In this document: one piece after another, positions 1 through 64,000 of the stretch
Position numbering within the stretch: the first letter of the stretch is position 1
How the letters are laid out: each line of letters begins with the position of its first letter
Origin: an uncultured Bacteroidales bacterium
GTDB taxonomy: Bacteria > Bacteroidota > Bacteroidia > Bacteroidales > UBA932
Assembly (NCBI GenBank): GCA_900316955.1
Contig: ONEX01000019.1
Coordinates: forward strand, 1-64,000
DNA: 64,000 nucleotides
Reading direction: 5' to 3'
Made by a program: the position numbers and the translations under genes
Notes under the pieces: generated by a model
Seen by the model: the letters and a program-made list of their open reading frames with translations, nothing else
What the model was told of the DNA's origin: nothing
The model's database searches: none

Positions 1-279
1 CACGTCCTTGGGCAAGAACATGAGCCCGGTGCCGTAGCGTCCCTTTTCCGGTACGGGAATCCCTTGGAGGAGGATGAATTCGTGGGGAATCTGGACCAGG
101 ATGCCGGCCCCGTCCCCCGATTTTCCATCGGCCCCTTCGGCCCCGCGGTGGCTCATGTTCTCCAGCACCGTCAAGGCGTTGTCCACCAGCTCGTGGGTCT
201 TGTCGCCCCGGATGTTGACGACCATGCCGATTCCGCAGGCATCGTGTTCCGATGCCGCATCGTATAATCCTTTTTTCAT
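1..279 (-). CDS. gltB: Glutamate synthase large subunit, N-terminal part (cut by window edge)
   Basis: Reading leftward from the ATG at 277-279, 93 codons stay open to the window edge. The protein starts MKKGLYDAASEHDACGIG, followed by a glutaminase motif with the core MSHRGAEGADG. Cys15 after a short propeptide is the expected N-terminal (Ntn) nucleophile of GltB, which transfers the glutamine amide to 2-oxoglutarate to make glutamate. The gene begins 5 bases after the glnN stop, so the two are probably cotranscribed as an ammonia-assimilation pair. The family identification is firm from the N-terminal motif; the rest of the protein lies outside the window. Confidence 0.9.
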   Translation of the reverse strand, partial: MKKGLYDAASEHDACGIGMVVNIRGDKTHELVDNALTVLENMSHRGAEGADGKSGDGAGILVQIPHEFILLQGIPVPEKGRYGTGLMFLPKDV

Positions 280-284
280 CGCGG

Positions 285-2459
285 TTAGCTGATGAAAAGC
301 AGTTCGCGGTACTTCGGAAGCGGCCACAACTTGTTGTCCACCACTTCTTCGAGCTTGTCGATGGGCCTGCGCAGGTCGTACAGGCTTTCGGCGATCTCGT
401 GGTACGCGAGCGCGCGCTCGTACTCACCCTCGATGGCGTTGGCGGCCTTGCGGGCCTCCTTCATCGCCTCGGCCTTGACGCCCACTTCCTCCACGTATCT
501 GTCGATCCGGTCGAGGATGCGGACTTCGGTACCGCATCTGTCCAGGTTGCCGAAGAGTTCCTTCGCCAGGGTCAGCTCCTTCATCAGGGCGGTCTTATAG
601 GCGATGGCGGCCGGAATGATGTGGTTGATGGCCATCCGGACCATCACGCGGGATTCGATCTGGACCTTCTTGACATAGGTTTCCCATTTCACTTCGTTGC
701 GGGCGAGGAGCTCCTTCTCGGTATAGACACCCGTCTTGGTGAACATCTCCACGGCGGCCGGCTTGGTGAACTCGCAGAACATCTTGGGCACGTTGGTCTC
801 GACGTCGAGGCCGCGGCGGATGGCTTCCTGCTTCCATTCCTCGGTATAACCGTTTCCATCGAAGCAGACCACGCCGATGATCGACTTGATGATCGGCTTC
901 AAGGCGTCCATGATGGCGACATTCGTCTTCTTGCCCTTGTCAATCTCTGCATCCACGGCCGCCTTGAACGCGATGAGCTGTTCGGCGACGGCGGCGTTGA
1001 GCGTGGTCATCGCGCCAGCGCAGTTGGCGCAGGAGCCCACCGCGCGGAACTCGAAGCGGTTGCCGGTGAAGGCGAACGGCGAAGTACGGTTGCGGTCGGT
1101 GTTGTCCACGAAGATTTCCGGGATCTCCACCAGTCCCACGCTCTTGCCTTTCTTGCCCGCGATTTCGATCGGGGTGTCGGAAGGGACTTCCAGCAGTTTG
1201 TGCAGGACGTCGGTCATCGTACGGCCCAGGAAGGCGGAAACGATGGCGGGCGGCGCTTCGTTGGCGCCCAGACGATGGGCGTTCGTCGCGCTGGCGATGG
1301 AAGCTTTCAGCAGGCCGTTATGCTTCTGGACGGCGGCGAGCACGTTCACGAAGAAGGTGACGAACTGCAGGTTGCCCTTGGCATCCTTGCCGGGGGCCAG
1401 CAGCTGGGTTCCCGTGTCCGTACCGAGCGACCAGTTGTTGTGCTTGCCGGAACCGTTCACCCCGGCGAAAGGCTTTTCGTGCAGCAGGACCACGAAGCCA
1501 TGCTGACGGGCGATACGGTTCATCAGGTTCATCACGAGCTGGTTCTGGTCGTTCGCCAGGTTGGTCTCCCCGTAGATGGGAGCGAGCTCGAACTGGTTCG
1601 GGGCGACCTCGTTGTGGCGGGTCTTGATGGGAATTCCCAGGCGATGGCCGGTAATCTCCAGGTCACGCATGAAAGCGGCCACGCGCGGCGGGATGGCGGC
1701 GAAATAATGGTCATCCAGCTGCTGGTTCTTGGAAGAATTGTGGCCGAAGAGGGTGCGGCCGGTGATCATCAGGTCCGTCCGGGCGGAGTAAAGGCCTTCG
1801 TCCACCAGGAAATACTCCTGTTCCCAGCCCAGATAGGAATAGACCTTGGTCACGCCCGGGTCGAAGTATTGGCAGATGGGCACGGCCGCGTCGCTGACGG
1901 CCTTGAGGGCTTTCTTCAGTGGAGTCTTGTAGTCCAGGGCCTCGCCGGTATAGGAAATGAAGACAGTCGGGATGCAAAGGGTGTCATCCAGGATGAAGAC
2001 CGGAGAGGTCGGATCCCATGCGGTGTAGCCGCGGGCCTCGAAGGTGGCCCGGATACCACCGCTCGGGAAGGACGACGCGTCCGGCTCCTGCTGGGCAAGC
2101 ATCTTGCCGTCAAAGGTTTCTATTACGCCGCCTTTCCCGTCGTAATCGATCAGGGAGTCATGTTTCTCGGCCGTCCCGTCAGTCAGGGGCTGGAACCAGT
2201 GGGTGACGTGCGTCACCCCATGCTCGATCGCCCACTCCTTCATGCCGCGGGCGACGCCGTCCGCCGTCTTGCGGTCGAGCGGCTTGCCGCCTTCGATGCA
2301 GTCGAGCAGCGCATGGAGGCTCTCCACGTCCAGGTACTTGCACATCTTCTTCCGGTCGAAGACCAGTTCTCCAAAGTAATCGGAGGTTTTGCCTGCGGGA
2401 ATCGAGGCGGGAACTTCCTTCTTCACGAAGGACTCCTTGACTAAATCAGATCTGTCCAT
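285..2459 (-). CDS. glnN: Glutamine synthetase type III
   Basis: This 724-residue protein has the length and sequence of the GSIII family typical of Bacteroides and rumen bacteria. It is cytosolic and condenses ammonia with glutamate using ATP. Seen directly: the conserved NGSGKHNNWSLG stretch near residues 335-345, RFEFRAVGS further on and a long helical C-terminus. The ATG at 2459 gives the normal N-terminus. gltB follows after 5 bases. A structured RNA ending in an intrinsic terminator lies about 50 bases upstream on the same strand, so expression may depend on read-through or on an unrecognised promoter close to the ATG (a weak TAACCTTG at 2462-2469). Confidence 0.96.
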   Translation of the reverse strand: MDRSDLVKESFVKKEVPASIPAGKTSDYFGELVFDRKKMCKYLDVESLHALLDCIEGGKPLDRKTADGVARGMKEWAIEHGVTHVTHWFQPLTDGTAEKHDSLIDYDGKGGVIETFDGKMLAQQEPDASSFPSGGIRATFEARGYTAWDPTSPVFILDDTLCIPTVFISYTGEALDYKTPLKKALKAVSDAAVPICQYFDPGVTKVYSYLGWEQEYFLVDEGLYSARTDLMITGRTLFGHNSSKNQQLDDHYFAAIPPRVAAFMRDLEITGHRLGIPIKTRHNEVAPNQFELAPIYGETNLANDQNQLVMNLMNRIARQHGFVVLLHEKPFAGVNGSGKHNNWSLGTDTGTQLLAPGKDAKGNLQFVTFFVNVLAAVQKHNGLLKASIASATNAHRLGANEAPPAIVSAFLGRTMTDVLHKLLEVPSDTPIEIAGKKGKSVGLVEIPEIFVDNTDRNRTSPFAFTGNRFEFRAVGSCANCAGAMTTLNAAVAEQLIAFKAAVDAEIDKGKKTNVAIMDALKPIIKSIIGVVCFDGNGYTEEWKQEAIRRGLDVETNVPKMFCEFTKPAAVEMFTKTGVYTEKELLARNEVKWETYVKKVQIESRVMVRMAINHIIPAAIAYKTALMKELTLAKELFGNLDRCGTEVRILDRIDRYVEEVGVKAEAMKEARKAANAIEGEYERALAYHEIAESLYDLRRPIDKLEEVVDNKLWPLPKYRELLFIS

Positions 2460-2510
2460 AACAAGGTTACTTTAAGAATTGAACTACTATACTAACTGTT
2501 TGCTGTCTGA

Positions 2511-2550
2511 TTGAAAAGAAAAGAGGCTGAACCCCTCGGGCCCAGCCTCT
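2511..2550 (-). terminator. Intrinsic terminator upstream of glnN
   Basis: On the minus strand an 8-bp perfect stem (AGAGGCTG with CAGCCTCT, plus positions 2522-2529 and 2543-2550) is followed by TTTTCTTTTC. It ends a transcript started near 2701 and sits about 50 bases before the glnN start. It is either the 3' end of a small RNA or a leader attenuator for glnN-gltB. Confidence 0.75.
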
Positions 2551-2702
2551 GAACTATCTTCAATTTCTATTTGCTTCTATTTGGATGCGCAGCATAAGGC
2601 TGGGGTTTATACACACGCAGAAGCGCTCGGGACCTGCTGGTTCCAAGACTGCTCCTGAGAGTAATTATTAAGGGTGCGTAACACTGCGTTCCTAACCTTT
2701 TC
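2511..2702 (-). ncRNA. Structured small RNA candidate (rod-like; 6S-like or glnN leader)
   Basis: About 190 bases lie between a promoter at 2708-2737 and the terminator at 2511-2550. The core folds on paper into a long rod. GGA and CGCAG at 2684-2692 pair with CTGCG and TCC at 2583-2592. TTACGCAC pairs with GTGTGT. GGAGC pairs with GCTTC. The apex is CTTGGAACC-AGCA-GGTCCCGAG with one mismatch. Size, rod shape with internal bubbles and dedicated signals resemble 6S RNA or the Bacteroidales-1 RNA class, but I could not run a covariance model. The alternative is a cis-acting leader of glnN. No long ORF runs through it. Confidence 0.55.
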
Positions 2703-2707
2703 CGAGT

Positions 2708-2737
2708 GCAAGATACGCAAAAATTTTAAAAAGCAAA
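2708..2737 (-). promoter_or_regulatory. Promoter of the structured RNA upstream of glnN
   Basis: On the minus strand TTTG (2737-2734) is followed after 18 bases by TATCTTGC (2715-2708), close to the Bacteroidetes consensus. Transcription would start near 2701. Confidence 0.5.
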
Positions 2738-2833
2738 AACTTTTTTAATTTTTTTTATGTGGAAGTCCTGGGCTCCCAGCCCCGCAGCGCACAACAGCGT
2801 GACGAACGCGAGCGATAGTCTTTTCAGCGTCAT
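2726..2833 (-). pseudogene. Orphan signal-peptide ORF (35 codons)
   Basis: From the ATG at 2833 the minus strand encodes MTLKRLSLAFVTLLCAAGLG, then AQDFH, then a lysine-rich tail, and stops at 2726. The first 22 residues form a textbook signal peptide with a signal-peptidase I site after GLGAQ-type residues. Nothing resembling a mature protein follows. A perfect TATATTTG (-7) lies upstream at 2862-2869. The reading is a secreted-protein gene truncated to its export signal, with the AT-rich promoter of the structured RNA occupying the lost part. A functional very small secreted peptide is possible but less likely. Confidence 0.5.
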
Positions 2834-2861
2834 TATTTCATCGATGATTGGTGTACCAGAG

Positions 2862-2869
2862 CAAATATA
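2862..2869 (-). promoter_or_regulatory. -7 promoter element TATATTTG before the orphan signal-peptide ORF
   Basis: A perfect TAnnTTTG on the minus strand lies 28 bases before the ATG at 2833. No TTTG was found at the right upstream distance, so only half the promoter is supported. Confidence 0.4.
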
Positions 2870-2943
2870 GATAAAAATTGGGAATTCTTCCTATTATTCC
2901 TAACTTCGTGACTATAAAGAGAATAATTTGTCTCCTGGTTAAT

Positions 2944-4140
2944 ATGGCAAAGACCGACATCTACCTGGCATCCAAACCCCGTTACGAGATTCTGGACGGG
3001 CTCCGTGGCGTAGCCGCCCTCATGGTGGTCATCTTCCACCTTTTCGAGACCTATTCCAAGGGTCCGGCTTATCAGATCGTGAATCACGGTTACCTGGCCG
3101 TGGATTTCTTCTTCGTGCTGAGCGGCTTTGTCGTGGGGTACGCCTATGACGACCGCTGGGACCGGATGTCAACCTGGGGCTTCTTCAAACGGCGTCTGAC
3201 GCGGTTGCATCCGATGGTGATTGCCGGAACGCTGGTCGGCGCCGCCTTGTTCTTCTTCTCCGGACCCGCTTTCCCGAAGACTCTTCAGGTGGAAGGCTGG
3301 AAGTTCGCCCTGTGCCTTCTGATGGGGCTCTTCGTGATTCCTTGCGGAAACGGGCTGGACATCCGCGGATGGGGCGAGTTGAACTCCTTCAACGGCCCGC
3401 AATGGACCTTGACGCTCGAGTATATCGGCAATATCCTGTACGCGTTCATCTTCCGGCATCTGCCCAAGGCCGCGCTGGCCATCCTCTGCGTCGTTTGCGC
3501 CTTCTTTACGCTGGATTTGACGATGGGCTGGAACGTGTTCGGCCTGCTGGAAGCGCCGCATTACAATGTGATTGGCGGCTGGTCGCTGGAACCGGCCCAG
3601 ATCTACATCGCCTTCACGCGGCTGCTCTACCCGTTCCTGTGCGGCCTGCTCATCTCCCGGATCCTGCCCGCCCATCGGACCGAATCCAATCCCAGCGGCT
3701 CCCCGATCCACCTGAAAGGCGGCTTCGGATGGTGCGCCCTCGCCATCGTCGTACTGCTGGCGATGCCGTGCATCGGCGGGAAACAGGGCGTTCCGGACGG
3801 CTTATACCAGGCGCTGTGCATCCTTGTGCTCTTCCCGCTCATCGTCCTTGCGGGCGCCGGCTCGGTGACGGAAGGCCGCACCAGCACCGCCTTCTGCCGA
3901 TGGCTCGGTGGCATTTCCTACCCCATCTACATCACGCATTATCCCCTGATCTATCTGCAGATGGGCTGGGTGGCCTCCAACCCGGACGCGCCCCTCTGGC
4001 AGCATATCGCGGTGGCGGCCGGCGTCCTGTTCATCGCCATCATCCTGGCCTGGGGCCTGCAGAAGGCCTACGACGAGCCCGTCCGCGAGTGGCTCAAGGA
4101 CCACTGGCTGCACCGGAAGAAATTGACAGTCAACGGCTGA
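2944..4140 (+). CDS. Acyltransferase 3 family membrane protein (OafA/YrhL type)
   Basis: This 398-residue integral membrane protein starts with the family signature (RYEILDGLRGVAALMVVIFH, then FLSGFV-type residues in FFFVLSGFVVGY) and has about ten hydrophobic segments. Family members transfer acetyl or other acyl groups from the cytoplasm to surface sugars, lipids or polysaccharides. The substrate cannot be deduced here because no polysaccharide genes are adjacent. An upstream in-frame TTG at 2878 exists, but the ATG at 2944 places the signature where it belongs, so I chose it. The gene stands alone, in the same direction as the DUF2490 gene. Confidence 0.9.
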   Translation: MAKTDIYLASKPRYEILDGLRGVAALMVVIFHLFETYSKGPAYQIVNHGYLAVDFFFVLSGFVVGYAYDDRWDRMSTWGFFKRRLTRLHPMVIAGTLVGAALFFFSGPAFPKTLQVEGWKFALCLLMGLFVIPCGNGLDIRGWGELNSFNGPQWTLTLEYIGNILYAFIFRHLPKAALAILCVVCAFFTLDLTMGWNVFGLLEAPHYNVIGGWSLEPAQIYIAFTRLLYPFLCGLLISRILPAHRTESNPSGSPIHLKGGFGWCALAIVVLLAMPCIGGKQGVPDGLYQALCILVLFPLIVLAGAGSVTEGRTSTAFCRWLGGISYPIYITHYPLIYLQMGWVASNPDAPLWQHIAVAAGVLFIAIILAWGLQKAYDEPVREWLKDHWLHRKKLTVNG

Positions 4141-4157
4141 TTTGTCGAAAGAATTTG

Positions 4158-4165
4158 TATCTTTG
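4158..4165 (+). promoter_or_regulatory. -7 promoter element TATCTTTG of the DUF2490 gene
   Basis: A perfect TAnnTTTG lies 22 bases before the ATG at 4188. A TTTG at 4141-4144 is only 13 bases away, too close for the usual 19-21 base spacing, so the -33 box is unclear. Confidence 0.45.
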
Positions 4166-4187
4166 TCCCCGAACTTAACAAACACCC

Positions 4188-4832
4188 ATGAAAAAAGCAT
4201 TTGTCTCCCTCGTCTCCGCCCTTGCGCTTTTTGCCGCCCAGGCATCGGCGCAGACCACTTCCGACCTTGGCACCTGGAGCAGCGTCCAGCTTGTCAAATC
4301 CTTCGGCGCCCCCTACGCCATGGCCCGCCTGGAGCATCGCTCCTATGACCATGTCCAGGCTACGGAGTGCTGGTTCGCCATGGCCGGCGGCGGCTACAAC
4401 TTCAACAGCTGGCTCAAGGGCGACCTGAGCTACGAGTATTGGCAGATCCCGGCGGCGGGCGGCATCACCCAGCACAAGGCGGTCCTCTGCCTCACCGAAA
4501 CCATCAAGCGCGAAGGCCTGGCCGTTGCGCTGCGGGAGAAGTACGAACTGGCCTACAATCCGGATGCGGGTGCGGTCACCAACACCCTGCGCACGAGGCT
4601 CCGCGGACAATACAGGGCCCCCGAAAGCCGATGGACCCCTTACCTGATGTACGAATTCTTCAACAGCTTCGACACCGGGAAATGGGTGCGTTCCCTGCAC
4701 TATGCCGGTACGGAAATCAGCCTCGGGAATGGCCACGGGCTGGATTTCTTCTATATGTTCCACCTATACGACAAAGGCGGCCTGACGGCCGCCTGTCACA
4801 CGTTGGGAATCGGTTATACGTTCGTTTTCTAG
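4188..4832 (+). CDS. DUF2490-type outer-membrane protein
   Basis: The 214-residue product has a clear signal peptide (MKKAFVSLVSALALFAAQASAQ) and alternating aromatic and polar segments ending in GYTFVF, a C-terminal aromatic residue typical of outer-membrane barrels. The pattern (WSSVQLVKSF, RLEHRSYD, LRTRLRGQYR) fits the DUF2490 family of small barrels, whose function is unknown. Its stop codon overlaps the stop of the converging symporter gene in the palindrome CTAG. It is probably transcribed alone from the TATCTTTG element. Confidence 0.8.
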   Translation: MKKAFVSLVSALALFAAQASAQTTSDLGTWSSVQLVKSFGAPYAMARLEHRSYDHVQATECWFAMAGGGYNFNSWLKGDLSYEYWQIPAAGGITQHKAVLCLTETIKREGLAVALREKYELAYNPDAGAVTNTLRTRLRGQYRAPESRWTPYLMYEFFNSFDTGKWVRSLHYAGTEISLGNGHGLDFFYMFHLYDKGGLTAACHTLGIGYTFVF

Positions 4833-6415
4833 TCCTGCTGCTCCTCGGACAGGGCGTCCGTTGCGCGGACCCTCACCGTGCTGCTGTAGCAGCTGAACAT
4901 CTCTTCGACCTCCGCCTTCCGGCTCTGCCTGGTGCAGAGGCTGACGACGGGTACGACCACCAGGCCCAGCAACATCGCCAGCATGCCGGCGTTGATCGGC
5001 GAGGTGAAGTACGGGCTGATGAAAGTCTTGCCCGTGAAGGTGCAGTACATGCAGCCGCACATCACGCCCACGCCCACGATGAAGGAGGCCCAGACCGAAG
5101 CGGAAGTCGTGCGCTTCCAGTAGAGGCCGTACAGGAACGGGGCCAGGAAAGCGCCGGCCAGCGCACCCCAGGAAATACCCATGAGCTGCGCGATGAAGGT
5201 CACGGAGCTCTTGGCCTGGACGATGGCGATCACCGAAGATACGATGATGAAGAACAGCACGAGCAGCCGGATGCTGAGCAGCTGGGTGCGGTCCGTCATA
5301 TGCTTGCCCTGACGGGCCTTGGCCATCGCCGGGTCGATGATGTCCAGCGTCAGCGTGGAGCCGGAAGTGAGCACCAGCGAGGATAAGGTGGACATGGACG
5401 CGGAGAGGACCAGGATGATGACGACGCCGATCATCAGGTCAGGCAGCGTGGCCAGCATGGACGGGACGATGCTGTCATAGACCGGCGTGCCGGCGGCCGT
5501 GTACTCGATGCTTCCGCCGTAGAGCCGGCCGAAACCGCCCAGGAAATAGCAGCCGCCCGCCACGATGATGGCGAAGAAGGTGGAGATGAACGTGCCCTTG
5601 CGGATGGCCGCCTCGTTGCGGATGGCGTAGAACTTGCCCACCATCTGCGGCAGTCCCCAGGTGCCCAGGGAGGTCAGCATCACCACGCCCAGCAGGTAGA
5701 TGGGCTGCGGCCCCAGGAAGGAGACGAAGGCGCCGTTCAGGTTGGGAGCGGCTTCGGACGGAATCTGCGAGAGGCTTTCCACCGCCGCGGTGAATCCCCC
5801 GTTGCCGTTGAGCACGGACGCGATAACCGCACAGATGCCCACCAGCATGATCAGTCCCTGGATGAAGTCGTTCACGGCCGTCGCCATATAGCCGCCGACC
5901 ACCACATAGATGCCGGTGAGGACGGCCATGCCCAGCACGCACCAGACATAATCCACATGGAAAGCCATGCTGAACAGCCGGGAGAGGCCGTTATACAGCG
6001 AAGCGGTATAAGGGATCAGGAAGATGAACACGATGACGGACGCAGCGACCTTGAGCGGATTGCTGAAGAAGCGCTTCCCGAAGAAGTCGGGCATCGTGGC
6101 GCTCTGCAGGTGCTGCGTCATCAGGCGCGTCCGGCGACCCAGGATCCGCCAGGCCAGGAGCGAGCCGATGAGCGCGTTGCCCAGGCCGATCCAGGTGGCG
6201 GACAGGCCGTACTTCCAGCCGAACTGGCCGGCGTACCCGACGAAGATGACCGCCGAAAAGTAAGACGTACCGAATGCGAAAGCCGTAAGCCAGGAGCCGA
6301 CATTGCGGCCTCCCAGGACAAAACCCTGAACATCAGATGCGGTGCGGCGGCAGTAGATGCCGACCCCGATCATCACGGCAAAGAACAGGATGAGAAGGAT
6401 ACACTTGACTAACAT
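4829..6415 (-). CDS. Sodium:solute symporter (SSS family)
   Basis: The 528-residue protein has about 13 hydrophobic segments and SSS-family stretches such as FVLGGRNVGSWLTAFAFGTSYFS cut at residues 30-50 and GYMATAVNDFIQG. SSS carriers import sugars, amino acids, vitamins or carboxylates with Na+. The substrate is not identifiable from sequence here. A perfect -7 element (TATCTTTG, 6427-6420) lies only 4 bases before the ATG, so the transcript may be leaderless. The gene diverges from the cysteine operon and converges on the DUF2490 gene. Confidence 0.93.
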   Translation of the reverse strand: MLVKCILLILFFAVMIGVGIYCRRTASDVQGFVLGGRNVGSWLTAFAFGTSYFSAVIFVGYAGQFGWKYGLSATWIGLGNALIGSLLAWRILGRRTRLMTQHLQSATMPDFFGKRFFSNPLKVAASVIVFIFLIPYTASLYNGLSRLFSMAFHVDYVWCVLGMAVLTGIYVVVGGYMATAVNDFIQGLIMLVGICAVIASVLNGNGGFTAAVESLSQIPSEAAPNLNGAFVSFLGPQPIYLLGVVMLTSLGTWGLPQMVGKFYAIRNEAAIRKGTFISTFFAIIVAGGCYFLGGFGRLYGGSIEYTAAGTPVYDSIVPSMLATLPDLMIGVVIILVLSASMSTLSSLVLTSGSTLTLDIIDPAMAKARQGKHMTDRTQLLSIRLLVLFFIIVSSVIAIVQAKSSVTFIAQLMGISWGALAGAFLAPFLYGLYWKRTTSASVWASFIVGVGVMCGCMYCTFTGKTFISPYFTSPINAGMLAMLLGLVVVPVVSLCTRQSRKAEVEEMFSCYSSTVRVRATDALSEEQQD

Positions 6416-6496
6416 GGGCCAAAGATAATTAAAATAATTGATTATTACCTCATTCCCCCGGAAAGAACGTTACTGTTTTCATTTCATTCCAAACTA

Positions 6497-6528
6497 TTTG
6501 GAATTTTGAAAATATTTTATTTACTTTG
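6497..6528 (+). promoter_or_regulatory. Promoter of the cysteine leader and cysKE operon
   Basis: TTTG (6497-6500) is followed after exactly 20 bases by TTACTTTG (6521-6528), a one-mismatch match to TAnnTTTG. Transcription would start near 6534, about 12 bases before the leader ORF. Confidence 0.7.
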
Positions 6529-6546
6529 CGATAGACATTTGAACCC

Positions 6547-6615
6547 GTGCTTCAGAATCTGAATACGACCTGTTGTTGTACCACCCCCGAAGGATGGTGC
6601 ACGCTATGTTTATAG
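6547..6615 (+). CDS. Poly-cysteine leader peptide (22 codons, GTG start)
   Basis: A short ORF runs from GTG at 6547 to TAG at 6613-6615 and contains the core NTTCCCTTPEGWCTLC. Five of 22 residues are cysteine, three of them consecutive TGT codons at 6571-6579. An in-frame TAG at 6532-6534 closes the frame upstream, so GTG is the only reasonable start. It precedes cysK, which makes cysteine, and overlaps three mutually exclusive hairpins. The inferred role is a ribosome-stalling sensor of charged Cys-tRNA. Confidence 0.8.
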   Translation: MLQNLNTTCCCTTPEGWCTLCL

Positions 6616-6687
6616 GTATATCCTGACAGATTCCCCGCGTGGGAAAGCGTATAGATGCATCATCCTGGAGAGGACGGTGCATTTTTT
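6577..6687 (+). promoter_or_regulatory. Cysteine-responsive transcription attenuator (segments 1-4)
   Basis: Four pairing segments are visible. Segment 1 TGTACCACCC (6577-6586) pairs with segment 2 GGATGGTGCA (6592-6601), with one mismatch. Segment 2 can instead pair over all 10 positions with segment 3 TGCATCATCC (6656-6665), forming an antiterminator. Segment 3 can pair with segment 4 GGACGGTGCA (6672-6681), forming a terminator followed by six T. A ribosome stalled on the Cys triplet would cover segment 1 and free segment 2, allowing cysK transcription. CGCT/AGCG (6602-6605, 6646-6649) and a TTCCC-GGGAA hairpin (6631-6645) strengthen the antiterminator arm. Confidence 0.8.
6655..6687 (+). 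terminator. Attenuator terminator before cysK
   Basis: ATGCATCATCC (6655-6665) pairs with GGACGGTGCAT (6672-6682) with one mismatch around a 6-base loop, followed by a T-run at 6682-6687. It lies 44 bases before the cysK ATG on the coding strand, so full termination here would silence the operon. Confidence 0.85.
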
Positions 6688-6731
6688 ATATCATCAAAGC
6701 ACATGTTTAACTTATATAAAACGAACAAGCC

Positions 6732-7652
6732 ATGATTTACAAATCTCTTACGGACCTCATCGGGAACACTCCCCTCCTGGAGGTCAGCGGATTCGAAGGG
6801 CAGAAAGCCCGCCTCGTCTTGAAAGTCGAAGCCTTCAACCCCGGCGGCTCCGTCAAGGACCGGATCGCCCGGCAGATGATCCAGGATGCCGAAGAGGCCG
6901 GCATCCTGCAGAAAGGCGCCACCATCATCGAACCCACCAGCGGGAACACCGGCGTCGGCCTCGCCTGGGTCGGGACTTCGAAAGGATACAAGGTGATCCT
7001 CACGATGCCGGAGTCGATGAGCCTCGAAAGACGGAACCTCCTGGCGGCCCTCGGAGCGAAGCTCGAACTCACCCCCGCCTCCCAGGGAATGAAAGGCGCA
7101 ATCGCCAAAGCCAATGAGCTGAAGGAGTCCATCCCCGGCTCGGTCATCCTCGGCCAGTTCGTCAATCCCTCCAATCCCCTTGCCCACGAGCGGACGACCG
7201 CCCAGGAGATCTGGCGGGACACCGATGGAGCGGTCGACGTCTTCGTCGGCGGCGTCGGCACCGGCGGAACCGTCAGCGGCACGGGCAGGGCTTTGAAAAA
7301 GCACAAGTCCTCCGTCCAGGTCGTCGCCGTGGAGCCGGCCGGCAGCCCGGTCCTGACCGAGGGCCGGAGCGGAAGCCACAAGATCCAGGGCATCGGGGCC
7401 GGTTTCGTCCCGCAGACGTATGACGCCTCGGTCATCGACAAGGTCATCCCCGTCGCGGACGAAGACGCCGCCGCAGCCTCCCGGCTGCTCGCTTCGAAGG
7501 AAGGACTTCTCGTGGGCATTTCCTCGGGTGCATCTTTCTTCGCCGCCCTTTCGCTCGCCCGCGAGGAAAGCTATGCCGGCAAGATGATCGTCGCGCTTCT
7601 CCCGGATACGGGGGAAAGATACCTGTCCACCGGCCTGTTCAACCGAAATTGA
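6732..7652 (+). CDS. cysK: Cysteine synthase A (O-acetylserine sulfhydrylase)
   Basis: This 306-residue PLP enzyme converts O-acetylserine and sulfide to cysteine. The Schiff-base lysine is in NPGGSVKDR (Lys42), the substrate loop TSGNTG is at 69-74, and the phosphate-binding GTGGT motif is present. The length is standard for CysK. cysE follows after 6 bases, giving a two-gene cysteine operon. The upstream poly-cysteine leader and terminator indicate that expression is released when Cys-tRNA is scarce. No CysB-type regulator gene is nearby. Confidence 0.97.
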   Translation: MIYKSLTDLIGNTPLLEVSGFEGQKARLVLKVEAFNPGGSVKDRIARQMIQDAEEAGILQKGATIIEPTSGNTGVGLAWVGTSKGYKVILTMPESMSLERRNLLAALGAKLELTPASQGMKGAIAKANELKESIPGSVILGQFVNPSNPLAHERTTAQEIWRDTDGAVDVFVGGVGTGGTVSGTGRALKKHKSSVQVVAVEPAGSPVLTEGRSGSHKIQGIGAGFVPQTYDASVIDKVIPVADEDAAAASRLLASKEGLLVGISSGASFFAALSLAREESYAGKMIVALLPDTGERYLSTGLFNRN

Positions 7653-7658
7653 TCAACG

Positions 7659-8393
7659 ATGGATATTCCGGTCAAAACCATGCGGATCACGCTCCGGGCG
7701 ATGATGGAGTCCCTGTTCGACGCTTTCTTCCCGGAGTACAGCCCCAACTCGTACGACTATTCCGTGAATGAAGCGGTGAAGGCTCTTTCCAGCCTCTGCG
7801 GCCAGGAAAAGGCCGATCTGTTCCGGGAAAGGATTCCCGTCCTGGCGGAGCTGCTCGCCCAGGATGTCGAAGCGATCGGCGGCAATGACCCGGCCGCGAG
7901 CGATACCCAGGAAATCGTGTACTGCTACCCGGCCGTCACCGCGATGGTCCATTACCGGGTCGCCCACGAGCTGGACGCCCTCGGCGTCGGGGTCATCCCC
8001 CGGATGCTCACGGAATACGCCCATTCCGCCACAGGCATCGACATCCATCCCCAGGCCCGGATCGGCCATCATTTCGCGATCGACCACGGGACGGGCGTCG
8101 TCATCGGCCAGACCGCCGTCATCGGGAACCACGTGACTCTGTACCAGGGGGTGACCGTGGGCGCAAAGAACTTCAAGTACGATGAGTCGGGGAAGCCGCG
8201 GAACATCCCGCGGCACCCCGTCATCGAAGACAATGTGACCGTCTATAGCAACGCTTCCCTCCTGGGAAGGATCACGATCGGGGAAGGTTCCGTCATCGGG
8301 GGTAACGTGTGGCTCACCCACAGCGTTCCTCCCTATTCAAGGATTCTCCAGGGAAGGAGCCAGGAAGAGTTCCTGGACGGCGCAGGTATTTGA
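7659..8393 (+). CDS. cysE: Serine O-acetyltransferase
   Basis: The 244-residue protein carries an N-terminal helical region and a C-terminal left-handed hexapeptide-repeat domain (GIDIHPQARIGHHFAIDHGT, then GVVIGQTAVIGNHV). His residues in IDHGTG match the catalytic region of SAT enzymes. It acetylates serine with acetyl-CoA to feed CysK. It is translationally close to cysK (6-base gap) and shares its attenuator. The C-terminus ends DGAGI; a C-terminal Ile is the residue that docks in the CysK active site in the known cysteine synthase complex, so complex formation is plausible. Confidence 0.95.
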   Translation: MDIPVKTMRITLRAMMESLFDAFFPEYSPNSYDYSVNEAVKALSSLCGQEKADLFRERIPVLAELLAQDVEAIGGNDPAASDTQEIVYCYPAVTAMVHYRVAHELDALGVGVIPRMLTEYAHSATGIDIHPQARIGHHFAIDHGTGVVIGQTAVIGNHVTLYQGVTVGAKNFKYDESGKPRNIPRHPVIEDNVTVYSNASLLGRITIGEGSVIGGNVWLTHSVPPYSRILQGRSQEEFLDGAGI

Positions 8394-8423
8394 TTATCTT
8401 TGTAGGGAAATTAACACTTTGCC

Positions 8424-9188
8424 ATGAGTCCGGTACTGACTGCTTTGATCATTCCTTTCCTGGGGACGGCCCTGGGATCGGCCTTCGTGTTCTTCATGAA
8501 ACGGGAAATGCCGCCGCTGGTGCAGAAAGTCCTGCTCGGATTCGCCTCCGGCGTGATGGTGGCGGCTTCCGTGTGGTCGCTGATCATCCCGTCCATCGAG
8601 ATGGGCAGCGGCGCCACGGCCGTCATCCCGCCGGCCGTCGGTCTGCTGGCCGGCTTCGCATTCCTCCTGCTCATCGACTACATCACGCCGCACATCCATC
8701 CGGTCGGCGGCCCGGAAGGCCCGGAAAGCCGCCTGTCCCGTACCACGAAACTGGCCCTGGCGGTCACGATCCACAATTTCCCGGAAGGGATGGCCGTGGG
8801 CGTCGCCATCGCTGGCGCCCTGACGGCCGATTTCAACATGGCCGGCGCCCTGGCCCTGTCGCTGGGCATCGCCATCCAGAACGTGCCGGAAGGAGCCATC
8901 ATCTCGATGCCGCTCCGGGCCGAGGGAAACTCCCGGTGGAGGGCGTTCGGAATCGGCGCGCTGAGCGGCATCGTGGAACCCCTGGGCGGCGCGCTGGTGC
9001 TGCTGCTGACCACTTCCATCCTGGGCATCATGCCTTACATGCTGGCCTTCGCGGCAGGCGCCATGCTCTATGTGGTAGTCGAAGAGCTCGTCCCGGAATA
9101 TTCCCAGGGCGAGCACTCGAATGTCGGCACCGTCGGATTCGCGCTCGGCTTCGTCCTGATGATGGTGCTCGACGTCGTATTGGGATAA
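8424..9188 (+). CDS. ZIP-family divalent metal transporter
   Basis: The 254-residue membrane protein has about eight hydrophobic segments and both ZIP metal-site motifs: HNFPEGMAVG in the fourth helix and QNVPEGAIIS in the fifth. A His-containing loop (PHIHPVGG) precedes them. ZIP proteins import Zn, Fe or Mn; ZupT is the closest well-known bacterial type. A perfect -7 element TATCTTTG (8395-8402) lies just past the cysE stop, so this gene has its own promoter and is not simply the third cys gene. Confidence 0.92.
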   Translation: MSPVLTALIIPFLGTALGSAFVFFMKREMPPLVQKVLLGFASGVMVAASVWSLIIPSIEMGSGATAVIPPAVGLLAGFAFLLLIDYITPHIHPVGGPEGPESRLSRTTKLALAVTIHNFPEGMAVGVAIAGALTADFNMAGALALSLGIAIQNVPEGAIISMPLRAEGNSRWRAFGIGALSGIVEPLGGALVLLLTTSILGIMPYMLAFAAGAMLYVVVEELVPEYSQGEHSNVGTVGFALGFVLMMVLDVVLG

Positions 9189-9235
9189 GACTTTTTTTCA
9201 CTATCTTTACCCCAATCAAACAGAACAATTTACCA

Positions 9236-9826
9236 ATGGACACCCAAAAAACCTTCCTCGAAGTCGCCGGACGCAAGAATTTCGGACCGGCCCATGCCCT
9301 GATGACCACCCCTCAGCCCTGCGTGATGATCGCCACGTGGGACAAGGACCACACGCCCGACGTGATGATGGCCGCCTGGGCCGGACAGTACGACCACAAC
9401 CAGATCGTGGTCAGCATGTCCAAGCACAAGACCACGGAGAATATCGAGCTCACCGGCGCCTTCACGGTCAGTTTCGCCGATGTCCGCACCGTCGCGGAAT
9501 CCGACTACCTGGGCATCGCGAGCGGCACCAAGGTCCCCGACAAGGTGGCCAAGGTCGGCTTCACGGTCTCCCCCAGCCCGAATGTGGACGCGCCCATCAT
9601 CGACCAGTATCCCCTGACCCTGGAGTGCAAGGTCGTCAGCTGGAAGGACGGCATCCTCGTGGGCGAGGTCGTGAACATGAGCGCCGACGAATGCATCCTG
9701 ACGGACGGCAAGGTGGACCTGGGCAAGCTCCAGCCCATCGTCTTCGATGCGGCCGCCCTCACCTACCGCGCCCTCGGCGAGGTCGTCGGCCAGGCCTGGG
9801 GTTCCGGGAAGAAGTTCGCGGAATAG
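9236..9826 (+). CDS. Flavin reductase-like FMN-binding protein
   Basis: The 196-residue protein fits the flavin reductase-like family (FMN-binding split barrel): an N-terminal PCVMIATWDKD strand region, then MAAWAGQYDHNQIVVSMS and TKVPDKVAKVGF. Members in anaerobes include flavoredoxins, which carry electrons on FMN, and NAD(P)H-flavin reductases; the partner is not evident. I use the ATG at 9236, preceded by a TATCTTTA -7-like element; the frame stays open further upstream, but that part overlaps the ZIP gene out of frame. The phosphatase gene begins 14 bases downstream. Confidence 0.85.
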   Translation: MDTQKTFLEVAGRKNFGPAHALMTTPQPCVMIATWDKDHTPDVMMAAWAGQYDHNQIVVSMSKHKTTENIELTGAFTVSFADVRTVAESDYLGIASGTKVPDKVAKVGFTVSPSPNVDAPIIDQYPLTLECKVVSWKDGILVGEVVNMSADECILTDGKVDLGKLQPIVFDAAALTYRALGEVVGQAWGSGKKFAE

Positions 9827-9839
9827 GCCCGCGGCTGGC

Positions 9840-11798
9840 ATGAGAATGCCCATCCAATCCTTTGCCGGACGGCTGACGCGGCGGATCCTCCTGCTTTGGA
9901 TCCTCGTGATGACCGTGATTGCGGCCGTGATCTTCATCAAGGCCGAATCGGGGATGTCCGGCATGTCCGACAACCACTACAGCGACGTCCTGGACCTGAC
10001 CAACGAGAAGGTCCAGGGCATCCTGCGTGTCGTCGAAGTGTCGGCCGTCAATGTCCGGGAGGGTGTCGAAAGGGATCTCTCCACGCCGGATGCCGTCTAT
10101 GCCTCCCTGGAGCGGGAACTGGGGCTCAATCCCCACCTCAAGGGCTGCGCGATCGCCTTCGTCGGCAATTATTTCCCGGCGGAAGGGACCTGGTTCGAGC
10201 CCTCGGTCACCCGCACGAAAGACGGCCGCTTCGAACGCCGCCAGCTCAGCGTCCCGGAGCAGAACTACCACGACTCGCCCGTTTTCCAGCGGACCCTCAC
10301 CACGGGAGCCGACACCTGGATCGATCCCCATCGGGACCGGAGCGGGGCCAAGATGATGCTCTGCGCATACTCCACCCCGGTCCGTGGCGCGGAGGGCAGG
10401 ATCGTCGGCGTCCTCCGGGTGGACGCCTCGCTGGACTGGATGACCGCGCAGATGCAGGAAATCGACCGGATCGTCCATGAGCGCGACCGGATTCCGGACG
10501 ATGCGGAGCACCAGCCCTACTCCTTCCTCCTGGACCGCGAGGGAGACTTCATCGCCCATCCCGACACCGAGCGCATGCTGGGGCAGAACTATTTCGACGC
10601 CGACGGGGCGGTTTCCGCGAAAGATACCAGCTTTGCCCATGTGGGGCATGAGATGCTGGCCGGTCGCCAGGGCCGGGGCCGGACGGTCATCGAAGGCGTC
10701 CCCTCCTACGTGTATTATGCGCCGATCGAGAAGACGGGATGGTCCGTGGGCATTGTCGTCCCCCGCTCCGCGGTGGTCCGGCCGGGCCTCCTGCAGGGCC
10801 TGTTCACCCTGGGGATGATGCTTCTCGGCATGCTGCTGATCGCCCTGGCCAGCCCGCTCATGATCAGGCGGTCCACGAAGCCCCTCCAATATCTCGCCCA
10901 ATCGGCGAAGGAAGTGGCCAAGGGCGATTTCAACACGCCGCTTCCCGAAATCCGCCACCAGGACGAAATCGGCATCCTGCGCGATTCCTTCGCAGACATG
11001 CAGGCTTCCTTGGCGGATTATGTCCGGGAACTGACGGCCACCACGGCCCAGAAAGCGTCGATGGAAAGCGAGCTGTCCATCGCCCGGGAGATCCAGCTGT
11101 CCATGCTGCCCACGGACTTCACGCTCTCCCCCGGACGCGACGACCTCGAGATCCATGCGAGCCTGACACCGGCCAAGGCGGTGGGCGGCGATTTCTACGA
11201 CTTCCTCGTCCGGGACGGCCGGCTGTTCTTCTGCATCGGCGACGTCTCCGGGAAAGGTGTCCCTTCCGCCCTGGTCATGTCCATCATCAGCACCCAGTTC
11301 CGCTCTCTGTCTTCCACGGAGGACAAGCCGGAAAAGATTGTCTCGGTCATCAATGCCTCCTCGAAGGACCGCAACGCTACGATGATGTTCGCGACGCTCT
11401 TCGTCGGCATCCTGGATCCGGATACGGGCGTCCTTTCCTACTGCAACGCCGGCCATAACGCGCCGGTCCTGATCGGGAAAGAACGCTGCTTCCTGAAAGT
11501 GGAGTCCAACCTTCCGATCGGCGTGGAGACCGAGTGGAAATACAAGGGACAGCAGCTGACCCTGGCTCCGGGCAAGACCCTCCTGCTGTACACGGACGGC
11601 CTGACGGAGGCGGAGAACGGGAATCACGACCAGTTCGGGGAACGCCGGATCCTGGACGTGCTCGAAAAATCGGGCGCCGCGGACCCGGAGACGCTGGTCC
11701 GGGAACTGGCCGACGCCGTCCACGCCTTCACCGAGCCCGCGGAACAAAGTGACGACCTCACGATGCTTGCCATCCGCTATCTCGGCAAAAAATCGTAA
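9840..11798 (+). CDS. Membrane sensor with SpoIIE-type PP2C phosphatase output
   Basis: The 652-residue protein has a transmembrane helix at about 11-31, a periplasmic Cache-like sensor, a second helix near 317-340, a HAMP domain (STKPLQYLAQSAKEVAKGDF) and a coiled coil. The PP2C/SpoIIE phosphatase domain follows, with GGDFYDFL near 449, GDVSGKG, LYTDGLTEAE and DDLTMLAI. The metal-binding aspartates are intact. Such proteins dephosphorylate anti-sigma antagonists of the STAS type in partner-switching pathways. No STAS or RsbW gene is adjacent, so the partner lies elsewhere. The ATG at 9840 directly precedes the basic N-terminus and first helix. Confidence 0.93.
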   Translation: MRMPIQSFAGRLTRRILLLWILVMTVIAAVIFIKAESGMSGMSDNHYSDVLDLTNEKVQGILRVVEVSAVNVREGVERDLSTPDAVYASLERELGLNPHLKGCAIAFVGNYFPAEGTWFEPSVTRTKDGRFERRQLSVPEQNYHDSPVFQRTLTTGADTWIDPHRDRSGAKMMLCAYSTPVRGAEGRIVGVLRVDASLDWMTAQMQEIDRIVHERDRIPDDAEHQPYSFLLDREGDFIAHPDTERMLGQNYFDADGAVSAKDTSFAHVGHEMLAGRQGRGRTVIEGVPSYVYYAPIEKTGWSVGIVVPRSAVVRPGLLQGLFTLGMMLLGMLLIALASPLMIRRSTKPLQYLAQSAKEVAKGDFNTPLPEIRHQDEIGILRDSFADMQASLADYVRELTATTAQKASMESELSIAREIQLSMLPTDFTLSPGRDDLEIHASLTPAKAVGGDFYDFLVRDGRLFFCIGDVSGKGVPSALVMSIISTQFRSLSSTEDKPEKIVSVINASSKDRNATMMFATLFVGILDPDTGVLSYCNAGHNAPVLIGKERCFLKVESNLPIGVETEWKYKGQQLTLAPGKTLLLYTDGLTEAENGNHDQFGERRILDVLEKSGAADPETLVRELADAVHAFTEPAEQSDDLTMLAIRYLGKKS

Positions 11799-11828
11799 AT
11801 TCACAGACTGAATCTAAACCTTATACAG

Positions 11829-13556
11829 ATGCTGTTACAGATCCTGACCCTGCTCGGCTCCCTGGCCATGTTCCTCTATGGCATGTCCTTGATGAGCGGC
11901 GGTCTGCAGAAAATGGCAGGAAACCGGTTGCGGGTGTTCATGGCCAAGATGACATCCAACACTTTCAAGTGCATCCTGACCGGCATCGTGGTCACCGCCA
12001 TGGTGCAGAGTTCGACGGCGACGACCCTCCTGATCGTGAGTTTCGTCAATGCCGGCCTGCTGGCGCTGGGAAGCGCCATCGCCGTGATCATGGGTGCCAA
12101 CATCGGCACGACCGTGACCGCCTGGATCTTCGCCCTGAGCTTCGGGGGCGGCAGCTGGAGCATCGCCACGATCGCCGTCCCGCTGATGTTCTTCGCCTTC
12201 ATCGCCCAGAGCATCAAGAAATATGCGAATTTCGGCGAGTTCCTGATGGGCTTCGCCCTCCTGTTCCTGGGCCTGTCCACCTTGAAAGAGACGTCCACGG
12301 TGCTCCTGGACAACGAAGGCGTCCGGACCTTCCTCTCCACCCTCTCCGGCTATGGCATCTGGAGCATCTTCCTGTTCATGGTGGCGGGCGCCGCCATCAC
12401 CCTCATGCTCCAGAGTTCAGCGACCGCCACGGCCATCACGATGGTACTGGTGGCGCAAGGATACATTCCCTTCACCATGGCGACGGCCATGGTCCTGGGC
12501 AGCAACCTGGGCACCACGGTGACCTCCAACATCGCCGCCGCCGTGGCGAACCAGAGCGCGAAACGCACGGCCCGGGCCCATTTCCTGTTCAACCTGTTCG
12601 GCGTCATCCTGGCGCTGCTCTTCTTCAATCCGTTCATCAAGCTGGTGGGCATCACCGTCGAAGCCCTGGGCTTTCCCAACCCGGTTTCGGTCGATTTCTC
12701 CGGGGCGGACGCCGCCACGCAGGAATCCCTCGTCGCCTCGCTGCCTTACAGCGTCGCCGTGCTCCATACCGTGTTCAATGTCATCACGACCCTCATCCTG
12801 GTCTGGTTCATCCCGCAGCTGGTCAAGATGGTGACATGGATGGTTCCGAGCAAGGGCGAAGAGAAGGAAGTCTATCGGCTGAAGTACATCGGCATCGGCA
12901 ACATCGCCACAGGCGACCTCGCGCTCAACAGCGCCAAGATGGAGGTCGTGGAGTTCGGCCGCCTCTGCCGCAGGGACCTCGGCTATATCCGCAACGCCAT
13001 CAACGCAGGCACGCTGGCGGAATTCGAGGAAGCAGACAAGAAACTGGTCCATTATGAGGAAATCACCGACAACGTGGAACGCGAAATCGCCACCTATCTC
13101 CGCGATGTCTCCAAGAACGAGATGAGTATCGGCGGCCTCGCGCGCATCCGCGAATTCTATCGGGTCATCGGCGAGATGGAGTCCCTGGGCGACAGCGGCG
13201 AAACCATCGGCAAGATCCTCCAGCGCGTGTGGGAGCACAAATGCCATTTCACGGACCACATGCTGCAGCAGCTGAACCACCTGCTGGACCTCCTGGACAA
13301 TGCCTACGCCGCCATGGACGTCAATCTTTCCACCCCGCTGGTGGAAATCACCGACATCCATAACGCCGAGGAAGCGGAATCGGCCATCAATGCGTACCGG
13401 GATACCCTTCGCAACGAGCATCTCACCAACATCGAGAAATCCACGTATCCGTACGAAACGGGTTCATTCTACATGGACATCGTGAACTGCATCGAAAAGA
13501 TGGGCGACTTCCTGATCAACATCTCGCAGAGCGTTTACGGAGCCAAGACCGTGTAA
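11829..13556 (+). CDS. Na+/phosphate cotransporter with PhoU-like C-terminus
   Basis: This 575-residue protein belongs to the NptA/YjbB type. Two inverted repeats carry the QSSTATT (near residue 61) and QSSATAT motifs that line the transport path. A hydrophilic helical PhoU-like region occupies about the last 220 residues and may regulate phosphate flux. It is in the same direction as the phosphatase gene, 30 bases after its stop, and is closed by a strong terminator at 13564-13592. Confidence 0.93.
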   Translation: MLLQILTLLGSLAMFLYGMSLMSGGLQKMAGNRLRVFMAKMTSNTFKCILTGIVVTAMVQSSTATTLLIVSFVNAGLLALGSAIAVIMGANIGTTVTAWIFALSFGGGSWSIATIAVPLMFFAFIAQSIKKYANFGEFLMGFALLFLGLSTLKETSTVLLDNEGVRTFLSTLSGYGIWSIFLFMVAGAAITLMLQSSATATAITMVLVAQGYIPFTMATAMVLGSNLGTTVTSNIAAAVANQSAKRTARAHFLFNLFGVILALLFFNPFIKLVGITVEALGFPNPVSVDFSGADAATQESLVASLPYSVAVLHTVFNVITTLILVWFIPQLVKMVTWMVPSKGEEKEVYRLKYIGIGNIATGDLALNSAKMEVVEFGRLCRRDLGYIRNAINAGTLAEFEEADKKLVHYEEITDNVEREIATYLRDVSKNEMSIGGLARIREFYRVIGEMESLGDSGETIGKILQRVWEHKCHFTDHMLQQLNHLLDLLDNAYAAMDVNLSTPLVEITDIHNAEEAESAINAYRDTLRNEHLTNIEKSTYPYETGSFYMDIVNCIEKMGDFLINISQSVYGAKTV

Positions 13557-13563
13557 TCGGAAG

Positions 13564-13592
13564 AGCGTTCCTCCCCCGGGAACGCTTTTTTT
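13564..13592 (+). terminator. Intrinsic terminator after the Na/Pi transporter
   Basis: AGCGTTCC (13564-13571) pairs perfectly with GGAACGCT (13579-13586) around CTCCCCCGG-type loop sequence, followed by seven T. It separates the transporter from the peroxidase operon. Confidence 0.9.
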
Positions 13593-13607
13593 GTGCATTT
13601 TTTAGAA

Positions 13608-13659
13608 ATATCGTTTGCGATATAAAAAGAAAGTCGTATATTTGCATCGCGAACGATAT
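13608..13659 (+). promoter_or_regulatory. Promoter with two palindromic operators (probable OhrR sites)
   Basis: The promoter is TTTG (13614-13617), 19 bases, TATATTTG (13637-13644), a perfect match. One operator, ATATCG-TTTG-CGATAT (13608-13623), is centred exactly on the -33 box. A related sequence, ATCG-CGAA-CGATAT (13646-13659), lies immediately after the -7 box over the start site; its reverse complement matches the first operator at 12 of 14 positions or better. Centres are 36 bases apart. An OhrR-family gene is the second gene of the operon, so autorepression is the natural reading. Confidence 0.75.
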
Positions 13660-13683
13660 AATTAAACGATAAAAGATACAGAC

Positions 13684-14226
13684 ATGGCAAAGATCTATGA
13701 TTTCAAGACCCGCAGCAACAAGGGCGCCGAGGTGGACTTCGCGCAGTTCGAAGGCAAAGTGCTGATAATTGTCAATACCGCATCTAAGTGCGGTTTCACG
13801 CCTCAATACGACGGCCTGGAGGCTCTCTACCAGAAGTATAAGGACCAGGGCCTCGTCATCGTCGGCTTCCCTTGCGACCAGTTCGCCGGTCAGGAACCCG
13901 GTTCCAACGACGAAATCGCTGAGTTCTGCCGCATCAACCACGGCGTGACCTTCCCGCTGATGGCCAAGACCGATGTGAACGGCGAGAACGCCGAACCCAT
14001 CTTCGAGTACCTGAAGGCCCAGGCCCCCACCGAGGCTTACAACGGCATCAAGGGCAAGGCGACCCGGGTGATGCTCAAGGGCCTCAGCAAGACCGCGAAG
14101 AAGGACAGCGACATCCTCTGGAACTTCACCAAGTTCCTCGTGAACCGTGACGGCACCGTCATCAAGCGCTACGCCCCCATCACGACGCCGGAAGAGATCG
14201 AGAAAGACCTCCAGGGAATGTTATGA
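13684..14226 (+). CDS. Glutathione peroxidase-family thiol peroxidase
   Basis: The 180-residue cytosolic protein has the GPx fold signatures: peroxidatic Cys36 in NTASKCGFTPQY, GFPCDQFAGQEP near 61-72 with the catalytic Gln, and WNFTKFLV. It uses cysteine rather than selenocysteine and probably takes electrons from thioredoxin, as most bacterial homologs do. It reduces hydrogen peroxide or organic peroxides. Its stop overlaps the start of the OhrR-type regulator (ATGA), so the pair forms a self-regulated peroxide-defence operon. Confidence 0.95.
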   Translation: MAKIYDFKTRSNKGAEVDFAQFEGKVLIIVNTASKCGFTPQYDGLEALYQKYKDQGLVIVGFPCDQFAGQEPGSNDEIAEFCRINHGVTFPLMAKTDVNGENAEPIFEYLKAQAPTEAYNGIKGKATRVMLKGLSKTAKKDSDILWNFTKFLVNRDGTVIKRYAPITTPEEIEKDLQGML

Positions 14227-14678
14227 TCAAAGAGGAATTCAAGCTGGACAACCAGCTCTGTTTCCGGCTCTACACCGCTTCGCGCCTTCTCTCGCAGGCC
14301 TATCATCCGCTGCTCTCTGAGCACGGATTGACCTATCCGCAGTACCTTGTGCTGCTGGTCCTGTGGGAGAAGGACGCCCAGCCGGTGAATGACATCGCCA
14401 AGCGGCTGTTCCTGGAGACGAACACGGTCACTCCCCTGCTCCAGCGCATGGAAAAAGAAGGCATCCTCGTCCGCCGGAAAGGCGAAAAGGATGCCCGTCA
14501 GATGATCGTTTCGTTGACGGAGAAAGGTCAGGACCTCCAGCAGAAACTGGCGGATGTGCCCTTTGTCGTCGGCAGTTCCGTCCTTTGCGAGAGCGTCACG
14601 CCCGAGACCACGCCGGAACTCTTCCGGATGCTGGACGACATCATCGGGAAGCTCAGCGCTCCGTCAGCGCTTTCCTAA
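14223..14678 (+). CDS. ohrR: OhrR-type MarR-family peroxide sensor, two-cysteine
   Basis: The 151-residue winged-helix repressor matches OhrR through LDNQLCF, LTYPQYLVLLVLWE and TPLLQRMEKEGILVRRK. Cys13 is at the reactive-cysteine position of OhrR, and a second cysteine at 122 matches the layout of two-Cys OhrR proteins that form an inter-subunit disulfide. Oxidation releases DNA. The gene is translationally coupled to the peroxidase gene (4-base overlap). The palindromes at 13608-13659 are the likely binding sites. In many bacteria OhrR controls ohr; here it is paired with a GPx instead. Confidence 0.9.
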   Translation: MIKEEFKLDNQLCFRLYTASRLLSQAYHPLLSEHGLTYPQYLVLLVLWEKDAQPVNDIAKRLFLETNTVTPLLQRMEKEGILVRRKGEKDARQMIVSLTEKGQDLQQKLADVPFVVGSSVLCESVTPETTPELFRMLDDIIGKLSAPSALS

Positions 14679-14786
14679 GCAGGAAATATGGGAATCCGGC
14701 GCCTCCATGACATTCCAGGAAAGGACGGCGCCGTCGAAGCCGTGCCGCATGAGGGCGGCCAGGGATTCGGAAGGATTCTTCTCATA
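14664..14786 (-). pseudogene. Possible coding remnant between ohrR and the GH92 gene
   Basis: On the minus strand, in a different frame from the GH92 gene, about 40 codons with GC-rich third positions read EKNPSESLAALMRHGFDGAV then LSWNVMEAPDSH and stop at 14664. There is no credible start and I do not recognise the family. It may be the tail of a deleted gene or chance in a GC-rich region. Confidence 0.25.
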
Positions 14787-17097
14787 GTGAATAGGGTTTC
14801 GTTTCCGGGGTGACGCCCCGGCGTTTGTTCGGTTTCGAAGCCATCTCGAATTCCAGCGTGCCGCCAGCCAGCAGCTCGGCGTGCGTGAGGAAGAGCCGGT
14901 CGACCGGCTTTCCGTTCAGTTTCACGGACTTGACATAACGGTTCCGGGCGCTGAGGCCATGGGCCTTCATCTCCAGGGTATGGCCGTTTTCAAGCGTGAC
15001 TTTCGCATACGGAATGCACGGAGCGCCCAGCACGTACTGGTCGGTGCCCGGGCACACCGGGTAGAAACCGAGGACGGTGAAGATGTACCACGCGCTCATC
15101 TGGCCGCAGTCGTCGTTCCCGCCCAGGCCCCGGATTTCCGGGTGGTAGAAGCGGTCCACGATCTCCCGGACCCAGTACTGCGTCTTCCAGGGCTCGGAGG
15201 TCCAGGCATACAGGTACGGGATGTGGTGGCTGGGCTCGTTCCCATGGACATAACCGCCCAGGAGGCAGTCGGCCGTGATGTCCTCGTTGTCCGCGTAGCA
15301 ATACTCCGGCAGGTCGCTGCCGAAGAGCTCGTCCAGGTTTGCGATGGATTTCTTGTCCCCGCCCATCTGCGCCATCAGGCCGCGCACGTCCTGCGGGACG
15401 TGGAAGGAATAGTTCAGGGAATTGCCTTCGATGAAGCCCTGGCCGACGGTTTGCTTGATGTCGAAGGACTCTTTGAACGTACCGTCGGCATAGCGGGGCC
15501 TGGCGAGGCCCAGGGACGCGTCGAAGACGTTCTTCCAGTAGCCGGCCCGTTTCAGGTACCGCTGCGCGACCTGGGCGTTTCCGAGCCTTTCCGCGGCCGC
15601 GGCGATGGCCCAGTCGTCATAGGCATACTCCAGCGTGTTGCTGGCCGCGGTGGACGTTTTCTCCAGCGGGACATAGCCTTCCTGGATATACTCCCCCAGC
15701 CCGCTGTACCACGGGACCGACGAAGTGGAAACCATCGCTTCCAGGGCTTCTTTCCCATCGACCTTCAGTCCCTTGGCGATGGCGTCGGAGAGGACTGAGA
15801 CGCTGTGGTAGCCGGTCATGCACCAGTTCTCGTTGGCCATGTGACTCCAGATGGGAAGCATGTGGTGCGGACTCTGTTCATAGTGCCTGAGCATGGACGC
15901 GACCATGTCCTCCGCCTGATGCGGCTTGAGCAGCGCCAGGAGCGGATGCTCCGCCCGGTACGTGTCCCAGAGCGAGAACACCGTATAGTTCGTAAATCCC
16001 TCCGCCCGATGCAGTTCGTGGTCCAGGCCCCGGTAGAGGCCGTCCACGTCCATATACACCGAAGGATTGATCATCGTATGGTACAGGGAGGTATAGAACA
16101 TGGTCTTTTCCGCCTCGGTCCCGTCGATGTCGATGCAGGCGAGCTCGTGCTCCCAGGCATCTTCCGCCCGTAAGCGCAGCACATCGAAGGAAACCCCTTC
16201 CGCCTCCGCCTGGAGGTTCTTCAGGGCGCCGGTGGTTCCTGTCGCGGACAGGGCGACCTTGACCGTGAGCTCGGGATTGTCGGCCGTGTCGAACTTGAAC
16301 CAGGCCGCGACCTTGCGGCCGGCCATTTCCGGGAAGTCCGTGTATTGGCGGAACTTGCCGTAGCCGCCGTTGTACGGCACGGGCGCCTTGTCTTTCCAGC
16401 CGTATTCCAGCACCGGCCGCGAGAACTCCATCGCGAAATAGGTATAGTTGGTCCGGGCCCATCCGTTCGTGATCCGGTACCCCGTAACGAGCGTCGGGCT
16501 CACCACACGGACCTCCGCCCAGAGCGTCTTCCCGTCGTAATTGTAAATGCCGTAGTCGAGGTCCAGGACGATGTGCCCCTCCTCCCCTTTCGGATACGTA
16601 TACCGATGGACGCCCACGCGCGAGGTGGCGGTCAGTTCCACCCGGATGCCGGAATCCGCCAGCGTGACCTCGTAATGGCCCGCGCCCGCCGATTCGGTGT
16701 CGTGGCTGAAACGCTGCCGGTACCCGGAATCCGGGTCCTCCGCCGTCCCCGGGACGAGCAGGACCTCACCCGTGCCGGGCATGAGCAGGATGTCCCCGAG
16801 GTCGGAATGGCCGGTGCCGCTGAAGTGCGTGTGGCTGAAGCCCACGATCGTGCTGTCACCGTACTGGTAGCCGGCGCAGTACTCATACGTGCGCGGCTGG
16901 TACACGCCTTCGATGTTGTGCGGGATCATGTCCGTGTCGGGCGAAAGCTGCACGCCCCCGAAGGGGACGCAGGCGCCCGGGAAGGTGTGGCCCATGCCGG
17001 CGGTGCCGATGAAAGGGTCCACATAGTGCGCCCGCTGCGCGAAAAGGCCGGTAGAAACGCCGGCCAGGGTCCATAGAATTGTCAGAATCCGTTTCAT
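14782..17097 (-). CDS. GH92 alpha-mannosidase, secreted
   Basis: The 771-residue protein has a signal peptide (MKRILTILWTLAGVSTGLFA) and GH92 landmarks: VDPFIGTAGMGHTFPGA at the mature N-terminus, SHTHFSGTGHSDLGD, HMLPIWSHMANENWCM and GNDDCGQMSAWYIF near the C-terminus. GH92 enzymes are calcium-dependent exo-alpha-mannosidases acting on N-glycans or yeast mannan in the periplasm or at the cell surface. There is no SusC/D pair nearby, so it is not in a classical PUL. It is divergent from the esterase gene at 17163. A TAACTTTG -7 element lies at 17112-17105. Confidence 0.95.
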   Translation of the reverse strand: MKRILTILWTLAGVSTGLFAQRAHYVDPFIGTAGMGHTFPGACVPFGGVQLSPDTDMIPHNIEGVYQPRTYEYCAGYQYGDSTIVGFSHTHFSGTGHSDLGDILLMPGTGEVLLVPGTAEDPDSGYRQRFSHDTESAGAGHYEVTLADSGIRVELTATSRVGVHRYTYPKGEEGHIVLDLDYGIYNYDGKTLWAEVRVVSPTLVTGYRITNGWARTNYTYFAMEFSRPVLEYGWKDKAPVPYNGGYGKFRQYTDFPEMAGRKVAAWFKFDTADNPELTVKVALSATGTTGALKNLQAEAEGVSFDVLRLRAEDAWEHELACIDIDGTEAEKTMFYTSLYHTMINPSVYMDVDGLYRGLDHELHRAEGFTNYTVFSLWDTYRAEHPLLALLKPHQAEDMVASMLRHYEQSPHHMLPIWSHMANENWCMTGYHSVSVLSDAIAKGLKVDGKEALEAMVSTSSVPWYSGLGEYIQEGYVPLEKTSTAASNTLEYAYDDWAIAAAAERLGNAQVAQRYLKRAGYWKNVFDASLGLARPRYADGTFKESFDIKQTVGQGFIEGNSLNYSFHVPQDVRGLMAQMGGDKKSIANLDELFGSDLPEYCYADNEDITADCLLGGYVHGNEPSHHIPYLYAWTSEPWKTQYWVREIVDRFYHPEIRGLGGNDDCGQMSAWYIFTVLGFYPVCPGTDQYVLGAPCIPYAKVTLENGHTLEMKAHGLSARNRYVKSVKLNGKPVDRLFLTHAELLAGGTLEFEMASKPNKRRGVTPETKPYSL

Positions 17098-17162
17098 GCC
17101 GTTTCAAAGTTACGCAAAAAATCTTAACTTAGCGGAAATAACGGAACTACACAACCATCGAT

Positions 17163-18380
17163 ATGAAACACATCTTCCTTTCCCTCGCCTTCCTGGCGCT
17201 TGCCAGCGGATCGCTCTGCGCGCAGGACGCCTTCCGCGTCCGGGTGGAACAGCCGCAGCACGGCAAGGTCACCGTCACTCCCGCCATCCCCGAAAACGGC
17301 ATGGTCCCCGCCGGCACCGTCCTGAAAGTGAAGGTCGATGTCACCGACCCGGGCTGGGTCTTCGACAGCGGCTACGAGCTCTCCGTCTCCGGCGGCGTCT
17401 TCTATCCCACCTACAAGGAATCCATGGTCCCCGAATTCACCGTCAAAGTGGACCACAACATCATGAGCATCGGCGCCTCCATCATCGAAGCGGAGCGCCT
17501 GCAGGGCTACAGGACCATCCAGGACGTCGTCTATGCGCAGCCGGGCGTCAAGCCCCTGAAGTATGACGTCTTCATCCCCGACGGGGCGAAGAAACTCCCC
17601 TGCGTGGTGATCATCCACGGCGGCGGCTGGTCCTCCAACACCGAGGACATCATGCGCGGCCTCGCCCGCGAGCTCATCAAGGGCGGCAAATACGTCGTCG
17701 CGAGCATCGACTACCGCTGGCTCAACCACGGTGACGGCGACAAGGAGCCTGTCCAGATGCACCAGCTCATCGAGGACTGCTACGGCGCCATCCTGCACAT
17801 CCAGGAGCACGCGGCCGAATACGGCGTGAATCCCAAGAAGATCGCCGTCACGGGCGACAGCGCCGGCGGCCACCTCTCCGCCTGCATGATCGACCTGATC
17901 GAGCGCGTCGGCGACGGCGGCTTCGGCACGCAGAAGGGCGTGTATCAGTTCCTTCCGACCTACATGCCCAAGGGCTGGACGGCCGCGAAGGCGAAGAAGA
18001 GCCTCCGCGCCATCCAGGTCGCGGCTCCCAGCTACGGCGTCTTCGACCTCGGCACCCTCGTCCGCTTCGCGGAGAACTACGAGCCGATGGGCCTCGTCGC
18101 CATCACGCCGGACTGCAACGTTCCTGACGCGGAAATCCGCGAGGTCCCGCAGTACATGGTGCTCGGCACCCTGGACCGCACCGTCGGCCGCAAGCCTATG
18201 GAAGAGTACCTCCTCCGCCTGAAGGGCAAGGACCAGAATGCGGTGCTGGACATCGTGGACGGCGCCAGCCACGCTTTCTTCGACTGGAAGCCCGACCAGC
18301 GCACCAAGGACACTTTCGCCAAGTACGGTGTCCCCTACGCCGCCAAGATGCGGCAGTTCTTCGACGAAGTGTTCTATTGA
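17163..18380 (+). CDS. Secreted alpha/beta-hydrolase esterase with N-terminal accessory domain
   Basis: The 405-residue protein begins with a signal peptide (to about residue 21) and a beta-rich domain of some 100 residues. The rest is an alpha/beta hydrolase with the oxyanion-hole motif HGGGW (near 152), nucleophile GDSAGG (near 230) and a late His in DGASHAF. It resembles acetyl-xylan or feruloyl esterases of the BD-FAE/alpha-beta hydrolase 3 group. It ends 11 bases before the CE15 gene, and the two probably act together on esterified hemicellulose; the exact ester is an inference. Confidence 0.85.
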   Translation: MKHIFLSLAFLALASGSLCAQDAFRVRVEQPQHGKVTVTPAIPENGMVPAGTVLKVKVDVTDPGWVFDSGYELSVSGGVFYPTYKESMVPEFTVKVDHNIMSIGASIIEAERLQGYRTIQDVVYAQPGVKPLKYDVFIPDGAKKLPCVVIIHGGGWSSNTEDIMRGLARELIKGGKYVVASIDYRWLNHGDGDKEPVQMHQLIEDCYGAILHIQEHAAEYGVNPKKIAVTGDSAGGHLSACMIDLIERVGDGGFGTQKGVYQFLPTYMPKGWTAAKAKKSLRAIQVAAPSYGVFDLGTLVRFAENYEPMGLVAITPDCNVPDAEIREVPQYMVLGTLDRTVGRKPMEEYLLRLKGKDQNAVLDIVDGASHAFFDWKPDQRTKDTFAKYGVPYAAKMRQFFDEVFY

Positions 18381-18391
18381 TTCCTTCCAGC

Positions 18392-19765
18392 ATGAAAAGA
18401 CTTGTCCTGATCCTGTCCGCCGCCCTGCTCTTTGCGCAGGGCCAGGCCTCGGCCCAGTTCCCGGGCATGCCCCGGGTGAACCGGGATTCCCTCAATGCGC
18501 TCACGAACGCGGACCACGCGCAGATGCTCGGCCAGCTGGGCCTGACGTCCGTGCGTCCCGGCCGCGACGCCTATACGGACGATCCGAACCGCGCCCCCAA
18601 CTACGACGAGATGAAGGCCAATCCCTGGATCTACTATCCCGATCCGCTCGTCACCTTCGACGGCCGCAAGGTGAAGGATGCGAAGATGTGGCGCAAGGTG
18701 CGCCGCCCGGAGCTGGTGAAAGCCTTCGAGGATGAGGTCTATGGCCGCGTACCTGAGAACGTGCCCGCCATCAAGTGGGAGGTCGTGAAGGAGGAAAAGA
18801 TCGACATGGAAGGCATCCCGTGCATCCGGCGCGACCTCGCCGGCGTGGCGGACAATTCCGCCTGCCCGTCCATCGAGGTCCGCATCCAGGCGCAGGTCAC
18901 CTGGCCGGAGGCCGCGAAGGGCCCGGTTCCCGTCATCATGGAATTCGGCTTCATCATGCCGGCCGGGATGAGCTTCAACTTCCCCGGCGCCAACAACCGG
19001 CCGCGGGCCAAGTCCTGGCAGCAGCAGGTGGTCGAGCGCGGCTGGGCCGCGGCGGTCATCGTCACGGGCAGCATCCAGGCCGATGGCGGCCATGGACTCC
19101 GCCAGGGTATCGTCGGCCTCACGAACAAGGGCGATTACCGCAAGCCCACGGACTGGGGCGCACTTCGCGCCTGGGCCTGGGGCGCTTCCAAGCTGGTGGA
19201 TTACTTCGAGACGACGCGTGAGTTCGACGCCACGAAAGTGGCTATCGAGGGCGTTTCCCGCAACGGAAAGGCGGCGCTCGTGACCATGGCGTTCGACGAG
19301 CGCTTCGCGGCGGCCCTCGTGGCCTCGGCCGGCGAAGGCGGCTCCTCGCCCTGGCGCCGCAATTGCGGCGAAAGCCTGGGCAATCTCGCCGATGCCGGTG
19401 AATACCACTGGATGTGCGGCAACTTCATCAAGTACGGGGCCGATCCGCTCACGGAGAACGACCTTCCCGTGGACCAGCACGAACTCATCGCCCTCTGCGC
19501 CCCGCGCCCCTGCTTCATCTCCAGCGGCACCTGGGATGCGGACAAGTGGCAGGACCTGATCGGCATGTTCATGGCCACCGTCAAGGCCACGCCGGTCTAT
19601 GAGCTCCTCGGTGAAAAGGGCATGGACACGGACCTGTATCCCGGCACGAACGTGGGCATCATCAAGGGCAAGCTGGCCTTCCGTCAGCACGACGGCGGCC
19701 ACGAGTCCGGCCCCAACTGGCCCTATTTCCTCGATTTCTTCGACAAGTACGTCGTCAAGAAATAG
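18392..19765 (+). CDS. CE15-type glucuronoyl esterase, secreted
   Basis: The 457-residue protein has a signal peptide (MKRLVLILSAALLFAQGQAS) and CE15 hallmarks: nucleophile Ser in GVSRNGKAAL (near 288), GEGGSSPWRRNCGE, EYHWMCGNF and catalytic His in HDGGHESG (near 432). CE15 enzymes cleave ester bonds between lignin alcohols and 4-O-methyl-glucuronic acid of xylan. It is the second gene of an esterase pair, which points to processing of plant cell wall. I place the start at the ATG at 18392, directly at the signal peptide. Confidence 0.9.
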   Translation: MKRLVLILSAALLFAQGQASAQFPGMPRVNRDSLNALTNADHAQMLGQLGLTSVRPGRDAYTDDPNRAPNYDEMKANPWIYYPDPLVTFDGRKVKDAKMWRKVRRPELVKAFEDEVYGRVPENVPAIKWEVVKEEKIDMEGIPCIRRDLAGVADNSACPSIEVRIQAQVTWPEAAKGPVPVIMEFGFIMPAGMSFNFPGANNRPRAKSWQQQVVERGWAAAVIVTGSIQADGGHGLRQGIVGLTNKGDYRKPTDWGALRAWAWGASKLVDYFETTREFDATKVAIEGVSRNGKAALVTMAFDERFAAALVASAGEGGSSPWRRNCGESLGNLADAGEYHWMCGNFIKYGADPLTENDLPVDQHELIALCAPRPCFISSGTWDADKWQDLIGMFMATVKATPVYELLGEKGMDTDLYPGTNVGIIKGKLAFRQHDGGHESGPNWPYFLDFFDKYVVKK

Positions 19766-19777
19766 GACGACGCCTCC

Positions 19778-20044
19778 TTATTCCTGATCCAGCTCGGCAG
19801 CGATTTCCCTCTGGGAATCCTGCCGAGCTGCTTTATGGACATTCCGCCGCCCGCCGCGAAGCCGCGAACTCTTCTCTTCCGCCCATCCGAACCGATCCCT
19901 CGGGAACGCGACGGCGGCATTCTTCATCCGCGTCCGAAGCACCTTCCGCAACCCCTTCGCCTTCGTCCCTTTCGGATGCCTGGACAACTCAAAGTCCTCC
20001 AGTCCCTTCCGGGCCTCGTGCTTGGTATGATAGGCTTTTCCCAT
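19778..20044 (-). CDS. Small basic hypothetical protein (88 aa)
   Basis: The frame opens one base after the stop of the upstream membrane-protein gene. It encodes a Lys/Arg-rich protein beginning MGKAYHTKHEARKGLEDFEL and ending AAELDQE. No signal peptide, membrane segment or known motif is visible, though charge suggests nucleic-acid binding. Its C-terminal codons overlap an 11-bp perfect inverted repeat (19790-19830). Position in an apparent two-gene unit supports it being real; lack of a recognised family counts against. Confidence 0.45.
   Translation of the reverse strand: MGKAYHTKHEARKGLEDFELSRHPKGTKAKGLRKVLRTRMKNAAVAFPRDRFGWAEEKSSRLRGGRRNVHKAARQDSQREIAAELDQE
19790..19830. repeat. Perfect 11-bp inverted repeat (41 bases overall)
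   Basis: CAGCTCGGCAG (19790-19800) and CTGCCGAGCTG (19820-19830) are exact reverse complements, with inner pairing of TTCCC and GGGAA. It lies between the converging CE15 and small-protein genes. Neither strand has a strong T-run after it, so it is an RNA hairpin that could protect 3' ends rather than a standard terminator. Confidence 0.7.
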
Positions 20045-20485
20045 CTACTTGCAGTCTGCCAGGCGTTCGTTCAGGATGGCATGAAGATCTTTCAACTTAA
20101 TGGCCAAGTCCGATACCATGATGGCACCCGGGGTCATTCTCTCGTTGCGGTAGTTGACCTCGATCATTCCGTCAAAGAGGAAACGTCTCAGGCGAAACGA
20201 CTCCACATCGGCAAACCGGAACTCCTGGCCTTTGCGCCCGGACACCTTGACACAATCGTCCGTGATGGTGAGATAAGGTTCCTTGGTGATTCTCTCTTTC
20301 ACGAGCGGCCAGGCCGTCATCACAATCGCAAAGCAGAAAAAGGCGGCAAGACACCCGGCGAGTATGGGCGTAGTCCCACTCAGAACGCCCCACACGCCCA
20401 AGGCCAACAACGGCAAGTTCACCACGATCGTGATGGCCGCTTTCCAGACGGAATGATAGACTTTGATTTCGTTCATATCAGCCAT
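20045..20485 (-). CDS. Small two-helix membrane protein, STM3941-like
   Basis: The 146-residue product has a short N-terminus (MNEIKVYHSVWK), two adjacent membrane helices at about 20-65 and a C-terminal PH-like domain with EPYLTITDDCVKVSG and FRFADVESFRL. This layout matches the STM3941 family of uncharacterised inner-membrane proteins. I use the ATG at 20485; a TTG 9 bases upstream is also in frame. A perfect TATCTTTG (20514-20507) precedes it at a normal distance. The basic 88-residue ORF follows directly. Confidence 0.75.
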   Translation of the reverse strand: MADMNEIKVYHSVWKAAITIVVNLPLLALGVWGVLSGTTPILAGCLAAFFCFAIVMTAWPLVKERITKEPYLTITDDCVKVSGRKGQEFRFADVESFRLRRFLFDGMIEVNYRNERMTPGAIMVSDLAIKLKDLHAILNERLADCK

Positions 20486-20506
20486 GGTTCTCAATTCCTA
20501 TTTTTG

Positions 20507-20514
20507 CAAAGATA
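20507..20514 (-). promoter_or_regulatory. -7 promoter element TATCTTTG of the STM3941-like gene
   Basis: Perfect TAnnTTTG on the minus strand, 21 bases before the ATG. A TTTG at 20529-20526 is too close to be a normal -33 box. Confidence 0.45.
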
Positions 20515-20563
20515 GTGAAAGGGAACAAATAAAGAGAGCTGGAGTTGATGGATTTTCCAAAGA

Positions 20564-20650
20564 ATGGTCCCCATCATCCAACTCCTCCGCGACGAAGCCC
20601 AGACCGCCTTCCGCCTCTGGACGGAAAAGGTCGATAAGACAGAGTATTGA
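20564..20650 (+). other. Short open frame in the folD downstream region
   Basis: Twenty-eight codons read MVPIIQLLRDEAQTAFRLWT then EKVDKTEY and stop. Its start overlaps an imperfect hairpin (GGAGTTG with CAACTCC, about 20541-20585). I cannot decide between a gene fragment and chance. Confidence 0.2.
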
Positions 20651-20675
20651 CACGATCCCTCTTCCGATGTACAAG

Positions 20676-21530
20676 TCACGCTTGCTGCCGGGAGAGGAAG
20701 CAGGCGATGGTGTTCTTCATGAGCATGGCGATGGTCATGGGGCCGACGCCGCCGGGGACGGGGGTGATCCAGGAGGCGACGGGGGCGGCGGAGGCGAAGT
20801 CCACGTCGCCGCAGAGCTTGCCTTCGGCGTTTCGGTTCATGCCTACGTCGATGACCACGGCGCCCGGCTTGACCATGTCGCCGGTCACGAGGCCGGCGCG
20901 GCCCACGGCGACGACGAGGACGTCGGCCGTGCGGCAGACGGCGCCGAGGTCGGCGGTGCGGGAATGGGCGATCGTGACCGTCGCGTGGCGGTCCAGCAGG
21001 AGTTTCGCCATGGGCTTGCCCACGATGTTGCTGCGGCCCACGACCACGGCGTTCTTGCCTTTCAGGTCCACGCCGATGGAATCCAGCATCCGCATCACGC
21101 CGGCGGGCGTGCACGGGACGATGCAGTCCTTGCCCAGCCACAGGTTCGCCACGTTGCCGGGGTGGAAGCCGTCCACGTCCTTCTCCCGGACGATGGTGTC
21201 GATGACCTTCTCCTCGTCGATGTGCTTGGGCAGCGGGAGCTGCACCAGGATGCCGTCCACGGCCGGGTCCACGTTCAGGGCCTTGATGTGGTCCAGGAGG
21301 GCCTCCTCGCTGATGTCGGCGGGGAGTTCGACCAGGCGGGATTCCATGCCCGTGTAGGCCGCAGCCTTCACCTTGTTGCGCACATAGACCTGGCTGGCGG
21401 GGTTCTCCCCCACGATAATGACCACGAGGCACGGCTTGCGGCCGTACTGGGCCTCCAGCTCAGGCACCTGGGCCTTGACTTCTTCTTTCACTGCGGCGCT
21501 CAGCGCCTTTCCGTCGATGATGTTTCCCAT
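20676..21530 (-). CDS. folD: Methylenetetrahydrofolate dehydrogenase/cyclohydrolase
   Basis: The 284-residue bifunctional enzyme interconverts 5,10-methylene-THF and 10-formyl-THF. Seen: the catalytic lysine region [27 protein letters not shown] and the dinucleotide-binding [11 protein letters not shown]. The start [11 protein letters not shown] at 21530 is one base past the purD stop, so folD is the last gene of the purine operon. It supplies the formyl donor needed by PurN and PurH. Confidence 0.96.
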
Positions 21531-21531
21531 A

Positions 21532-22857
21532 TTACTCAAATGCGCAGTGCGCGATGTCGTTGCGGTAGAACAGGTTGTCACAGTCGATCTTGGCGACCTC
21601 GGCATAGACCTTCTCGCGGGCGGCGGCGATGGTCGGGCCTTCGGCAATGACCATCAAGACGCGGCCGCCGTTGGTGACGAGTTGGCCGTCCTTGAAGGCG
21701 GTGCCCATGTGGGCCACATGCGCATCGACCTGGTCCAGGTTCTTGATGGCGAAGCCCTTCTGGTAGGAGCCCGGATAGCCCTTGGAGGCCAGCACGACGC
21801 CCAGGGAGAAGCCCTGGCGCCAGACCGGCTCGGCCGTTTCCCGGCCCGTGGCGACCGCCTCGAAGATGTCGTAGATGTCGCTCTCGAGGAGCGGCAGGAC
21901 GACTTCCGTCTCCGGGTCGCCGAAGCGGGCGTTGAACTCGATGACCTTGATGCCCTGCGGGGTCTTCATCAGACCGCCGTACAGGACGCCGGAGAGCGGG
22001 CAGCCTTCAGCCACCATCGCCTCCGCGGCCTTGCACATGATTTCCTTATAGGCGAATGCACGGTCTTCCTCCGTGATGAACGGAAGGCCCGTGTAGGCGC
22101 CCATACCGCCCGTGTTCGGGCCCTTGTCGCCGTCGAAGGCGCGCTTGTGGTCCTGGGAGAGCGGCATCGGATAGACACGCTTGCCGTCCACGAAGCACAG
22201 GAAGGAGAACTCGGGGCCGGTGAGGAAATCTTCCACCACTACCCTGCCCTTGCCGAAGGCCTCGTCAAGAAGCATGCTGGCGAGGGCAGCCTTCGCTTCC
22301 TCCAGGTCCTGGGCGATGACTACGCCCTTGCCGGCCGCCAGGCCGTCATACTTGAGGACGGCCGGGAACGGGCGGGCGGAGACATAGGCCAATGCTTCGT
22401 CATAATCCGAGAAAGCCTTGTAGGAGGCCGTGGGAATGCCATATTTCTCCATCAGCCGTTTGGCGAACTCCTTGGAGCTCTCGATGGCCGTGGCGGCCTT
22501 CGTGTGGCCGAACACCGCGAGGCCTGCGGCGCGGAAGGCGTCCGTCAGGCCGGCCGCCAGCGCCGCCTCCGGCCCGACGACCGTCAGATCCACGGCGTTG
22601 TCGATCGCAAAGTTCTTCAGCCCCTCGACATCGGTATCTTTCAGCGGCACGTTGAAAGCCTTCAGGCCGATACCGGCGTTGCCGGGGGCGCAATAGATCT
22701 TGGAGACCTGCGGACTCCGGCTCAGCGCCTCGACGATGGCGTGCTCACGCCCGCCGCCGCCGACGACGAGGACGGTTTTCCCCAGGCAGCTTTCCAGGTC
22801 GATGACCTTGCCGCCGAGGGACGCGTTTTGGGAAGGAAGCGGATAAACGAGACCCAT
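21532..22857 (-). CDS. purD: Phosphoribosylamine-glycine ligase (GARS)
   Basis: The 441-residue ATP-grasp enzyme joins glycine to phosphoribosylamine. The nucleotide-binding motif [13 protein letters not shown] begins near residue 29, so the protein has about 27 more N-terminal residues than usual. No internal ATG lies between, so the extension is either real or translation starts at a non-ATG codon. NTGGMGAY and FNARFGDPE are intact. It lies 4 bases after the purH stop. Confidence 0.95.
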
Positions 22858-22861
22858 ACGA

Positions 22862-24391
22862 TCAATGCTTGAAATGTCTTACACCCGTGAAGAGCATCGT
22901 GATGCCCAGCTCGTCGGCCTTGGCGATCGCGTCCGCGTCGCGGATGCTGCCGCCCGGCTGGACGATGACCGTCACGCCGTATTTCGCAGCGAGGGCGACG
23001 GTGTCGTCGAACGGCAGGAAGCCGTCGGACGCTAGGACGAGGCCTTCCGTGAAGCCGGCGGCCTTCGCCTCGTTGAGGGCGATCTCGGCGGAGCCGACAC
23101 GGTTCGTCTGGCCCGCGCCCACGCCGATGGTGTGGTTGTCGCGGACGACCGCGATCGCGTTGGATTTCACGTGCTTGACGATCTTCCAGCCGAAGTTCGC
23201 ATCGGCCAGCTGCGCCTCCGTGGGCTTTACCTTCGTCACGCACATTTCCGGGGTGACGGTTTCCACCTGGGTGTCCAGCTGCTGGACCAGGAGGCCGCCG
23301 TTCACGCTCACGTACTGCGGAACCGGGGCGTCGGAACGGGTCATGTCGACCTGCATCACGCGGAGGTTCTTCTTGGTGGAGAGGATCTCCAGGGCTTCCG
23401 GGGTGTAGGACGGGGCGATGACGATCTCCAGGAAGATGGGCTTCATGCCGCGGGCCACCTCGGCGGTGAGTTCGCGGTTCACGCCCACGATGCCGCCGTA
23501 GATGCTCACCTTGTCGGCCTCATAGGCGGCCTGCCAGGCCTCCTCGATGGTCTTGCCCACCGCAGCGCCGCAGGGATTCATATGCTTGAGGGCCACGCAG
23601 AAGGGCTCGTCGAAGTCCCGCAGCACGTTCAGGGCCGCATTGGCGTCCTGGATGTTGTTGTAGGACAGTTCCTTGCCCTGGATCTGCTTCGCGAAGGCCA
23701 GGGAGAACGGAGCCGGCTCGAGGGCGGCGTAGAAGTTCGCGCTCTGGTGCGGGTTCTCGCCGTAGCGGAGGCCCTGCTTGATGTCGAACTCCAGGAAGAG
23801 CTTCTCAGGCAGGCCGGCCTGCTTGCGCATATACGTGGCGATGCAGGCGTCGTATTCCGCCGTGTGGGTGTAGGCCTTGGCGGAGAGCTTCAGACGGGTT
23901 TCCGGGCTCGTGCAGCCGTTTTCGCGGAGTTCCGCGAGGACGGTTCCGTAATCATTGGGATCACAGACGATGGTGACGTCGCGCCAGTTCTTGGCGGCGC
24001 TGCGCACCATCGACGGACCGCCGATGTCGATGTTCTCGATGGCATCCTCCAGCGTCACGCCTTCCTTGGCGATGGTCTGCCGGAACGGATACAGGTTCAC
24101 GCACACGAGCTCGATGGTCTCGATGCCGTTCTCCTTCAGGGTTTCCATGTGGGCGGGCACGTCGCGGCGCGCGAGGATGCCGCCGTGCACCTTCGGGTGC
24201 AGGGTCTTCACGCGGCCGTCGCAGATCTCCGGGAAGCCGGTGACTTCGCTGATGCCGATGGTTTTCACACCCTTGGACTCGAGGAGTTTCTGGGTACCGC
24301 CGGTGGCGATGATCTCCCAGCCCAGGTCCACCAGGCCCTGGACGAACTCCACGAGGCCGGTCTTGTCGCTTACACTAACTAACGCTCTCAT
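22862..24391 (-). CDS. purH: AICAR transformylase / IMP cyclohydrolase
   Basis: The 509-residue protein has the N-terminal MGS-like IMP cyclohydrolase domain (MRALVSVSDKTGLVEF) and the AICAR formyltransferase domain with KHMNPCGAA and the late SDGFLPFDD stretch. It performs the last two steps to IMP. Its ATG overlaps the purN stop by one base (TAATG), which fixes the start at 24391 although the frame is open further upstream. Confidence 0.96.
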   Translation of the reverse strand: MRALVSVSDKTGLVEFVQGLVDLGWEIIATGGTQKLLESKGVKTIGISEVTGFPEICDGRVKTLHPKVHGGILARRDVPAHMETLKENGIETIELVCVNLYPFRQTIAKEGVTLEDAIENIDIGGPSMVRSAAKNWRDVTIVCDPNDYGTVLAELRENGCTSPETRLKLSAKAYTHTAEYDACIATYMRKQAGLPEKLFLEFDIKQGLRYGENPHQSANFYAALEPAPFSLAFAKQIQGKELSYNNIQDANAALNVLRDFDEPFCVALKHMNPCGAAVGKTIEEAWQAAYEADKVSIYGGIVGVNRELTAEVARGMKPIFLEIVIAPSYTPEALEILSTKKNLRVMQVDMTRSDAPVPQYVSVNGGLLVQQLDTQVETVTPEMCVTKVKPTEAQLADANFGWKIVKHVKSNAIAVVRDNHTIGVGAGQTNRVGSAEIALNEAKAAGFTEGLVLASDGFLPFDDTVALAAKYGVTVIVQPGGSIRDADAIAKADELGITMLFTGVRHFKH

Positions 24392-24954
24392 TATTTGATC
24401 AGTTTCGCAATGGTTTCTACATACAGTTGATGCTCGATGGGCTGCCCGAGCCGATGCACCTCCGCCGGGTCGTTCCCGTCGTACTCGAAGGCGCGCTGGG
24501 CGATGATCTTGCCCCCGTCCAGGTCCGCATTGACCCAGTGGATGGTGATGCCGTACACCTTGACGCCGTAGGCGACGGCATCCTCGACGGCATGGGCCCC
24601 CTTGAAAGCGGGGAGCAGGGCCGGATGGATGTTGATGATCTTGCCCTCGTAGGCGTTCAGGAGGGTTTCCCCGACGATGCGCATATAGCCCGCCAGGCAC
24701 ACCAGGTCGACCTTCTTGGCATCCAGGATCTTCACGATCTCGGCCTCGAAGGCGGCCTTGCAAGGATAGCTCTTCGGGGAGAAGACGAAGGTCTCCACCC
24801 CGTAGCGCGCCGCCTTTTCGATGACGGCGGCGCCGGGCTTGTCACACACCATCACGGCCACCTCGGCATCCAGGACGCCGTCCGCGCAGGCGCGGGCGAT
24901 GGCGTCGAAATTGGTGCCGGTGCCGCTGGCGAATACCGCTAACTGCTTCTTCAT
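24391..24954 (-). CDS. purN: Phosphoribosylglycinamide formyltransferase (GART)
   Basis: The 187-residue enzyme formylates GAR with 10-formyl-THF. The catalytic Asn-His-Asp set is visible in INIHPALLPAFKGAHA and HWVNADLDGG. The ATG at 24954 comes immediately after a 26-base repeat that also forms the end of purM. It overlaps purH by one base. Confidence 0.95.
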   Translation of the reverse strand: MKKQLAVFASGTGTNFDAIARACADGVLDAEVAVMVCDKPGAAVIEKAARYGVETFVFSPKSYPCKAAFEAEIVKILDAKKVDLVCLAGYMRIVGETLLNAYEGKIINIHPALLPAFKGAHAVEDAVAYGVKVYGITIHWVNADLDGGKIIAQRAFEYDGNDPAEVHRLGQPIEHQLYVETIAKLIK

Positions 24955-24980
24955 AGATTCTTTCGCTTCGCTCAGAATGA
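24955..24980 (-). repeat. REP-like 26-base repeat, copy A (purM/purN junction)
   Basis: On the minus strand the sequence TCATTCTGAGC...GAAAGAATCT differs from the copy at 40443-40468 at one position (G instead of A at base 12). ATTCT and AGAAT at its ends can pair. It encodes the last two codons and stop of purM and ends next to the purN ATG. Confidence 0.85.
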
Positions 24981-26006
24981 CATCTGAATATCGACCCCGG
25001 GCTGGTCCGTGACCTGGCCGATGACGGCGGCCTTCTCGCCGCAGCGGTTCAGGATGTCGATGGCCTTGTCGGCCTCGGAAGCGTCCAGGACGGCGATCAT
25101 GCCGATACCCATGTTGAAGATGTTGAACATCTCGCGGTGCGGGACATTCCCCCACTTCTCCAGCATCTGGAACACCGGGAGAATCTCCCAGGTTCCCTCG
25201 TGGATCTCGAGGCCCTGACCGGGCTGCAGCACGCGCGGGATATTCTCGTCGAAGCCGCCGCCGGTGATGTGGCAGATCCCGTGGACATCGCAGTTGCGGA
25301 TCACCTCGAGCATCTGCTTCACATAGATCTTCGTCGGGGTGAGGAGCACTTCGCCGAGCTTCCGGTAGCCGAATTCGGCGATCGGCGTGTCATAGGACAG
25401 GCCGGCATCGGCCACGATCTTCCGCACGAGGCTGAAGCCGTTGGAGTGCACGCCGCTGGAGGCCACGCCCACGAGGACGTCCCCCACCTTCACCTTCGAG
25501 CCGTCAATGAGTTTGGACTTCTCGACGACACCGGTGGTATAACCCGCGATGTCATATTCGCCGTCCTCATACATGCCCGGCATTTCGGCCGTTTCGCCGC
25601 CCACGAGGGCGCAGCCCGCCTGGCGGCAGCCTTCCGCCACGCCGGCGACGATGGCTTCCACCTTGGCCGGGATGTTGTGTCCGAGCGCCACATAATCCAG
25701 GAAAATGAGGGGTTCGGCGCCCTGCGCGAGGACGTCGTTCACGCACATCGCCACGGCGTCGATGCCGATGGTGTCGTGCTTGTCCATCGCGAAGGCGATC
25801 TTGAGCTTGGTGCCCACGCCGTCGGTGCCGCTCACGAGGACCGGCTCCTTGACATTCAGGGCCGAGAGGTCGAACATGCCGCCGAAGGAGCCGATGTTCC
25901 CCATCGACCCGATCCGGCGCGTGGATGCGACGTGCTGTTTGATCCTGCGGACCACTTCATACCCCGCTTCGAGGTTCACGCCCGCGTTTTCGTAGGTTTT
26001 CGCCAT
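24972..26006 (-). CDS. purM: Phosphoribosylformylglycinamidine cyclo-ligase (AIRS)
   Basis: The 344-residue enzyme closes the imidazole ring. Family motifs are present: VSGTDGVGTKLKIA, GGETAEMPGMY and HITGGGFDENIPR. The last codons (MSF-stop) are supplied by a repeat element, so the C-terminus may have been reset by its insertion. It lies 3 bases after the purF stop in the operon. Confidence 0.95.
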   Translation of the reverse strand: MAKTYENAGVNLEAGYEVVRRIKQHVASTRRIGSMGNIGSFGGMFDLSALNVKEPVLVSGTDGVGTKLKIAFAMDKHDTIGIDAVAMCVNDVLAQGAEPLIFLDYVALGHNIPAKVEAIVAGVAEGCRQAGCALVGGETAEMPGMYEDGEYDIAGYTTGVVEKSKLIDGSKVKVGDVLVGVASSGVHSNGFSLVRKIVADAGLSYDTPIAEFGYRKLGEVLLTPTKIYVKQMLEVIRNCDVHGICHITGGGFDENIPRVLQPGQGLEIHEGTWEILPVFQMLEKWGNVPHREMFNIFNMGIGMIAVLDASEADKAIDILNRCGEKAAVIGQVTDQPGVDIQMSF

Positions 26007-26009
26007 AGT

Positions 26010-27365
26010 CTAGTCGTTGATTTCTTCGTCATACAAAAGGGTCGGATACTCGCCCGTGAAGCAAGCCTGGCACGGGTCGGCGCAACCGAAAGCGGATGCA
26101 CGCGTGGATTCCGGGCTCAGGTAGCCCAGGGAATCCGCGCCGATGGCCGCGCAGGCCTCCTCCAGCGTCCGGTGCGAGCACAGGAGCTCTTCCGGAGTGG
26201 ACGTGTCCACACCGTAGTGGCAGGTGAACCGCATCATCGGGCTGGCGATGCGCACGTGGACCTCCGTGGCGCCCGCCTCGCGGAGGAGCCGGACGATCTT
26301 GAGGGAAGTCGTGCCGCGGACGATGGAGTCGTCCACCAGGACGATGCGCTTGCCCTTCACGATGCTGTACACCGGGGAGAGCTTCATCTTCACGCCCAGT
26401 TCACGCATGGACTGGACCGGCTCGATGAAGGTGCGGCCCACATATTTGTGCTTGATGAGGCCCATCTCGTACGGGATGCCGCTTTCCTCGGCATAACCCA
26501 TGGCCGCGCTCAGGCTGGATTCGGGCACGCCCACGACCATATCGGCCTCCACCGGGCACTCCCGGTACAGGCGCCGGCCCGCTTCCTTGCGGTAAGCGTG
26601 CACGTTGCAGCCGTCGATGTCGCTGTCGGGACGCGCAAAATAGATGTATTCCATGCCGCACATCCGGTGCTTGCAGAACTTCGAGAAGATCGTGCTGCGG
26701 ATGCCGTGGTGGTCCAGCGAGATGATCTCGCCCGGACGCACGTCGCGGATGAACTCCGCGCCCATGATGCCGAATGCGCAGGATTCGCTGCTGACGACAT
26801 AGCCGTCGCCGATCTTGCCGATGCACAGGGGCTTGATGCCGTACTTGTCACGGGCGGCGTAGATGCGGTTCTTCGTCATGACGACGAAGGTGTAGCCGCC
26901 TTCCATCATGTTCAGGGCCTTCACGATGTTCACGATACGGTCCTCGCTCGCGCTCTTCTTGATGAGGTGCGCCAGGAGTTCCGCGTCGGTGTCGGTCTGG
27001 AAGATGGTGCCGCGCTTTTCCAGATACTCGGCGATCTGCTTGGAATTCACCAGGTTACCGTCGCTCGCGACGCAGAAGTCGCCGGAATGGTGGCGGAAGA
27101 AGAAAGGGCCCACGTTGTCCAGGCCGCCGCGGGAGGCGTTCGCGTACTTGACGCAGCCGATGCCCAGGGAACCCTGGAGCTTGCCCACCTGGCCGTTGTT
27201 GAAGATCTCGTTCAGGAGGCCCAGGCCGCGGTAGCGATGCGAGTCGCCGTGGCTGTCGAAAGTAGCGATGCCGCCGCCTTCCTGGCCGCGGTGCTGGAGG
27301 TTGTGCAGACCGTAGTAGATGTAGGTCGAGGCGTCCGGGACGCCGTAAACTGCAAGTACGCCCAT
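26010..27365 (-). CDS. purF: Amidophosphoribosyltransferase with degenerate glutaminase domain
   Basis: This 451-residue protein is of the Bacillus type: LQHRGQE (24-29), GLIKHKYVGRTFI, the PRPP loop VDDSIVRGTTS and the FeS-ligand cysteines (MCGMEYIYF, CADPCQACF) are kept. The N-terminal glutaminase has lost key residues. The initiator Met occupies the place of the catalytic Cys (MGVLAVYG for CGVFGIWG). The conserved HVRY is CVKY (71-74), and HNGN is SDGN (101-104). The codons before ATG contain no Cys and the purC stop is 1 base upstream, so a missed start cannot restore it. Inference: PRA is made with free ammonia. Confidence 0.93.
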   Translation of the reverse strand: MGVLAVYGVPDASTYIYYGLHNLQHRGQEGGGIATFDSHGDSHRYRGLGLLNEIFNNGQVGKLQGSLGIGCVKYANASRGGLDNVGPFFFRHHSGDFCVASDGNLVNSKQIAEYLEKRGTIFQTDTDAELLAHLIKKSASEDRIVNIVKALNMMEGGYTFVVMTKNRIYAARDKYGIKPLCIGKIGDGYVVSSESCAFGIMGAEFIRDVRPGEIISLDHHGIRSTIFSKFCKHRMCGMEYIYFARPDSDIDGCNVHAYRKEAGRRLYRECPVEADMVVGVPESSLSAAMGYAEESGIPYEMGLIKHKYVGRTFIEPVQSMRELGVKMKLSPVYSIVKGKRIVLVDDSIVRGTTSLKIVRLLREAGATEVHVRIASPMMRFTCHYGVDTSTPEELLCSHRTLEEACAAIGADSLGYLSPESTRASAFGCADPCQACFTGEYPTLLYDEEIND

Positions 27366-27366
27366 A

Positions 27367-28098
27367 TTATTCTTCCGTTTCCATTACGTTTCTCAATTTC
27401 TCCAGGACGATGCTGTAGGACGGGACCAGGTCCCCGAGGTCCAGGCGGAAGCGGTCCTTGTCCAGCCGCTCCCCCGTTTCCTCGTCCCACATCCGGCAGG
27501 TGTCGGGGCTGAGCTCGTCGGAGATGATGATGGCCCCGGTATCCGCCGCCCGGCCGAACTCGAACTTCGCGTCCACGAGCTCGATGCCCGCCTGGTGCAG
27601 GAGGTCCGTCAGCAGCTGGCCTGACCGGCGGACGATGTCATACATCATGTCCAGCTCGGGATAGGTGGCCAGTTTCAGGGCCACGGCCTGGTCGCGGTTG
27701 ATGAGCGGGTCGCCCAGCTCGTCGTTGTTGTAGCACAGGTCCAGGATCGTGTTCTCCGGCTTCATGCCGTCCTCGACCCCCAGCTTGGTGGCTAGGGAGC
27801 CGCAGATCCGGTTGTGGAACACCACCTCGAGCGGGATGATCTCGATCATCCGGCACAGCTGCTCGCGCTCGTCGGAGAGCGTGCGGATGAAGTGGGTGTC
27901 CACCCCGTTCTCGTTGAGATAGCCCAGCAGGAGGGCCGAAATCTGACTGGTGAGCGCGCCCTTGCCGTTGAAGCGGGCCCGCTTGACGCCGTGGTAGGCG
28001 GTCGTCACGTCCTTGTAGCGGAAAATGACCTGCACGGGGTCGTCGGTGGAGAAGACCTGCTTCTCGTTTCCGTTGAATAGGAGTTTATCCTTGACCAT
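27367..28098 (-). CDS. purC: SAICAR synthetase
   Basis: The 243-residue ATP-dependent ligase adds aspartate to CAIR. Recognised by the start (DKLLFNGNEKQVF), VKRARFNGKGAL, EVVFHNRICGSLA and ELVDAKFEFG. Its ATG abuts the purL stop with no gap, and purF begins one base after its own stop, so the three genes are tightly coupled. Confidence 0.95.
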   Translation of the reverse strand: MVKDKLLFNGNEKQVFSTDDPVQVIFRYKDVTTAYHGVKRARFNGKGALTSQISALLLGYLNENGVDTHFIRTLSDEREQLCRMIEIIPLEVVFHNRICGSLATKLGVEDGMKPENTILDLCYNNDELGDPLINRDQAVALKLATYPELDMMYDIVRRSGQLLTDLLHQAGIELVDAKFEFGRAADTGAIIISDELSPDTCRMWDEETGERLDKDRFRLDLGDLVPSYSIVLEKLRNVMETEE

Positions 28099-31000
28099 TT
28101 ATCGTTGTTTTCTGAAGTATGCGACTGCGTTTTCGAAGATAGGCTGCCGGCAGTTGCCGGCGATGTTCTTGAACAGATGGTCCTCATAGCGCTCGCTGTG
28201 GCCCATCTTGCCCAGGATGTGTCCGTCGGGGCTCACGATGCCCTCGATGTCGTAATGGGATCCGTTGGGGTTGTCCACGTAGCGGAAGGCCACCTGGCCT
28301 TTCGCGAAGAGTTCCTTCGCCAGTTCCGGTGACACGACGAACTTGCCCTCGCCGTGGCTGAAGGCGATGCTGTGGCGCTCACCCTTGGTGAAGCCGGCGA
28401 GCCAGGGGGAATTCACCGTGGCGACCTCGGTCGTGGCCATCAGGGAGACGTGGCGGTTGATGTCGTTGCGGAAGAGCGTCGGGGAATCCGGCGTCACGCA
28501 GCCCAGCTTCCCGTACGGGAGCAGGCCGCTCTTGACCAGCGCCTGGAAACCGTTGCAGATGCCCAGGACAAGGCCGCCGCGCGCGAGGAGGTCCGTGATG
28601 GCGGCGCCCACCTTGGCGTTGTTGATGACGTCGGCGATGAACTTGCCGCTGCCGTCCGGCTCGTCACCGGAGGAGAAGCCGCCGCAGAAGGCGAGGATCT
28701 GGCTCTCGGCGATCCGCTGCGCGAGGGCGTCGATGGACCCGAGGACATCCTCCGGCGTCAGGTTCCGGAACACGAACGGACGGACATCGGCCCCGGCCTT
28801 GCGGAAAGCCTTGGCGGTGTCATAGTCGCAGTTGGAGCCCGGGAACACCGGCAGGCACACGACGGGATGCTCCACGGGAGCGCCGGGATAGACGAGGTTC
28901 TTCGGATCGAACGGGACCGGCGCCACGGCCGGGACAGGCTCGTCGAAGGCGGGCTTCACCCGCGGCGGATAGAGCTTGAAATAGCGGCCCTCATAGGCCT
29001 TTTCAAGCGCCTCCAGGGCCATTTCGCAGCCATTGACCTTGATGCCGGAAACGGTCACGACACCGAGCTCGACGGCGCAGGGGTGGTTCAGGGCAGTTCT
29101 GGACTCGACCACGGCGGAACCATAGCCCAGGGAGAAGAGTTCCGCCTCCGGGACCTGGACATCCACGCCGAGGGCGTTGCCCATCGCCATCTTCACGAGG
29201 GCCTCGGCGACGCCGCCGTAGGACAGCGACCAGGCAGAAACGATGTTGCCGGCGCCGATTTCCTTGTACAGGAAGTTCCAGTTGTCTTTCAGCTGCTCCG
29301 TGTCGGGCATCCGGTTCGGGAGCGGGGTATGTTTCAGGAGATAGATCCGGTTGCCGGCCGCCTTGAACTCCGGCGAGATGACGCGGCGGGCGTCGACGGT
29401 CGTGATGCCGAAGGCGACGAGGGTCGGGGGCACGTGGATGTGCTCGAAGGTGCCGCTCATCGAGTCCTTGCCGCCGATGGACGGAAGGCCGAATTCCTTC
29501 TGCATCTTGAGCGTGCCGAGCAGGGCGCTGAGCGGTTTGCCCCAGGTATGGGGATCCTGGGTCATGCGCTCGAAGTATTCCTGGTAGGAGAACCGCATGC
29601 CGCTGTAATCGGCACCGGCGCAGGCCACCTTGGTGCATGCCTCGACCACGGCGTATGCGGCGCTATGGTACGGGCTCCAGAGGGCGAGGTCCGGGTTGTA
29701 GCCGAAGGCCATCACGCTCGCGGTCTCGGTGTACTGGTCCATGGGCAGTTTCTGGACGGAGACCTGCGTCTCGGTCGTCTGCCGCCTGCCGCCGTACGGC
29801 ATCAGGACGGTGGAACGGCCGATGGTGGAGTCGAACATCTCCACGAGACCTTTCTGGGAGGCCACGTTCGGAGAGGCCATGACGGACAGCATCTGCTGCT
29901 CCAGCGTCTCCCCTGCCGGTTCCTGGCAGAACGGATCCTTGTCCTCGACGGGCAGGATCGCGGCCTTCGCATAGTGCTTCGCGCCGGCGCTGTCGATGAA
30001 CGCGCGGGTCAGGTCGCAGACCTTCGTGTCCCCGTAGAACATCCGCATCCGGCCGGTATCGGTGACATTGGCCACGTGGGTGACCTCGATGTTGTCCACG
30101 GCGCAGAGTTCCATCATGCGGGCCTTGTCCCCCGCTTCCACGACCACGGCCATCCGCTCCTGGGACTCGCTGATCGCGAGCTCCGTCGCGTTCAGGCCGG
30201 CGTATTTCGCGGGCACGCGGTCCAGCCAGATGTCCAGGCCGTCGGCCAGCTCGCCGATGGCGACGCTCACGCCGCCGGCGCCGAAGTCGTTCGATTTCTT
30301 GATGAGTTTCGTCACTTCCGGACGGCGGAAGAGGCGCTGCAGCTGGCGTTCCTCGGGGGCGTTACCCTTCTGGACTTCGCTGCCGCAGGTTTCGAGGGAG
30401 GCCTCGGTGTGCTCCTTGGAGGAACCGGTGGCGCCGCCGATGCCGTCCCGGCCGGTGCGGCCGCCCAGAAGGAGGATCACGTCGCCGGGTGCGGGGCTTT
30501 CGCGCCGCACGGCGGAGGCGCGGACGGCACCCACCACCGCGCCGATCTCCATGCGCTTGGCGGTGTAGCCGTCGGAATAGATTTCCCGCACGTGCGTGGT
30601 TGCAAGGCCGATCTGGTTGCCGTAGCTGGAGTAACCTGCGGCGGCCTTCTTCGAGATCATCCGCTGGGGCAGCTTGCCCGGGATGGTGTCGGCCACGGAG
30701 GCGTTCACGTTGCCGGCACCGGTGACGCGCATCGCCTGATACACGTAGGCGCGACCGGAGAGCGGGTCGCGGATGGCGCCGCCGAGGCAGGTCGCCGCGC
30801 CGCCGAAAGGCTCGATTTCGGTCGGATGGTTATGGGTCTCGTTCTTGAACTGGAGGAGCCATTTCTCGGGCTTCCCGTCCACATCGACATTTACGAAAAT
30901 GCTGCAGGCGTTGTTCTCTTCACTGACCTCCAGGTCGTCCAGCTTGCCCTGCTTGCGCAGCCAGCGGGCGCCGATGGTCGCGAGCTCCATCAGGCAGCGG

Positions 31001-31788
31001 GGCTTGTTCCCGCGGCCGAGGTCCGCCCGCATCTGCTCGAACAGGTCCAGGGAGGATTCCAGTTCGGCCTTCATGAAGGACTCGTCCACCGTGATCTCCT
31101 CCAGGACGGAGGTGAAGGTGGTATGGCGGCAATGGTCGCTCCAGTAGGTGTCCAGGATGCGGAGCTCCGTCTCGGACGGATTCCGGCCCTCGGACTTGAA
31201 GTAGTTCACCACTTCCCCGAGGTCGGCCGCGTTCATCGCCAGGCCGTGGCCCTTGCAGAAGGAGAGGTACTGCTCCGGGGCCAGGTCGATGAAGCCCGTC
31301 AGGTCCTCGAGGGGCTTCACATCGGCCTTCTCGCCGAGCGCAAGGACGGAAAGGTCCTTTTCGCGGCATTCCACCGGATTGATGAAATAGTGCCGGATCT
31401 TCGCGATCGTTTCGTCCGTGACGGAGTCCTCGAAGACCACCAGGCGGGAGCTCTTGATCTCGATGTCCGCTTCCGGGTCGATCAGATGGACGCAGTCCAC
31501 GGCGGAGGAGGCCCGCTGGTCGAACTGGCCGGGAATGTATTCCACGGCGATGTATTTCTTGCCCGCGAGCGGGAGGTCGTCGGTGACGGTGTCCGTCACT
31601 ACTTCCCCGAACACGCTGTAGCGGCTCTTCTCCAACAGGTCGTCGGAGAAGCCGAATAGGTCGTACACGTTGATGAGCCGGAGGGAACCCAGGCTCAGGG
31701 AGAGGTTCTCGTTGAACTCGGCGAGAAGGCTCGCGGCCTCCACGCGGAACTGCTCCTTTTTCTCTACAAAGATGCGCCTGCTCTTCAT
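28099..31788 (-). CDS. purL: Phosphoribosylformylglycinamidine synthase, large fused form
   Basis: The 1229-residue protein is the proteobacterial-type fusion of FGAM synthase and glutaminase. Seen: SDHCRHTTF, FKNETHNHPTEIEPFGGAATC cut into its core, GGRTGRDGIGG, and the C-terminal GATase1 domain with an intact nucleophile in LGICNGFQ and SHGEGKF. So this operon still uses glutamine at this step. I chose the ATG at 31788 (MKSRRIFVEKK), since the longer frame runs through a hairpin region with no conserved sequence. Confidence 0.96.
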   Translation of the reverse strand: MKSRRIFVEKKEQFRVEAASLLAEFNENLSLSLGSLRLINVYDLFGFSDDLLEKSRYSVFGEVVTDTVTDDLPLAGKKYIAVEYIPGQFDQRASSAVDCVHLIDPEADIEIKSSRLVVFEDSVTDETIAKIRHYFINPVECREKDLSVLALGEKADVKPLEDLTGFIDLAPEQYLSFCKGHGLAMNAADLGEVVNYFKSEGRNPSETELRILDTYWSDHCRHTTFTSVLEEITVDESFMKAELESSLDLFEQMRADLGRGNKPRCLMELATIGARWLRKQGKLDDLEVSEENNACSIFVNVDVDGKPEKWLLQFKNETHNHPTEIEPFGGAATCLGGAIRDPLSGRAYVYQAMRVTGAGNVNASVADTIPGKLPQRMISKKAAAGYSSYGNQIGLATTHVREIYSDGYTAKRMEIGAVVGAVRASAVRRESPAPGDVILLLGGRTGRDGIGGATGSSKEHTEASLETCGSEVQKGNAPEERQLQRLFRRPEVTKLIKKSNDFGAGGVSVAIGELADGLDIWLDRVPAKYAGLNATELAISESQERMAVVVEAGDKARMMELCAVDNIEVTHVANVTDTGRMRMFYGDTKVCDLTRAFIDSAGAKHYAKAAILPVEDKDPFCQEPAGETLEQQMLSVMASPNVASQKGLVEMFDSTIGRSTVLMPYGGRRQTTETQVSVQKLPMDQYTETASVMAFGYNPDLALWSPYHSAAYAVVEACTKVACAGADYSGMRFSYQEYFERMTQDPHTWGKPLSALLGTLKMQKEFGLPSIGGKDSMSGTFEHIHVPPTLVAFGITTVDARRVISPEFKAAGNRIYLLKHTPLPNRMPDTEQLKDNWNFLYKEIGAGNIVSAWSLSYGGVAEALVKMAMGNALGVDVQVPEAELFSLGYGSAVVESRTALNHPCAVELGVVTVSGIKVNGCEMALEALEKAYEGRYFKLYPPRVKPAFDEPVPAVAPVPFDPKNLVYPGAPVEHPVVCLPVFPGSNCDYDTAKAFRKAGADVRPFVFRNLTPEDVLGSIDALAQRIAESQILAFCGGFSSGDEPDGSGKFIADVINNAKVGAAITDLLARGGLVLGICNGFQALVKSGLLPYGKLGCVTPDSPTLFRNDINRHVSLMATTEVATVNSPWLAGFTKGERHSIAFSHGEGKFVVSPELAKELFAKGQVAFRYVDNPNGSHYDIEGIVSPDGHILGKMGHSERYEDHLFKNIAGNCRQPIFENAVAYFRKQR

Positions 31789-31802
31789 GTTTTTAAAATT
31801 AG

Positions 31803-31836
31803 ATGCCCACCGACGCAGGGTGGCGGGGGTGGGCAT
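31803..31836 (-). repeat. Intercistronic hairpin between purE and purL
   Basis: ATGCCCACC (31803-31811) and GGTGGGCAT (31828-31836) form a perfect 9-bp stem. In the direction of transcription it is followed by CTAATTTTAAAAAC, a weak U-rich tail. It could act as a partial terminator or an RNA-stabilising stem that tunes purE against the rest of the operon. Confidence 0.65.
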
Positions 31837-31841
31837 TGTAT

Positions 31842-32312
31842 TCAGATAACCGTATGGAGTACCTTGTCGCTTTGCTGCTGACGGAAATCCTCCAGCTTCT
31901 TCCGGAGGGCGGTATCCTGGAGGGCCAGGATGGCCACCGCGTACAGCGCGGCGTTCTTGGCTCCGTCGATGGCCATCGTCGCGACGGGAATGCCGGAGGG
32001 CATTTGGACGATGGACAGGAGGGAATCCAGGCCGTTCAGGGCCTTGGACTTCACGGGAACGCCGATGACCGGTAGGGTCGTGAGCGCGGCGATCACGCCC
32101 GGCAGATGGGCGGCACCGCCCGCGCCGGCGATGATGATATCAAAACCGTTCTCGCGCGCGGCCCGGACATAGTCGGCCAGGGGACCGGGGTTCCGATGGG
32201 CGCTGAGGACACGTTTTTCGTAGGGGATGCCAAATTCTTCGAGGGTGGAGCACGCCGGGGACATGACGTCCCAGTCACTTGCGCTGCCCATGATAATAGC
32301 GACCTTGCTCAT
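31842..32312 (-). CDS. purE: N5-carboxyaminoimidazole ribonucleotide mutase, class I
   Basis: The 156-residue protein begins [17 protein letters not shown] and contains [21 protein letters not shown] and [11 protein letters not shown], all class I PurE signatures. It converts N5-CAIR to CAIR and therefore needs PurK, which is not in this window. It is the first gene of the purine operon, with its own promoter at 32334-32364, back-to-back with the pyr operon. Confidence 0.95.
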
Positions 32313-32333
32313 AAGATTTCTACTAACGAAGTG

Positions 32334-32364
32334 CAAATTTACGAGGATTATCCGAGGGTCGCAA
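32334..32364 (-). promoter_or_regulatory. Promoter of the purine operon
   Basis: On the minus strand TTG (32364-32362) is followed after 20 bases by TAAATTTG (32341-32334), a perfect -7 element. Transcription would start near 32328, about 15 bases before purE. No PurR-type box or purine riboswitch was recognised. Confidence 0.65.
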
Positions 32365-32431
32365 CCCCTTTCCGCCATTTTGTTGAAAAAAATTTCCACA
32401 GGCGGTTTGTTGATATTTTCCGTCGGAAAAA

Positions 32432-32464
32432 TTTGCAGAATTGCCCCAAAAAGCAGTAACTTTG
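32432..32464 (+). promoter_or_regulatory. Promoter of the pyrimidine operon
   Basis: TTTG (32432-32435), 21 bases, TAACTTTG (32457-32464): both boxes match the Bacteroidetes consensus. The start site would fall near 32470, just before the leader ORF. Confidence 0.7.
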
Positions 32465-32473
32465 CTGCCCGGA

Positions 32474-32545
32474 ATGTTGAGTAAGTCCATCATATCCCAG
32501 ACACTCGGCATCGGTGGGACCGATGAGGTCCTTATTTTTTATTGA
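32474..32545 (+). CDS. pyr operon leader peptide (23 codons)
   Basis: ATG at 32474 opens a short frame with [10 protein letters not shown], then [13 protein letters not shown], and a stop at 32543-32545, three bases before the attenuator stem. Within it lie a perfect 7-bp hairpin CATCGGT-GGG-ACCGATG (32509-32525) and a T-run (32535-32540). There is no amino-acid bias, which fits UTP-sensing of the pyrBI kind, where coupling of ribosome and polymerase is measured rather than tRNA charging. The predicted 5' leader before the ATG is only a few bases, so translation would have to be nearly leaderless. Confidence 0.55.
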
Positions 32546-32547
32546 CA

Positions 32548-32575
32548 GGCAGCCCTGACGGGTTGTCTTTTTTTT
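32548..32575 (+). terminator. Attenuator terminator before pyrC
   Basis: GGCAGCCC (32548-32555) pairs fully with GGGTTGTC (32560-32567), including two G-U pairs, around TGAC, followed by eight T (32568-32575). It lies 18 bases before the pyrC ATG, within the operon leader. Confidence 0.88.
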
Positions 32576-32592
32576 GTAATAAGGTTAGCGAC

Positions 32593-33708
32593 ATGGTGAA
32601 ACTCCCCGCCTTTACCGACCTTCACGTACACTTCCGTGAGCCGGGGCAGACCTGGAAGGAAACGATCCGAAGCGGCAGTCAGGCCGCCGCGCGGGGCGGA
32701 TATACGCTCGTTTGCGCCATGCCCAACCTCAATCCCGTGCCGGACAGCCTGGAGCATCTGGCCGTGGAACAGGCGGCCATCGACCGGGACGCCCTGATCC
32801 GGGTACTCCCCTACGGCGCCATCACGGTCGGACGGCTCGGCAAGGAACTGGTCGATTTCCACGCCCTCAAGGGCCGCTGCGTAGCCTTTTCGGACGATGG
32901 AAGCGGCGTCCAGAGCCAGGAAATGATGCGGGAAGCCATGCGCGCGGCGGCCGCCGAAGACGTCATCATCGCCGCCCACTGCGAAGACAACACCCTCCTT
33001 CACGGCGGTTATATCCACGACGGACGTTACTGCCGCGAGCATGGACATAAAGGAATCTGCTCCGAGAGCGAATGGGGGCAGATCGCCCGGGACCTCGAAC
33101 TGGCCGCGGAAACCGGCTGCCGGTACCACGTATGCCACATCTCCACGGTCGAAAGCGTGGACATCATCCGCCAGGCGAAGAAAAGCGGCGTGAAAGTGAC
33201 CTGCGAAACTGGTCCCCACTACCTCACTCTCTGCGAGGACGACCTCCAGGAGGACGGCCGCTTCAAGATGAATCCGCCGCTGCGGTCCGCTGAGGACCGC
33301 GAGGCACTCATCGAAGGACTTGCGGACGGCACCATCGACGTCGTCGCCACGGACCATGCGCCCCATTCGGCCGAGGAGAAATCCAAGGGCCTCGCCGGCA
33401 GCGCGATGGGCATCGTGGGGCTGGAAACCGCTTTCCCGGTGCTCTACACTCGCCTGGTGAAAACCGGCCGCATCGGCCTGGACCGCCTGGTCGAGGCCAT
33501 GGCCACCACCCCGCGCCGCATCTTCCGCCTCCCGGAAGCGCCCCTGGACTGGGTGGAAGTGGACCTGGACACGCCCTGGACCATCCGCAGCGCCGAATTC
33601 GCCTCCATGGGACGGGCCACGCCGTTCGAGGGTTGGGAGGTGTACGGAAAGGTCCTCAAGACCGTCATGGAAGGAAACACAGTATATAATAGCAACTTGA
33701 CAAAATGA
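32593..33708 (+). CDS. pyrC: Dihydroorotase lacking the N-terminal beta domain
   Basis: The 371-residue amidohydrolase starts almost at the metal site: MVKLPAFTDLHVHFREPGQ. Usual class I enzymes have some 50 residues of beta-sandwich before this point. The remaining active-site pieces are intact: HCEDN, YHVCHIST, CETGPHYLTL, KMNPPLRS and VATDHAPHS. It cyclises carbamoyl aspartate. The frame continues upstream only through the attenuator, so the short form is real. Its stop overlaps the carA start (ATGA). Confidence 0.93.
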   Translation: MVKLPAFTDLHVHFREPGQTWKETIRSGSQAAARGGYTLVCAMPNLNPVPDSLEHLAVEQAAIDRDALIRVLPYGAITVGRLGKELVDFHALKGRCVAFSDDGSGVQSQEMMREAMRAAAAEDVIIAAHCEDNTLLHGGYIHDGRYCREHGHKGICSESEWGQIARDLELAAETGCRYHVCHISTVESVDIIRQAKKSGVKVTCETGPHYLTLCEDDLQEDGRFKMNPPLRSAEDREALIEGLADGTIDVVATDHAPHSAEEKSKGLAGSAMGIVGLETAFPVLYTRLVKTGRIGLDRLVEAMATTPRRIFRLPEAPLDWVEVDLDTPWTIRSAEFASMGRATPFEGWEVYGKVLKTVMEGNTVYNSNLTK

Positions 33709-34787
33709 TCAGACCCGCAAAGAAACTGGTGCTGGAAACCGGACAGGAGTTCTACGGAACGGGGTTCGGGGCAGACTGCCGCAAAGTCTGCGAAATCGTC
33801 TTCAACACCTCGGTCGTCGGCTATCAGGAGATCATCTCGGATCCCTCCTACGCCGAGCAGATTGTCGTGATGACCTACCCCCTCATCGGGAACTACGGCA
33901 TCACGGACGAGGACTTCGAGTCCCACGGGACGGACATCGGCGGCCTGGTGGTCCGGGAATGCTGCGACACCCCGAGCAACTTCCGCTACACCAAGACCCT
34001 GGAAGAAGAACTGGAAGAGCACGGCATCCCCTGCCTGAGCGGGGTGGACACCCGGATGCTCACCAAGATCATCCGCGACACGGGCCGGCCCATGGCCGCC
34101 ATCGTGGAAGCGGACATGCCCAAGGAGGAGGCCCTGGCCCTCATCGCGGCCACCCCGCGCCCGACGGACCTCGTCCGCCGCGTGGGCTGCCGCAAGCGCT
34201 GGGTCACCCGCACCTCCAACCACCTGTACCATGTCGTGGCGGTGGACTGCGGCATCAAGCAGAGCATCCTCTCCCGCCTCAAGGAGCGGGGCTGCAACGT
34301 GACCATCGTCCCGTTCAACACCCCGGCGAAGGACATCCTCGCCTTCAACCCGGACGGCGTCCTGCTCTCCAACGGCCCGGTTTCGGCCCTGGAGGCCCCG
34401 GAGATCCTCGCCCTGGTGCAGGAACTGAAGGGACGCGTCCCGGTGTTCGGCATCGGTCTCGGCATGGAAGCCATCGGCCTGTGCTACGGCGCGAAGCTCG
34501 TGCCCATGGGCTGCGGCAAGCACGGCGACTACCCCGTCCGCGACCTCGCGTCCGGCCGCATCAACATCGCCGTCCTGAACCAGACCTACCGGTTCGACAC
34601 GGTCGAGGGAACCGGCCTCACCCCCACGCATGTCCTGGTCCCCGAAGGCTATGTGCTGGGATTCGAGAACAAGGAAGACCGGGTGTATGGCGTCCAGTTC
34701 CACCTGGAGTCGGCCCCGGGCCCGCAGGACTATGTGTATCTTTTCGACAATTTCATTCAGATGATGGAGGAGCAGCGCCATGCCTAG
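33705..34787 (+). CDS. carA: Carbamoyl phosphate synthase small subunit with dead glutaminase site
   Basis: The 360-residue protein has a normal N-terminal domain ([20 protein letters not shown]) and [16 protein letters not shown]. In the GATase1 domain the nucleophile motif, normally FGICLGHQ, reads FGIGLGME: Cys is Gly251, His is Met254 and Gln is Glu255. The loop SNGPGDP is SNGPVSA, and the region normally SQNHG is NQTYR. His333 and Glu335 of the triad remain. It cannot hydrolyse glutamine by the known mechanism, so it is probably a structural partner for ammonia-dependent CarB. It overlaps carB by 8 bases. Confidence 0.93.
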
Positions 34788-37700
34788 GAGAACGGATATC
34801 AAGAAAGTGATGGTCATCGGTTCCGGCCCGATCGTGATCGGCCAGGCCGCGGAATTCGACTATGCCGGCACCCAGGCGTGCCTCGCCCTCAAGGAAGAGG
34901 GCTACCAGGTGATCCTGGTGAACTCCAACCCCGCCACCATTATGACGGACCCCAACATCGCCGACAAGGTGTACATGGAGCCCCTCACGCTGGAATATGT
35001 GGCGAAGATCATCCGCTACGAGCGTCCGGACGCCCTGGTGCCCGGCCTCGGCGGCCAGACCGGCCTGAACCTCGCCGTCCAGCTCGCAAAGAAAGGCGTC
35101 CTGGAAGAGTGCGGCGTGGAAATCCTGGGAACTTCCTTCCAGAACATCGAGAAGGCCGAGGACCGCGAGCTCTTCAAGGAGCTGTGCCTGTCCATAAACG
35201 AGCCGGTGATTCCTTCCGAGATCTGCTACAGCCTCGAGGAAGGCCTCGCCGCGGCCGAGCGGATCGGCTATCCGGTCATCCTGCGCCCGGCGTTCACCCT
35301 GGGCGGCACGGGCGGCGGCTTCGTCAACAATCCGGAGGAGATGGAGGACATGATGCGGAACGCCCTGTACCTCTCCCCTGTCCATGAAGTGCTGGTCGAG
35401 AAGAGCATCAAGGGCTACAAGGAGATCGAGTTCGAGGTGATGCGCGACGCGAACGACACCGCCATCGCCATCTGCTCGATGGAGAACATCGACCCGGTGG
35501 GTGTCCACACGGGCGACTCGATGGTCGTGGCCCCGGCCCTCACCCTCACGGACAAGGAATACCAGATGCTCCGCGACAGCGCCCTGCGCCTGATCCGCGC
35601 CCTGGACATCGCCGGCGGCTGCAACGTCCAGTTCGCCCTGGACCCGCTGTCCTTCAAGTACTATATCATCGAGGTCAATCCCCGCGTGTCGCGTTCCTCC
35701 GCCCTGGCTTCCAAGGCCAGCGGCTTCCCGATCGCCCGCGTGACGGCGAAGATCGCCGTGGGCCTCACCCTCGACGAGATCACCGTGGCCGGCGCCCCCG
35801 CCTGCTGCGAACCCGCCATCGACTATGTTGTCGCGAAGGTGGCCCGCTTCCCCTTCGACAAGTTCAGCGAGGCGTCCAACGAGCTGGGCACCCAGATGAA
35901 GGCGACGGGCGAAGTGATGTCCATCGGCCGCACCCTGGAGGAGAGCATCCTCAAGGCGATGCGCTCGCTGGAGTCCGGCTGCTGCCACATCCACAAGAAG
36001 AAGTTCGACGACTGGACCGAGGAGAAGCTCCTGGAGTACATCTCCACCCCGACCGACGACCGCATCCACGCCATCGCGCAGCTCCTGCGCCTCAGGATCG
36101 ACCTTTCCCGCATCTACGACCGCACGAAGATCGACATGCTCTTCCTGGAGAAGATCTACAACATCATCCGGATGGAGCGCAAGGTCAAGGCCGCCCCGGG
36201 CGACGTCGAGGTCCTCAAGGAGGCCAAGCGCATGGGCTTCGGCGACCAGTTCATCGGCGAGCTCTGGGGCTGGACGGAGGCCGACGTCATCCGGCTCCGG
36301 TTCGCCAACGACATCGTCCCAGTGTACAAGATGATCGACTCCTGCAGCGCCGAGCACGACACCTATGTCCCCTATTTCTACTCCACCTACGAGCAGGAGA
36401 ACGAGTCCATCCCCTCCAACCGCAAGAAGATCCTCGTGCTGGGTTCCGGCCCGATCCGCATCGGCCAGGGCGTCGAGTTCGACTACTCCACCGTCCATGC
36501 CATCTGGGCCATCCGCGAGGCCGGCTACGAGGCCATCATCATCAACAACAACCCGGAGACCGTGTCCACGGACTACACCATCTCCGACAAGCTGTACTTC
36601 GAGCCGCTCACCACGGAGGACGTGATGAACGTGATCCACCTGGAGAAGCCGGACGGGATCATCGTCACCCTCGGCGGCCAGACGGCCATCAACCTGGCCG
36701 GCCCGCTGGAGGAGTTCGACGTCCCGCTCATCGGCACGGGCCTGCAGGCCATCGACAACGCCGAGGACCGCAAGCTCTTCGAGGCGATCATGCGGAAGAC
36801 GGGCATCCCGCAGCCGAAGGCCCATGCCGTCACGAACGTCGAAGACGGCGTGAAGGCGGCCGAGGACATCGGCTACCCGGTCCTCGTGCGCCCGAGCTTC
36901 GTGCTGGGCGGCCGCGCGATGATGATCGTGGGCAACGAGTCCACCCTGCGTCACTATCTCCATAACGCCGTGGAAATCAACGAGAAATCCCCGGTGCTCG
37001 TGGACAAGTACATCCTCGGGAAGGAGACGGAGGTCGACGCCATCTGCGACGGCGAGAACGTCTTCATCCCGGCCATCATGGAGCACGTGGAGCGCACCGG
37101 CATCCATTCCGGCGACAGCATCAGCGTGTATCCGACCTTCTCGCTGAGCCCGAAGGTGAAGCAGGAGATCATCGACGACACCGTCAAGCTGGGCAAGGAA
37201 ATCGGCATCGTGGGCCTGTTCAACATCCAGTTCATCGTGGACAGCAACGAGAACGTGTATGTGATCGAGGTCAATCCGCGGAGCTCCCGCACGGTCCCGT
37301 TCATCTCCAAGAGCACGGGCATCCCGATGGCGAAGATCGCCACGCGGGTGATGCTGGGCGAGTCCCTGAAGGACCAGGGAATCACGGAGGTGTACTTCCC
37401 GGAGCGGAAGAAGCACTTCGTGAAGACGCCGGCCTTCTCCTTCGGCAAGATCAAGGGCATCGACACCTACCTCTCCCCGGAGATGAAGTCCACGGGCGAG
37501 GCCATCGGCTACGACAAGTCCCTGAACCGCGCCCTGTACAAGTCGCTGCAGGCTTCCGGCATGGACATCAAGTCCTATGGGACGGTCTTCGCCACCATCG
37601 CCGACAAGGACAAGGAGGAGGCGCTTCCGCTGATCCGCCGCTTCTACAACCTGGGCTTCAACATCGAGGCGACGAAGGGTACGGCCGAGTTCCTCAAGGA

Positions 37701-37968
37701 GCACGGCATCCGCACCAAGACGCTGAAGAAGCTCCGCGAGGGCAGTGACGAGATCTACCAGGCGCTCCGCAAGGGCCACGTCAAGTACGTGATCAACACC
37801 ATCGACCTGAACCAGAAATCCAGCCACCTGGACGGTTACGGCATCCGCCGCTGCGCGGTGGAAAACAACGTGACCATCTTCACGGCCCTCGAGACCGTGC
37901 GGGTGCTTCTGGACGTGCTGGAAGAGATCACCCTGGGTATTTCCACCATTGACGAAGAGTATAAGTAA
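34780..37968 (+). CDS. carB: Carbamoyl phosphate synthase large subunit
   Basis: The 1062-residue protein has the full duplicated layout: two ATP-grasp halves beginning [20 protein letters not shown] (near 10) and [20 protein letters not shown] (near 548), with IEVNPR in both, plus a C-terminal MGS-like allosteric domain of about 130 residues. It makes carbamoyl phosphate from bicarbonate, 2 ATP and ammonia. With a defective CarA the ammonia probably comes from solution. The start overlaps the end of carA. Confidence 0.97.
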
Positions 37969-37979
37969 ATGGCGATGGG

Positions 37980-38098
37980 ACAGTCGGTTATTATCTCCCA
38001 AACCTTCGCTCCGCTCATCCCTCCCACCGCAAGCGGCGGGCCCCTCCCGTTCATATGGCCACGGGCGGCCATAGGTTTGGGAGATAACAACCGACTGT
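37980..38098. repeat. 119-base MITE-like inverted repeat between carB and pyrK
   Basis: Terminal arms of 26 bases (37980-38005 and 38073-38098) are complementary at 25 positions; the left arm begins ACAGTCGGTTATTATCTCCC. The interior holds two further hairpins (CCGC-AAGC-GGCGG and ATGGCC-GGCCAT). It contains no ORF. I see no clear target-site duplication. It sits inside an operon without a terminator T-run, so it would be transcribed as a long stem. Confidence 0.85.
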
Positions 38099-38113
38099 AT
38101 AGAGCGTAAACTT

Positions 38114-38842
38114 ATGAAAAAGAGTTTATATACAATTTCAGAGAATTCCCTCATCGCTTCCAAGACCTTCAAAATGGTTTTGGAAGGAGAAGGGTTTGAG
38201 GAGGGAGAGTTCGTGGATATCGGGATTCCAGGGTATTTCCTGCGGAGACCGTTGTCGGTGTGCGACTGTGAGGAGGGGCGGATGACCTTGGTGTACAAGG
38301 TGGTGGGAGAAGGGACGAAGGTGCTGTCGGAAATGGCCGTGGGGAGTGAGCTGGAGGTTCTGACGGGACTTGGAAGGGGGTTCGAGCCGGAGGCTTGCCG
38401 GGAGCGGGCGCTGCTGGTCGGCGGCGGGCTTGGGGTTCCTCCTCTGCTTTTGCTGGCCAAACGGCTGAAGGCGCAAGGGAAGCGCGTCACGGCGGTGCTG
38501 GGGTTCAACAAGGCCGACGAGATGATCCTGGCCGAGGAGTTCCGCGCCGTCTGTGACGAGGTGCTCATCTCCACTGTCGATGGTTCCGTGGGCGTGAAGG
38601 GGTTTGTGACCGATGCGATCGCAGTGGGAAAACCGGCCTTCGACTATTTCTATACTTGCGGGCCGATGGTGATGATGAAGGTTGTGTGCAACACGCTGGA
38701 AGGACCCGGCGAGGCCTCGCTCGAAGAGCGGATGGGCTGCGGCGCGGGGTTCTGCTACGGGTGCAGCATCCAGACGAAAAACGGGCCCCGGCGCGTGTGC
38801 AAGGACGGTCCGGTGTTCAAGAAGGAGGAACTGATATGGTAA
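38114..38842 (+). CDS. pyrK: Dihydroorotate dehydrogenase electron-transfer subunit
   Basis: The 242-residue flavoprotein has an FAD-binding part (RRPLSVCD, GEGTKVLSEM), an NAD-binding part (ALLVGGGLGVPPLLLLAKRL) and a C-terminal 2Fe-2S site with Cys in GCGAGFCYGCSI and VCKDGPVF. It passes electrons from PyrD to NAD+. The first third uses more GGG and TTG codons than its neighbours. It overlaps pyrD by 7 bases. Confidence 0.94.
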   Translation: MKKSLYTISENSLIASKTFKMVLEGEGFEEGEFVDIGIPGYFLRRPLSVCDCEEGRMTLVYKVVGEGTKVLSEMAVGSELEVLTGLGRGFEPEACRERALLVGGGLGVPPLLLLAKRLKAQGKRVTAVLGFNKADEMILAEEFRAVCDEVLISTVDGSVGVKGFVTDAIAVGKPAFDYFYTCGPMVMMKVVCNTLEGPGEASLEERMGCGAGFCYGCSIQTKNGPRRVCKDGPVFKKEELIW

Positions 38843-39747
38843 AGGATCTGTCTGTCGATCTGTGCGGCATCCGCCTCCGGAATCCGGTCGTTCCGGCCAG
38901 CGGGACCTTCGGGTTCGGGCTGGAGCTGGCCGGGGACATGGACCTGAACGTGCTGGGCGGCATTTCGCTCAAGGGCACGACCCGGGAGGCGCGGTATGGC
39001 AATCCAACGCCCCGCATCGCTGAATGCGACGGCGGGATGATCAATTCCGTGGGCCTGCAGAATCCGGGCATCGATGTGCTTGTGGGCGAAAAAGTTCCGG
39101 CGCTGCGGAAGGTCTATGACGGCTGCGTCATCGCCAATATCAGCGGCTTCTCGCTGGACGAGTACGTGGAGTGCTGCGCGAAGGCCGATGCCTGCGAGGG
39201 CATCGACCTCATCGAGGTCAATGTCTCCTGCCCGAACGTGCACAACGGCGGCATGGCTTTCGGGACTTCGGCCGCTTCCGCGGCGGAAGTGACCGCGGCC
39301 GTGAAGGCGGTCTGCCGCAAGCCGGTCTTCCTGAAGCTGAGCCCGAACGTGACGGACATCGTTTCGATTGCCCGCGCCTGCGAGGACGCCGGCGCCGACG
39401 GCCTCACGCTCGTGAACACCTTCCTCGGGATGCGGATCGACATCGCCCGCCGCAAGCCCGTGATCGCCAACAAGATGGGCGGCTTCTCCGGCCGGGCCAT
39501 CTTCCCCGTCGCCCTGCGCATGGTCTATCAGGTCGCGCACGCCTGCCGGATTCCCGTGATGGGCTGCGGCGGCGTGGCCACCGCCCGCGACGTCGTCGAA
39601 ATGATGATGGCGGGCGCCACCGCGGTGCAGGTGGGCGCGGAGAACCTCCGCAATCCCTTCGCCTGCCCGGAAATCGTCAATGAACTCCCCGCTCTTATGG
39701 AGGAGCTGGGAATCAATACCTTACAAGAGATTATAGGAACCGTATGA
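38836..39747 (+). CDS. pyrD: Dihydroorotate dehydrogenase, class 1B catalytic subunit
   Basis: The 303-residue FMN enzyme has the class 1 catalytic cysteine in [11 protein letters not shown] (near 132), [10 protein letters not shown], and FMN phosphate-binding [10 protein letters not shown]. With PyrK it forms the NAD-linked 1B complex suited to an anaerobe. The ATG at 38836 lies inside the end of pyrK; the stop overlaps pyrF (ATGA). Confidence 0.96.
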
Positions 39748-40451
39748 TGAATAGAGACGTCATTATCGCCTGCGACTTCGCGAGCCGCGAAGCCACCCTG
39801 GAATTCCTGGACCGCTTCCCCGAGGGCCGCAAGCCCTTCGTGAAGATCGGCATGGAACTCTTCTATGCCGAAGGCCCTTCCATCGTCCGCGACATCAAGG
39901 CCCGCGGGCACAAGATTTTCCTGGACCTCAAGCTCCACGACATTCCCAACACCGTCAAGAAAGCGATGCGGGTGCTCTCCGCCCTGGATGTGGACATGGT
40001 CAATGTCCATGCGGCCGGCACCGTCGCGATGATGCAGGCGGCCCTGGAAGGCCTGACAAGGCCGGACGGGACCCGTCCCCTGCTGATCGCCGTCACGCAG
40101 CTCACTTCCACTTCGCAGGAAGTGATGCAGGACGAGCTCCTGATCGGCGCCACCATCAACGACACCATCGTCAAATATGCGCAGAACGCACGTGAGGCGG
40201 GCCTGGACGGCGTCGTGTGCTCGCCCCTGGAGGCCGGCATGGTGAAGCAGGCCTGCGGTGACGGCTTCCTGACCGTCACGCCCGGCATCCGCTTCGCCGA
40301 CGCCGGCAAGGACGACCAGGTGCGCATCACCACCCCGGCCCGCGCCCGCGAAATCGGCTCCGACTTCATCGTCGTCGGCCGCCCCATCACCGCCGCCCCC
40401 GACCCGGTGGCCGCCTATGAGCGTTGCGTCAACGAGTTTTTGTCATTCTGA
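39744..40451 (+). CDS. pyrF: Orotidine 5'-phosphate decarboxylase
   Basis: The 235-residue TIM-barrel enzyme makes UMP. The catalytic Asp-Lys-Asp cluster is in [12 protein letters not shown]. The C-terminal codons (FLSF-stop) come from a repeat element that also forms the spacer to pyrE, exactly as at the purM-purN junction. It overlaps pyrD by 4 bases. Confidence 0.95.
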
Positions 40452-40468
40452 GCAAAGCGAAAGAATCT
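40443..40468 (+). repeat. REP-like 26-base repeat, copy B (pyrF/pyrE junction)
   Basis: TCATTCTGAGCAAAGCGAAA followed by GAATCT; 25 of 26 bases match copy A. The TCA-TTC-TGA part is the end of pyrF and the element ends two bases before the pyrE ATG. Confidence 0.85.
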
Positions 40469-40470
40469 AT

Positions 40471-41103
40471 ATGGAAAGACAGATTGCATCCTCCCTCCTC
40501 TCCATCGGCGCCGTGTTCCTGCGGCCCGAGCAGCCCTTTACGTGGGCCAGCGGCATCAAGAGCCCGATTTACTGTGACAACCGCCTGACCCTGTCCGCAC
40601 CCCGCGTGCGCGAGCAGGTCGAAAACGGGCTCGCCAAGCTCGTGAAGCGGTATTACCCTGACTGCGAGATGCTGATGGGCACTTCCACGGCCGGCATCGC
40701 CCACGCCGCCATCACGGCCACCATCCTGGACCTTCCCATGGGCTATGTCCGCGGCGAGGCCAAGACCCACGGCCGGACGAACCGGATCGAGGGCAAGATG
40801 GACCCGGGCACGAAAGTCGTCGTCATCGAGGACCTCATCTCCACGGGCGGCAGCGCCATCGAGGTGGTGGAAGCCCTCCGGGAGGCCGGCGCCGAGGTGC
40901 TGGGCATCGTGAGCATCTTCACCTACGGGATGAAGCGGGGCCTGGAGCGCATCGCCGCCGCGAATACCGAGAACCACTCCCTGTGCAACCTGGACGTCCT
41001 GGTGGACGTGGCCGAGGAAGAAGGCCGCATCGGCCCGGGCTGGAAGGAGCACATCCTCGCCTTCCGCGACAACCCTTCCGACGAAAGCTGGATCAAAGCA
41101 TAA
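40471..41103 (+). CDS. pyrE: Orotate phosphoribosyltransferase
   Basis: The 210-residue type I PRTase has FTWASGIKSPIYCDNR and the PRPP loop VVVIEDLISTGGSA. It converts orotate to OMP. The frame is open upstream into pyrF, but the ATG at 40471, directly after the repeat, gives the family's normal N-terminus. Confidence 0.96.
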   Translation: MERQIASSLLSIGAVFLRPEQPFTWASGIKSPIYCDNRLTLSAPRVREQVENGLAKLVKRYYPDCEMLMGTSTAGIAHAAITATILDLPMGYVRGEAKTHGRTNRIEGKMDPGTKVVVIEDLISTGGSAIEVVEALREAGAEVLGIVSIFTYGMKRGLERIAAANTENHSLCNLDVLVDVAEEEGRIGPGWKEHILAFRDNPSDESWIKA

Positions 41104-41116
41104 CCGCATACGAATT

Positions 41117-42196
41117 ATGAAACACCTCATCGACCCGACCGACCTCACCAAGCCCGAGATCGACGAAATCATCTCGCTGGCCCAGGATATCATCGCCCAC
41201 CGCGAACGCTACCAGGGCAGCATGTCGCACAAGAAGCTCGCGACGCTGTTCTATGAGCCCAGCACCCGCACGCGGCTGAGCTTCACCTCCGCCATGATGG
41301 AACTCGGCGGCAACGTGCTCGGCTTCTCCGACGCCCGCAGCAGCTCCGTCTCCAAGGGCGAGAGCGTGCAGGACACCGTCCGCGTGGTGGGCTGCTTTGC
41401 CGATGTGATCGCCATGCGCCACCACATCGAGGGCGCGCAGCTCTATGCCACGGAAGTGTCCACCGTGCCCATCATCAACGCCGGCGACGGCTCCCACAGC
41501 CACCCGACGCAGACGCTGACGGACCTTCTCACCATCCAGCGGGAACTCGGCCACATCGACGGAATCACCATCGGATTCTGCGGCGACCTCCGCTTCGGCC
41601 GGACCGTCCATTCCCTGATCAAGGCCCTGTCCCGGTACAAGGACATCAAGGTCATCCTCATCGCCCCGGACGAGCTCAAGCTTCCGGACTATATCAAGCA
41701 GGACGTGTGCGAGCGCACCGGCATCCCCTACCGCGAGGTGGCGACGATGGAAGAGGTGATGGGCGAACTGGACGTGCTGTACATGACCCGCGTGCAGAAG
41801 GAGCGCTTCCTGGACGAGGACGAATTCGACCGCGTAAAGGACAGCTTCGTGCTGGATGCGGCCCGGATGTCCCTGGCGAAGGAGAAGATGGCCGTGCTGC
41901 ACCCGCTCCCCCGCGTGAACGAAATCCTGACCGAGGTGGACGCCGATCCGCGCGCCGCCTACTTCCGCCAGGTCGAGAACGGAAAGTTCGTGCGCGAGGC
42001 GCTGATTGTCAAGCTATTGGAGTGGAAAGACGATCCGGAGCACGGCATGCCCGCCGACGAGACCCCGGTGGAAGACCCGGAGCTCCGCTGCCCGAACAAG
42101 AAGTGCATCTGCAACAACGAGCACGCTCCGCACCGGTTCCGCCGCACGAAGAACGGCCTTCTCCGCTGCTGGTACTGCGACTCCAAGGTCCGGTAA
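41117..42196 (+). CDS. pyrB: Aspartate carbamoyltransferase fused to a PyrI-like zinc ribbon
   Basis: Residues 1 to about 305 are a standard catalytic chain: FYEPSTRTRLSF (STRT at 49-52), GDGSHSHPTQTL and HPLPRVNEI. A linker and a C-terminal four-cysteine unit follow: Cys325-x4-Cys330 and Cys351-x2-Cys354 (CPNKKC and CWYC). This matches the zinc site of PyrI, where CPN-x2-C and CKYC bind Zn and contact the catalytic chain. The PyrI nucleotide-binding domain is absent. It is the last gene of the pyr operon and stops 2 bases from a converging gene. Confidence 0.93.
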   Translation: MKHLIDPTDLTKPEIDEIISLAQDIIAHRERYQGSMSHKKLATLFYEPSTRTRLSFTSAMMELGGNVLGFSDARSSSVSKGESVQDTVRVVGCFADVIAMRHHIEGAQLYATEVSTVPIINAGDGSHSHPTQTLTDLLTIQRELGHIDGITIGFCGDLRFGRTVHSLIKALSRYKDIKVILIAPDELKLPDYIKQDVCERTGIPYREVATMEEVMGELDVLYMTRVQKERFLDEDEFDRVKDSFVLDAARMSLAKEKMAVLHPLPRVNEILTEVDADPRAAYFRQVENGKFVREALIVKLLEWKDDPEHGMPADETPVEDPELRCPNKKCICNNEHAPHRFRRTKNGLLRCWYCDSKVR

Positions 42197-42198
42197 GC

Positions 42199-43986
42199 TT
42201 AGAACTGGTAGGTGACGCCCATCTGGACGAGGCGGCGGTTGTTCCGCGTTTCCTCGTACCAGTTCTGCTTCTCGACGCCTGAGATGATGCCGTTTCCCTG
42301 CGTCCGATCCAGCAGGTCCCGGCCCTCCAGGAACACCATCCAGGCTTTTCCGAAGCCCTTCTCGACCCGTGCATCCAACCGGAAGTACGGGTCGATGACT
42401 TGATACAGGGTCTGGATCGTGGTGTGATAGTTCCCGTCCACGCTCATCGTCCATTGCCCGGGCAGCCGGAGCAGCACGTTCCCGGCCAGTTCCCAGTAAC
42501 GGTTTTCCTTGTCCTTTTCATCGACGTCCTGGCGCTGATAGAGGTCGTGGTAGAGGCAGGACAGATTCACCGTGAAGACCGTTCCTCTCCAGCCGAGCCC
42601 CAGCCGTTCGACGAAAGTCCGCGTGCGGGCCGCATTGACCCAGGTGAAGATGGTGAATTTCTTGTCGTCGATGATCTCGTTCCGGAAGGTCCGGACCACT
42701 TCGTCTTCCCGGCGGGTGAACGTAGAGGTGAAATCCGCGTAGAACTTCTGGTACACGAATCCGTAGCCGACCTGGGCATTCAGCGTCCGCGTCGGTGCGA
42801 GCTCCGGATTACCCTGGACGAGCTGGTTCGCATAATTCCCCTGCCGCTGGTACCAGCAGATGTTCTGGTAGCCGGGACGCTGGACGTTCCAGGAAGCCGA
42901 CCAGGTGACCGTATGCTTCGGCGCGGGCCGCCAGCGGCCGCCGAGCGCGCCCACGACCACCGGCGGACGGACGGACAGGGCCTGATGCAGCGTGTCGTTG
43001 TCCAGCCGGGTTCCATACAGCTGCAGGCCGGTTTCCAGATAGAGCGAGATGGAATCCCGGTTCCAGTCCACCCGGCCGTACGGTTCCAGCTGCGCGGCGA
43101 TGAAATCGAAATGTTCCTTCACCCGCAGGCTGTCCTGCCAGGTCCCGTTGGCGCGCAGGGTCGCTCCCCCGTAGCGGTCATTGTCCCGGTTGAGCGTCAT
43201 CCGGCTCCCGGCCTCGAACCGCAGGCGGGGCACGCCGAACATCGTGGAATCGCGGTACGTGAAAAAGGCCGTGGAGCGGTCCCGGATGAAGAAGGGCGTC
43301 AGCCGGTAAGCCCGCCGCAAGTCTTCGAAGGTCGCGCCGATCCGCTCCCAGTTCGTCTGCCTCCAGTTCCATTCCCGGTTCCAGTCGAAGCCGCCCAGGA
43401 TTACCTGCTGGCCTGCGAAATTCACATTCCCCCGGAATCCCGACACGGACGTCCGCTGCCGCCCGTCCACGTCCTCGACACTCGTTTCCACCCGGTCCGC
43501 GATGAGCTGGAACTGGCCCATGGTGTTCACCGTGAGGTTGTGGATGTCCACATAGCCGACATACCAGGAGAGGGTGCTGCGGTCGGACGGCCGCCAGCGG
43601 AAGTCGGTCCGGGCCTCGTACCGTTTCTGGCGCGGGTTTGACGCGCGGAGGATCACATCGAGCTGGGAGACGTCATCCCCTTCCTTCGTCGTCTTGTAAA
43701 CCATCTTGATCCGCTCGGTCTCGTTCCGGTCCTGCAGCTGGGAAAGGCGGGTGGAGACGGAAAACTTGCGGGTTTCGTACCGGGTCACGACCTCGGCCGA
43801 CTGGTGGAACCGCTGCAACGTGTCGCCTTCGCCGGATTCCCCATCCGGCATCGACCAGCCATAACCGGCCGTGAGCGAGGCCCGGCCGGACCATTTTCCC
43901 TTGTCGGGAGACGACTGCGCCAGCGCGCTCCATCCTGTCAGGAGGAGCGCCGATACGAACAGCAGCGGGCGGAGGGAACGCATCAT
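42199..43986 (-). CDS. Outer-membrane beta-barrel protein (TonB-receptor-like barrel without plug)
   Basis: The 595-residue protein has a signal peptide (MMRSLRPLLFVSALLLTGWS) and regularly alternating barrel strands, with late stretches like PYFRLDARVEKGFGKAWMVF, EGRDLLDR and a final GVTYQF. This resembles the C-terminal barrel of TonB-dependent receptors (outer membrane protein beta-barrel 3 type). No carboxypeptidase-like or plug domain is present. The ligand is unknown. It diverges from the AMP ligase and converges with pyrB. Confidence 0.85.
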   Translation of the reverse strand: MMRSLRPLLFVSALLLTGWSALAQSSPDKGKWSGRASLTAGYGWSMPDGESGEGDTLQRFHQSAEVVTRYETRKFSVSTRLSQLQDRNETERIKMVYKTTKEGDDVSQLDVILRASNPRQKRYEARTDFRWRPSDRSTLSWYVGYVDIHNLTVNTMGQFQLIADRVETSVEDVDGRQRTSVSGFRGNVNFAGQQVILGGFDWNREWNWRQTNWERIGATFEDLRRAYRLTPFFIRDRSTAFFTYRDSTMFGVPRLRFEAGSRMTLNRDNDRYGGATLRANGTWQDSLRVKEHFDFIAAQLEPYGRVDWNRDSISLYLETGLQLYGTRLDNDTLHQALSVRPPVVVGALGGRWRPAPKHTVTWSASWNVQRPGYQNICWYQRQGNYANQLVQGNPELAPTRTLNAQVGYGFVYQKFYADFTSTFTRREDEVVRTFRNEIIDDKKFTIFTWVNAARTRTFVERLGLGWRGTVFTVNLSCLYHDLYQRQDVDEKDKENRYWELAGNVLLRLPGQWTMSVDGNYHTTIQTLYQVIDPYFRLDARVEKGFGKAWMVFLEGRDLLDRTQGNGIISGVEKQNWYEETRNNRRLVQMGVTYQF

Positions 43987-44119
43987 CAGTGGTTATCTGT
44001 TACAAAGGTATAAAAAATACGGTATCCGTCCCTGGAAAAAGGTATGATTTTTGAGCTTGGGGTTGCGGTATTTCGGCAAAAAATCACGATATTTGTAAAC
44101 TAAATGAACTGAAGAGAAT

Positions 44120-45736
44120 TTGAAACCAGAGTCCGTCAACAAACTCCTCGAAAAGAGTTTCCGCAATAACTGGAGGCGTCCGGCCCTGTCCAACTACAAG
44201 GGCGAGACGCTCCTGTACAGCGACCTTGCCCGCAGCATCGCGAAGATGCATCTGGCCTACCAGCACTACGGGGTCGTTCCCGGCGACAAGGTCGTCATCA
44301 TTTCCCGCAACCAGGCCCACTGGGCGGTCTGTTTCCTGGCCGCCATGACCTACGGGGCCGTTCCCGTCCCGCTTCTCCACGAGTTCAAGCCCGGGAACGT
44401 CCACTACCTGGTGAACCATTCCGACGCGAAGATCTTCTTCGTGGAACGGGCCATCTGGGACGGCCTGAACGCGGAGGACATGCCGGGCCTCACCGCCGTC
44501 ATCCAGATCGAGGACTACGAGGTCCTGCACCTGAAGGAAGGCGCCTCGGAGGCGGCCCGTCCCCAGCTGGAAAAGATGTACAAGAAGGCCTATCCGCGCG
44601 GCATCCGTCCCGAAGACCTGCATTACCACCAGGACGAGCCCGACGAACTGGCCATCCTCAGCTACACCTCCGGCACGTCCGGTTTCTCCAAGGGCGTGAT
44701 GATTCCCTACCGCGCCGTCTGGTCGAACGTGTATTTCATGCACGAGAACCTGCCGATGATCGACAACACCTCCAATGTGGTCGTCATCCTCCCTTCCGCG
44801 CACATGTACGGGATGATGTTCGAGTTCTTCTTCGAGATGGTGATGGGCTGCCACATCCATTTCCTCACGAAGGCCCCTAGCCCGAAGATCCTGGCGGAAG
44901 CCTTCTCCGACATCCGCCCGAACGTCGTCTATGCCGTTCCCCTCATCGTGGAGAAGATCTACAAGACGCTCGTGCGCACCTTGCCGGCGGATGCGGACCT
45001 GTGCAAGGCCCTGAAGGACTTCTTCGGCGGCGACTTCGAGGAAGTGGTCATCGGCGGCGCCGCCCTCAATCCCGAGGTGGAGCGCGCCCTGCGCAAGATC
45101 AAGTTCCCGTTCACGATCGGCTACGGCATGACCGAGTGCGCCCCGATCATCACCTACTCCCGCTGGTTCAAGAGCCGCATGTACTCCTGCGGCACCACGG
45201 CCCCCAACATCGAGATCCGGGTCCAGTCCAAGGCCCCGCATCTGATTCCGGGCGAGGTCCAGGTCCAGGGCGCGAACGTGTTCCTGGGCTACTACAAGAA
45301 CGCCGAGGCGACGGCCGAGGCCTTCACCCAGGACGGCTGGTTCCGCACCGGCGACGTGGGCATCCTGGACAATGACGGATATCTGTACCTGCGCGGGCGC
45401 ACGAAGTGCATGATCCTCGGCGCCAACGGCCAGAACATCTACCCGGAGGAAATCGAGGCCGCCCTGAACAACATCCCTTACGTGGTCCATTCCCTCGTGG
45501 TCGAGGACAACGGCAAGCTGGTGGGCCTGATCTACCCTGACTACAAGCAGGCGAACCTGGACGGTCTCCGCGTCAAGGAACTGGACGAACTCCTCCAGAG
45601 CAACCTGCAGGAAGTGAACCTGCTCTTCCCGAACTACTCCCACATCTCCCACCTGGAACTGATGCCGGAGGACTTCGAGATGACGCCCAAGGGAAGTATC
45701 AAACGCTATCTGTACCAGCGCAACAGGCCCTCCTGA
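44120..45736 (+). CDS. AMP-binding acyl-CoA synthetase-like enzyme
   Basis: The 538-residue adenylate-forming enzyme has the P-loop SYTSGTSGFSKGVM (near 181), GYGMTECAP (near 334), WFRTGDVG (near 410) and RTKCMILGANGQNIYPEEIE. It looks like a long-chain fatty acid-CoA or acyl-ACP ligase acting in lipid metabolism. The start is a TTG at 44120; no in-frame ATG lies nearby, and the ATG at 44104 is followed by a stop. A GATATTTG -7-like element is at 44088-44095. The lytic transglycosylase gene follows after 3 bases. Confidence 0.9.
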   Translation: MKPESVNKLLEKSFRNNWRRPALSNYKGETLLYSDLARSIAKMHLAYQHYGVVPGDKVVIISRNQAHWAVCFLAAMTYGAVPVPLLHEFKPGNVHYLVNHSDAKIFFVERAIWDGLNAEDMPGLTAVIQIEDYEVLHLKEGASEAARPQLEKMYKKAYPRGIRPEDLHYHQDEPDELAILSYTSGTSGFSKGVMIPYRAVWSNVYFMHENLPMIDNTSNVVVILPSAHMYGMMFEFFFEMVMGCHIHFLTKAPSPKILAEAFSDIRPNVVYAVPLIVEKIYKTLVRTLPADADLCKALKDFFGGDFEEVVIGGAALNPEVERALRKIKFPFTIGYGMTECAPIITYSRWFKSRMYSCGTTAPNIEIRVQSKAPHLIPGEVQVQGANVFLGYYKNAEATAEAFTQDGWFRTGDVGILDNDGYLYLRGRTKCMILGANGQNIYPEEIEAALNNIPYVVHSLVVEDNGKLVGLIYPDYKQANLDGLRVKELDELLQSNLQEVNLLFPNYSHISHLELMPEDFEMTPKGSIKRYLYQRNRPS

Positions 45737-45739
45737 CCC

Positions 45740-46609
45740 ATGAGAAGAATCCTGCTCCCCCTCGTCCTGGCGCTTGTCGCCGCACCTCTCCTCCAGGCGC
45801 AGCCCGTCTGGTCCCAGATCCTGCACCCCCAGGCGCCCTCCGTTCCGGAGTATGTCGCCTTCGCCGGCGACACGGTCCGTTTCGACCGCACGGACTTCTA
45901 TGAGCGGATGGACCGGGAGCTCATCTCCTTCACCTACATGCATACCAACACGACGCTGATGCTCAAGCGTTCGCGCCGGTATTTCGCGCAGATCGTCCCG
46001 ATCCTGCGGCAGCAGGGCATCCCCGAGGACCTGAAGTACCTGATGGCCATCGAGAGCAGCCTGGACCCGAAGGCGCTCTCCGTCGCGGGCGCGGCCGGAC
46101 TCTGGCAGTTCACGAAGGCCACGGCCCAGACCTACGGCCTGGAGGTGAACACGGAAGTGGACGAGCGCTACAACATCGAGAAAGAGACCGTCGCGGCCTG
46201 CAAGTTCCTGAAGGACGCCTACCGGAAATACGGCGACTGGATGACCGTCGCGGCCAGCTACAACGCCGGCCAGGGCGGGATTTCCAAGCGCCGGGAGGCC
46301 CAGAAGCAGCAATCGGCCCTGGAACTGTGGCTGCCCGAGGAGACGGCCCGCTACATGTTCCGTCTCCTGGCCGTGAAGATGTTCTTCGAGAATCCCGCGG
46401 CCTTCGGCTTCAACGTGCCCCTGGCCGAGCGCTACCCGTACATCGAACCGAAAGACGTCCTGACCGTGAACTATCCCGTCCCGAGCCTCGTGGACTTCGC
46501 CCTCGAGCACGGGACCACTTACGCGCGGCTGAAGGAGGCCAATCTCTGGCTCCGGGACGACAAGCTGACAAACAAAGGAAACAAGACGTACAAAGTCGTG
46601 ATCCCGTAG
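45740..46609 (+). CDS. Lytic transglycosylase (SLT domain, MltD-like)
   Basis: The 289-residue secreted protein has a signal peptide and an SLT domain: catalytic Glu in LMAIESSLDPKALS (near 104), GAAGLWQFTKATA and AASYNAGQGG. It cuts peptidoglycan glycan strands to form anhydro ends. The end (TYARLKEANLWLRDDKL) looks like the start of a LysM-type element, but full LysM repeats are lacking. It is coupled to the acyl-CoA ligase gene. Confidence 0.92.
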   Translation: MRRILLPLVLALVAAPLLQAQPVWSQILHPQAPSVPEYVAFAGDTVRFDRTDFYERMDRELISFTYMHTNTTLMLKRSRRYFAQIVPILRQQGIPEDLKYLMAIESSLDPKALSVAGAAGLWQFTKATAQTYGLEVNTEVDERYNIEKETVAACKFLKDAYRKYGDWMTVAASYNAGQGGISKRREAQKQQSALELWLPEETARYMFRLLAVKMFFENPAAFGFNVPLAERYPYIEPKDVLTVNYPVPSLVDFALEHGTTYARLKEANLWLRDDKLTNKGNKTYKVVIP

Positions 46610-46623
46610 GGACTGCGACTTTT

Positions 46624-46971
46624 TTATTTGAGCACCAGCTCCTGGATGAAGCCGACCGTCCGGTTGTCGGCCGTGAAGAGCTTGTCCCCCGAAAGCGTGG
46701 CGTTCATCTTCCGGAGGAGTTCCGCTTTCTGGAAGGAAAGCTGGTTGCGGATGACGGAGGAATTGAGGGTAACGTACAGGGTGCCGCCGCGGAAATAGCG
46801 TTTCAGCGTGAAGGGACCGGCGCCGGAGCATTCGTCCCAGGCGGCGAAAATCCGCTGCGTATTGAGCCCGGAGGCTATTTTCGCGGACTTGATGTACTCC
46901 TCGATCACCTCCTCCATCGTGAGCGCCTCTTTCCGGCGGATGAAGTAGTTGCGTTTCTTGTACTCGGCCAT
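46624..46971 (-). CDS. DUF721 (DciA-like) protein
   Basis: The 115-residue protein fits DUF721: short N-terminal helix, a central KH-like fold with GGTLYVTLNSSVIRNQLSF and a helical end. DUF721 includes DciA, which loads the replicative helicase in bacteria without DnaC. Its start overlaps the recF stop by one base (TAATG), a common pairing in Bacteroidetes that supports a replication or repair role. Confidence 0.85.
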   Translation of the reverse strand: MAEYKKRNYFIRRKEALTMEEVIEEYIKSAKIASGLNTQRIFAAWDECSGAGPFTLKRYFRGGTLYVTLNSSVIRNQLSFQKAELLRKMNATLSGDKLFTADNRTVGFIQELVLK

Positions 46972-48068
46972 TATTCCACCTTCGTGAAGACGCCCGCCGC
47001 CGTATCGAAATAGGCGCGGTCGTCGGTGATGCGGTCCACGATGCCGGACAGGCGGACCTTGTTGCAGTCAGTGATGAAGATCTGGCCGAAACCGCTGCCG
47101 GCGACCATCCCGATGAGGTTGCCGATGCGGTTCATGTCCAGCTTGTCGAACACGTCGTCCAGCAGCAGGACGGGCGCGTAGCCATAGCCGTCGCGCATGA
47201 TCTCATACTGGGCGAACTTGAGCGAGACGAGGAAGGACTTCTGCTGGCCCTGGGACCCGCAGCGGCGGATCGGATGGCCGTCCAGGGTGAAGAGGAAATC
47301 GTCGCGCTGGATGCCGGAGCCGGTGAAGCGGAGGACCTGGTCGCGGTCGCGGCTTGCCTTGAGGAGTTCCTCGAGCGGCGCCTTCGCGAGGTCCGACCGG
47401 TATTCGACGGAAACTTCCTCGCTGCCACCGGAAATGAGCTTGTAATAGGATTGGATGACGGGCCGGAGGTCTTCCGCGAAGCGTTTCCGGGCTTCGTAGG
47501 CCGGCTGCGCGGCGGCGGCCATGCGGGCGTCGAACACGTCCATCAGTTCCCAGTCCACGTTGCCGTCCTTGAGCATCCTGTTGCGCTGCGCGAGGAGGCG
47601 GTTATAGGTCTGGACGGCGGCGAGGTAGCCGCGGTCCATCTGGGAGAGGACGCCGTTCACGAAGCGGCGGCGCTCCTCGCCCGATTCGCTCACGAGGGCG
47701 ATGTCGCCGGGCGAGACCATCACGACCGGAAGGACGCCGATGTGCTCGGAGATGCGGGTGCAGGGCTTTTCGTCCCGGACGAGCTTCTTCTCCCCCTCCG
47801 CCACACGGATGGAGAAACGCGATTCCAGCCCGTTGTCCATGAGGTAAGTACCGCCGATGGTGAATCCTTCCGTGCCGAAACGCCAGTTGTAGCGGTCCGG
47901 GGCCGGGAAAGCGCTCTTGGTCATGGACAGGTAATAGATCGCGTCCAGCAGGTTCGTCTTTCCCTCGCCGTTGTTCCCGCTGATGCAGTTCACATTCGGC
48001 GAGAACGACAGCTCCTGGAAGGCGATGTTCCGGAAATCCTGGACGACGATTTTCTTGAGCGTGGGCAT
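46971..48068 (-). CDS. recF: DNA replication and repair protein RecF
   Basis: The 365-residue SMC-like ATPase has Walker A GNNGEGKTNLLDA (31-43), RRRFVNGVLSQMD, the ABC signature GSQGQQKSFLVSLKFAQ and Walker B PVLLLDDVFDKLD. It helps load RecA at gapped DNA. A perfect TATATTTG (48096-48089) lies 20 bases upstream. The gene diverges from the TPR gene and is cotranscribed with DUF721. Confidence 0.96.
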   Translation of the reverse strand: MPTLKKIVVQDFRNIAFQELSFSPNVNCISGNNGEGKTNLLDAIYYLSMTKSAFPAPDRYNWRFGTEGFTIGGTYLMDNGLESRFSIRVAEGEKKLVRDEKPCTRISEHIGVLPVVMVSPGDIALVSESGEERRRFVNGVLSQMDRGYLAAVQTYNRLLAQRNRMLKDGNVDWELMDVFDARMAAAAQPAYEARKRFAEDLRPVIQSYYKLISGGSEEVSVEYRSDLAKAPLEELLKASRDRDQVLRFTGSGIQRDDFLFTLDGHPIRRCGSQGQQKSFLVSLKFAQYEIMRDGYGYAPVLLLDDVFDKLDMNRIGNLIGMVAGSGFGQIFITDCNKVRLSGIVDRITDDRAYFDTAAGVFTKVE

Positions 48069-48085
48069 GGCAATGCGTTCTTAGA

Positions 48086-48116
48086 TTGCAAATATAACAT
48101 TTTTTTACTATTTTTG
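48086..48116 (+). promoter_or_regulatory. Interlocked divergent promoters of recF and the TPR gene
   Basis: On the plus strand TTG (48086-48088), 20 bases, TATTTTTG (48109-48116) serves the TPR gene. On the minus strand TATATTTG occupies 48096-48089, so the recF -7 box abuts the -33 box of the opposite promoter. Occupancy of one would hinder the other. Confidence 0.6.
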
Positions 48117-48173
48117 CAGGCTGAATGCGCCCATAGGGGGCAGTTGCATTGATTTAATAACAAACGAAAAGAT

Positions 48174-48845
48174 ATGGCAAACAAACCGAACGACCAGGAA
48201 CTCCGTCAGCAGAATGTCGCTGAGGCCGTTTCCAAGACCGAGCTGTTCTTCCAGAAGAACGCCAAACTCATCTATGGCTGCGTGGCAGCCGTCCTCCTCA
48301 TCGCCCTGGCGATCCTCGCCTACAACCGCTTCATCTACCAGCCCAAGAAGGCGGAGGCCCAGAAAGAAATGTTCAAGGCCGAGCAGAAGTTCGCCGCCGG
48401 CGACTTCGAACTTGCGCTGAACGGTGACGACAACAACATGGGCTTCGAAGAGATCATCAGCACCTACGGCAAGAAGGCCGGCGAGGCCGTGTACCTCTAT
48501 GCCGGCGGCAGCGCCCTCCAGCTGGGCGACTTCGAGAAGGCCATCAAGTATTTCAAGAAGTACGCCGGTGAGGACAAGATCCTCCTTTCCCGCGCCGAGG
48601 CCGGCATCGGTGACGCCTATGTGGGTCTCGAGGACTACAAGAACGCCCTCGCCGCCTACGAGAAGGCCGCCGCCACCGCCGACAACCTCTTCGCCGCCGG
48701 TTACCTCCTGAAGGCCGGCCAGGTCGCCGAGGAACTCGGGGACAAGGACAAGGCCCTCTCCCTCTACAAGAAGATCAAGGACCAGTACCCGCAGGCCGTC
48801 GAGGCTTCCGATATCGACAAGTACATCACCCGCATCGAGTTCTAG
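48174..48845 (+). CDS. Membrane-anchored tetratricopeptide-repeat protein
   Basis: The 223-residue protein has one transmembrane helix at about 33-53 (LIYGCVAAVLLIALAILAYN) and TPR repeats after it (GDFEKAIKYFKKYA, EDYKNALAAYEKAA, GDKDKALSLYKKIK). The domains after the helix resemble YfgM-like ancillary SecYEG proteins, but exact function is unknown. yebC starts 2 bases after its stop. Confidence 0.88.
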   Translation: MANKPNDQELRQQNVAEAVSKTELFFQKNAKLIYGCVAAVLLIALAILAYNRFIYQPKKAEAQKEMFKAEQKFAAGDFELALNGDDNNMGFEEIISTYGKKAGEAVYLYAGGSALQLGDFEKAIKYFKKYAGEDKILLSRAEAGIGDAYVGLEDYKNALAAYEKAAATADNLFAAGYLLKAGQVAEELGDKDKALSLYKKIKDQYPQAVEASDIDKYITRIEF

Positions 48846-48847
48846 CC

Positions 48848-49606
48848 ATGGGAAGAGCGTTTGAATTCCGCAAGGAGCGCAAGTTGAAGCGCTGGGGCCA
48901 CATGGCCAAGACCTTCACCAAGCTGGGCAAGGAAATCACCATCGCCGTCAAGCAGGGCGGCGCCGAAGTGACCGGCAACCCCCGCCTCCGCGCCCTCATC
49001 GCCGAGGCGAAGTCCGAGCAGATGCCCAAGGAGAACATCGAGCGCGCCATCAAGAAAGCCACCGAGGCCAAGTCCGGCGACTTCAAGGAGATCGTCTACG
49101 AAGGCTTCGGCCCGTTCGGCATCGCCTACCTCGTGGAGGCCGCGACCGACAACAACACCCGTACCGTCGCGAACGTCCGCAGCTACTTCACCAAGTGCGG
49201 CGGCTCCCTCCAGACCAGCGGCAGCGTGGCCTTCATGTTCGACCACAAGTGCGTCTTCCGCATCAAGGAGGATCCTGCGAAGCCCATCGACCTGGACGAG
49301 CTCGAGCTCGAACTGATCGACTTCGGCGCCGACGAGGTCTTCCGCCAGGAAATCGAGGACGAAGACGAGAACGTGACCAGCGAGATCGTCATCTACGGTG
49401 ACTACACCTCCTACGGCCAGATCCAGAAGTACATCGAGGAGAACGGCTACGAGCTCGCTTCCGGCGGCTTCGAGCAGATCCCGAACGTGGAGCTCAAGGA
49501 CGTCACCGACGACCAGCGCGCCACCCTGGACAAGCTCACCGGCCTCCTGGAGGACGACGAGGACGTCACCAACGTGTACACCACGATGAAGCCTGCGGAG
49601 GAGTAA
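48848..49606 (+). CDS. yebC: YebC/PmpR family protein
   Basis: The 252-residue protein has the family start (MGRAFEFRKERKLKRWGHMA) and the conserved VYEGFGPFGIAYLVEAATDN stretch. Recent work places YebC proteins as translation factors for proline-rich or stalling sequences; older work calls them regulators. The acidic C-terminal part is usual for Bacteroidetes. It is followed by a terminator at 49627-49660. Confidence 0.94.
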   Translation: MGRAFEFRKERKLKRWGHMAKTFTKLGKEITIAVKQGGAEVTGNPRLRALIAEAKSEQMPKENIERAIKKATEAKSGDFKEIVYEGFGPFGIAYLVEAATDNNTRTVANVRSYFTKCGGSLQTSGSVAFMFDHKCVFRIKEDPAKPIDLDELELELIDFGADEVFRQEIEDEDENVTSEIVIYGDYTSYGQIQKYIEENGYELASGGFEQIPNVELKDVTDDQRATLDKLTGLLEDDEDVTNVYTTMKPAEE

Positions 49607-49626
49607 TTCCGCACGTGGAAAAATTG

Positions 49627-49660
49627 TCGCCGGAGCCCCGAAAGCCCGGCGATTTTTTTT
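49627..49660 (+). terminator. Intrinsic terminator after yebC
   Basis: TCGCCGG (49627-49633) pairs with CCGGCGA (49646-49652), followed by eight T. The T-run with the next G also supplies the -33 box of the mmd promoter. Confidence 0.88.
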
Positions 49661-49689
49661 GTCCATTTTCATAAGAATCACTATCTTTG
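49658..49689 (+). promoter_or_regulatory. Promoter of the methylmalonyl-CoA decarboxylase operon
   Basis: TTTG (49658-49661), 20 bases, TATCTTTG (49682-49689): perfect consensus, 22 bases before mmdA. Confidence 0.75.
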
Positions 49690-49711
49690 TGTGATTTTTA
49701 ACCATTCTACC

Positions 49712-51268
49712 ATGAGCATTCAGACAGACAACATCCAGAAGCTGGTCGAGCGGCGGGCGAAGGCCCGGCTCGGCGGCGGGGAGAAACGCATCGAGGCCCA
49801 GCACGCCAAGGGCAAGCTGACGGCCCGCGAGCGGATTGCGCTCCTTCTCGACGAAGGCAGCTTCGAGGAGTATGATATGTTCGTCCAGCATCGCTGCACG
49901 AATTTCGGCATGGACCAGCAGCACTACGACGGCGACGGCGTGGTGACCGGTTGCGGCACCGTCGACGGCCGCCTGGTGTACGTGTTCGCCCAGGACTTCA
50001 CGGTCGCCGGGGGATCCCTCTCCAAGACCATGTCCGAGAAGATCTGCAAGGTGATGGACATGGCGGTCCGCGCCGGCGCGCCGGTCATCGGCCTGAATGA
50101 CTCCGGCGGCGCCCGCATCCAGGAAGGCATCGACGCCCTCGCCGGCTTCGGCGAGATCTTCGAGCGCAACATCCTCGCTTCGGGCGTGGTGCCGCAGATC
50201 AGCGGCATCTTCGGTCCCTGCGCCGGCGGTGCGGTGTACTCCCCCGCCCTCACGGACTTCACCCTGATGGTCAAGAACACGTCCTATATGTACCTGACCG
50301 GCCCGGCCGTCGTCAAGAGCGTCACCGGCGAGGACGTGGACCACGAGTCCCTGGGCGGCGCCTCCGTCCACGCCTCCAAGAGCGGCGTGGCGCATTTCGC
50401 CGCCGCCAGCGAGGAAGAAGGCATCGCCACCATCAAGGAGCTCCTCTCCTTCCTGCCCCAGAACAACCGGGAGGAAGCCCCCGCGGTCGCCACGAACGAC
50501 CCGGTGAGCCGCACGGACGACGCCCTGAACGACATCATCCCCGACAGCCCGAACAAGGCCTACGATATGTACGGGGTCATCCGCAGCATCGTGGACGACA
50601 ACCGCTTCTTCGAGGTCCACAAGGATTTCGCCAAGAACATCATCGTGGGCTTCGCGCATATGAACGGCCGCAGCGTGGGCATCGTCGCGAACCAGCCTGA
50701 CGTGCTGGCCGGCGTGCTGGACATCAACGCCTCCCGCAAGGCCGCCCGTTTCGTCCGCTTCTGCGACGCCTTCAACATCCCGCTGGTCACCCTGGTGGAC
50801 GTCCCGGGCTTCCTGCCCGGCACGCAGCAGGAGTACGGCGCCATCATCACCAACGGCGCGAAGCTCCTCTACGCCTACGGCGAGGCCACCGTCCCGAAGG
50901 TGACGGTCACCCTCCGCAAGGGCTACGGCGGCGCGCACATCGTGATGAGCTGCAAGCAGCTCCGTGGCGACGTGAACTACGCCTGGCCTTCCGCCAGCAT
51001 CGCGGTCATGGGCGCCGACGGCGCCGTGAACGTCCTCTACGCGAAGGACATGAAGGACGATCCCGAGAACGCGCAGAAGATCTTCGACGAGAAGAAGAAA
51101 GAATACGAGGAACTCTTCTCCAACCCGTACCAGGCTGCGCAGAAGGGCTATGTCGACGATATCATCGAGCCGCGCAACACCCGCTTCCGCGTGATCCGCG
51201 CCCTGGAGCAGCTCGCGAACAAGCAGCAGGAACTCCCTGCCAAGAAACACGACAACCTTCCGTTATGA
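49712..51268 (+). CDS. mmdA: Methylmalonyl-CoA decarboxylase alpha subunit (carboxyltransferase)
   Basis: The 518-residue protein has both acyl-CoA carboxyltransferase lobes: [37 protein letters not shown], then [18 protein letters not shown] and [16 protein letters not shown]. It moves the carboxyl group of methylmalonyl-CoA to biotin on MmdC. With the downstream genes it forms a sodium-pumping decarboxylase in the succinate-to-propionate route. An upstream in-frame start exists, but the ATG at 49712 fits the family. It overlaps the next gene by 4 bases. Confidence 0.93.
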
Positions 51269-52230
51269 GAAAGCGCATTCTCCTCATCCTGGCCCTTATT
51301 GCGGTCAGTTTCACGAGCCTCCGCGCCCAGAACGTCATCGACCTCATCATCGCCGAGGCCCTTGCCGTTCCGGACTCCACCGGCGTCGTGGACGACTATG
51401 GGCGGCAGGGAGGCTGGATCGAAATCTTCAACACCTCCCAGGGGACGGTCAACTGCGCCGGGTGCTTCCTGACGGACGACCGCTCCAACCTCAAGAAGAG
51501 CATCATCCCCAAGGGTGACCTCCGGACCAAGATCGGTCCCCGCCAGACCACCCTCTTCTATGCCAGCGGCAACGGCGACGACGGCACTTTCTACGCGAAT
51601 TTCAAAGTCCGCCCCGGCAGCACCGTCTATCTGGTTTCCAATGACGGACGCACCGTCATCGACTCCCTGACCATCCCGGCCAACATCCCGGTCGGCATGT
51701 CGATGCGGAAGGAGGCCCACGACCTGCGCCAGCAGGAGTTCAAGGCCGTTCCCACCCCGACGGTTCCCAGCCCGGGCATCTTCAACGGCGACCTGAACGC
51801 CGCTTCGAAGGCCGAAGCCATGGCGGAGAAGGACCCGCACGGCGGCATCCTCTCCCTCGTCGCGGTCACGGTCGTGTTCAGCGCCCTCGCCATCCTGTGG
51901 TTTCTGTTCTGGCTGTTCTTCGACCGTCCCGCCAAGAAGGCGGCGGCCGCGAAGAACCAGCCTGCGAAGCCCAAGAAGGAAAAGAAAGGCAAGAAGGCCG
52001 GCCTGGCCGAAGTGCCTGCCGGCGCTCCCACCGACGAGATTGCGGCGGTCATCGCCCTCGCCATGGATATGGAACAGGGCGGCGACGACTATGCCGCCAT
52101 CGCGATGGCGATGCACCTCTATTTCTCCGACGCCGTCCACGACAACGAGTCCTTCGTCCTGACGATGCGTCCCAAGGAAGGTTCCGCCTGGAACGACAAG
52201 AAGCAGATTTTCAGAAAATTACCCAGATAA
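51265..52230 (+). CDS. Lamin-tail domain fused to OadG-type anchor subunit
   Basis: The 321-residue protein has a signal peptide to about residue 21, then a lamin-tail-like immunoglobulin fold ([31 protein letters not shown]) to about residue 170. One transmembrane helix at about 195-218 and a basic cytoplasmic tail ([10 protein letters not shown]) follow, ending with helices typical of OadG. OadG-type subunits hold the decarboxylase complex together. The periplasmic domain may contact the outer parts of the complex or the envelope. Position two in the mmd operon supports the assignment. Confidence 0.8.
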
Positions 52231-52245
52231 AACAAATCCAGCGAT

Positions 52246-52671
52246 ATGAAAGAGTACAAGTTCAAGATCGGCGGCAAGGAGTATAACGTGACCGTCAATC
52301 CCAAGGAAGGCAAATTGTTCGACGTGACCGTGAACGGCGCCACCTATGAGGTGGAGTCCGAGAACGCTCCGGTCGCCGCTCCGGCTCCCCAGCCGGCGGC
52401 CGCCCCCGTACAGGCTGCGCCCGCAGCCGCCGCTCCCGCGGCGAAGCCCGCCGGCGCCGGCGAGAAGGTCGCGTCCCCGCTTCCGGGCGTCATCATCGAG
52501 ATTTCCGTCAAGGAAGGCCAGCAAGTGAAGGCCGGCCAGAAGGTCGCCATCCTGGAGGCGATGAAGATGGAGAACGAGATCCCCGCCCCCAAGGACGGTA
52601 CCATCACCGAAATCCACGTGCACAAGGGCGACACCCTGCAGGAAGGCGACCCGGTCGTAACGATTGCCTAG
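52246..52671 (+). CDS. mmdC: Biotin carboxyl carrier subunit of the decarboxylase
   Basis: The 141-residue protein has an N-terminal lipoyl-like start, an Ala/Pro-rich flexible linker (about 48-75) and a biotinyl domain with the attachment lysine Lys107 in EAMKMENE. It shuttles CO2 from MmdA to MmdB. It lies 15 bases after the OadG-type gene. Confidence 0.95.
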   Translation: MKEYKFKIGGKEYNVTVNPKEGKLFDVTVNGATYEVESENAPVAAPAPQPAAAPVQAAPAAAAPAAKPAGAGEKVASPLPGVIIEISVKEGQQVKAGQKVAILEAMKMENEIPAPKDGTITEIHVHKGDTLQEGDPVVTIA

Positions 52672-52678
52672 TCCCCTT

Positions 52679-53824
52679 ATGGAGCACATCTTCCAATCCC
52701 TCTCCCAGTTCTGGGAATATACCGGTTTTGCCAACTGCGCGTGGCAGAACGTGGCGATGATCGTCATCGGACTGGTCTTCATCACGCTCGCCATCGTGAA
52801 GGAGTGGGAACCGATGCTGCTGATTCCGATCGGCTTCGGCATGATCGTCGGCAACATCCCGATGTTCCCCGGGTTGAACATCGGTATCTATGAGGACGGA
52901 TCGGTCCTGAACATCCTGTACCAGGGTGTGCGGCAGGGCTGGTATCCGCCGCTGATCTTCCTCGGCATCGGCGCGATGACCGACTTCTCGGCCCTGATCT
53001 CCCAGCCGCGGCTTATCCTGATCGGCGCGGCCGCGCAGATGGGCATCTTCGGCGCCTACCTTCTGGCCCTGGTCTTCGGGTTCGCCCCGAACGAGGCCGG
53101 CGCCATCGGCATCATCGGCGGCGCGGACGGCCCGACCGCCATCTTCCTGTCCTCGAAGCTGGCCCCGGACCTGATGGGCGCCATCGCCGTGTCGGCCTAT
53201 TCCTATATGGCCCTCGTCCCGGTGATCCAGAAGCCCATTATGCTCCTGCTGACCACCAAGAAAGAGCGCCTCATCCGGATGCCCGCCCCGCGTGCGGTCT
53301 CCCAGAAGGAGAAGATCATCTTCCCGATCGTGGGCTTCCTCACCACCGCGTTCATCGTCCCGTCCGGCCTTCCGCTGCTGGGGATGCTGTTCTTCGGCAA
53401 CCTCCTGAAGGAAAGCGGCGTGACCCGCCGTCTGGCGAACACCGCCGCCGGCCCGATGATCGACGTCGTGACGATGCTGATCGGCCTCACCGTGGGCGCT
53501 TCCACGCAGGCTGACAAGTTCCTGAGCGCCAAGTCCGTCCTCATCTTCGGCCTGGGTCTACTCTCCTTCGTGATCGCCACCACCAGCGGCGTGCTCTTCG
53601 TGAAGATCATGAACCTCTTCATCAAGAACCCGGCGAAGAAAATCAACCCGCTCATCGGCAACGCCGGTGTGTCCGCCGTGCCGGACAGCGCCCGCGTGTC
53701 CGAAGTCGTGGGCCGCGAGATCGACCCGAAGAACCACCTGCTGATGCACGCGATGGGCCCGAACGTGGCCGGCGTGATCGGTTCCGCCGTGGCGGCCGGT
53801 ATCCTCCTGGCCTTCCTCGGATAA
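52679..53824 (+). CDS. mmdB: Sodium-pumping decarboxylase beta subunit
   Basis: The 381-residue membrane protein has about 10 helices and the conserved GGADGPTAIFLSSKLAP region with the Asp required for Na+ transport in OadB/MmdB proteins. It decarboxylates carboxybiotin and exports Na+. The ATG at 52679 is 7 bases after the mmdC stop; an in-frame TTG upstream would overlap mmdC. Confidence 0.95.
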   Translation: MEHIFQSLSQFWEYTGFANCAWQNVAMIVIGLVFITLAIVKEWEPMLLIPIGFGMIVGNIPMFPGLNIGIYEDGSVLNILYQGVRQGWYPPLIFLGIGAMTDFSALISQPRLILIGAAAQMGIFGAYLLALVFGFAPNEAGAIGIIGGADGPTAIFLSSKLAPDLMGAIAVSAYSYMALVPVIQKPIMLLLTTKKERLIRMPAPRAVSQKEKIIFPIVGFLTTAFIVPSGLPLLGMLFFGNLLKESGVTRRLANTAAGPMIDVVTMLIGLTVGASTQADKFLSAKSVLIFGLGLLSFVIATTSGVLFVKIMNLFIKNPAKKINPLIGNAGVSAVPDSARVSEVVGREIDPKNHLLMHAMGPNVAGVIGSAVAAGILLAFLG

Positions 53825-53849
53825 TTGGAGCCCGAAGGGCGATAGTAAG

Positions 53850-53870
53850 TCCCTTCCCCGAGGGAAGGGA
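53850..53870. repeat. Hairpin downstream of mmdB
   Basis: A 9-bp perfect stem, TCCCTTCCC with GGGAAGGGA around CGA, preceded by a small GCCC-GAA-GGGC hairpin (53830-53840). The following GATTTAGGGATAGGG has the look of dispersed Bacteroidetes repeats. There is no T-run, so termination is uncertain. Confidence 0.6.
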
Positions 53871-53899
53871 TTTAGGGATAGGGTAACGTGTATGTTGTT

Positions 53900-53930
53900 T
53901 TTGAAGTGCGAACGAATCCAACCACCTTTG
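53900..53930 (+). promoter_or_regulatory. Probable promoter of the lipoate ligase gene
   Basis: TTTG (53900-53903), 19 bases, CACCTTTG (53923-53930), with C for T and A retained in the -7 box; 34 bases before the ATG. Confidence 0.45.
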
Positions 53931-53964
53931 AACCATCCTTCCCACTTACGAAACCTTTAATACG

Positions 53965-54945
53965 ATGAAATACCTCCAGAACAGCTCGCTCGACCCGCAC
54001 TTCAACATGGCGTTCGACGAGTTCTGCCTGGAACAACTCAAGGCGGACGAGCCGGTTTTCTACCTGTGGCAGAACCGGCCGTCCGTCATTATTGGCCTGA
54101 ACCAAAGCGCCTATGCGGAGGTGAATCTCCCCTACCTGCGGGAAAAAGGCATCGTGCTCGCCCGACGCGTGACCGGCGGCGGGGCCGTCTATCACGACCT
54201 GCAGAATCTCAACTACACCATCACCGGACGCATCCGCGACCTGGACAAGGACTATCCCGCCTATGTGGAAACGGTGGCCCGGGCGCTCCGGCAAATGGGC
54301 GTGCCGGCGGAAGTCAGCGGCCGGAACGACATCCTCGTGGACGGCCGCAAGTGCTCCGGCTACGCCAAGCGGATGTCGAAGGACCGGCTGATGATCCACG
54401 GCACGCTGATGTACGATGTCGACATCGACACGCTCACGCAGGTACTGGCCGTCCCCGGCAGCAAGCTGTCCGCCGCGGGCGTTTCTTCCGTCCGTAGCCG
54501 CGTCGCGAACCTCAAAGAGTATCTACCCCAGTTCGGAGACATCCAAGCTTTCCAGGTGGCTTTACAGGCCCTGCTCGCGCAGGATGACGGGGAGATCCGC
54601 CTGACGGAAACGCAACTTGGGCAGATCGAGGCCGATGCGGCGGCGAAATACCGCACCTGGGAGTGGGTCTACGGCCACTCCCCCGCCGCGGCTTTCCGCG
54701 TCGGCAGGAAGTTCGCCTGCGGCCGCGTCGAGGCCTCCTTCTCCCTCAAGGCCGGCTGCATCGACCATCTCCGCTTCAGCGGCGACTTCCTGGGCAACCT
54801 CCCCCCGGACCGCATCGCGGCATCCCTGCAGGGTTGCCGCTTCACGCGGGAAGCCATCGCCGAAAGATTAAGCGAAGAGCCCGTCGAAAACTGTTTCGAC
54901 AGGCTCTCCGCGGAGGAATTGGCCGCCTTACTCCTGGAGGCTTGA
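53965..54945 (+). CDS. lplA: Lipoate-protein ligase A
   Basis: The 326-residue enzyme attaches lipoate to E2 and GcvH proteins. Motifs seen: RRVTGGGAVYHDLQNLNYT (near 67-85), NDILVDGRKCSGYAKR with the catalytic lysine, and a C-terminal accessory domain. Both domains in one chain is the usual LplA form. The 3' end overlaps the converging GH106 gene by 18 bases. Confidence 0.95.
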   Translation: MKYLQNSSLDPHFNMAFDEFCLEQLKADEPVFYLWQNRPSVIIGLNQSAYAEVNLPYLREKGIVLARRVTGGGAVYHDLQNLNYTITGRIRDLDKDYPAYVETVARALRQMGVPAEVSGRNDILVDGRKCSGYAKRMSKDRLMIHGTLMYDVDIDTLTQVLAVPGSKLSAAGVSSVRSRVANLKEYLPQFGDIQAFQVALQALLAQDDGEIRLTETQLGQIEADAAAKYRTWEWVYGHSPAAAFRVGRKFACGRVEASFSLKAGCIDHLRFSGDFLGNLPPDRIAASLQGCRFTREAIAERLSEEPVENCFDRLSAEELAALLLEA

Positions 54946-57900
54946 CACCGTCACCGGTCCCAGGAGGCCGGAAGGCAGGAGCGGTGAATCAGCCGTGTAC
55001 CAGTTCGAGGCGGTATAGGTCCACTTCCGGACGGCGTCCGGCTGCAGGTCGCCGATGATCCGGTTCGGCCACAGGTTGATCACCTTGATTTCCAGCTCGT
55101 TGCGACCGTCGTGCAGGTACTCCGCCGGGACTTCCACCCGGAACGGAGCCTTCCAGACGACGCCGAGGTCAAACCCGTTCACCTTCACGCGCGCGAGGTT
55201 CTTCACGTCACCGAGGTCGATTTCCCAGGCCTTCACCCCTTTCAGCTGCTTCTTCTTCAGGGAGAAGGAGTTCCGGTACAGGACCGTGCCGGAATAGTAG
55301 CGGATGGCCGGGTCCTTGGACTCCGTGTAGGACATCAGATGGTCGAACACGGCCGTCGCGGGAGCGCCCAGACCGGATTCGAAGGACAGTTTCCAGGCGC
55401 CTTCCACCGTCGCGGCCGGCACCTTGTGTTCATGCCCCATGGGAACCGCCGCTTCGGGCGCCTTGCCGATGACGACGAACAGGGCATCGTTCGCTTCCAG
55501 GTCCAGCTTGAAGAACCGGTAGCCGTCCAGCGAGGTGGACGCATTGATCCGGCGGACCTTGCCCGTGGCCGGGTCCAGCACCCGCGGCTGGCCTTCCCCG
55601 CCCCGGAGCAGGATGACGGCGGAATCCGGGGCGCCGGTGAAGTTCCGGATCCACCAGATGTCCTCCCGGTCGGTCTCCCGGTGCACATAGGCCCACTTGT
55701 CGGGCAGGATGCATTCCGGTTCGATGCCTTTCGCCTTCAAGGCCGCTTCCACCGGCATGTCCAGGAACAGGGGCTTCAGCTGCAGGAGCAGGAGGTCGAA
55801 GGCCTCCTGGTGGTCCGTAAGCGAAGCGCACCGCTCGGGCAGGGTTCCGCACACCGGAATCCCGGCCTTGGCCAGGTACAGGATCCGGCTCAGGACCGCA
55901 TAGGACATGGTCTTGCAGTTAGGACCGAGGACCAGGAGCTTGTAGCTCATCCCCGATTCGGTGACGAGGTGCCCGTCGATGGGGAACACGGCCCGCTGCA
56001 GGGCGTAGGGATTGACGAAATCGTATGCATAGCCGGCCGGGATGTCCGGCAGCTTGTTCCCGAACAGGCCGGTGACGCAGTTGTCTTCGCCGTAATAATA
56101 GAGGATGTCGGCCTTGAAGCGGCCCTGCTGCAGCAGATAGGAGCTGCGGGCCAGATAGTCCGTCCAGGCGCGGGCTTCCTCCGCCCAGGTGTCGTGGCGG
56201 TTGAACCACTGGCCATAGCCGATGAGGTCCAGGCCCGGCCGGTGCGTGTCGTCCGGCTGGTGCGAGGACTCGTGGATGACGAACCGGTTCAGGCCGCAGG
56301 AAAGGGCGATATCGGCCGTATTCTTCATGTTCTCCGGGCAGTAGGAGTAGTTCTTGCCACCGACGCCGCTGGTGGTGAAGGATTCCGCGGCGACGATGTT
56401 CTGCCCGAAGATATGGGCCACGGAGGCCGATTCGCGGATGTCCGCCATCGCCATCGGGATGGAAGAGCCGGCGCCGGCATTGTCCATCCAGATGGCCGAC
56501 ATCGGGATGTCCGCCGACCGCTTGAGGTCCATGCCGTCGCCCACGAATACGTGTCCGTTCTCGTGGGATTCGGTGTAGCGGCCTTGGTAGCCCGCTTCCC
56601 GGGCGATCTTCCCCAGCCGGTCGTAGTTCTCCGCCATCAGTTCGCCCAGCGTCTGCCGCCAGTCGAAGAGGAACTTCTCGGTTTCCTCCGTGCTGCGCAG
56701 AATCTGGCCTGTCAGCGCCGGGAGCCACGGGAACAGCGAGTAACCCCGGCGCTCCTTGAACTCCTGGAACATGTTACCCGTCCAGGTCATCTGTCCGGCT
56801 TCGTAGCTGTCCGTGAGCACGTACTGGACCGGAGCGCCCTCGTAGATGCGGAAGAACTCCTTGAAATAGGCCTCCCAGGCCTTCGGGTCCAGCTTATCCA
56901 CCTCCAGGCCCGTCGCCTCCGGCGGGGCCGGATGGTTCTTCTTGCCTGTCAGGGAAACTCCGAACCGGTAGATGCGCCAGCGTCCCGGCGGGACATCCCA
57001 GATCATGCGTCCGTTGTCGTCGATCAGGCTGAGGTCCTCGACGCGGTGCACAGCGTCGGCGGTATCCGGGGTCAGGTAGTCGGCGAAATCGTACGGGGCG
57101 GCGAAGCCGGCCTTGTCCTCGGCGTGATTGACCTTCACGACCCCGTGCAGGACGAACTCGGGAATCCGGGCTTTCTGGCGGACCAACAGGCGGAAGAACC
57201 GCGCCCGCGTGGCCGGAACGGCCATCGTCAGGACGGGGCTGCAGGCGGAGGGAATGTCGCACACCTTCCTCCAGGTGACTCCGTCATCGCTGGCTTCCAA
57301 GCAGTTGTCATAGTCCGGCGGGGTGTTCCGCCAGATGCTGCGCCGCTGCCCGCCGCAAAGCGTCAGGGCGCGGATCAGCTGCGGGGTGTCGAATGAATAC
57401 TGGATCCAGGCGTATTCTTCGCCCGGTCCCAGGGGAAGCTCCAGATCCTGGCTGAAATCCCCGTCCGTGAGTTCACGGACCGAGAAGGAACCTCCGGAAG
57501 AAGTGACTTTCGCGCCCATGTCCTGCATGGAACGCTCCGCATCGGGCAGTTTCACGGCCAGGGTGGCCACGTGCTGGAACCAATGCTCCGCATCGCCGCC
57601 GTCGGCGATATTCTGATAGGTGCCGGGGGTATCGTACAGCGCCGGCATCCGGATCAGCTGGACCGTGCTGCCGCCGGTCACTTCGAGCGTCCGCCAGGTC
57701 AGCTTTTTCATCGCGTCCGCCGGCTTCACCCAGGGGCCGCCCGTGGAGCTCCAGCCCGGCGCCGACGCCACGGCCGTCTCCATGCCTTTCTCCGACGCCA
57801 GGTTCATCGCATAGCGGACGGCGACCTGCCACTGCGGCGACTGGTACGGCATGGTCTCGTCCACGATGGGACGCATCCCGATGCCGCCCGCGTCGAACTG

Positions 57901-58101
57901 ATGGAACCCGCCGATGCCGGCCCGCTCCATCCAGTCGATATCTTTCGTGATTCCGTCGATGGACACGTTCCCGTCCATCCAGTGCCACCACACGCGCGGC
58001 CTTGCCTCCTGCGGCGGATCCGCGAACTGCTCGTACAACCCCTGGGCGCCTGCCGCCTGCGAGACAGCCAGCAGGGCGAGGAAAAACCATCGATTTTTCA
58101 T
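54928..58101 (-). CDS. GH106-type alpha-L-rhamnosidase, secreted
   Basis: The 1057-residue protein has a signal peptide (MKNRWFFLALLAVSQAAGA) and the GH106 start FADPPQEARPRVWWHWMDGN. A TIM barrel follows, with MERAGIGGFHQFDAGG and ESHENGHVFVG regions, and the C-terminus carries beta-sandwich modules (NELEIKVINLWPNRIIGD). Such enzymes remove terminal rhamnose from pectin RG-I/II or glycosides. It is isolated from SusC/D genes. TAACTTTG at 58114-58107 is only 5 bases from the ATG, suggesting a leaderless transcript. Confidence 0.92.
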   Translation of the reverse strand: MKNRWFFLALLAVSQAAGAQGLYEQFADPPQEARPRVWWHWMDGNVSIDGITKDIDWMERAGIGGFHQFDAGGIGMRPIVDETMPYQSPQWQVAVRYAMNLASEKGMETAVASAPGWSSTGGPWVKPADAMKKLTWRTLEVTGGSTVQLIRMPALYDTPGTYQNIADGGDAEHWFQHVATLAVKLPDAERSMQDMGAKVTSSGGSFSVRELTDGDFSQDLELPLGPGEEYAWIQYSFDTPQLIRALTLCGGQRRSIWRNTPPDYDNCLEASDDGVTWRKVCDIPSACSPVLTMAVPATRARFFRLLVRQKARIPEFVLHGVVKVNHAEDKAGFAAPYDFADYLTPDTADAVHRVEDLSLIDDNGRMIWDVPPGRWRIYRFGVSLTGKKNHPAPPEATGLEVDKLDPKAWEAYFKEFFRIYEGAPVQYVLTDSYEAGQMTWTGNMFQEFKERRGYSLFPWLPALTGQILRSTEETEKFLFDWRQTLGELMAENYDRLGKIAREAGYQGRYTESHENGHVFVGDGMDLKRSADIPMSAIWMDNAGAGSSIPMAMADIRESASVAHIFGQNIVAAESFTTSGVGGKNYSYCPENMKNTADIALSCGLNRFVIHESSHQPDDTHRPGLDLIGYGQWFNRHDTWAEEARAWTDYLARSSYLLQQGRFKADILYYYGEDNCVTGLFGNKLPDIPAGYAYDFVNPYALQRAVFPIDGHLVTESGMSYKLLVLGPNCKTMSYAVLSRILYLAKAGIPVCGTLPERCASLTDHQEAFDLLLLQLKPLFLDMPVEAALKAKGIEPECILPDKWAYVHRETDREDIWWIRNFTGAPDSAVILLRGGEGQPRVLDPATGKVRRINASTSLDGYRFFKLDLEANDALFVVIGKAPEAAVPMGHEHKVPAATVEGAWKLSFESGLGAPATAVFDHLMSYTESKDPAIRYYSGTVLYRNSFSLKKKQLKGVKAWEIDLGDVKNLARVKVNGFDLGVVWKAPFRVEVPAEYLHDGRNELEIKVINLWPNRIIGDLQPDAVRKWTYTASNWYTADSPLLPSGLLGPVTVSSLQE

Positions 58102-58122
58102 ACTTGCAAAGTTAACCTTTTC

Positions 58123-58153
58123 TTTGAAAAACCGCCGTTTTTTCCTACCTTTG
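58123..58153 (+). promoter_or_regulatory. Promoter of the DUF1846 gene
   Basis: TTTG (58123-58126), 19 bases, TACCTTTG (58146-58153), a perfect match, 25 bases before the ATG. Confidence 0.7.
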
Positions 58154-58178
58154 TATCCCGTATTCAGGAAAACGACTT

Positions 58179-59681
58179 ATGAAATACGGGTTCGACAACG
58201 CTAAGTATCTCAAGATCCAATCGGAGCACATCAAGGACCGCATCGCCACCTTCGGCGACAAGCTCTACATGGAGTTTGGCGGCAAACTTTTCGACGACTT
58301 CCACGCCAGCCGCGTCCTTCCGGGCTTCGAGCCGGACAGCAAGCTCAAGATGCTCATGCAGATGAAGGATGACGCGGAGATCGTCATCGTCATCAGCGCC
58401 GTGGACATCCAGAAGAACAAGGTCCGGACGGACCTCGGGATCACCTACGACATGGACGTCCTCCGTCTCCGCGACGAGTTCATGGACCGCGGGCTCAGCG
58501 TGAACAGCATCGTCATCAGCCATTTCAGCGGCCAGTCCAGCGCCGTGGCCTACCGCAAGCGCCTGGAGACGATGGGCATCAAGGTCTACTACCACCACAC
58601 CATCGAAGGCTATCCGCACAATGTCACCCTCATCGACTCCGACGAAGGATTCGGCCGGAACGACTATGTGGAGACCACGAAGCCCCTGGTCGTCATCACG
58701 GCCCCCGGCCCCGGCAGCGGCAAGATGGCCGTGTGCCTGAGCCAGCTGTACCAGGAGAACAAGCGCGGGATCAAGGCCGGCTACGCCAAGTTCGAGACCT
58801 TCCCCATCTGGAACCTCTCCCTCACCCACCCCGTGAACCTCGCCTACGAAGCCGCCACGGCGGACCTCGAGGACGTGAACATGATCGACCCGTTCCACCT
58901 GGAAGCCTACGGCAAGACAGCGGTGAACTACAACCGCGACGTGGAGATCTTCCCGGTGATGAACGCCCTGTTCATGGACATCTACGGCGAATCCCCCTAC
59001 AAGTCCCCGACGGACATGGGCGTGAACATGGCCGGCTACTGCATCTCGGATGACGAGGTGTGCCGCGAAGCCTCCCTGCAGGAAATCGTCCGCCGCTACT
59101 ACACGGCCCTGTGCAACTTCGCCGACGGCAAGGCCACGGAAGCCGAGGTGAACAAGATCGCCCTCCTGATGAAGCGGGCGGGCATCTCCCCTTCCTACCG
59201 GATGACCACGGTCGCGGCGAAGGACCGCCTGGACCGTTCCAGCACCTGCACCGCCACAGCCGCCATCGAACTCGAGGACGGCACCATCCTGACCGCGGAA
59301 GGCAGTCCCCTGCTCGGCCCCAGCGCCGCCCTGCTCCTGAATTCCCTCAAGCACATCGCCGGCATCGAGCACAACGTCAAGCTCATTCCCCAGACCATGA
59401 TCGCCCCGATCCAGAAGACCAAGGTAAACTATCTGCATGGACGGAATCCCCGCCTGCATACGGACGAGGTGCTGGTGGCGATTTCCATGCTGAGCCTGAT
59501 CGACGAGAACTGCAAGCTGGCCCTGGAACAGCTGCCCAAGCTGCGCGGCGCCCAGGTGCATTCCACGGTGATGCTCAGCGAAGTGGACCGCAAGACCTTC
59601 CAGAAACTCGGGATCGGCCTCACGTGCGATCCCGTGCGCAAGATCAAGAAACAGCAGAAGATCGTGGACGAGGAGTCCTAA
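58179..59681 (+). CDS. DUF1846 domain protein
   Basis: The 500-residue cytosolic protein matches DUF1846 along its length, including TAPGPGSGKMAVCLSQLYQ, a P-loop-like stretch near residues 175-185, and KAGYAKFETFPIWNL. Structures exist for the family, but its biochemical role is unknown to me. Its stop overlaps the converging LAB_N gene by 4 bases. The gene has its own promoter. Confidence 0.9.
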   Translation: MKYGFDNAKYLKIQSEHIKDRIATFGDKLYMEFGGKLFDDFHASRVLPGFEPDSKLKMLMQMKDDAEIVIVISAVDIQKNKVRTDLGITYDMDVLRLRDEFMDRGLSVNSIVISHFSGQSSAVAYRKRLETMGIKVYYHHTIEGYPHNVTLIDSDEGFGRNDYVETTKPLVVITAPGPGSGKMAVCLSQLYQENKRGIKAGYAKFETFPIWNLSLTHPVNLAYEAATADLEDVNMIDPFHLEAYGKTAVNYNRDVEIFPVMNALFMDIYGESPYKSPTDMGVNMAGYCISDDEVCREASLQEIVRRYYTALCNFADGKATEAEVNKIALLMKRAGISPSYRMTTVAAKDRLDRSSTCTATAAIELEDGTILTAEGSPLLGPSAALLLNSLKHIAGIEHNVKLIPQTMIAPIQKTKVNYLHGRNPRLHTDEVLVAISMLSLIDENCKLALEQLPKLRGAQVHSTVMLSEVDRKTFQKLGIGLTCDPVRKIKKQQKIVDEES

Positions 59682-60337
59682 CCGACCTCTTCCACATCGT
59701 CTTTCCGGCCTTCCCGCCGGGATTCCGCGATCGAAATCATCAGGTTCCGGACCGTGAACACGATGGAGAACTGGCCGATGGCCAGCACCCAGTCGTGCCG
59801 GACGATGCCGTACGCGATGATCATCACCGAACCGACGACACCCAGCACCCAGTGCCCGAGCGGCAGGATGGACCGATGCCGCTTGTAGCTGTACACGAGC
59901 TGGTAGACCGTCCGCATCTCATAGGTGAACTGGCCCAGGACGCCGAAGAGCAGCAGCCCGAGGGGCACGTCCTCATTCTGGAGGAACGTGTCCACGAAGG
60001 AGTGGAAGTCCTTGGCGATGAGGGCGAGGATGAGGACCGGGAACAGGGCCTGGACGATGATCACGATGCGCGGAACCTTCTTGTACAGGCCCATCACGCC
60101 GATGTTCCACATGTAGATGTAATAGCCGACGCTCTCGCCGAAGATGATGGAGAAGTCCTTCCGCAGCCACCCGTACACGTACAGGATGACCGCGCCGATG
60201 CTGCTCAGGATCCAGTAGATGCCCGGAGACTCCACCGAATGGGATTTCTCCGAGAGATACCACTGGATGAGGATGCGCACCCCGTAGATGCCCATCCCCG
60301 CAAATCCGATGAGATATACCCAGAAAGGACTGTCCAT
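59678..60337 (-). CDS. LAB_N domain membrane protein
   Basis: The 219-residue protein has about six membrane helices and the double LAB_N pattern: FWVYLIGFAGMGIYGVRILI, QWYLSEKSHSVESP and later YEMRTVYQLVYSYKRHRSIL. This is the N-terminal membrane domain otherwise fused to lipid-A-disaccharide synthase, here as a stand-alone protein. Its role is unknown; lipid A-associated glycolipid handling is suggested by the name domain. It follows the OlsF-like gene by 6 bases, so a lipid-related unit is likely. Confidence 0.88.
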   Translation of the reverse strand: MDSPFWVYLIGFAGMGIYGVRILIQWYLSEKSHSVESPGIYWILSSIGAVILYVYGWLRKDFSIIFGESVGYYIYMWNIGVMGLYKKVPRIVIIVQALFPVLILALIAKDFHSFVDTFLQNEDVPLGLLLFGVLGQFTYEMRTVYQLVYSYKRHRSILPLGHWVLGVVGSVMIIAYGIVRHDWVLAIGQFSIVFTVRNLMISIAESRREGRKDDVEEVG

Positions 60338-60343
60338 ACGTGA

Positions 60344-62194
60344 TTACGGCCGGGGTTCGTTGTAGAACCGCGTCCAGACCGCATCCTGCAGCTCGTCCGG
60401 CAGGCCGCGCAGGACCGCGCGGGTCGTGTTCTTCGGGAAGTCGCTGTAACGCAGGAAGATGAGGCCGTCCAGGCTGTCACAGAACAGCGGGTCCACGTTG
60501 AAGCAGACCAGCCGGGCATTGCAGCTGAAGTACTTGCGGACGAGCACCGGCAGGCGGTATTTACCGTCCGAGAGCGCCTGGAGCGCGCGGTCCAGGTTGT
60601 CGATGTTCCCGGGGGCGATCCGCAGGTCACCGGGGTTCACGTTGAGGAAATCCGGCACGAAGGGATGGGAAGGCTGCGCGATACGCTCCGCCTCCGGCAT
60701 CGGATAGTTCTTCGTGACGTAGTCCACGATGAGGCTCTTGTAGAAATGCGGAATGTCGTTGCTGATGCTCACGGGGCCGGAGTAGTATTCCAGTTCGGGC
60801 ATCTTCAGCACCGAGACGGCGAGGCCGGTCAGCAGCAGCCGGAGCGGCTGGATCTCCCGCTGGTATTTCTGGACGATGAAGGAGCGGCCGAGTTCCATGG
60901 AACGGGACAGGAGGGATTCCGCCCGGTCCCCGTACTTGACCAGGCTGTAGGAGTAGAAACCGGGCAGACCGCCATGCTCCCGCATGATCTCCGGGCCGAA
61001 GCCGAGCCGATAGGCGCCCACGATCTCCTGGTTCGGGATGTGCCAGAGCACCATCTGCTTGTAGTAGGCGTCATACTCGTCCGTATCGGACGCCTGGCCG
61101 GTGCCTTCGCCGATCGCGCGGAACGTCTCCTCGCGGAGGCGGTAGAGTTCCCGCATCACGGTCGGGGCCTCCGCGGCCGGAAGCAGATAGGCCCGGTAGT
61201 CCCCATTGTCGAACAGGATGTGCTGCCGGAGCTTTTCCATTTCCGCGCGGATCTCGTCCGCGGGGACGGGTGCCGCCAGCGGCGCCGGCGCCGTCTGCAA
61301 AGACGGCTTGGGCGGCTCCTGGAGCTGGCCTTCCAGCGCATAGGTGCGGTTGCGGAGGAACTTTCCCAGCGTGGGCACATCCAGGGCCGCGATGTCCGCG
61401 GCCGGGATGGGCTGGCCGATCCGCACCCGGATCACGGTCCCGGGCTTGTTGAACACCTCGTGGATGAGACGCGCGGTCCGGAGCCGGGGATGGATCCGGC
61501 CCAGGATATGGAAGGACTTGGAGTTCCCGCCCTCGAAATAGACGGGCACGACCGGGAACCCGGACTTCTTGATGAGCTTGACGATGTTTTCCGCCCACGG
61601 GATGTCTTCCACGACCTTTCCCTCCCGGAGGGAGGTCCTGTTCTTCCCCTTCTGCCAGGTGGCCACTTCACCGGCCGGGAACAGGCCCAGGGGATGCTGG
61701 TCCGCGATATGGCCCAGCGCCGTGCGGATGCCGGAAATGCTCCGGGCGCCGCCGCTGGAGAAATTGTCCACCGGGATGAAACTGTCCTTGAGGCTCGGGA
61801 TCATCGACAGGAAGAAGGTCGTCAGGATCTTGTAGTCCGGACGGCGGGAGCCCACCACGGCGCTCAGGATCATGCCGTCCAGGCTGCCGTAATGGTGGTT
61901 GGAGACCGTGATGAATCCGCCTTCCTTGGGAATGCGCTCCAGCTGCTCGGGCGGAATCTCGTACCGGACGCCCACTTCCTCCAGCACATGGTCCGAAAAT
62001 TCGGGACCGACGGATTCGTGGAATTTATGGTGGATACGGTTTACCTCTTTGAATTCCAGCAACTTGTAGGCTGCCGAGGCGATGCGGCGACCCAGCCAGC
62101 CCTTGATACCCAGGAGCTGCTGCAGTTCGTCGACTTCCAGAACGGTCGTTTTGGTCTTAGGTTCGGTTTTGGTATCGCGTTCTTTCATCTTCAT
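60344..62194 (-). CDS. Fused bifunctional acyltransferase (OlsF-like aminolipid synthase)
   Basis: The 616-residue protein joins a PlsC-type O-acyltransferase (NHHYGSLDG with the H-x4-D motif near 106, then GLFPAGEVATWQKG) to a C-terminal GNAT/hemolysin-type N-acyltransferase (MVLWHIPNQEIVGAYRLGFG, RSFIVQKYQ). This order is that of OlsF, which makes ornithine lipids alone. In Bacteroides, separate GlsB and GlsA proteins make glycine lipids. Inference: a fused glycine- or ornithine-lipid synthase. The ATG at 62194 is used; a second in-frame ATG is at 62188 and TATCTTTG is at 62211-62204. Confidence 0.85.
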   Translation of the reverse strand: MKMKERDTKTEPKTKTTVLEVDELQQLLGIKGWLGRRIASAAYKLLEFKEVNRIHHKFHESVGPEFSDHVLEEVGVRYEIPPEQLERIPKEGGFITVSNHHYGSLDGMILSAVVGSRRPDYKILTTFFLSMIPSLKDSFIPVDNFSSGGARSISGIRTALGHIADQHPLGLFPAGEVATWQKGKNRTSLREGKVVEDIPWAENIVKLIKKSGFPVVPVYFEGGNSKSFHILGRIHPRLRTARLIHEVFNKPGTVIRVRIGQPIPAADIAALDVPTLGKFLRNRTYALEGQLQEPPKPSLQTAPAPLAAPVPADEIRAEMEKLRQHILFDNGDYRAYLLPAAEAPTVMRELYRLREETFRAIGEGTGQASDTDEYDAYYKQMVLWHIPNQEIVGAYRLGFGPEIMREHGGLPGFYSYSLVKYGDRAESLLSRSMELGRSFIVQKYQREIQPLRLLLTGLAVSVLKMPELEYYSGPVSISNDIPHFYKSLIVDYVTKNYPMPEAERIAQPSHPFVPDFLNVNPGDLRIAPGNIDNLDRALQALSDGKYRLPVLVRKYFSCNARLVCFNVDPLFCDSLDGLIFLRYSDFPKNTTRAVLRGLPDELQDAVWTRFYNEPRP

Positions 62195-62203
62195 TTGAAT
62201 TAT

Positions 62204-62241
62204 CAAAGATAACACATTTTCCCGAATTTACATTATCTTTG
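62204..62241. promoter_or_regulatory. Divergent -7 elements between OlsF-like and EamA genes
   Basis: TATCTTTG occurs on the minus strand at 62211-62204 and on the plus strand at 62234-62241, each within 10 bases of the start codon it serves. No -33 boxes were identified. Both transcripts would have very short leaders. Confidence 0.5.
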
Positions 62242-62249
62242 CCCCCGCT

Positions 62250-63185
62250 ATGCAGCATCTTGGTGAAATCATCTCGCTCCTGGTCGCCGTTTTCTGGACG
62301 GTGACGGCGCTATTCGCCGACAAGGCGAGCCACCGGATCGGGTCGATGTCGACCAATGTCCTCCGCCTCGCCATGGCCACCGTTTTCCTCGCCATCCTCC
62401 TCTGGGTGACGCTCGGCCATCCCTATCCGGTCTATGCCGACGGGAAGGCCTGGCTCTGGCTCGGGCTTTCCGCCCTGGTGGGCTATGTGTTCGGGGACTG
62501 GTGCCTGTTCAACTCGTATCTGGTCATCGGCGCCCGCTTCGGGCAGCTGTTCATGACCCTCGCGCCCCCGATGGCCGCCATCGCCGGCTGGATCCTGCTC
62601 GGAGAGACGCTCACCTGGAAGTCGATCCTGGCGATGGCCGTGACCCTGAGCGGTATCGCCATCTCGATCCTGAGCAAGGGAGAAGGGCATACGATGAAAC
62701 TGTCGCTGCCGCTGAAAGGCGTCCTGCTGGGCCTCGGCGCCGGCGCCGGGCAGGGTGTGGGGCTCGTCCTCAGCAAGATCGGCATGCAGCATTACGAGGC
62801 GGCGGTCCCGGCCGCCGCGCCCGAGCTGATGGGCACGATGCTGCCTTTCGCGTCCACGATGATCCGCGCCCTCATCGGCTGCGCCGGGTTCCTGGCCTTG
62901 ATGGCCCTCCAGAAGGACCTCCCCCGCCTGAAAGCGGCACTCCAGGACCGCAAGGGGCTGACCTATGTCGCCATCCTCACCCTCTTCGGGCCCGCCCTCG
63001 GCGTTTCCCTCTCCCTGATGGCCGTGCAATACACGGACGCCGGCATCGCATCCACCCTGATGGCCCTGACGCCCGTCCTGATCATCCTCCCCTACGCTCT
63101 CCTGTACAAACAGAAAGTCCGCCTGAAGGAAATCCTCGGCGTCACGGTGAGCATGGTCGGTGTGGCGATGTTCTTCCTAATGTGA
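62250..63185 (+). CDS. EamA/DMT-family transporter
   Basis: The 311-residue protein has ten predicted helices in two EamA repeats (the second starts at GVLLGLGAGAGQGVGLVLSK), with the typical GWILLGETLTWKSILAM motif at the end of the first. DMT carriers export metabolites or amino acids; the substrate is unknown. The 3' end overlaps the converging exporter gene by 9 bases. Confidence 0.92.
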   Translation: MQHLGEIISLLVAVFWTVTALFADKASHRIGSMSTNVLRLAMATVFLAILLWVTLGHPYPVYADGKAWLWLGLSALVGYVFGDWCLFNSYLVIGARFGQLFMTLAPPMAAIAGWILLGETLTWKSILAMAVTLSGIAISILSKGEGHTMKLSLPLKGVLLGLGAGAGQGVGLVLSKIGMQHYEAAVPAAAPELMGTMLPFASTMIRALIGCAGFLALMALQKDLPRLKAALQDRKGLTYVAILTLFGPALGVSLSLMAVQYTDAGIASTLMALTPVLIILPYALLYKQKVRLKEILGVTVSMVGVAMFFLM

Positions 63186-64000
63186 CAGTCTCCGGTGCCC
63201 GGAGAAGAACCGCTGCGGCAGTTCCATCGCGAGGATGATGCCCAGTACGATGGCGATGGCCACTTTCCCGGCCAGGAAACCGGCCGCGCTCGACTGGTCG
63301 ATCTGGCTGGAAATCAAGTAGTACGTGCACCAGAAAACACCCGCGCCCGGTACGAGCGGGAAGATGCCGCACAGCAGGAACACGGCGGCCGGGCACTTTT
63401 CGATGACCGCGAACACCCGCGAGAGAATGCCGATGAAGACAGTCGAGACCAGGGTCGCCATGGCCGGAGACATTCCGGCGCGGCGGAACAGGATCAGGTA
63501 GAGCAGCCAGCCCAGCGCGCCGACGATGCCGGCGGGGACATACTGCTTGCGCGGGACCCCGAACAGGACGGCGAAAGCGGTCGTGCCCACGAAGGCGGCG
63601 AGTGTCTGGACCAGGAGACCGGCCGTCTCGGGGTTCGCCCAGACGCCGTTCAAGGCGATCAGGCCGCCGGCTACGGCGCCGTCCAGCATGAAGCCCACGC
63701 TCACGCCGATGGCGATGCAGAAAAAGCCCAGCAGCGCGTCAGTCAGTCGCGTGAGGCCGGCGAGATAGTCCGCATTGGCCAGGTCCCGGACCCCGTTCAC
63801 GAACGGAACCCCGGGAATGAGCGGCATGATGGCGCCGATGATGATGTTCGCGAGGCTGTTTCCGAAGCCGATACGGTAGCATCCCACGCATAACAGCGTA
63901 GCTACCAACGCATTGCAGATTCCGCCGACAATGCGGGACATATACCGTCCGCTCACCAGGAAGATGAATACGTTCAGCAGCAGGCCCACGACGAAGGCCG
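63177..64000 (-). CDS. Threonine/serine exporter family protein (5' end beyond the window)
   Basis: The minus-strand frame is open from the stop at 63177-63179 to the window edge, giving at least 274 residues. It contains the ThrE pattern: a DUF1212-like segment with GAIMPLIPGVPFVNGVRDLANADY, followed by a ThrE_2-like membrane domain (GIVGALGWLLYLILFRRAGM, PLVPGAGVFWCTYYL). Members export threonine and serine. The N-terminal part, with the hydrophilic region, lies outside. Although an in-frame GTG occurs at 63989, the family layout says the gene continues upstream. Confidence 0.88.
   Translation of the reverse strand, partial: AFVVGLLLNVFIFLVSGRYMSRIVGGICNALVATLLCVGCYRIGFGNSLANIIIGAIMPLIPGVPFVNGVRDLANADYLAGLTRLTDALLGFFCIAIGVSVGFMLDGAVAGGLIALNGVWANPETAGLLVQTLAAFVGTTAFAVLFGVPRKQYVPAGIVGALGWLLYLILFRRAGMSPAMATLVSTVFIGILSRVFAVIEKCPAAVFLLCGIFPLVPGAGVFWCTYYLISSQIDQSSAAGFLAGKVAIAIVLGIILAMELPQRFFSGHRRLSH

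Follow-up and report, generated by a model that had tools for sequence, protein, structure and literature searches.

Organization of the cysKE Locus

The DNA analyzed here, called the window below, is a stretch of 64,000 nucleotides from an uncultured Bacteroidales bacterium. On its forward strand, it carries a cysK gene encoding cysteine synthase A (6732..7652; TIGR01139, 428 bits, above the cut-off; PF00291), followed by a second gene of the operon encoding a cysE-like serine O-acetyltransferase (7659..8393; Hexapep), the top NCBIfam match of which is TIGR01172 (cysE), yet with a score of 151.7 bits, which is below the cut-off of 210.65. Upstream of cysK, the gene presumed to be regulated, direct reading of the same strand identified a leader peptide ORF of 22 codons starting with GTG and ending with TAG (VLQNLNTTCCCTTPEGWCTLCL, 6547..6615). 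It includes three adjacent, putatively regulatory Cys codons (TGT TGT TGT, 6571..6579) and two more at 6598-6600 and 6607-6609, amounting to five Cys in 22 residues, exactly as given in the preliminary description of this DNA. In 3000 dinucleotide shuffles of 6481-6731, three adjacent Cys codons within a short ORF arose 3 times, and never together with a terminator behind that ORF (0/3000).

The elements TTTG (6497-6500) and TACTTTG (6522-6528) form a probable promoter of the Bacteroidota type on the forward strand (6497..6528). The second element, which stops 18 nt 5' of the leader GTG, is what we take to be a near form of that promoter type, i.e., TAnnTTTG minus one base. The promoter initially claimed is probable; a scan for sigma-70-type patterns found no site at 6497..6528.

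Between the Cys codons and cysK, the forward strand can form three competing helices. Segment 1 (6577..6586, assigned by folding) is the 5' arm of helix 1:2, in which it faces 6592-6601 and pairs at 9 of the 10 positions; this arm starts inside the last Cys codon (6577), so that the Cys triplet does abut segment 1, as had been proposed. Segment 2 (6591..6601), which lies within the leader ORF, can pair either with segment 1 or with segment 3 (6653..6666). Its pairing with 6656-6666 of segment 3 gives the antiterminator, helix 2:3, which consists of 11 consecutive pairs including one G-U, where 10 perfect pairs had been announced; this was nearly right. Segment 3 can also pair with segment 4 (6671..6684), the 3' arm of an intrinsic terminator, to give helix 3:4 with a single internal mismatch, and the T-run was read at 6682..6687. 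Folding and direct reading bear out the three competing stems and the T-run, and the helices also have the covariation described below in their favor. The cysK gene begins 44 bases past the end of the T-run and 116 nt past the leader stop.

The terminator fold (-16.0 kcal/mol) has a z-score of -4.05, with no equally stable fold in 200 shuffles, and terminators of -14 kcal/mol or better were obtained in 4 of 400 shuffles of 6481-6731. Folded alone, helix 1:2 has a z-score of -1.19 and the stretch containing helix 2:3 one of -2.14, and the folds of the whole leader are modestly below those of the shuffles (z -1.87 for a 131-nt leader and -1.96 for a 201-nt leader). The case for helices 1:2 and 2:3 rests on covariation, not on fold stability. 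The terminator of this element was missed by a terminator pattern scan of the window. No Rfam family matched the window at gathering scores, including the T-box, a model of which is part of the Rfam library, and Bacteroid-trp (RF01692); with E-values up to 10, only six weak matches to snoRNA, lncRNA, and IRES families were obtained.

Distribution of the Leader in the Genus and Family

A CysK search in 61 genomes of the same genus, including that of the window, gave 30 matches in 27 genomes. Apart from L022 and L025, which lack the cysK start and were left out, 28 loci have an intact 5' end, and a leader with a Cys run and a terminator was identified in seven of them, the window's own locus and paralogues being included in this count (L002, L003, L005, L006, L007, L010, and L020). 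The same search in 199 genomes of the family gave 57 matches, from which 28 new loci were read, 27 matches being without a locus; the leader is present in six of these 28 (L032-L037), all belonging to a single genus, g15. The label LEADER assigned automatically to L013, L021, and L054 was rejected, since the Cys codons are off-frame or far upstream and no fitting terminator is present.

A covariance model (R1), blind to the downstream gene, was built from 13 leaders of the genus and of g15; alignment A1 was used, and alignment A2, in which the terminators of L002, L003, and L037 were out of register, was dropped. With E-values up to 0.1, R1 gave 33 matches in 31 of 250 genomes of the genus, many of which are incomplete. 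Thirty of these loci were read (the matches G001:C74, G373, and G012:C52 have no locus) and 28 of them are Cys leaders carrying two to five Cys codons each, while L088 and L089 were rejected as such because the Cys run is absent. Three or more adjacent Cys occur in 22 of the 28 leaders; the others read CCIC, CRCC (twice), CLCC (twice), and CC, the runs being interrupted in L069, L076, L082, L084, and L087 and reduced to just two Cys codons in L083. The search for Cys-rich ORFs and terminators before cysK that had been suggested was successful in the genus and also in g15. The loss of the Cys codons in relatives, which had been named as evidence against attenuation, was not the rule: nearly all the leaders keep them, the cases in the other direction being L083, with two, and L013, with none.

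Of the 28 leaders of the genus, 27 have cysK as the gene that follows, 20 of these 27 not being among the R1 training sequences, and cysE lies behind cysK in 23 of the 25 loci of this set with enough downstream sequence. In the 28th leader (L081; G010:C169:3005-3080:-), segment 3 is kept and is followed by a stretch resembling, by eye, HERTT..EIWRDT of CysK. This looks like a decayed regulated operon, in which cysK was apparently deleted to a short remnant.

When a further model, R2, was applied to 299 genomes of the family, the leader was found in 14 genomes belonging to two genera (six in g1 and eight in g15). The R2 matches in g21 and the second match in G848 are not leaders, and L194-L196 were dropped for want of a Cys run. 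Among 80 named loci, a leader of the g1 type was identified in L105, from the uncultured Bacteroidales bacterium RUG352 (the prefix RUG denotes rumen genomes), and in L106 (Reindeer_2_mag_64).

Two other arrangements were observed upstream of cysK. At L023, the leader ends in five Cys codons and then a stop, without any clear terminator, for which reason this locus was not counted as a complete attenuator; its output is perhaps different. At L013, a terminator with the family's CCTGCCAATC arm is located right behind a promoter-like element and Cys codons are absent, so that this may possibly be a leader that has lost its sensor.

Covariation of the Competing Helices and Position of the Cys Codons

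Thirty-three leaders were aligned by covariance model. Helix 2:3 is outside the structure of the model, while the alignment (A3) was fitted to helices 1:2 and 3:4, and the counts for these two lean towards them. Helix 2:3 is paired in 81.9% of the cells, a value reached in none of 500 shuffles (mean 75.0) and far from the 22-42% of slid versions, and its covariation score is 0.360 vs. 0.252 for shuffled and 0.05-0.11 for slid versions. Two of the five measures used for this helix do not go beyond the shuffles, namely the double-change pairs (reached in 134/500) and the pair types (120/500). The alignment pairs 76-147 and 78-145 of helix 2:3 fail to pair in 24 and 21 leaders out of 33, respectively, and in L074 the aligned helix is hardly formed. 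For helices 1:2 and 3:4 taken jointly, to both of which the alignment is fitted, pairing is found in 89.6% of the cells vs. 79.1 in shuffled and 36-42 in slid versions, the terminator 3:4 being the best conserved of the helices (95.1%).

Parsimony on a CysK tree gave nine pair-preserving double changes in helix 2:3 vs. 3, 1, 2, 4, 1, and 0 in six slid versions, along with 11 double and 22 single changes failing to preserve a pair. The corresponding numbers of pair-preserving double changes are 10 in helix 1:2 and 19 in helix 3:4, slid controls being available for helix 2:3 alone. This tree is rough, as it includes some short CysK pieces (minimum 99 residues) and an arbitrary choice was made wherever states were ambiguous. 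The covariance check proposed for the three stems had a positive outcome, with compensatory changes in all of them: despite the changes of letters, segment 2 remains able to pair with either 1 or 3, and segment 3 with either 2 or 4. The retention of alternative pairings is needed by a switch and not by a plain terminator.

The Cys runs of the 33 aligned leaders are composed of 84 TGT and 19 TGC codons. The distance from the end of the run to the aligned start of segment 2 (6592 in the window) is 12 nt in 19 of the 33 leaders and 11-13 nt in 24 of them; the remaining distances are 5 nt (two leaders, in which a later Cys is counted into the run), 15 nt (two), 17 nt (four), and 21 nt (one). Judging by known footprints, the edge of a ribosome whose A site holds the last Cys codon would lie at about the start of segment 2. 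On the 5' side, 12 of the 33 leaders have an element resembling TAnnTTTG, as defined by a loose pattern, that ends 6-9 nt upstream of the first ATG in frame, which suggests that these leader mRNAs may have very short 5' ends and be nearly leaderless. The ribosomes of Bacteroidota largely do without Shine-Dalgarno pairing.

Proposed Attenuation Mechanism and Alternative Explanations

The locus and its relatives combine an ORF with Cys codons, three covarying and competing helices, a conserved spacing, a terminator, and linkage to cysK(-cysE). Codons for the amino acid of the pathway, competing helices, a 3:4 terminator, and a spacing adapted to a stalled ribosome are all shared with the classical trp, his, and leu attenuators. 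The short ORF carries, side by side, codons for the amino acid that the pathway produces (a Cys run before cysteine synthase), placed in such a way that a stalled ribosome would leave segment 2 free (12 nt in 19/33); the antiterminator shares an arm with the terminator and shows compensatory changes, with the reservation about two of its five measures given above; and the intrinsic terminator lies between the leader ORF and the first gene. We consider that the element is, with a probability of about 0.9, a ribosome-mediated transcription attenuator sensing charged tRNA-Cys. This cysteine attenuator is real, conserved, and very probably working, its response to cysteine being the part that we infer. 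Points against it include the GTG start of the leader in the window, the promoter with one base short, and the presence of the element in only a minority of the genus.

According to this model, transcription would start at the promoter described above and the leader would be translated. When cysteine is ample, the ribosome would clear the Cys codons, cover segment 2, and reach the stop codon ending at 6615; with segment 2 occupied, helix 2:3 would be kept open, helix 3:4 would form, and transcription would stop near 6687, ahead of cysK. When tRNA-Cys is uncharged, the ribosome would halt with its A site on one of the Cys codons at 6571-6579, hiding segment 1, its front edge lying just short of segment 2 (6591/6592). 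The free segment 2 would then pair with segment 3 as it emerges, no terminator would form, and cysK-cysE would be transcribed, i.e., read-through would occur upon cysteine limitation. Without any translation, helices 1:2 and 3:4 would form jointly and the gene would be off.

The poly-Cys ORF might instead govern the translation of cysK by coupling or reinitiation, as in mycobacteria, the hairpin being incidental. Poly-Cys upstream ORFs do exist before cys genes in Actinobacteria (PMC1262725), and the promoter-like element that 12 of the 33 leaders have 6-9 nt ahead of the ATG, with the nearly leaderless mRNAs it may imply, would suit such a mechanism. We nevertheless find it improbable, because the 116 nt from the leader stop to cysK contain a terminator with its T-run, because this terminator is the helix that has been best conserved, and because the partner of the antiterminator is the terminator's own 5' arm, not the start region of cysK. 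A gene for a small functional Cys-rich peptide (binding a metal, for example) with its own terminator, cysK being transcribed independently, would also account for five Cys in 22 residues and for a terminator after the ORF. This explanation is harder still to sustain, since the residues outside the Cys run are variable, partly as the RNA helices dictate, since cysK comes next in 27 of the 28 leaders of the genus, with an apparent cysK remnant in the other one, and since compensatory changes are seen in helix 2:3, for which a plain terminator would have no use. The least credible explanation is a leader RNA binding a ligand or a tRNA (a riboswitch or T-box) with no need for translation: the conserved competing helices speak for it, but no Rfam family matches at gathering scores, the bases conserved most strongly are those of Cys codons, within an open frame in which TGT and TGC interchange, and the leaders of other families presented below share, by eye, the Cys run, the spacing, and the terminator rather than the sequence.

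Comparison with Known Systems

The element uORFC-8-2, located before cysS in Rhodobacterales, has been predicted to be a ribosome-mediated transcription attenuator based on Cys codons (PMC8632094). It resembles the cysteine attenuator proposed here in its adjacent Cys codons, its terminal stem with a U-run, and its signal, charged tRNA-Cys; it differs in that it belongs to Alphaproteobacteria, precedes a tRNA synthetase gene, and has two Cys codons in the first stem. Here the downstream gene is cysK, not cysS, and the nearest named relative is the uncultured Bacteroidales bacterium RUG352, not a member of Rhodobacterales. In Actinobacteria, poly-Cys leader peptides occur before cys operons, no conserved terminator hairpin being reported in Mycobacterium (PMC1262725), and the mycobacterial control is described as translation attenuation (PMC13236596). 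The actinobacterial leaders are likewise short ORFs with a Cys run before cysteine genes, but those of mycobacteria lack a conserved terminator, whereas our case has both an intrinsic terminator and an antiterminator, which covary. The mycobacterial poly-Cys leaders are reportedly the subject of an experimental paper by Canestrari et al. In the trp attenuator, the stop codon lies between segments 1 and 2, whereas here the amino acid is cysteine and segment 2 is part of the ORF, the stop codon coming after it.

Within the phylum, leader-peptide attenuation has been suggested before amino-acid operons of Flavobacterium psychrophilum (PMC9723704), and long 5' UTRs with short ORFs reminiscent of leader peptides have been reported in Bacteroides thetaiotaomicron (PMC7366714); the principle proposed is the same, and the accessible parts of these two papers contain no cysteine case. 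Bacteroid-trp (RF01692), a cis-regulatory RNA candidate of Bacteroidetes (PMC2864571), is associated by its name with tryptophan genes and, as stated above, has no match in the window. No cysteine attenuator in Bacteroidota was found to be described in the open-licence literature searched, including the available text of PMC4833913 and PMC2965389. The initial remark about the lack of a described version acting by transcription attenuation in Bacteroidetes holds for cysteine within this literature. The novelty is smaller than first thought because a cysS attenuator has been predicted in Rhodobacterales (PMC8632094) and leader-peptide attenuation before amino-acid operons has been suggested in Flavobacterium (PMC9723704). 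The mechanism is classical; what is new within the scope of the search is the cysKE instance in Bacteroidales, its covariation, and possibly its repeated origins.

The attenuator provides Bacteroidales with a concrete and testable route for sensing the cysteine supply via the translating ribosome, and some three dozen natural variants are at hand, including two-Cys and interrupted-Cys forms. Since attenuation requires the RNA polymerase and the ribosome to move together, the element could serve in addition to assay the coupling of transcription and translation in this phylum.

A Palindromic Box Upstream of cysK in Sister Genera

In 15 of the 28 family loci obtained by the CysK search in 199 genomes, a conserved palindromic box, TACCAYAAATNTGYTATTT, lies upstream of cysK (L039-L042, L044, L045, L050-L055, and L057-L059). 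It is perhaps the operator of a transcription factor. The box was found in 0 of 49 loci bearing the leader, a number in which some sites are counted repeatedly, and in 0 of 29 loci of the genus, most of which are without the leader too; across the order, it was found in 0 of 60 fetched loci and in 3 of 29 other loci. The leader and the box were thus mutually exclusive in the loci read, which may be explained by the different genera alone. Sister genera carrying the box before cysK instead of the leader are a hint that one gene might be controlled in two modes.

Cysteine Leaders in Other Families and Possible Cases Beyond the Order

An order-wide CysK search in 247 genomes gave 97 matches, and all 96 upstream regions other than that of the window were read (29 loci, two sets of 60 and six fetched regions, and L292). 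A leader with a Cys run and a terminator before cysK was identified in four of the 96, belonging to three further families: L277 in family f62 (...SACCCTTL; best helix of 9 pairs, 13 nt after the Cys run), L283 in f53 (...YCCCSN; 7 pairs, 16 nt), L292, also in f53 (...TCCCSRIKVCCR; 6 pairs, 15 nt; weak), and L296 in f33 (...ICCCCENIKFLHR; 10 pairs, 13 nt). The helices mentioned pair the stretch following the Cys codons with the 5' half of the terminator, and each is the best of many possible ones, with no covariation behind it. By eye, these compact leaders are unlike the g1/g15 type, with which they have in common the Cys run, the spacing, and the terminator, not the sequence. Their distribution among the cysK regions is patchy (1/5 in f62, 2/4 in f53, and 1/2 in f33).

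The leader of G603 was not reported by R2, which, when applied to 393 genomes of the order with E-values up to 0.01, detected no cysteine leader outside the family; 15 weak R2 matches were dropped as plain terminators, leaders of other kinds (one of them riboswitch-like), or products of chance, L101 having a CCC frame with no hairpin visible and L091 a CC frame before a terminator with no cysK identified nearby. From the order set, L204, L210, L243, and L259, with Cys pairs or a CCC far upstream, were also set aside.

The differences between the compact types and the g1/g15 type suggest that they originated separately, although strong divergence from one ancestral leader is also conceivable. 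That cysteine transcription attenuators arose repeatedly in Bacteroidales (in g1/g15 and in f62, f53, and f33) and act on nearly leaderless leader mRNAs is a tentative proposal, to which we give slightly less than even odds. If it is true, transcription and translation would be coupled in these Bacteroidota, and the spacing of 12-16 nt would be a measure of the front edge of the Bacteroidota ribosome.

Outside the order, no leader followed by a terminator was found in the 46 upstream regions read (26 + 20), which are part of the matches of a looser search in the class, many of these matches having the size of cystathionine beta-synthase; L331 has a CCC frame without a terminator. In MAGs of Clostridiales and Clostridia (L139 and L141), short Cys-rich ORFs before cysK are followed by terminators (MNNASILCCCMWACTDMNTPLWYTSSGGQC and MKRLFTVNCCSCGSCCCYCKGLVCCGQESVSV). 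These are possible cysteine leaders of Firmicutes, about one plain CCC being expected by chance per 80 loci according to a rough estimate.

Leaders for other amino acids were also encountered in the order. In two other families, His-run leaders with terminators were observed at L090 (G661:C31:12800-12895:-; MIFQLHTIRHHHYLLLKVGG) and L095 (G727:C1:2648988-2649122:+; MLFLSLHHHHLHIPYGGVR), and the genes directly behind them, judging from their translated starts, are presumably hisG-like. A Phe-rich leader with a terminator (MKNFSYTYFFFFYFYFKR) occurs at L093 (G742:C4:266627-266752:+), before a gene that we take to be pheA-like. At L096 (G743:C114:1302-1403:+), the terminator lies behind an apparent riboswitch of the SAM type, the downstream gene being presumably metH-like.
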